Shown in pieces: positions 1 through 17,893 of a DNA stretch of 17,893 nucleotides (position 1 is its first letter; each line of letters begins with the position of its first letter). A program made the translations under genes and the position numbers. The stretch is taken from NCBI GenBank assembly GCA_013696965.1, contig JACCXN010000080.1, positions 1 through 17,893 on the forward strand. Direction: 5' to 3'. The notes beneath the pieces are model-generated. The model did not search any database. It saw nothing but the letters and a program-made list of their open reading frames with translations, and was not told where the DNA came from. This DNA comes from Bacteroidota bacterium. GTDB lineage: Bacteria; Bacteroidota; Bacteroidia; JACCXN01.

Positions 1-878
1 GTCTTCACTTCGTTCAATTAAGAGATGCGTATTTTGATCTTTTTCTAGATAATAACAAAGAGTTCCGGTTTAGGGTAGGCCAAAGTAAAGTGCCGTATGG
101 GTTTGAAAACCTTCAATCCAGCCAAAACAGGCTTCCATTAGATCGTCATGACGCTTTAAACAGCGCTGTTGCAAATGAACGTGATCTTGGAGTATTCTTT
201 TATTATACTCCAAAGCATATCCGTGAAAGATTTAAGGAGCTTGTCAGTTCGGGATTAAAAGGATCGGGAGATTATGGAGTACTTGGATTAGGTATCCACA
301 ATGGACAAACTGCAAATAGGCCAGAAGCAAATAATTCTTCACATTATGTTTACAGGTTAACCTATCCTTTTGTACTTAATAACGGACAATTTATTGAAGC
401 AAGCGTGCAAGGATATCATGGTAATGTGGTTATAAACCGTTCGCAAACAAATGGAGCAGTAAATGAGTTTTTTGAAAGAAGAGTAGCCGGAACCTTTGTT
501 TTTTATCCTCAGCCTCTTGGATTTCAAGCTGAATTTACAATGGGCAAGGGCCCCGAATTTAATCCAGTAACTATGAATGTGGAAAACCAGGACTTATATG
601 GAGGTTACGCACAAACCATGTACATGCTAAAAGCAGGCAAACAGCTAATTATACCCTTTGCAAGATGGCACTATTATAAAGGGGGTAAAAAACAAGAAAT
701 AGATGCCAGAAGGTACCTTGTAAATGAACAGGAAATTGGAATAGAATGGCAACCATTTCCAGCATTTGAATTAGTTGCCATGTACACAATGTCTGACAGG
801 ACTTTTGAAGATTTCAAAAACCCAAACAACAGGCAAAGAGGAAACCTTTTAAGGCTTCAGGCACAATTTAATTTTTAG
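1..878 (+). CDS. Phosphate-selective porin O/P family protein (5'-truncated)
   Basis: C-terminal part of an outer-membrane beta-barrel porin of the OprO/OprP (Porin_O_P) family, which passes phosphate or polyphosphate. The frame is open from the first complete codon (base 3), so the start lies outside the window; the GTG at 90 is internal. The segment RVGQSKVPYGFENLQSS, followed by NRLPLDR, is typical of the family, as are alternating polar/aromatic strands and turn-rich loops. The last residues, LRLQAQFNF, end in a C-terminal phenylalanine, the usual recognition signal for the barrel assembly machinery. It lies 105 bp upstream of pstS on the same strand, so it probably feeds phosphate to the Pst importer. 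The family is clear; substrate preference is inferred from the neighbourhood. About 290 residues are visible and the N-terminal signal peptide is not. Confidence 0.9.
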   Translation, partial: LHFVQLRDAYFDLFLDNNKEFRFRVGQSKVPYGFENLQSSQNRLPLDRHDALNSAVANERDLGVFFYYTPKHIRERFKELVSSGLKGSGDYGVLGLGIHNGQTANRPEANNSSHYVYRLTYPFVLNNGQFIEASVQGYHGNVVINRSQTNGAVNEFFERRVAGTFVFYPQPLGFQAEFTMGKGPEFNPVTMNVENQDLYGGYAQTMYMLKAGKQLIIPFARWHYYKGGKKQEIDARRYLVNEQEIGIEWQPFPAFELVAMYTMSDRTFEDFKNPNNRQRGNLLRLQAQFNF

Positions 879-883
879 CACAG

Positions 884-916
884 TTAACCTTATGGTAACA
901 TCAGGTTAACATTCAA
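884..916 (+). promoter_or_regulatory. Candidate Pho box: three 11-bp direct repeats before pstS
   Basis: Three TTAAC-like units start at 884 (TTAACC), 895 (GTAACA) and 906 (TTAACA), spaced exactly 11 bp. PhoB/PhoP-type regulators bind tandem sites with 11-bp periodicity, and the Bacillus PhoP core is TTAACA-like. The third unit occupies the place where a -33 element would be relative to the TAnnTTTG at 932, as expected for an activator replacing that contact. The outer parts also form an 8-bp inverted repeat (883-890 GTTAACCT, 903-910 AGGTTAAC). The assignment is an inference from pattern and position. Confidence 0.6.
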
Positions 917-931
917 ATAAAATGACACCTA

Positions 932-939
932 TACTTTTG
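932..939 (+). promoter_or_regulatory. pstS promoter, -7 element
   Basis: TACTTTTG matches the Bacteroidota sigma-A -7 consensus TAnnTTTG. It lies 45 nt before the pstS ATG. No TTTG-type -33 element is seen; the candidate Pho box is there instead, which fits an activator-dependent promoter. Confidence 0.6.
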
Positions 940-983
940 CATAAAAATAAATTAAAAAGTAACATTTAATAACATATAAAAAA

Positions 984-2012
984 ATGAAAATAAAATCAAT
1001 AGTAATAGCCATCGGAATATCTGCATTAATTGCAGGCTGTGGCACAAATAACAACAACGAAGTAAATTCTGAATCAAAACTTAAAGGAGATATAAAAATA
1101 GATGGTTCAAGCACAGTTTATCCTCTCACAGAAGCTGTTGCAGAAGAATTCAGAACAGTACAACCTGATATTAAAATTACTGTTGGTGTTTCAGGAACTG
1201 GTGGCGGATTTAAAAAATTCAGCCGGGGCGAAACAGATATCAGTAATGCATCAAGACTTATTAAAGAATCAGAAATTCAGGCTTGCAAAGAAAATGGAAT
1301 AGAGTTTATAGAAATCCCTGTTGCTTATGATGGATTAGCTGTTGTAATTAGTAAGGAAAACACTTGGGTTGATTTTCTAACTGTTGAAGAACTTAAAAAA
1401 ATATGGGAACCATCTGCTCAGGGAAAGATTATGAAATGGAGCCAAATAAGAGCTGGTTGGCCTGATAGTGAAATTCATCTTTATGGACCTGGGGTAGCTT
1501 CAGGTACTTATGATTATTTTACTGAAGCCATTATGGGCAAGGCCCAGTCAAGCAGGGGCGATTATACTGCAAGCGAAGACGATAACGTGCTTGTACAAGG
1601 CGTTTCAACCGATAAGCTGGCACTTGGTTTTTTTGGACTTGCATATTTTACTGAGAACAGCGACAAATTAAAACTGGTTCCAATTGATGACTTAAATGAC
1701 GAAAATGGTTCTGGCCCGATAACTCCTACAATTGAAACTGTTGAGAACGGCACTTACCAACCTCTTGCCAGGCCCGAATTTATTTATGTAAATGCAAAAT
1801 CTGCAGAACGTGAAGAAGTAAAGGCATTCATTAATTTTTATCTTGAAAATGCTGCTGCACTTGCAAAAGAAACTGGTGCAATTGCACTTCCAAAAGAAGT
1901 TTATGCTGAGGCTTTGAAAAGATACGAGGAAAAAATTGTTGGTTCTGTTTTTGACAAAGAAGGAGGAAGTGTTGGAGTTAATTTGCTGCAGGTACTTAAA
2001 AAACGTCCATAA
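984..2012 (+). CDS. pstS: PstS, phosphate ABC transporter substrate-binding lipoprotein
   Basis: Periplasmic phosphate-binding protein that delivers Pi to the PstCAB importer. Residues 1-18 are a lipoprotein signal peptide with lipobox LIAGC and acylated Cys19, so it is probably membrane-anchored. Family motifs are all present: [18 protein letters not shown] (39-56, phosphate-binding loop), the [20 protein letters not shown] stretch (71-90) with the Arg/Asp pair that contacts Pi, [12 protein letters not shown] (168-179) and [10 protein letters not shown] (213-222). The length, 342 aa, is normal. The ATG at 984 follows an A-rich leader and gives a complete signal peptide. It is first in the pst cluster and is separated from pstC by a hairpin. 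Expression is probably induced by phosphate limitation through the repeats at 884-916. Confidence 0.96.
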
Positions 2013-2028
2013 AGGGACAAGGCTTTCT

Positions 2029-2061
2029 AAAAAAGCACAGGTATAAAACCCTGCTTTTTTT
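2029..2061 (+). terminator. Stem-loop with U-tract between pstS and pstC (attenuator candidate)
   Basis: AAAAAAGCA (2029-2037) pairs with TGCTTTTTT (2052-2060), with an inner GG/CC pair beyond a two-base bulge and an A-rich loop, and runs into a T-tract. It begins 17 nt after the pstS stop and lies within the pst operon. It looks like a partial terminator that lets most transcripts end after pstS, or a structure that stabilises the pstS mRNA end. The GC content of the stem is low, so read-through is likely. Confidence 0.55.
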
Positions 2062-2081
2062 ATAGATTTAATAAATCAGGT

Positions 2082-2957
2082 ATGAATTTGAAGGAAAAAA
2101 TAATTGAAAAACTGCTCTTTGCCTGTAGCCTTTTAACCATACTCACTACGCTTGGCATCATAGTGGTATTGCTGTATGAATCTATATTGTTTTTTAAAGA
2201 AGTTCCCATTTTTGATTTCTTAACAGATACTGAATGGACACCTCTTTTTGAACAAAAAAGATTTGGAATTCTTCCTTTAATAAGTGGAACACTATTAACT
2301 TCTCTTATTGCAATAGTTGTTGCAGTGCCTGTTGGACTTACTATTGCTGTTTATTTAAATGAATATGCAAACCAAAAGCTAACAGTTGCAATAAAACCTG
2401 TTTTGGAAATACTTGCTGCAGTTCCTACTGTGGTTTATGGCTTTTTTGCCCTTACATTTGTTACTCCTTTGTTGCAAAAATTAATTCCCGGACTGGCTGG
2501 TTTTAATGCGCTTTCTCCGGGAATTGTTATGGGAATAATGATAATTCCATATATTTCTTCATTGAGTGAAGATGCACTCAGGGCTGTTCCAAAATCATTA
2601 AGGGAAGCCGCCTACGGAATGGGTTCCACAAGACTGCAAACAGCATTTAAAGTAATGATCCCTGCTGCTTTTTCTGGAATTGCTGTTTCGGTGATTCTTG
2701 CCATTTCCAGGGCAATAGGTGAAACAATGATTGTAGCAATTGCAGCAGGTCAGCAGCCAAGATTAACATTTAACCCAATGGTGCCAATTGAAACCATAAC
2801 TACCTATATTGTTCAGGTAAGCCTTGGGGACGTTCCTCATGATTCATTAGAGTACCGAACTATTTTCGCTGCGGGAATTACTTTATTTATCTTAACTTTT
2901 ATTCTAAACAACATTAGTTTTTGGGTTAAAAGCAAATTCCAGGAAAAATATGAATAA
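2082..2957 (+). CDS. pstC: PstC, phosphate ABC transporter permease
   Basis: Inner-membrane permease subunit of the PstSCAB importer, pairing with PstA to form the translocation path. At 291 aa it is of normal size. Hydrophobic segments lie at about 10-35, 64-92, 108-130, 145-160, 196-222 and 259-282. The BPD_transp_1 cytoplasmic EAA loop is seen at about 163-196 ([19 protein letters not shown]), where the PstB ATPase docks. The order of genes and the conserved segment [17 protein letters not shown] (207-223), typical of PstC, separate it from PstA. Its stop codon overlaps the pstA start by 8 nt (ATGAATAA), so the two are probably translationally coupled. Confidence 0.95.
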
Positions 2958-3810
2958 GGCTGAAAAAACAAATCGTTTAAAAGATAAAGCATTTAATCTT
3001 TTTGGAATATTTTGCACTTTTTTTGGCTTGCTAATCCTTATAGTGCTTTTATTTGATGTGTTTTCAAAAGGAGGCAGTCGTATAAGCTGGGATTTTATTA
3101 CTGGCCTGCCATCACGTATTCCTGAAAAAGCAGGAATATTAACTCCATTAATCGGATCGATATGGATACTTATTTTAACTGCCGTTATAGCGTTTCCAAT
3201 AGGGGTTGCGGCAGCCATTCACCTGGAGGAATACGGCAGCAAAAACAGGCTCAGCAAACTGGTGGAAATAAATATTGCAAACCTTGCAGGGGTGCCTTCA
3301 ATTATTTATGGCTTACTTGGTTTACAAGTATTTTCGCGTTGGGTTCATTTGGGCTCAAGTCTTTTAGCAGGAGCTTTAACGCTTGCCCTTTTGATTTTAC
3401 CTATTATTATTGTGGCTACAAGAGAAGCCATTAAAGCTGTTCCAAATTCTATTCGGGAAGCTTCTTATGCACTGGGCGGATCAAGATGGCAAACTATCTG
3501 GATGCAGGTATTGCCAGCATCAATGGGTGGAATATTAACGGGAGTAATTTTGGCATTATCCAGAGCAGTTGGGGAAACAGCGCCACTTATTGTAATTGGT
3601 GCACTTACTTATGTTGCTTTTGTTCCTTCTGGGCCTTTAGATGAATTCTCTGTGCTTCCTATACAGGTTTTTAATTGGATAAGCAGGCCCCAGCATGGAT
3701 TTGTAATAAATGCAGCTGCGGGAATTATTGTACTTTTAGCCATTACTTTTATTATGAATGGCATAGCTGTTTATTTTAGAAACAAATGGCAGAAAAAAAT
3801 TAAATGGTAA
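2950..3810 (+). CDS. pstA: PstA, phosphate ABC transporter permease
   Basis: Second membrane permease of the Pst importer, 286 aa. Hydrophobic helices occur at about 16-38, 64-91, 108-125, 136-156, 188-222 and 252-276. The EAA loop is at about 159-192 ([19 protein letters not shown]), and [18 protein letters not shown] (201-218) is a PstA hallmark. The start overlaps the pstC stop by 8 nt; the exact length match to PstA proteins and this overlap support the ATG at 2950. It works with PstC as a heterodimer energised by PstB. Nothing unusual is seen. Confidence 0.95.
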
Positions 3811-3826
3811 TATCAAAATAGTATAT

Positions 3827-4594
3827 ATGTTAACCCCAAAAACGAATAAACTTGAAACCAAAAATCTTAATGTTTTTTATGGCGAAAGCCAGGTTCTAAA
3901 AGATATTAATATGGTTATAAAGCCAAACACGGTTACCGCTTTAATTGGGCCATCGGGTTGTGGTAAATCTACCTTTTTAAGGTTATTCAACAGAATGAAT
4001 GACTACATAGAAATTTTTCGAAAAGAAGGAGAAATATTGATTGACGGAACAGAGATATACAGCAAAAAAACAAGTGTAGTTGAGCTTAGAAAAAAAGTAG
4101 GCATGGTATTTCAAAAACCCAATCCTTTTCCAAAAAACATTTATGAAAACGTTGTGTATGGTTTAAGAATACAGGGAATAAAAGATAAAACAATATTGGA
4201 TAATGCGGTTGAAAAATCATTAAAACAGGCTGCTTTATGGGAAGAGGTGAAAGATAATCTTAAAAAATCTGCTCTTTCTTTATCTGGCGGACAGCAGCAA
4301 AGGCTTTGTATTGCAAGAGCCTTGGCTGTTGAGCCCACTGTAATACTTATGGATGAACCTACCTCTGCACTTGATCCTATTTCATCTGCAAAAGTTGAAG
4401 AATTAATCTATGAATTAAAGCAAAAATACACTATAGTAATTGTTACCCACAATATGCAACAGGCAGGAAGGGTAAGCGATTACACGGCTTTTTTCTATTT
4501 GGGTGATTTAATTGAATATGGAAAAACAAAAGATATTTTCACCAATCCAAAACAAATAAAAACTCAGAATTACATTACCGGTAGGTTTGGTTGA
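3827..4594 (+). CDS. pstB: PstB, phosphate ABC transporter ATP-binding protein
   Basis: Cytoplasmic ATPase of the phosphate importer, 255 aa, which is typical. All nucleotide-binding motifs are intact: Walker [10 protein letters not shown] (41-49), Q-loop at Gln96 in [11 protein letters not shown] signature LSGGQQQR (152-159), Walker B VILMDEP (172-178) with catalytic Glu177, D-loop SALD (180-183) and H-loop His208. The NRMND segment and the FQKPNPFP motif are PstB-specific features within the ABC family. It lies 16 nt after pstA on the same strand and is co-transcribed with it. Confidence 0.97.
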
Positions 4595-4660
4595 TGTTAT
4601 TAAAATTGAGAAAAGAGATCTATCAATTAAAACCTTAACAATAAATAATACCAAAGAAAC

Positions 4661-5317
4661 ATGACACATCTTGATACAGAACTTCATTATTTAAAAGAAG
4701 ATTTGATAAAAATGACCAGAATGGTGAGGTCTCAAATTTCTAAAGGAAAAAATTCCATATTTGATTTTGATAAGGACCTGGCAAAAGAAATACTTTTTAC
4801 CGAAAAAAGAATAAATGCTTTTGAATTAAAAATAGACCGTGATTGTGAAAAAATTTTCGCCTTGTATAATCCCTTAGCAGCTGATTTGCGTTTTGTGCTT
4901 GCCGCATTAAAAATTAATTCAAACCTGGAACGCATTGCAGATAATGCAGAGAGCGTAGCTCATTATGTAATGGATGTAAAAACACCATTTTCAGTTGAAG
5001 TTCTTGAAAAGTACAATTTAACTAAAATGTATGAAGTAGCTCTTGCTATGCTTGATGATAGCCTAGATGCTTTGATTAATGAAGACACCGAACTTGCAAG
5101 AAAAGTTTTTATAAAAGACGATATCCTGGATGAAATTAACTTGGCTGCAATAAAAACCACCCTTGCTTTGATTGAAAACAATCATCCTGATCCTTTACAT
5201 TACCTTTCCGTTTTATCCGTAATTAGAAAAATAGAAAGAATGGGCGACCAGTCCAAAAACATTGCTGAAGAAATTATTTTTTACATTGAAGCAAAAGTGT
5301 TAAAACATCGCACTTAA
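4661..5317 (+). CDS. phoU: PhoU, phosphate signalling / transport regulator
   Basis: Cytoplasmic all-helical regulator that couples PstSCAB activity to the PhoR/PhoB two-component system and restrains phosphate uptake. At 218 aa it holds the two tandem PhoU repeats, each with a metal-binding ExxxD motif: LERIADNAE (Glu90, Asp94) and IERMGDQSKNIAEE (Glu192, Asp196). It is last in the pst cluster, 66 nt after pstB, and that gap carries no obvious terminator. No phoB or phoR is seen in the window, so the partner sensor must lie elsewhere. The next gene faces it from the opposite strand. Confidence 0.94.
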   Translation: MTHLDTELHYLKEDLIKMTRMVRSQISKGKNSIFDFDKDLAKEILFTEKRINAFELKIDRDCEKIFALYNPLAADLRFVLAALKINSNLERIADNAESVAHYVMDVKTPFSVEVLEKYNLTKMYEVALAMLDDSLDALINEDTELARKVFIKDDILDEINLAAIKTTLALIENNHPDPLHYLSVLSVIRKIERMGDQSKNIAEEIIFYIEAKVLKHRT

Positions 5318-5625
5318 GGGGAATATTAACATTTATGAAAACCATCCGAAATTTATTGAATGGACCAGTGGAAAGGTTAAAATAGGACAAAAACAAAAAA
5401 GAATGCAGTTGAAGGGTATGCCGAATAAAAAAGCAAAGGTTACAAGTTGAATTTTATACGATTTTTCATTTGTTTTTAAACGAAATTATTTGCCCACTAT
5501 TTTAAATTAATCCTTCTGAACAATCAAATTGGCAGATGTCCTGTTTAATGTGAATTCTGTGTAAATTCTGTTATTTTACTGCTTTTATGGCCCAAGAATT
5601 CCATAAAAAATAGGACAAGGAGAAT
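5318..5625. other. Convergent intergenic region, phoU / cupredoxin
   Basis: A 308-bp gap between two genes that end toward each other. No convincing rho-independent terminator is visible on either strand. A frame open from about 5315 to the TGA near 5450 runs about 45 codons without an ATG start, and a 16-codon ATG frame begins at 5336. Neither has recognisable features. A repeated ATAGGACAA (5382 and 5610) is probably chance. Confidence 0.4.
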
Positions 5626-6231
5626 TTAATTAATCCTTGCAACTTTTACCACTTCTTTCACCTTGTTTTTGTGACTGAAAACACCAAGGTAAATTCCCGG
5701 TAAAATTTCACCTACCTCACAAACGGATTTCCCTATGCCCTTATCAAGAGTTTTGCTTACCACCACCCTACCTGAAAAATCCAGCAAGCTAAAAGCATCG
5801 CAATCATTATGCTTAATTTCAAGATGATTTTTATTTTTCCAATAAGCCTGGCACTCGGCAGTGTTATAATTCTGAGAAATATTCAAAGGATCTGAGACAA
5901 TAATAACACCTTTCATTCCCATTGAAGCATGAGGGTCGCATACAAAATAATAATTTCCAGGATTATCAACAGTAAAAGTAACATCAGTGGTAGGAGCTCC
6001 AAAACCAACCCAAAAGCCACCATTGTGGTTTGAAGTGTTATTCAACCAATCCGCATAATCCACTTGGGTGGCACTGTGGTATCCAATTGAAACAAATTCT
6101 ATAATATCTCCTGGCTCTAAATAAAGCGTGTCTGGTTGAAATTCAGTATCAATGGCTGTTAAAACGTGCGTAGTTTGGGCCCTAAGGCTGAAGGATAAAA
6201 AAAGAACAATTATAAAGAGTATGTTTTTCAT
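5626..6231 (-). CDS. Secreted plastocyanin-like cupredoxin with T9SS C-terminal domain
   Basis: Small exported copper protein. Residues 1-19 are a Sec signal peptide ending at RAQ. Residues about 20-113 form a cupredoxin domain with a complete type-1 copper site: His52 (GYHSAT), then Cys98, His101 and Met106 in the plastocyanin/pseudoazurin spacing C-x2-H-x4-M (CDPHASMGM). Residues about 130-201 look like a type IX secretion sorting domain, with LLDFSGRVV, a central ILPGIYLGVF and a lysine-rich end. The protein is therefore probably delivered to the cell surface or medium by T9SS. Its role is likely electron transfer or copper handling; the partner is unknown and there is no respiratory gene nearby. 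It ends toward phoU and has its own promoter. The ATG at 6231 gives an ideal signal peptide. Confidence 0.85.
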   Translation of the reverse strand: MKNILFIIVLFLSFSLRAQTTHVLTAIDTEFQPDTLYLEPGDIIEFVSIGYHSATQVDYADWLNNTSNHNGGFWVGFGAPTTDVTFTVDNPGNYYFVCDPHASMGMKGVIIVSDPLNISQNYNTAECQAYWKNKNHLEIKHNDCDAFSLLDFSGRVVVSKTLDKGIGKSVCEVGEILPGIYLGVFSHKNKVKEVVKVARIN

Positions 6232-6254
6232 GATAAAAGTTTAAAATTTATTTT

Positions 6255-6287
6255 CAAAGCTAATAAATTATTCAGTTAAAGAAACAA
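6255..6287 (-). promoter_or_regulatory. Promoter of the cupredoxin gene
   Basis: Read on the minus strand, TAGCTTTG (6262-6255) matches TAnnTTTG, with TTG at 6287-6285 about 22 nt upstream as a -33 element. It lies 24 nt before the start codon at 6231. Confidence 0.55.
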
Positions 6288-6366
6288 TAAAAAGTGGTAA
6301 TTGAACCTAATACTTTTCCAAAAAACATCCATTTGAGCAATGCTGCCCCCTTCTCAAATATATTAT

Positions 6367-6374
6367 TACTTTTG
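6367..6374 (+). promoter_or_regulatory. -7 element upstream of the WG-repeat gene
   Basis: TACTTTTG matches TAnnTTTG and is identical to the pstS element. It lies 40 nt before the ATG at 6414. No good -33 match at the usual distance was found. Confidence 0.45.
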
Positions 6375-6413
6375 GGTATCCAAATAAATTATCCATTATA
6401 AAAAATAAAAAAA

Positions 6414-7453
6414 ATGAAACTTCTGATAAACCTGGTTTTACTTCTTCTAATCACACAGAAAATCAATTCTCAAACACTTATTGCTCAGGCAAAACCAATG
6501 GGTGGGAAATTATGGGGATATATTGATATAACAGGCAATTTGGTTATACCTGCTAAATATGCCACCTGTTATGAATTTACCGAGGATGGTTTTGCAGCAA
6601 TTTATGAGGCAAAACAATATCATTTTATAAATAAAAAAGGCGAAAAAATAATTACTGAATTAAGTGGATTTAAACTTATAGATGGGTTTGGAATTAATCT
6701 AAAAGGCTATAACAATGGACTAGCTCCTGTTAAGATAGGAACATCATGGGGTTATATGGATGTTCAGGGCAAGGAATCTATAAAGCCTTCTTATGATAAA
6801 GTATCGGAATTTAATGGTGGTTATGCAGTGGCAAGCAGAGGCGAGAAGAAATTTGTTCTGGATTTAAAAGGAAATGAAATTCCGGTAACAGACACTAAAG
6901 TTTTTGCTTTAAAACATTTCTCTGAAGGCCTAGCGCCTTTTGATGGCCAGGATAAAAAAAATGGCTTTATTGACATAAGTGGAAAAGTAGTTATTGAACC
7001 TGATTTTATGAGTGTAGGATATTTTGTAAATGACTTAGCATGGGCTAAAACCACTGAACTTACAGTGGGTTATATCAACAAAAAAGGAGAATGGGTAATA
7101 AAGCCGCAGTTTACTGCAGCTAAAGATTTTGATGCTCAAAGCGGAATGGCCCGGGTTAAAATTGCAGAAACATGGGCCTATATAGACAAAACAGAAAGGT
7201 TTTGAATATGCAAATAGAAAAATATGGTGATTTTAGCGAAGGATTATGCGAAGGAAGAAAGAATACCCTTTTTGGTTTTTTTGACAAAAATGGAAATTGG
7301 GTAATAGAGCCACAGTTTGAAAATGTTCGCAATTTTAAAAATGGCTATGCGGCAGCAAAACAGGGTGGGAAATGGGGAATGATTGATCCTTCAGGAAAAT
7401 GGATCATTCAGCCAAAATTCGCTGCAATCAAAGACATGGAACTGGCAAAATAA
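6414..7453 (+). pseudogene. WG-repeat protein, split by a single-base frameshift
   Basis: Exported protein made of WG (KWG) repeats, a Bacteroidota-rich family of mostly unknown function. Residues 1-19 are a signal peptide (MKLLINLVLLLLI, ending NSQ). About seven repeats of the pattern WGYID..G..VI.P.Y/F follow, such as LWGYIDITGNLVIPAKY and TVGYINKKGEWVIKPQF. The first frame stops at 7205, after AYIDKTERF. The repeat pattern then continues in another frame, to the TAA at 7453, with LFGFFDKNGNWVIEPQF and KWGMIDPSGKWIIQPKF. Restoring one G near 7194 turns ACAGAAAGG into ACAGGAAAGG and gives AYIDKTGKVL, a perfect repeat. The coding segments are therefore 6414-7205 and about 7195-7453, which would make one protein of about 346 aa. 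Either the gene is freshly broken or the base was lost in sequencing. Confidence 0.85.
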
Positions 7454-7556
7454 ATTTGATGTTTTAACGGTAATGAAAGGCTGTTTCAAATGCGAGGCAC
7501 CCTTTTTCTTGTGATGAACTTTTTTTTAATATTAAAAAAGCCGGCAATTAACTTGT

Positions 7557-7712
7557 ATGCCTGAAATAAATTTTCCTTATTGGGAAGCATTACACAAATC
7601 TTGTATTCCCAGTCAAAGATGGAGGCTTTTCAACTATAATAATACCAGTATTTTTGAGGATGAGGGGAATAATTCTTATTCTGGCAACGAGTCCGGAGAT
7701 ATAGGAAATTAA
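7557..7712 (+). CDS. Possible small hypothetical protein (51 aa)
   Basis: An ATG frame in the 345-bp gap between the WG-repeat gene and the three-TM gene. The N-terminal half is aromatic and basic (MPEINFPYWEALHKSC, then QRWRLFNYNN) and the C-terminal half is acidic, Asn/Ser/Gly-rich. No known family is recognised. No Shine-Dalgarno or TAnnTTTG match is evident. Just upstream, 7522-7539 is a perfect 18-bp AT palindrome. It could be a chance frame or a gene remnant. Confidence 0.25.
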   Translation: MPEINFPYWEALHKSCIPSQRWRLFNYNNTSIFEDEGNNSYSGNESGDIGN

Positions 7713-7734
7713 TCAACAACCCACTATTAGCAAT

Positions 7735-7773
7735 AGATAATTGTAAATTCAACCAGATTAACAATTATCTTTG
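7735..7773 (+). promoter_or_regulatory. Promoter of the three-TM gene, framed by a 10-bp inverted repeat
   Basis: TTG (7741-7743) and TATCTTTG (7766-7773) form a Bacteroidota promoter with 22 nt between them. AGATAATTGT (7735-7744) and ACAATTATCT (7761-7770) are perfect inverted copies 16 bp apart. The left arm covers the -33 element and the right arm covers most of the -7 element. This is a plausible operator for a dimeric repressor. Confidence 0.5.
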
Positions 7774-7798
7774 CATAAAAAAACACAGAAATTAAACA

Positions 7799-8464
7799 AT
7801 GTCCGAACTTTTTGATTATATATTAGCCCAGCAATTATTGGCAATTGTGATAACCCTTATACTTTGGCAAGTGGCTTATCGTATTTTTACATATATAACT
7901 TTGTCGGATACTAACTGGAAAAGGCTCGAATATATATGGATATTTATAGCCCTTTTGGGTTTGATGGCATTAATTAATGAAAATAAAAGAAGTTCTATTG
8001 CTACTCAAATAAGTATAGTTAAACAAGAAATAACCATAGATCTGTCACTGGTTAATTTTTTATTGTCAGATGTACAAACTTGTACTAAATACAAGAAAAC
8101 TAACCTTTCTCCTGAATATTTTGATTTGCACCAGCATGACCAGAACCTTATTTGTGAATGGTCCAAGAAATTCCTTATTGGAATTGATTCTATTTATGGC
8201 ATACCCACCGAACCGCTCGATGTGGAATCGATTAAAACAATTGCTTTTAAATCAGATTTCATGCTTGGGTATGTAAAGGAAATTAGTTTGTATGGAAATC
8301 GAGTAAATAAAAACATCGAAAAATTTAATGTTTACTCATCAGAAATTAACAAAAAGATATGGGATGATTTTTATAAAACTATTGGTATTCTTTTACTGAT
8401 TATTGCAATTGCAATACGACTAGCATTAACTCAGAGAAATGTTATATTGTCAAAAAAGTGCTAA
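7799..8464 (+). CDS. Hypothetical membrane protein with three TM segments
   Basis: No family was recognised in this 221-aa protein. Two N-terminal hydrophobic helices (about 10-32 and 43-61), joined by a short charged loop, are followed by a soluble, mainly helical domain (about 62-190) with a small Cys pair (QTCTKYKK and LICEW). A third helix lies at about 192-211, and the tail is basic (QRNVILSKKC). By the positive-inside rule the basic tail is probably cytoplasmic. There is no signal-peptide cleavage site. It is a single-gene unit with its own promoter and a hairpin about 30 nt after the stop. The inverted repeat over its promoter suggests regulated expression. Confidence 0.75.
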   Translation: MSELFDYILAQQLLAIVITLILWQVAYRIFTYITLSDTNWKRLEYIWIFIALLGLMALINENKRSSIATQISIVKQEITIDLSLVNFLLSDVQTCTKYKKTNLSPEYFDLHQHDQNLICEWSKKFLIGIDSIYGIPTEPLDVESIKTIAFKSDFMLGYVKEISLYGNRVNKNIEKFNVYSSEINKKIWDDFYKTIGILLLIIAIAIRLALTQRNVILSKKC

Positions 8465-8495
8465 GAAAAAAACCTAGAAACATTGAAAATTTATA

Positions 8496-8542
8496 GTGTC
8501 ATTGAAGAAAAAACAATGCTGTTTAAGGATTTTTAATGACAC
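8496..8542 (+). terminator. Stem-loop after the three-TM gene
   Basis: GTGTCATT (8496-8503) pairs with AATGACAC (8535-8542), and G-U pairs extend the stem to about 13 bp in RNA with a loop of about 21 nt. It starts 32 nt after the stop codon at 8464. A T-run lies inside the 3' arm and the sequence CTTTT follows. Probably a terminator or mRNA 3'-end structure, but it is not a classical one. Confidence 0.4.
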
Positions 8543-8779
8543 CTTTTAACTAAATGGGAAAACCATAGGGGTTAATTAAAAATTTTAATTTATTTCATCT
8601 AAAGCAATCATTCAAAACTAAAAACATGTTGGTATTTCACGCTCAATAACATTTAGTAATCTTAACCAATCAATTTTTTTTTCTGACTGCTTGATAATCC
8701 CACCTTTAATAATCCTTACTTCTTCCTTTTCATCTCTAGTTTAAACAATTTAAACACTTTAATAAAGGAGGTATTTTAT

Positions 8780-8911
8780 TTGCTTGATACATTTTACAGG
8801 ACAGAATACAATTTAAATGAGAAAAAATTACGAAAAAGGAAAAGTGAGGGAATAAGCAAGGATCAAAGCTTATTTATGCAGGAACATATATATAACTTTA
8901 AGAATTGTTAA
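8780..8911 (+). CDS. Possible small ORF with TTG start after a strong Shine-Dalgarno
   Basis: Within the 520-bp gap 8465-8984, a frame open from 8687 to 8911 includes a TTG at 8780 preceded by AAAGGAGGT (8764-8772), a near-perfect anti-16S match at a usable distance. The product would be 43 aa, basic in the middle (NEKKLRKRKSEGISKDQ), with no recognised family. Bacteroidota seldom depend on Shine-Dalgarno sequences, so this may be chance or foreign DNA. Otherwise the gap is AT-rich and shows no gene. Confidence 0.22.
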   Translation: MLDTFYRTEYNLNEKKLRKRKSEGISKDQSLFMQEHIYNFKNC

Positions 8912-8984
8912 CTTCTATATACTGTTGATTTTCTTTCTAATAACGGGAAAAAAAATTTCTTAATGTATCTTCAAAATTTAATTT

Positions 8985-9761
8985 ATGAAGAATAAAGAGA
9001 AGATAAAAAGATATCGATGGCTTATTAAATTAAGCAAGAGAACAGAAATTCCTTTAATAGTTCTTGGATTTGCCTGGATAATTTTACTTGTGGTAGATTT
9101 AATCTGGCAACTTACTCCTGTTTTACAATACATAGTATCTGCAATTTGGATAATTTTTATTTTTGATTTCCTGATAAAGTTTTTTTTAGCCCCAATTAAG
9201 TGGCTATTTCTTAAAAAGAATGTACTGACAATTATTTCCCTATTTATACCAGCTTTAAGAGTATTCCGAATTTTTGCAAGTCTTAGTTTGTTAAGATCAA
9301 TTGGTGTTATTAGAAGTATTCATGTAATTAGGATTATTGGCTCAGTTAATAGGGGAATGCGAGCACTTGGAAGAACCCTTGAACGCAGGGCTTTTGGCTA
9401 TGTGCTGATACTTACTTTAATGGTTTGCTTTGTTGGAGCTGCGGCAGTGTTTGCTTTTGAAAGGGAAACAGGAGCTTTTAATAATTACTGGGATGCATTA
9501 TGGTGGACAGCAATGCTTTTGACTACAATTGCCAGTGAAAATTGGCCGCAAACACCAGAGGGGAAAACGGTAACACTTTTGCTGGGTTTATACAGTCTTG
9601 GAGTTTTAGGTTATTTAACTGCCATGCTTGCCTCTTTTTTCATTGGACAGGATGCAACAGACAAAAAAGGAGAAATTGCTGGTGCATTACAGTTAGAAGA
9701 AATAACAAAAGAAATGAGACTTTTAAGAAAAGAGATTGAAAAATTAAATAAACAGGAATAG
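8985..9761 (+). CDS. Voltage-gated-like ion channel with noncanonical pore filter
   Basis: Inner-membrane six-helix cation channel subunit of the ion_trans superfamily, 258 aa. S1 is about 22-41, S2 47-68 and S3 79-91. S4 is about 92-118, with Arg at 92, 95, 104, 110 and 116 and His113, all on a three-residue register as in a voltage sensor. S5 is about 137-158, a pore helix covers 168-181, and S6 is 195-221. Residues 226-257 form a charged, probably coiled-coil tail. The pore sequence is LLTTIASENWPQTPEGK (178-194). The flanks match K+ channels (TT and the P.TPEGK turn), but the TVGYGD filter is replaced by TIASEN. Selectivity therefore cannot be assumed to be for potassium. The ATG at 8985 follows an AT-rich leader. 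It stands alone and faces the next gene convergently. Confidence 0.85.
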   Translation: MKNKEKIKRYRWLIKLSKRTEIPLIVLGFAWIILLVVDLIWQLTPVLQYIVSAIWIIFIFDFLIKFFLAPIKWLFLKKNVLTIISLFIPALRVFRIFASLSLLRSIGVIRSIHVIRIIGSVNRGMRALGRTLERRAFGYVLILTLMVCFVGAAAVFAFERETGAFNNYWDALWWTAMLLTTIASENWPQTPEGKTVTLLLGLYSLGVLGYLTAMLASFFIGQDATDKKGEIAGALQLEEITKEMRLLRKEIEKLNKQE

Positions 9762-9876
9762 ATGATCAAGTGACAATGGTGTTCCAAAAATTATAGAACA
9801 AGTTGGTATTGTTAACTAAAGAAAGCACTGATTTAAATTTACTTAAAACTGGTAGCTTGTCGCGACTTTTTCATTG

Positions 9877-10887
9877 CTATTTATCCCAAAATATATTGGA
9901 GTGAAATGTGAAAATTCCGCCCGGCAAAAATATAAATTGTTTTTCTTTTACAGATAAAGAATATCTCTGGCCAAAGATCTCCTCGTCCACATCGATTACA
10001 TCTAAAGGCAAAAATAGAGAGATTGCTTTAAGCTGCTGTTGCTGATCAAATACCATCCGCATCAGTTCAAAATTATAACATAGCCTTTCCTCATAACCAT
10101 GTTCACCTGAAACTGATGTAGGATAACCTGTAATTAAGGAAATTTCTTTTAATTGCAGGGATGAATTATAATAATAAACCAATCTGTTGCCAAAGCTTTC
10201 TAGGTTATCAACCGCTATTTTTTTTTCATATACAACATGGGTGGAATCATAGGAATAAAATGATTTTTTTGCAGTTAAAAGTTGAATGTTAGCACTATCA
10301 AGGTAAGAAAATTCATCAATTGGAACCTTTAGCCTGTTAAATGTTTCATGATTGTAAAAACGAATGCCATTCAGATTGCCAGAATTGAATGAAAAGGCCA
10401 ATGTATCTGTGATATTGTTCTTCAATTCTTTATAATTTACAAAATGTTGAAAAAAAGGATCTACAATAGAAATTTTCAATAAAACACCTTGGTTAAATTC
10501 CAAAAGCAGTTTAATATCAGAACCTTCAGCACTGATCTCAACAATACTATCTAATTTCCCTTTATGTACTTTAATGCTTTTCTGGGATTCAGGAAATATT
10601 TCACCGTAACTGTTATTCCAGTAGGAATAATAATTACCTGTAACTTCACCATTTACAATAGTGCCATTGAATAACAAGGGTTTATCATCACCAGGATATT
10701 GGAAAACATACGATCCATTTTTAAAGCTTTTGCCTTTAATTTTAATTATTGGAATTGAGTTATATAGTTCAAGGTATTTACTGGTATCTAATTCGAAAGG
10801 GTCAACTTGAACCAAAACCTGTGCAAGGCAAATTCGCTGGTTAAATAAGAGGAGAAAGAAAAGGAAAAACCAAAAGAAATTTCGCAT
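9877..10887 (-). CDS. Exported hypothetical protein
   Basis: Protein of unknown function, 336 aa from the ATG at 10887. This start is chosen because it opens directly onto a strong signal peptide, MRNFFWFFLFFLLLF, ending at LAQ. The frame also runs upstream to an ATG at 10977, but those 30 residues are Cys- and Gln-rich and would bury the signal peptide. The mature part is beta-rich. It includes a MORN-like stretch (FNGTIVNGEVTGNYYSYW) and many Tyr/Phe residues, and it ends FTFHSNIFWDK. There is no T9SS tail and no lipobox. It is probably periplasmic or surface-located. It lies 167 bp downstream of the hydrolase gene on the same strand. Confidence 0.65.
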   Translation of the reverse strand: MRNFFWFFLFFLLLFNQRICLAQVLVQVDPFELDTSKYLELYNSIPIIKIKGKSFKNGSYVFQYPGDDKPLLFNGTIVNGEVTGNYYSYWNNSYGEIFPESQKSIKVHKGKLDSIVEISAEGSDIKLLLEFNQGVLLKISIVDPFFQHFVNYKELKNNITDTLAFSFNSGNLNGIRFYNHETFNRLKVPIDEFSYLDSANIQLLTAKKSFYSYDSTHVVYEKKIAVDNLESFGNRLVYYYNSSLQLKEISLITGYPTSVSGEHGYEERLCYNFELMRMVFDQQQQLKAISLFLPLDVIDVDEEIFGQRYSLSVKEKQFIFLPGGIFTFHSNIFWDK

Positions 10888-11054
10888 TATCAGATAGAAA
10901 TAAGTATTTAAAAAGAATAAGCAATTGGACAATTTGTAGCATTGGCAATCTTGTTTCTGTTGGCTAATATAACACAAAATGTAATACTACAATGACAAGT
11001 TGCGTGACTATTTTAAACACCTCAAAAATGCAGTATTGCCAGTGATTTGGCTTT

Positions 11055-12107
11055 TCATTTTGCACTTTTTGTCCATTCTATTATTTCTTTAATTACATCG
11101 GTCCAATGATTCCTATTTTTAAAATCAGGCCTTCCATCCTTTACTTCAAAAAAATTGTGGTCTAAGCCAACATATGGTTTTAGTGTAAGGTTACTTTTTT
11201 GGTGTTGAATGAAACTAATAGGAAGTAAATCACAGTTTTCCAAAATAATGTCTTCTGTGCCATAGCCAACAAAAATTGGTATATTAATGTTTAAAAGATA
11301 TGGAATATAATCTATTGAAAAAGTTGTAATGGAATTGTTGCCGTTTTCAAAGTCCTTAGGTTTTTGATTAATTTCTGTCCATCTCTCATAAAGTTCGTCA
11401 ATATTGGACTTATACTCCTCCCCTGTTATTTTATTTGTTTTTAATTTTTGTCTTTCACGTCTAACATATTCATCATATCGTCCAAAAGCATTGAAACCTA
11501 GCAATGAAACTGTTGAAATATTACTATTTTCAGAAGCAACTACAGCTGCAATTTTCGCACCCTGTGAATGACCGATTAAATGAATGCTGTCATTTTTAAA
11601 CCATTCTTTTTTTTGCAAGTCCGAAATAACCTGATTTGTTCTGTTTACATAATTTTCCAGATAATTGTCTTTCAAATATTCTTGCTTAAAAGTGTTTTCT
11701 TTTACAGTATCAACTATATAGCAATATTCCTGATTTAAGTTCTTTTGCCCTGCAACAATTGGTGTTTTTGGCATCGAAATCTCTATCAAATGATAATAGG
11801 CTATAAATTCTGAATATTCAAAGGGAATATTGATGTGTTTAAAATCAACAAAATCAAAAATCAAAGGCACAGGTAAAGAGCCTTGTAAAAACAATATAAT
11901 AGGTTTAGATGATAAAGTGTCAGTTCCAATTTTTATGTATTCTATCGTGTCATTTTCAGTATAAATGGAATATGAAAAGACATCAATTCCATCAATTTTT
12001 CTTGATATTGAAGGCTTATTCTTTGCGTTTTTATCTACCTGTCTGTCTGGTTGAATAGTGTTGCAAGCCAAAATAATTAAGGTTAATATGACAACAAATA
12101 TTTTCAT
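11055..12107 (-). CDS. Alpha/beta-hydrolase lipoprotein
   Basis: Predicted serine hydrolase anchored in the envelope; the substrate is unknown. Residues 1-14 form a lipoprotein signal with a short lipobox (LIILAC, Cys15). The fold shows an oxyanion-side strand IILFLQGS (70-77), the nucleophile elbow GHSQGA with Ser181, an acid at Asp286 in GYGTEDII, and His317 in GLDHNFF. The triad is complete, and the order and spacing fit esterases or peptidases of the alpha/beta-hydrolase superfamily. The 350-aa length includes a helical cap at about 205-260. A -7 element lies 33 nt upstream. No neighbour suggests a pathway. Confidence 0.82.
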   Translation of the reverse strand: MKIFVVILTLIILACNTIQPDRQVDKNAKNKPSISRKIDGIDVFSYSIYTENDTIEYIKIGTDTLSSKPIILFLQGSLPVPLIFDFVDFKHINIPFEYSEFIAYYHLIEISMPKTPIVAGQKNLNQEYCYIVDTVKENTFKQEYLKDNYLENYVNRTNQVISDLQKKEWFKNDSIHLIGHSQGAKIAAVVASENSNISTVSLLGFNAFGRYDEYVRRERQKLKTNKITGEEYKSNIDELYERWTEINQKPKDFENGNNSITTFSIDYIPYLLNINIPIFVGYGTEDIILENCDLLPISFIQHQKSNLTLKPYVGLDHNFFEVKDGRPDFKNRNHWTDVIKEIIEWTKSAK

Positions 12108-12139
12108 TTAAAAATTTAGTAAGTTGCTTTATACTATTG

Positions 12140-12147
12140 CAAACTTA
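12140..12147 (-). promoter_or_regulatory. -7 element of the hydrolase gene
   Basis: Minus-strand TAAGTTTG matches TAnnTTTG and lies 33 nt before the ATG at 12107. No TTG is seen at -33. Confidence 0.4.
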
Positions 12148-12188
12148 ATGTTTTTTCGCAGTTTTCTCTAAATTTAAAGCCGAATCCT

Positions 12189-12231
12189 GGGCTGGGGAAA
12201 GCCCTCTTTTGTTTTTGCTGGGCGTCAGCAT
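12189..12231 (+). repeat. Pair of GC-richer stem-loops in the hydrolase / DUF2490 gap
   Basis: The gap 12108-12484 (377 bp) holds no convincing gene. In it, GGGCT (12189-12193) pairs with AGCCC (12200-12204) and is followed by TCTTTTGTTTTT. A second hairpin, TGCTG (12217-12221) with CAGCA (12227-12231), follows at once. Read on the plus strand the first looks like a terminator, yet no plus-strand gene ends here. It could be an intergenic repeat unit or part of an unannotated RNA. Confidence 0.35.
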
Positions 12232-12484
12232 TTGACGGGTAAAAAAAATAAATATGTGATTTGCATGCTAAAAAATGAATTTCAAAAAGTGCATGGGGGA
12301 TAAATAAAGGATAGGTAAAGAACAATTCGAATTATTAGGGAAATTTATGAAAAACCTCCCTCCTAGGCTTTCTCGTAATTAAATTAGGTAGAAAAATAAA
12401 TAATTGTTTCGGTTTCCATTACGCTTTGCATAACGGTTTACAAGGTTTGAGATAAAAAACGAAAAAGTCAAAAAAGGCCAGCTA

Positions 12485-13195
12485 TCATTCTTTTTTTCTG
12501 AAATCAATGTTATAAAAAATCGCTGCCTGTAAATAGTGTTTTGTAGTTGTGTTTACTGTTTGAGCAAGGTATCCTATCTGAATGTTTGCATTTGGGATAA
12601 ATTGATAGCCAATTGCTCCGTACAAACGGTTTCTATCGAATGGCGGGGATGAAAAATGAATAAATACTTCATCATATAAGCTCAGAAATAAGGTGTTTTT
12701 TTCTATTTTTTGTTTATTCAGAGGTACAGTTATCCTAAGTAAATATCTTATTCTGTTCAGGTATTGGATATTGTCATTTGTCTGCTTCCATCGCTGCTCA
12801 AGGCGATAGCGGTGTTCAAAAATAAACCTTCCTAAATTGTTACGCATAAGAAACTGTTGCCAAATTCTATTTTCGGAACTATGGGGACTTTCCATCAACT
12901 CATCATTGTCAGTATAACTATTTACACGGGCATATCCTGCCGATAAACTGGATGAAGATTGCAAATGAAAATTTATTCCACTCCTGAGTAGAATCTGTTC
13001 TGCTTCATCAAAAATCCCATAGTCTCGGTATTGAGCCTCTGTATGAATACTCCATTTATCGTGCAGGCGAAGTTGTCCGAAAAACATGGTCCAGTTTCCG
13101 GTTTTGTTAGATGATGATTGAGAAAATGCAGAAACATTTATCAAAAATAAAAAAAGGCAAAGTGCATGTGTTAATTTATTTAAATGTTTATTCAT
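12485..13195 (-). CDS. DUF2490 family outer-membrane protein
   Basis: Probable outer-membrane beta-barrel of the DUF2490 family, 236 aa. Residues 1-26 are a signal peptide ending at FSQ. The mature part has alternating strands typical of the family: WTMFFGQLRLHDKWSIHTEAQ near the N-terminus, FIFEHRYRLEQRW in the middle, and RNRLYGAIGYQF and IQIGYLAQ toward the C-terminus. The gene starts inside the carbonic anhydrase stop region, overlapping it by 8 nt (ATGAATAA), so the two are co-translated. In this setting it might pass or bind small anions, but that is inference; DUF2490 has no settled function. Confidence 0.75.
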   Translation of the reverse strand: MNKHLNKLTHALCLFLFLINVSAFSQSSSNKTGNWTMFFGQLRLHDKWSIHTEAQYRDYGIFDEAEQILLRSGINFHLQSSSSLSAGYARVNSYTDNDELMESPHSSENRIWQQFLMRNNLGRFIFEHRYRLEQRWKQTNDNIQYLNRIRYLLRITVPLNKQKIEKNTLFLSLYDEVFIHFSSPPFDRNRLYGAIGYQFIPNANIQIGYLAQTVNTTTKHYLQAAIFYNIDFRKKE

Positions 13196-13847
13196 TTACC
13201 CATTGCGAAATTGCACTCATTGTTTCAGTATAAAATATTACCTCACCTGTTGAAATATCATGCGTGCCACCAACAATTCCTATTTGTCCGTTTTCAATCA
13301 TTTCTTTTAAAATCGGGCTTCGTTCCATAATATTTTTAACGGTTAGTTTTACATTAATAGTTGCTACCTTTTCTACAAAATCAGCATTGCCGGAATTCCG
13401 ATTGTTTTCCACCGTCTTTTCCTCCTCAACGGCAGGTCTTATTTTAGCCAACAATGCAGTTAAGTTGCCCATTTCCACATGGTCGCAAGCGCCTTTTACC
13501 GCACCACATTTTGTATGACCTAACACAACAATGATTTTAGCACCTGCCACTTTACAGCCAAATTCCATGCTACCCAAAATATCTTCGTTGATAATGTTTC
13601 CGGCAATACGAACACTAAACACATCTCCTAGTCCCTGGTCAAATATCAATTCAGCAGAGGTTCTGCTGTCAATACAACTTAGAATTACTGCAAAAGGATG
13701 TTGTCCATCTGATGTTTCATTTGCCTGTTGCAAAAGATTCCGGTTTACTTTAAGATTATTTACAAATCTTTTGTTTCCCTCCATTAATAAATTTAATGCC
13801 ATTGAAGGTGAAATAGCTGTTTGCATTTCTTTTGTTAGTGTTTTCAT
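13188..13847 (-). CDS. Beta-class carbonic anhydrase
   Basis: Zinc enzyme that interconverts CO2 and HCO3-. At 219 aa it is normal for the class. The zinc ligands are Cys58 (SCIDSR), His111 and Cys114 (GHTKCGAVKGA), with the catalytic Asp60/Arg62 dyad intact. The core VRIAGNIINEDILGSMEFG (79-97) is typical. There is no signal peptide, so it is cytoplasmic. It lies 28 nt after sulP and overlaps the DUF2490 gene, forming an operon. SulP-carbonic anhydrase pairs and fusions are a known arrangement for bicarbonate uptake and CO2 retention. The ATG at 13847 follows a long A-rich leader. Confidence 0.95.
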   Translation of the reverse strand: MKTLTKEMQTAISPSMALNLLMEGNKRFVNNLKVNRNLLQQANETSDGQHPFAVILSCIDSRTSAELIFDQGLGDVFSVRIAGNIINEDILGSMEFGCKVAGAKIIVVLGHTKCGAVKGACDHVEMGNLTALLAKIRPAVEEEKTVENNRNSGNADFVEKVATINVKLTVKNIMERSPILKEMIENGQIGIVGGTHDISTGEVIFYTETMSAISQWVNE

Positions 13848-13875
13848 TTTTTTTTGTTTTTTTTATGGTTAATAC

Positions 13876-15414
13876 TTAGTTTAAATTTATGCCCTTTACT
13901 TCAAGGGTTATTCCTATTGTTTTTGCGTGTATTTGAAAATTCTGAATGATTTCAATAACATCGTAGTGGATGGATTTTGATTTTGTTCCGTCAATAATAA
14001 CTTTTGAATTTGCCGGAATGTGGTTGAGCATTTGTAAAATGTTGCCTTTATTCAGAAATGAAACTTCTTCTGAAAGCACAATTAAATGCTCATGATTTGG
14101 ATGTTTTTCTTCCTTGGTATTGTAAAAAGGATTTCTGAAATTGTTACGCAGGATATAAAAAATTGCCACAGCCATTCCGATAGCAATTCCTTTTAAAAGG
14201 TCGGTTAAAAGTATTCCCACTATGGTTGCAATAAAAGGAACAAACTGTTCCCAACCTTGTTTATACACTTGCTTAAATAATGCTGGCTTTGCCAATTTAT
14301 ACCCAACCACAAAAAGAATTGAGGCAAGCGTAGCGAGTGGAATCATATTAAGAAGTGCTGGAATTGTTATTGCACTTATCAGTAAGAAGAAACCATGTAA
14401 AATAGCCGACACCTTGGTTTTGCCGCCAAATGTGATGTTTGCACTACTGCGAACAATAACCTGCGTAAGTGGTAATCCTCCAATAAGACCGGATATAATA
14501 TTACCAATGCCTTGTGCTTTTAATTCTCTGTTTGTTGGCGTGATTCTTTTATAAGGATCGAGTTTGTCGGTAGCTTCTACACAAAGCAAGGTTTCTAAAC
14601 TGGCAACTATAGCAATCACAACTGCTATAATATATACATCGGGGTTTTTCCATGCAGACAAATCAGGAAGAGTGAATTGTCTGAAAAATTCCCCTATACT
14701 TGATGCCACCGGAATTTGAACAATTTGTTTTTCCCCCAAACTAAAAGGGAGTAAATTATTTTGAAACAAATAGTTTAAAAGTATTCCTGCAAAAACTGCC
14801 ACAAGAGGCCCGTTAATCAAATTGAACACTTTATGTTTTTTCATCAGCACATAGTCCCAAAAAACAAGAATCAACAATGAGATTACTGTAACTAATACTG
14901 CCCCTGGTGTAATATAATTGAGCGTGTTGAATAGTGCAGAAAAGGTATTTTGTCCGTCAGGTTGGATAAAAGCAACATCGCCTTCAAAGTCGGTATCGTA
15001 ACCGAAGGCGTGTGGAATTTGCTTGAGAATAATAAGCAAGCCAATACCAGTTAGCATTCCTTTAATAACCGATGAAGGAAAATAATAGGCTATGGTTCCC
15101 AATTTCAAATAGCCCAATATTACCTGAATTACACCTGCTAAAACTACAGCAAGTAAAAATGCCTCCCATGAACCTCCAAGTGTAGCAATGGAACTTAGTA
15201 CAATTACTGCAAGTCCTGCTGCGGGACCGCTCACTCCCAATGGAGAGCCGCTTGCCTTACCCACAACAATACCACCAACAATACCTGCTATAATTCCTGC
15301 AAACAAAGGTGCTCCTGATGCAAGGGCAATTCCTAAACATAAAGGAACTGCAACAAAAAACACGACTATACTCGCTGGCAAATCGTTTTTGAGGTCTTTA
15401 AAGAGATTTTTCAT
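13876..15414 (-). CDS. SulP family anion transporter (probable bicarbonate transporter)
   Basis: Inner-membrane SLC26/SulP transporter, 512 aa from the ATG at 15414. That start is chosen because MKNLFKDLKNDLPASIVVFF is the typical SulP N-terminus and a TAnnTTTG element lies 24 nt upstream. The frame extends to 15555, but the extra 47 residues look non-coding. About 12 hydrophobic segments span residues 14-423, including the family segment LFAGIIAGIVGGIVVG (37-52) and GVSGPAAGLAVIV (60-72). Residues about 440-512 are a STAS domain (EHLIVLSEEVSFLNKGN, then KVIIDGTKSKSIHYDVIEII). The following gene is a carbonic anhydrase, so bicarbonate is the likeliest substrate, although sulfate cannot be excluded from sequence alone. 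Confidence 0.93.
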   Translation of the reverse strand: MKNLFKDLKNDLPASIVVFFVAVPLCLGIALASGAPLFAGIIAGIVGGIVVGKASGSPLGVSGPAAGLAVIVLSSIATLGGSWEAFLLAVVLAGVIQVILGYLKLGTIAYYFPSSVIKGMLTGIGLLIILKQIPHAFGYDTDFEGDVAFIQPDGQNTFSALFNTLNYITPGAVLVTVISLLILVFWDYVLMKKHKVFNLINGPLVAVFAGILLNYLFQNNLLPFSLGEKQIVQIPVASSIGEFFRQFTLPDLSAWKNPDVYIIAVVIAIVASLETLLCVEATDKLDPYKRITPTNRELKAQGIGNIISGLIGGLPLTQVIVRSSANITFGGKTKVSAILHGFFLLISAITIPALLNMIPLATLASILFVVGYKLAKPALFKQVYKQGWEQFVPFIATIVGILLTDLLKGIAIGMAVAIFYILRNNFRNPFYNTKEEKHPNHEHLIVLSEEVSFLNKGNILQMLNHIPANSKVIIDGTKSKSIHYDVIEIIQNFQIHAKTIGITLEVKGINLN

Positions 15415-15437
15415 AAAGTGATTATAATATTTCGAAA

Positions 15438-15445
15438 CAAAGGTA
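15438..15445 (-). promoter_or_regulatory. -7 element of the sulP operon
   Basis: Minus-strand TACCTTTG matches TAnnTTTG. It lies 24 nt before the ATG at 15414 and inside the longer frame, which supports the downstream start. Confidence 0.5.
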
Positions 15446-15715
15446 GTAATAATATTCAACAAAGTAGTATTGCTATCATTAAAAATACTTTTACAATTAA
15501 AAACGCTATTGCAAGTCGTTAATTGTTGGAGTTGTATTTTGGAAATATGCTGCAAAGGACCTGAATTTAACGATAAGAGAGTATTTTATGGGTTTAACTT
15601 AAAGACTAAAATTCTAAAAAAGAAGAACCAATATTCGATTTCAATCTTCAAGAGATTAAACAGTTTGCAGTTAATAATAATGTGAGTATAACAAGAAAAA
15701 CTTAAAAGAAAGACC

Positions 15716-15736
15716 AGTTACCCTTGCAGCAAACCT
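15716..15736 (+). repeat. 21-bp direct repeat, copy 1 (transposase tail)
   Basis: AGTTACCCTTGCAGCAAACC plus one T; 20 of 21 bases match copy 2 at 16849-16869. On the minus strand it directly follows, and shares the first base of, the stop of the transposase remnant. The same frame beyond that stop reads GLLQG then stop. Confidence 0.7.
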
Positions 15737-15879
15737 TAAATTCTTTCATCCAATTTTACCGGACTTTGTTCATTTGCACTACTCAATCTCCATTCATAAG
15801 GATAGTTTACAAACCAAGCTTCTACCGGATTATCATGAATATAATCCTCTTTTTGCTGGATCATCTTATTGCTGTAAAT
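15736..15879 (-). pseudogene. REP-associated (Y1/IS200-like) transposase, C-terminal remnant
   Basis: A minus-strand frame ending at 15736 reads IYSNKMIQQKEDYIHDNPVE, then AWFVNYPYEWRLSSANE. This is the well-conserved C-terminal part of REP-associated tyrosine transposases: the KxxYIHxNPVxAGxV helix and the WRxSSA motif. Upstream the frame stays open to about 15960 but the protein becomes hydrophobic and unrelated. The catalytic HxH and the nucleophilic tyrosine region are therefore missing. The tail beyond the stop (GLLQG) suggests that the stop itself is a mutation. A full gene would be about 200-250 codons; fewer than 50 remain. It cannot be active. Confidence 0.8.
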
Positions 15880-16428
15880 GAAAAACAGAATCACTAAGAA
15901 GACTATAACTCCTACTCTTTCGTAATATTTGAGGAAATTTAAGCAAGGAGAAAAACAATGCTAAAAAGAGAAAATATAATAGAATTATTAAAGAATTTGA
16001 AGTTTGTCAAAAAAGGAAGTAGCTGCTTTTCGCTTAGGCCTTAAAAGTTTTAGTCCTGAAATTATTTGGACAAGCATAGGGCCTAACTATATTGTTTCAT
16101 AAAAGGATATTACGGTAAAATGCCACAAAAATTCAACAATTCTCTTTGCTTATCTTGGACAAATACGCTCCACAAATGATTAAATAAATGAAGCCTTACA
16201 AAATTGCAATTATCATCCCGAAATAAAATGCGGTCTTTAAATTCAAAATAGTTGTCTGTTAGGGTATTGTTAATCTCATCTTTTTAATTTTGTGCACAAG
16301 TGGTTTTTGTATTTGCAAAAGCACACTTTTTATTTAATTTCCCATTTCTTCCTCATAAAGTACATAGATTGATTCCGTACAATATTGGTAGCAGTGTATC
16401 TTTCTGTCCTGAAGTTTTTCATTCGTTT
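15880..16428. other. Degenerate gap before DUF2200
   Basis: About 550 bp with no secure gene. An ATG at 15958, preceded by AAGGAG (15944-15949), opens a 28-codon frame to 16044. Removing one A from the run 16009-16014 extends it to 47 codons ending at 16102 (KKEVAAFRLGLKSFSPEIIW). On the minus strand, 16110-16283 is open for 57 codons with a protein-like composition (FEFKDRILFRDDNCNFVRLH) but no start codon. Both look like gene debris, consistent with the transposase remnant next to them. Confidence 0.35.
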
Positions 16429-16794
16429 TTACCCGTTTCTCAATATCTTTTCCATCTTCTTGCCTTTTGCCAATTCGTCCACCAATTTGTCCAAATACCT
16501 TATTTGTTTCGTTATAATATTTTCAATTTCTTCTATCCGATAACCACAAATTACACCTTTGATCAGGTGAGCATTTAAGTTCAAATTTGCGCTCTTAAAA
16601 AAAGTTTCAAAAGTCACTTTCTCATCAATCAGTTCTTGTAGTTTTTTGTTGTCAAAACCGGTCAGCCATTCTATTACTTGATGTAATTCTTCTTTTGTCC
16701 TGCCTTTACACTCAACTTTTGTGATGTAATGCGGATATACAGAGGCAAATGTCATTTTTGCCATTCGCTCATTGTGTTCAGGTGTTATTTTCAT
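16429..16794 (-). CDS. DUF2200 family protein
   Basis: Small cytoplasmic protein of the DUF2200 family, 121 aa, near the family's usual length. Recognition rests on the N-terminal block MAKMTFASVYPHYITKVECK (11-30), then GRTKEELHQVIEWLTGF and the helical end with AHLIKGVICGYRIEEI. There is no signal peptide or membrane segment. The role of the family is unknown; members are scattered across bacteria and often sit in accessory regions. Here the gene lies between two copies of a transposase-derived tail sequence and is transcribed in the same direction as the neighbouring reductase. A 6-bp hairpin (16839-16855) lies between the two genes. Confidence 0.85.
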   Translation of the reverse strand: MKITPEHNERMAKMTFASVYPHYITKVECKGRTKEELHQVIEWLTGFDNKKLQELIDEKVTFETFFKSANLNLNAHLIKGVICGYRIEEIENIITKQIRYLDKLVDELAKGKKMEKILRNG

Positions 16795-16838
16795 GCTATT
16801 TTAAACTTTCTAATTTCAATTTAGTGTGGAACCTATCA

Positions 16839-16869
16839 GGTAACTTTTAGTTACCCTTGCAGTAAACCT
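16839..16869 (+). repeat. Hairpin plus 21-bp direct repeat, copy 2
   Basis: GGTAAC (16839-16844) and GTTACC (16850-16855) form a hairpin with a 5-nt loop. The 21-bp repeat occupies 16849-16869. Read on the minus strand, the sequence just before the repeat gives LTDPKSGGLLQG then stop, a transposase-like tail sharing GLLQG with copy 1. It abuts the stop of the reductase gene. Confidence 0.65.
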
Positions 16870-16885
16870 CCCGATTTTGGATCTG

Positions 16886-17416
16886 TCAGCGATTTGTACT
16901 TTTAATAATTTTTATAAATTTATTCTGGTTAGTTAAGTTGTCTTGTAAGTCTTTTGTTGGGCAATAATAAGTTTCAATAAAATTCATCTCAAGATAGTCA
17001 GAAGTTAATCGAAAAGGTGTCTCAAAACCCTCTGGTAATGTTAGGTCAGTACCTACAGAAACTAAAAAGATGTTCTTGCCTTTTAAGTTGCGTCCTATAT
17101 GTTTTTCGGTTGTTACAATATCTGTCAGGCGGTCGAAGAACACTTTTAAAAGCCCACTCATTGAATACCAATAAACTGGAGTTGCAAATACTATTGTTTC
17201 AAACAGCAGAACCTTTTCTATGACTTCTAAAAATTGGTCTGTCTCTGAGTAGTGGCCCTGATAATCATAGTGCGATATTTTAAAGTCAAGAAGGTCTATT
17301 GTTTCTGAGTCAATACCCGAAAAAAGTTTTTGTGTCAACAGTTTAGTATTGCTGTCTTTCCGTAAACTGCTTAAGATTATTAATGTTTTTGTTTCCATGT
17401 TTTTTTGTGTTGACAT
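16886..17416 (-). CDS. Flavodoxin-fold NAD(P)H-dependent FMN reductase family protein
   Basis: Cytoplasmic flavoprotein oxidoreductase of the FMN_red/NADPH-dependent FMN reductase group, 176 aa. The N-terminal strand and phosphate loop read TLIILSSLRKDSNTKLL (11-27), and the second flavin-contact segment is FATPVYWYSMSGLLKVFFDR (77-96), both typical of the fold. The substrate is not predictable; relatives reduce free flavins, quinones, azo dyes or metals. ATG codons at 17416 and 17398 are both possible starts; the second gives METKTLII, a more compact N-terminus. The gene lies between transposase debris and a broken hydrolase, suggesting a mobile neighbourhood. GCTATG and CATAGC (17434-17455) form a small inverted repeat upstream. 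Confidence 0.8.
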   Translation of the reverse strand: MSTQKNMETKTLIILSSLRKDSNTKLLTQKLFSGIDSETIDLLDFKISHYDYQGHYSETDQFLEVIEKVLLFETIVFATPVYWYSMSGLLKVFFDRLTDIVTTEKHIGRNLKGKNIFLVSVGTDLTLPEGFETPFRLTSDYLEMNFIETYYCPTKDLQDNLTNQNKFIKIIKSTNR

Positions 17417-17456
17417 TCAACCCTACCCTTTTGGCTATGCATGTTAGCACATAGCT

Positions 17457-17764
17457 TTATTGCACCGGCAAATGCTGTTCTAAAAAATCATATACCAAAT
17501 TAAAATGTTTTAATGGCTCAATGTGTCCACCCTCTAAATTGCGTGTTGCTTATAATATTTGAAATTATTTTCCTCTAGTCTTTCTATTATTCTGTTGGAC
17601 ATAAGAGTTGCAGGCCACTGCTCATCGTTTTTACCCGACATAATCAAAATAGGGCCATTTATGTATTCTACCTTTATTTCTGCATTTTTTACGGCTTTTT
17701 CATCTTCCAGCATCATACTGTGCGCTGTAAATAAATCTCTTTTCAATGAGTTGTAATAGTTTTC
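17457..17764 (-). pseudogene. BAAT-type acyl-CoA thioester hydrolase, frameshifted C-terminal fragment
   Basis: The minus-strand frame from about 17764 reads LKRDLFTAHSMMLEDEKAVK, then IKVEYINGPILIMSGKNDEQ and WPATLMSNRIIERL. This is the C-terminal half of the BAAT family (acyl-CoA thioester hydrolase / bile-acid acyltransferase), including the catalytic Asp of SGKNDEQWP. The frame stops at 17534 after KQHAI. One base later the sequence continues as EGGHIEPLKHFNLVYDFLEQ to a TAA at 17457, supplying the expected catalytic His (GGH). A single base lost near 17534-17537 explains the break. The N-terminal part with the nucleophile is absent: the open frame ends at the TAA at 17765, next to the IS end. 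No start codon other than TTG exists. The gene is dead in this form. Confidence 0.75.
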
Positions 17765-17893
17765 TTATCAATAGCGTCCTAAACGCTAATTAGAAAATAA
17801 AAAAATAAGAGAAAGAATTTTGTATATCAAAGTTACCTTTGAGTTGCACAACAAAAAAACTTTCTCTCATGACAAATATAACTTTGTTTTCTC
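17765..17893 (+). mobile_element. Left end of a probable IS4-family insertion sequence
   Basis: The BAAT frame stops at 17765, and what follows is AT-rich with nested symmetry: TAGCGT/ACGCTA (17772-17788) and AGAGAAAG (17808-17815) with CTTTCTCT (17860-17867). A TACCTTTG promoter element (17834-17841) precedes a transposase start at 17869. The exact terminus is uncertain; it lies somewhere between 17755 and 17810. The element continues past the window, so its right end and target duplication cannot be seen. Confidence 0.5.
17869..17893 (+). CDS. Transposase start (IS4-like), cut by the window edge
   Basis: Only eight codons are visible (MTNITLFS). This resembles the N-terminus of the common Bacteroidota IS4-family transposases that begin with a short Met-x-Asn-x-Thr-Leu-Phe stretch. 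It is placed after a terminal-inverted-repeat-like region and a TAnnTTTG element. The identification rests on very little sequence. Confidence 0.45.

Follow-up and report, generated by a model that had tools for sequence, protein, structure and literature searches.

A bacterial clade of minimal Kv-like channels with a selectivity filter shortened by one residue, apparently undescribed and probably not selective for K+

The locus described here raises the question of what a voltage-gated-like channel conducts once the potassium signature has gone from its pore. The window, meaning the whole stretch of 17,893 nucleotides that was analyzed, comes from a Bacteroidota bacterium and encodes a channel that reads TTIASENWP at the selectivity filter, with TIASEN at residues 181-186 (bases 9525-9542). 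An earlier note on this DNA had described a voltage-gated-like channel that had lost Gly-Tyr-Gly within 9519-9569, and both observations stand. The gene and its parts are as follows.

8985..9761, + strand: channel gene, 258 amino acids plus stop, six transmembrane segments, standing alone (open reading frame, Ion_trans and Ion_trans_2 matches, 34 intact orthologues)
9156..9167, + strand: S2 motif F58-x-x-D61, which we take to be the counterpart of the Kv charge-transfer center from KvAP and Kv1.2 alignments and established knowledge
9258..9332, + strand: S4 voltage-sensor region, residues 92-116, whose basic positions keep a three-residue phase throughout the 34 members
9501..9524, + strand: pore helix WWTAMLLT of K+-channel type, residues 173-180, aligning with KcsA WWSVETAT
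9525..9548, + strand: shortened filter T-I-A-S-E-N-W-P, residues 181-188, eight residues from Thr/Ser to Pro as in all 34 members
9678..9758, + strand: short, helix-prone cytoplasmic tail after S6, residues 232-258, from the sequence pattern in relatives

The window protein is a six-transmembrane member of the voltage-gated ion channel superfamily. In a Pfam scan it matches Ion_trans (E = 1.8e-10; 40.9 bits against a curated cut-off of 25) and Ion_trans_2 (E = 5.8e-6, over its cut-off), and among proteins of solved structure the closest in sequence is KvAP, an archaeal voltage-gated K+ channel (E = 4.5e-11, or 8.8e-17 when the family profile is the query). The superfamily trait of a basic residue at every third position of S4 is found in the window protein (R92, R95, R104, R110, and R116) and in its relatives, which carry more of them: columns 92, 95, 98, 101, 107, 110, 113, and 116 are basic in 53 to 97% of the 34 members. 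In S2, Phe occupies position 58 in 32 of 34 members and Asp or Glu position 61, likewise in 32, while Thr82 of the window protein presumably sits where Kv channels have the S3 Asp, judging from alignment and established knowledge. These patterns make a functional voltage sensor likely. Past S6, Ile and Leu follow a heptad-like spacing in relatives, from which a coiled coil in the tail is possible. An AlphaFold2 model built from six sequences, with no deep alignment (mean pLDDT 51, pTM 0.28), was set aside.

The pore loop of the window protein reads NNYWDALWWTAMLLTTIASENWPQTPEGK. The loss of Gly-Tyr-Gly is not a matter of an intact TVGYG lying elsewhere, as no GYG occurs in the whole 258-residue reading frame. 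In profile alignments, KcsA TVGYGDLYP pairs with TxG-SDYWP in the family and with TIA-SENWP in the window, a one-residue deletion; TTVGYGDLYPVT stands against TTxG-SDYWPxT, and KcsA and the sister channels give the same result. The earlier description of TIASEN "in place of" TVGYGD is thus right in that the filter has been replaced, but the exchange is not six residues for six. Retained from K+ channels are the WW pair of the pore helix (its second Trp and its Met are invariant across members), the filter Thr, the first Gly, the Asp80 position of KcsA as Asp or Glu, and Pro83. The Tyr78 position is deleted, Gly79 is replaced by Ser, and Tyr82 is replaced by Trp or Phe, with the assignment of the Ser to Tyr78 or Gly79 hinging on where the gap is placed. 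Among the 34 intact members, which span four phyla, every filter counts eight residues from Thr or Ser to Pro, and every one lacks GYG and the TxG[YF]G signature of Kv channels and KvAP. The family consensus is T-x-G-S-[DE]-[YF]-[WF]-P (first Gly in 32 of 34, Ser in 30, Asp/Glu in 33, Tyr/Phe in 32, Trp/Phe in 30, Pro in 34). TMGSEYWP (six members), TIGSDYFP (six), and TMGSDYFP (four) are commonest, and TIASDYWP, TAGNEFHP, and SLGPEHWP occur among the others. The window's TIASENWP is the most divergent filter in the family, sharing Ala at the first Gly position with L014 only (2/34) and being the sole member with Asn at the aromatic position (1/34).

Orthologues were found, through a species-genome scan and whole-genome and plasmid searches, in Bacteroidota (a Bacteroidales MAG at 67% identity, Niastella at 45%, and others), Cyanobacteriota (Scytonema, Calothrix, Nostoc, Kovacikia, and Gloeothece, and also the related Candidatus Obscuribacter), Pseudomonadota (Sinorhizobium plasmids), and Deinococcota (plasmids). 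As the species-genome scan was queried with the window protein alone and returned close relatives only, the phyla named here are a minimum. The close orthologues, at 67%, 49%, and 48% identity, all lack GYG, so that a canonical filter among them, which the earlier note had named as the mark of a sequence error, was not found. With the seed profile, full-length members score at least 267 bits and the best channel with another filter, which carries TVGYGD, scores 101; the interval holds nothing but pieces of broken members and a pore-less protein (L022). In a tree that also includes 20 channels from outside the family, a branch supported at 100/100 separates all 34 members from the rest, and it is kept with the filter columns and the long-branched L002 both left out. 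Because the support is the same without the filter columns, the grouping is independent of the filter motif. The nearest group comprises minimal Kv-like Bacteroidota channels with TVGYGDxYPVT; the program warned of long branches where the more distant channels join at depth, and our reading therefore uses the clade but leaves aside the precise root. The clade and the absence of GYG from all its members bear out the earlier suggestion of a separate branch that is probably not K+-selective.

Where it is measurable, the clade is under purifying selection, with dN/dS of 0.10-0.24 for unsaturated member pairs, a range that excludes the window itself because its pair with L014 is saturated at synonymous sites. 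The gene was present in 21 of 386 sampled cyanobacterial genomes (a few of these with broken copies), by clear membership in 2 of 395 sampled Bacteroidota, and in 4 of 248 and 3 of 198 genomes of two Bacteroidota orders; the two further genomes sampled from the family to which the window belongs, neither of them complete, did not yield it. The patchy distribution and plasmid carriage suggest horizontal spread. Public annotation lists members as "ion transporter" or "potassium channel family protein." The window's own genome also encodes a canonical TVGYGD channel (L020).

Several relatives were seen along the way. Broken copies of the channel gene occur at L049 (4959-5732), L066, L068, and L037, including one on 'Nostoc azollae' 0708 plasmid pAzo01, and in Candidatus Obscuribacter a second, broken copy adjoins the intact gene. 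L022 (301-1914, minus strand; genome G452:C4:105938-106318) encodes a 538-residue protein of which residues 4-130 match the family voltage-sensor domain (E = 3e-35). Its pore is absent, and the rest holds HQIGHLLGL, zincin-like by eye, and more hydrophobic segments; the protein gave no Pfam match at E 0.001. Outside the clade, three Bacteroidota channels have odd filters, each seen once: TILGMDYCSPP (L002, 1495-2148, minus strand), TTVSSYSPIMP (L041, 1126-2031, plus strand), and LTTLGGDVYP (L010, 625-1836, minus strand).

The genomic surroundings offer loose hints of function. Upstream of the window gene, a 221-residue protein with no Pfam match ends 520 bases away, and the downstream neighbor is convergent. 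Recurrent gene clusters around the channel were found in cyanobacteria only. There, the order DUF389 - channel - MscS - DUF2254 (L015, 4630-9315; L045, 3615-8138; L082, 6642-11175), partly present in L048, L049, and L084, suggests a membrane-stress operon. In another cyanobacterial subclade, the channel gene directly follows DnaJ-type and MerR-like genes in L042, L090, and L097 and lies two genes from them in L085, with a P-type ATPase in the flanks of this subclade. On a plasmid of Deinococcus sp. QL22, it has TrkH and a putative gene for K+ efflux nearby. The neighbors in cyanobacteria and Deinococcus sp. QL22 hint, loosely, at membrane and ion stress. A pst operon lies near the channel gene in the window and in L096; in the window it forms part of a phosphate-uptake cluster at 90-5317, in which a porin of the Porin_O_P type, cut off by the contig start, precedes pstS, two pst permeases, pstB, and phoU. 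The proximity is probably coincidental, because L014, the closest relative, has no pst operon in its flanks. Elsewhere in the window, a WG-repeat protein (6414-7453) is split by an apparent frameshift, with one frame ending in ETWAYIDKTERF near 7205 and a different one, at 7172-7453, carrying on the repeat, and a SulP-family transporter, a beta-type carbonic anhydrase (Pro_CA), and a DUF2490 protein stand consecutively at 12485-15555 on the minus strand, possibly a bicarbonate-uptake unit. No relative of the channel was found among the viral contigs searched, Rfam gave no match on the window, and a promoter and terminator scan around the channel gene returned site numbers similar to those in shuffled sequence.

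The family pore profile scores KcsA at 52 bits, KvAP at 36, NaK at 18.5, and CNGA1 at 12, the last two values not to be over-read since the NaK, CNGA1, and NavAb segments are shorter than those of KcsA and KvAP, which lowers the attainable score; these three segments were checked against PDB chains, with NaK differing at the first residue. Six segments, S4, a K+-type pore helix, and the filter Thr, first Gly, acid, and Pro are common to the clade and to the minimal Kv-like channels of prokaryotes, represented by KvAP and by Bacteroidota proteins of about 220-260 residues with TVGYGD, such as L003, L024, and L029. The clade differs from them in the deleted Tyr position, the replaced second Gly, and Trp or Phe at K+-channel Tyr82. 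Metazoan CNG channels (CNGA1, TIGETPPP) likewise have six transmembrane segments and an acid within a K+-channel-derived filter of eight residues from Thr to Pro. Unlike the clade, they carry a C-linker and cyclic-nucleotide-binding domain, for which the approximately 35 residues after S6 of the window protein gave no Pfam match, and their filter is Pro-rich with Glu one place earlier (E-T-P-P against S-D-Y-W in the clade). The Shaker filter minus Tyr-Gly is reportedly also CNG-like. NaK of Bacillus cereus (TVGDGNFSP) resembles the clade in its K+-type pore, which has lost the signature Tyr and gained an acidic residue, but it has two transmembrane segments and no voltage sensor, and its filter is one residue longer with the second Gly retained. 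Transplanting the CNG filter onto NaK produces a CNG-like pore (PMC6091977). NirBac channels are, like the clade, bacterial K+-channel relatives without TxGYG, and are demonstrably non-selective: NirBac1.1 and 1.2 form tetramers that conduct several monovalent cations (PMC4607889). They differ in being Kir-type proteins with two transmembrane segments and a Kir domain, which a Pfam scan did not match in the window protein, and in having rare, mutually unrelated filters, against one filter across phyla in the clade.

On this evidence we lean toward a voltage-sensing cation channel that would not be K+-selective and would probably be non-selective among monovalent cations, belonging to a conserved minimal Kv-like clade with a shorter, acidic filter. 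The pore is homologous to those of the Kv and KcsA type, the Tyr78 position has been deleted and the new filter conserved, S4 is regular, and selection is purifying. Pointing the same way are the uniform filter of all members, the fully supported clade, the S2 pattern, and the separate canonical channel, and, by analogy, the length of the CNGA1 filter and the NirBac and NaK-graft precedents. Set against it are the differing residues and acid placement in CNG filters, the divergence of the window's own filter, and its saturated selection ratio. Selectivity is not settled from sequence alone: HCN channels have a CIGYG filter yet pass Na+ (PMC7576140).

We propose that four subunits would assemble and that membrane voltage would move S4 and open a gate in S6. 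The shortened filter would lack the backbone cages of Tyr78 and Gly79, which form outer K+ sites in KcsA, and because these cages would be absent, dehydrated K+ would no longer be favored. Four Asp or Glu residues ringed near the outer mouth could draw cations in. The outcome would be a voltage-dependent conductance that is not K+-selective and is probably non-selective among monovalent cations, in a CNG- or NaK-like mode, perhaps serving Na+ entry, depolarization, or ion release during membrane stress.

There is some chance, although we consider it unlikely, that the acidic ring instead makes the pore Na+-selective or Ca2+-permeable, a functional parallel to bacterial sodium channels (BacNav) built from a K+-channel pore. 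Asp or Glu sits at the filter of nearly every member with aromatic residues behind it, and the Glu of CNG channels binds divalents. BacNav channels (NavAb and NaChBac; TLESW) share with the clade six transmembrane segments with S4 and an acid and Trp in the filter region, and the earlier note had likened SENW to their Glu-Ser-Trp. That comparison fails on alignment, in which Glu falls on KcsA Asp80, Trp on Tyr82, and Pro on Pro83; the flanks of the pore are of K+ type, and the window protein lacks the T-L-E-[SD]-W filter in an alignable pore that typifies BacNav. The NavAb pore segment gave no match to the family profile, even when filtering was disabled and E values up to 1000 were allowed, and we rejected a sodium-channel reading of the filter. 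Because NavAb is unmatched, the likeness is coincidental as to descent, although an acidic ring could act similarly. Against Ca2+ permeation, NirBac1.2, which also lacks GYG, is impermeable to Ca2+ (PMC4607889).

It is improbable that the pore does not conduct and that the protein is a voltage-dependent signaling or structural membrane protein, or conducts through its sensor. A GAGD-bearing K+ channel, cited in PMC2853561, is expressed without conducting, and L022 is a sensor relative without a pore; what the clade displays, however, is a precise new filter, not decay, kept in four phyla under purifying selection. We give little credence to a pore still selective for K+ through an unusual filter geometry: the K+-channel pore helix, first Gly, Asp position, and Pro83 are retained, but every member has lost the Tyr78 position and carries another residue for Gly79, and in the window the first Gly has also become Ala. 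Sequencing error or gene decay, for which the broken copies in a few genomes (L049, L066, and L068) might be invoked, is refuted by the intact frame, an intact orthologue that is 67% identical and has a filter of this type, and the other 32 intact members.

We think it fairly likely that these channels form an undescribed, horizontally spread bacterial voltage-gated clade, whose TxGS[DE][YF][WF]P filter would have arisen from a K+ channel by a one-residue deletion, independently of metazoan CNG channels, and whose pore would be non-selective or conduct Na+ or Ca2+. A search of the open-access literature found no description of the clade, which is weak evidence of absence, and it is apparently undescribed so far. 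Among eukaryotic Kv-like and CNBD channels, one survey found major departures from TVGY/FG to be confined to single channels, with metazoan CNG (TIGE) as the sole clade-wide exception (PMC7576140). Searching by canonical motif, through which SynK of cyanobacteria was discovered (PMC2853561), would by design overlook a clade without GYG. With a filter shortened by one residue in bacteria, a regular S4, and no ligand-binding domain, the clade offers a natural experiment in the loss of K+ selectivity, and the small size of the protein (about 260 residues) makes it convenient for reconstitution. Should the channel conduct Na+, it would represent a second route to a voltage-triggered depolarizing current in bacteria, unrelated to BacNav, and would bear on what bacterial voltage-gated channels are for.
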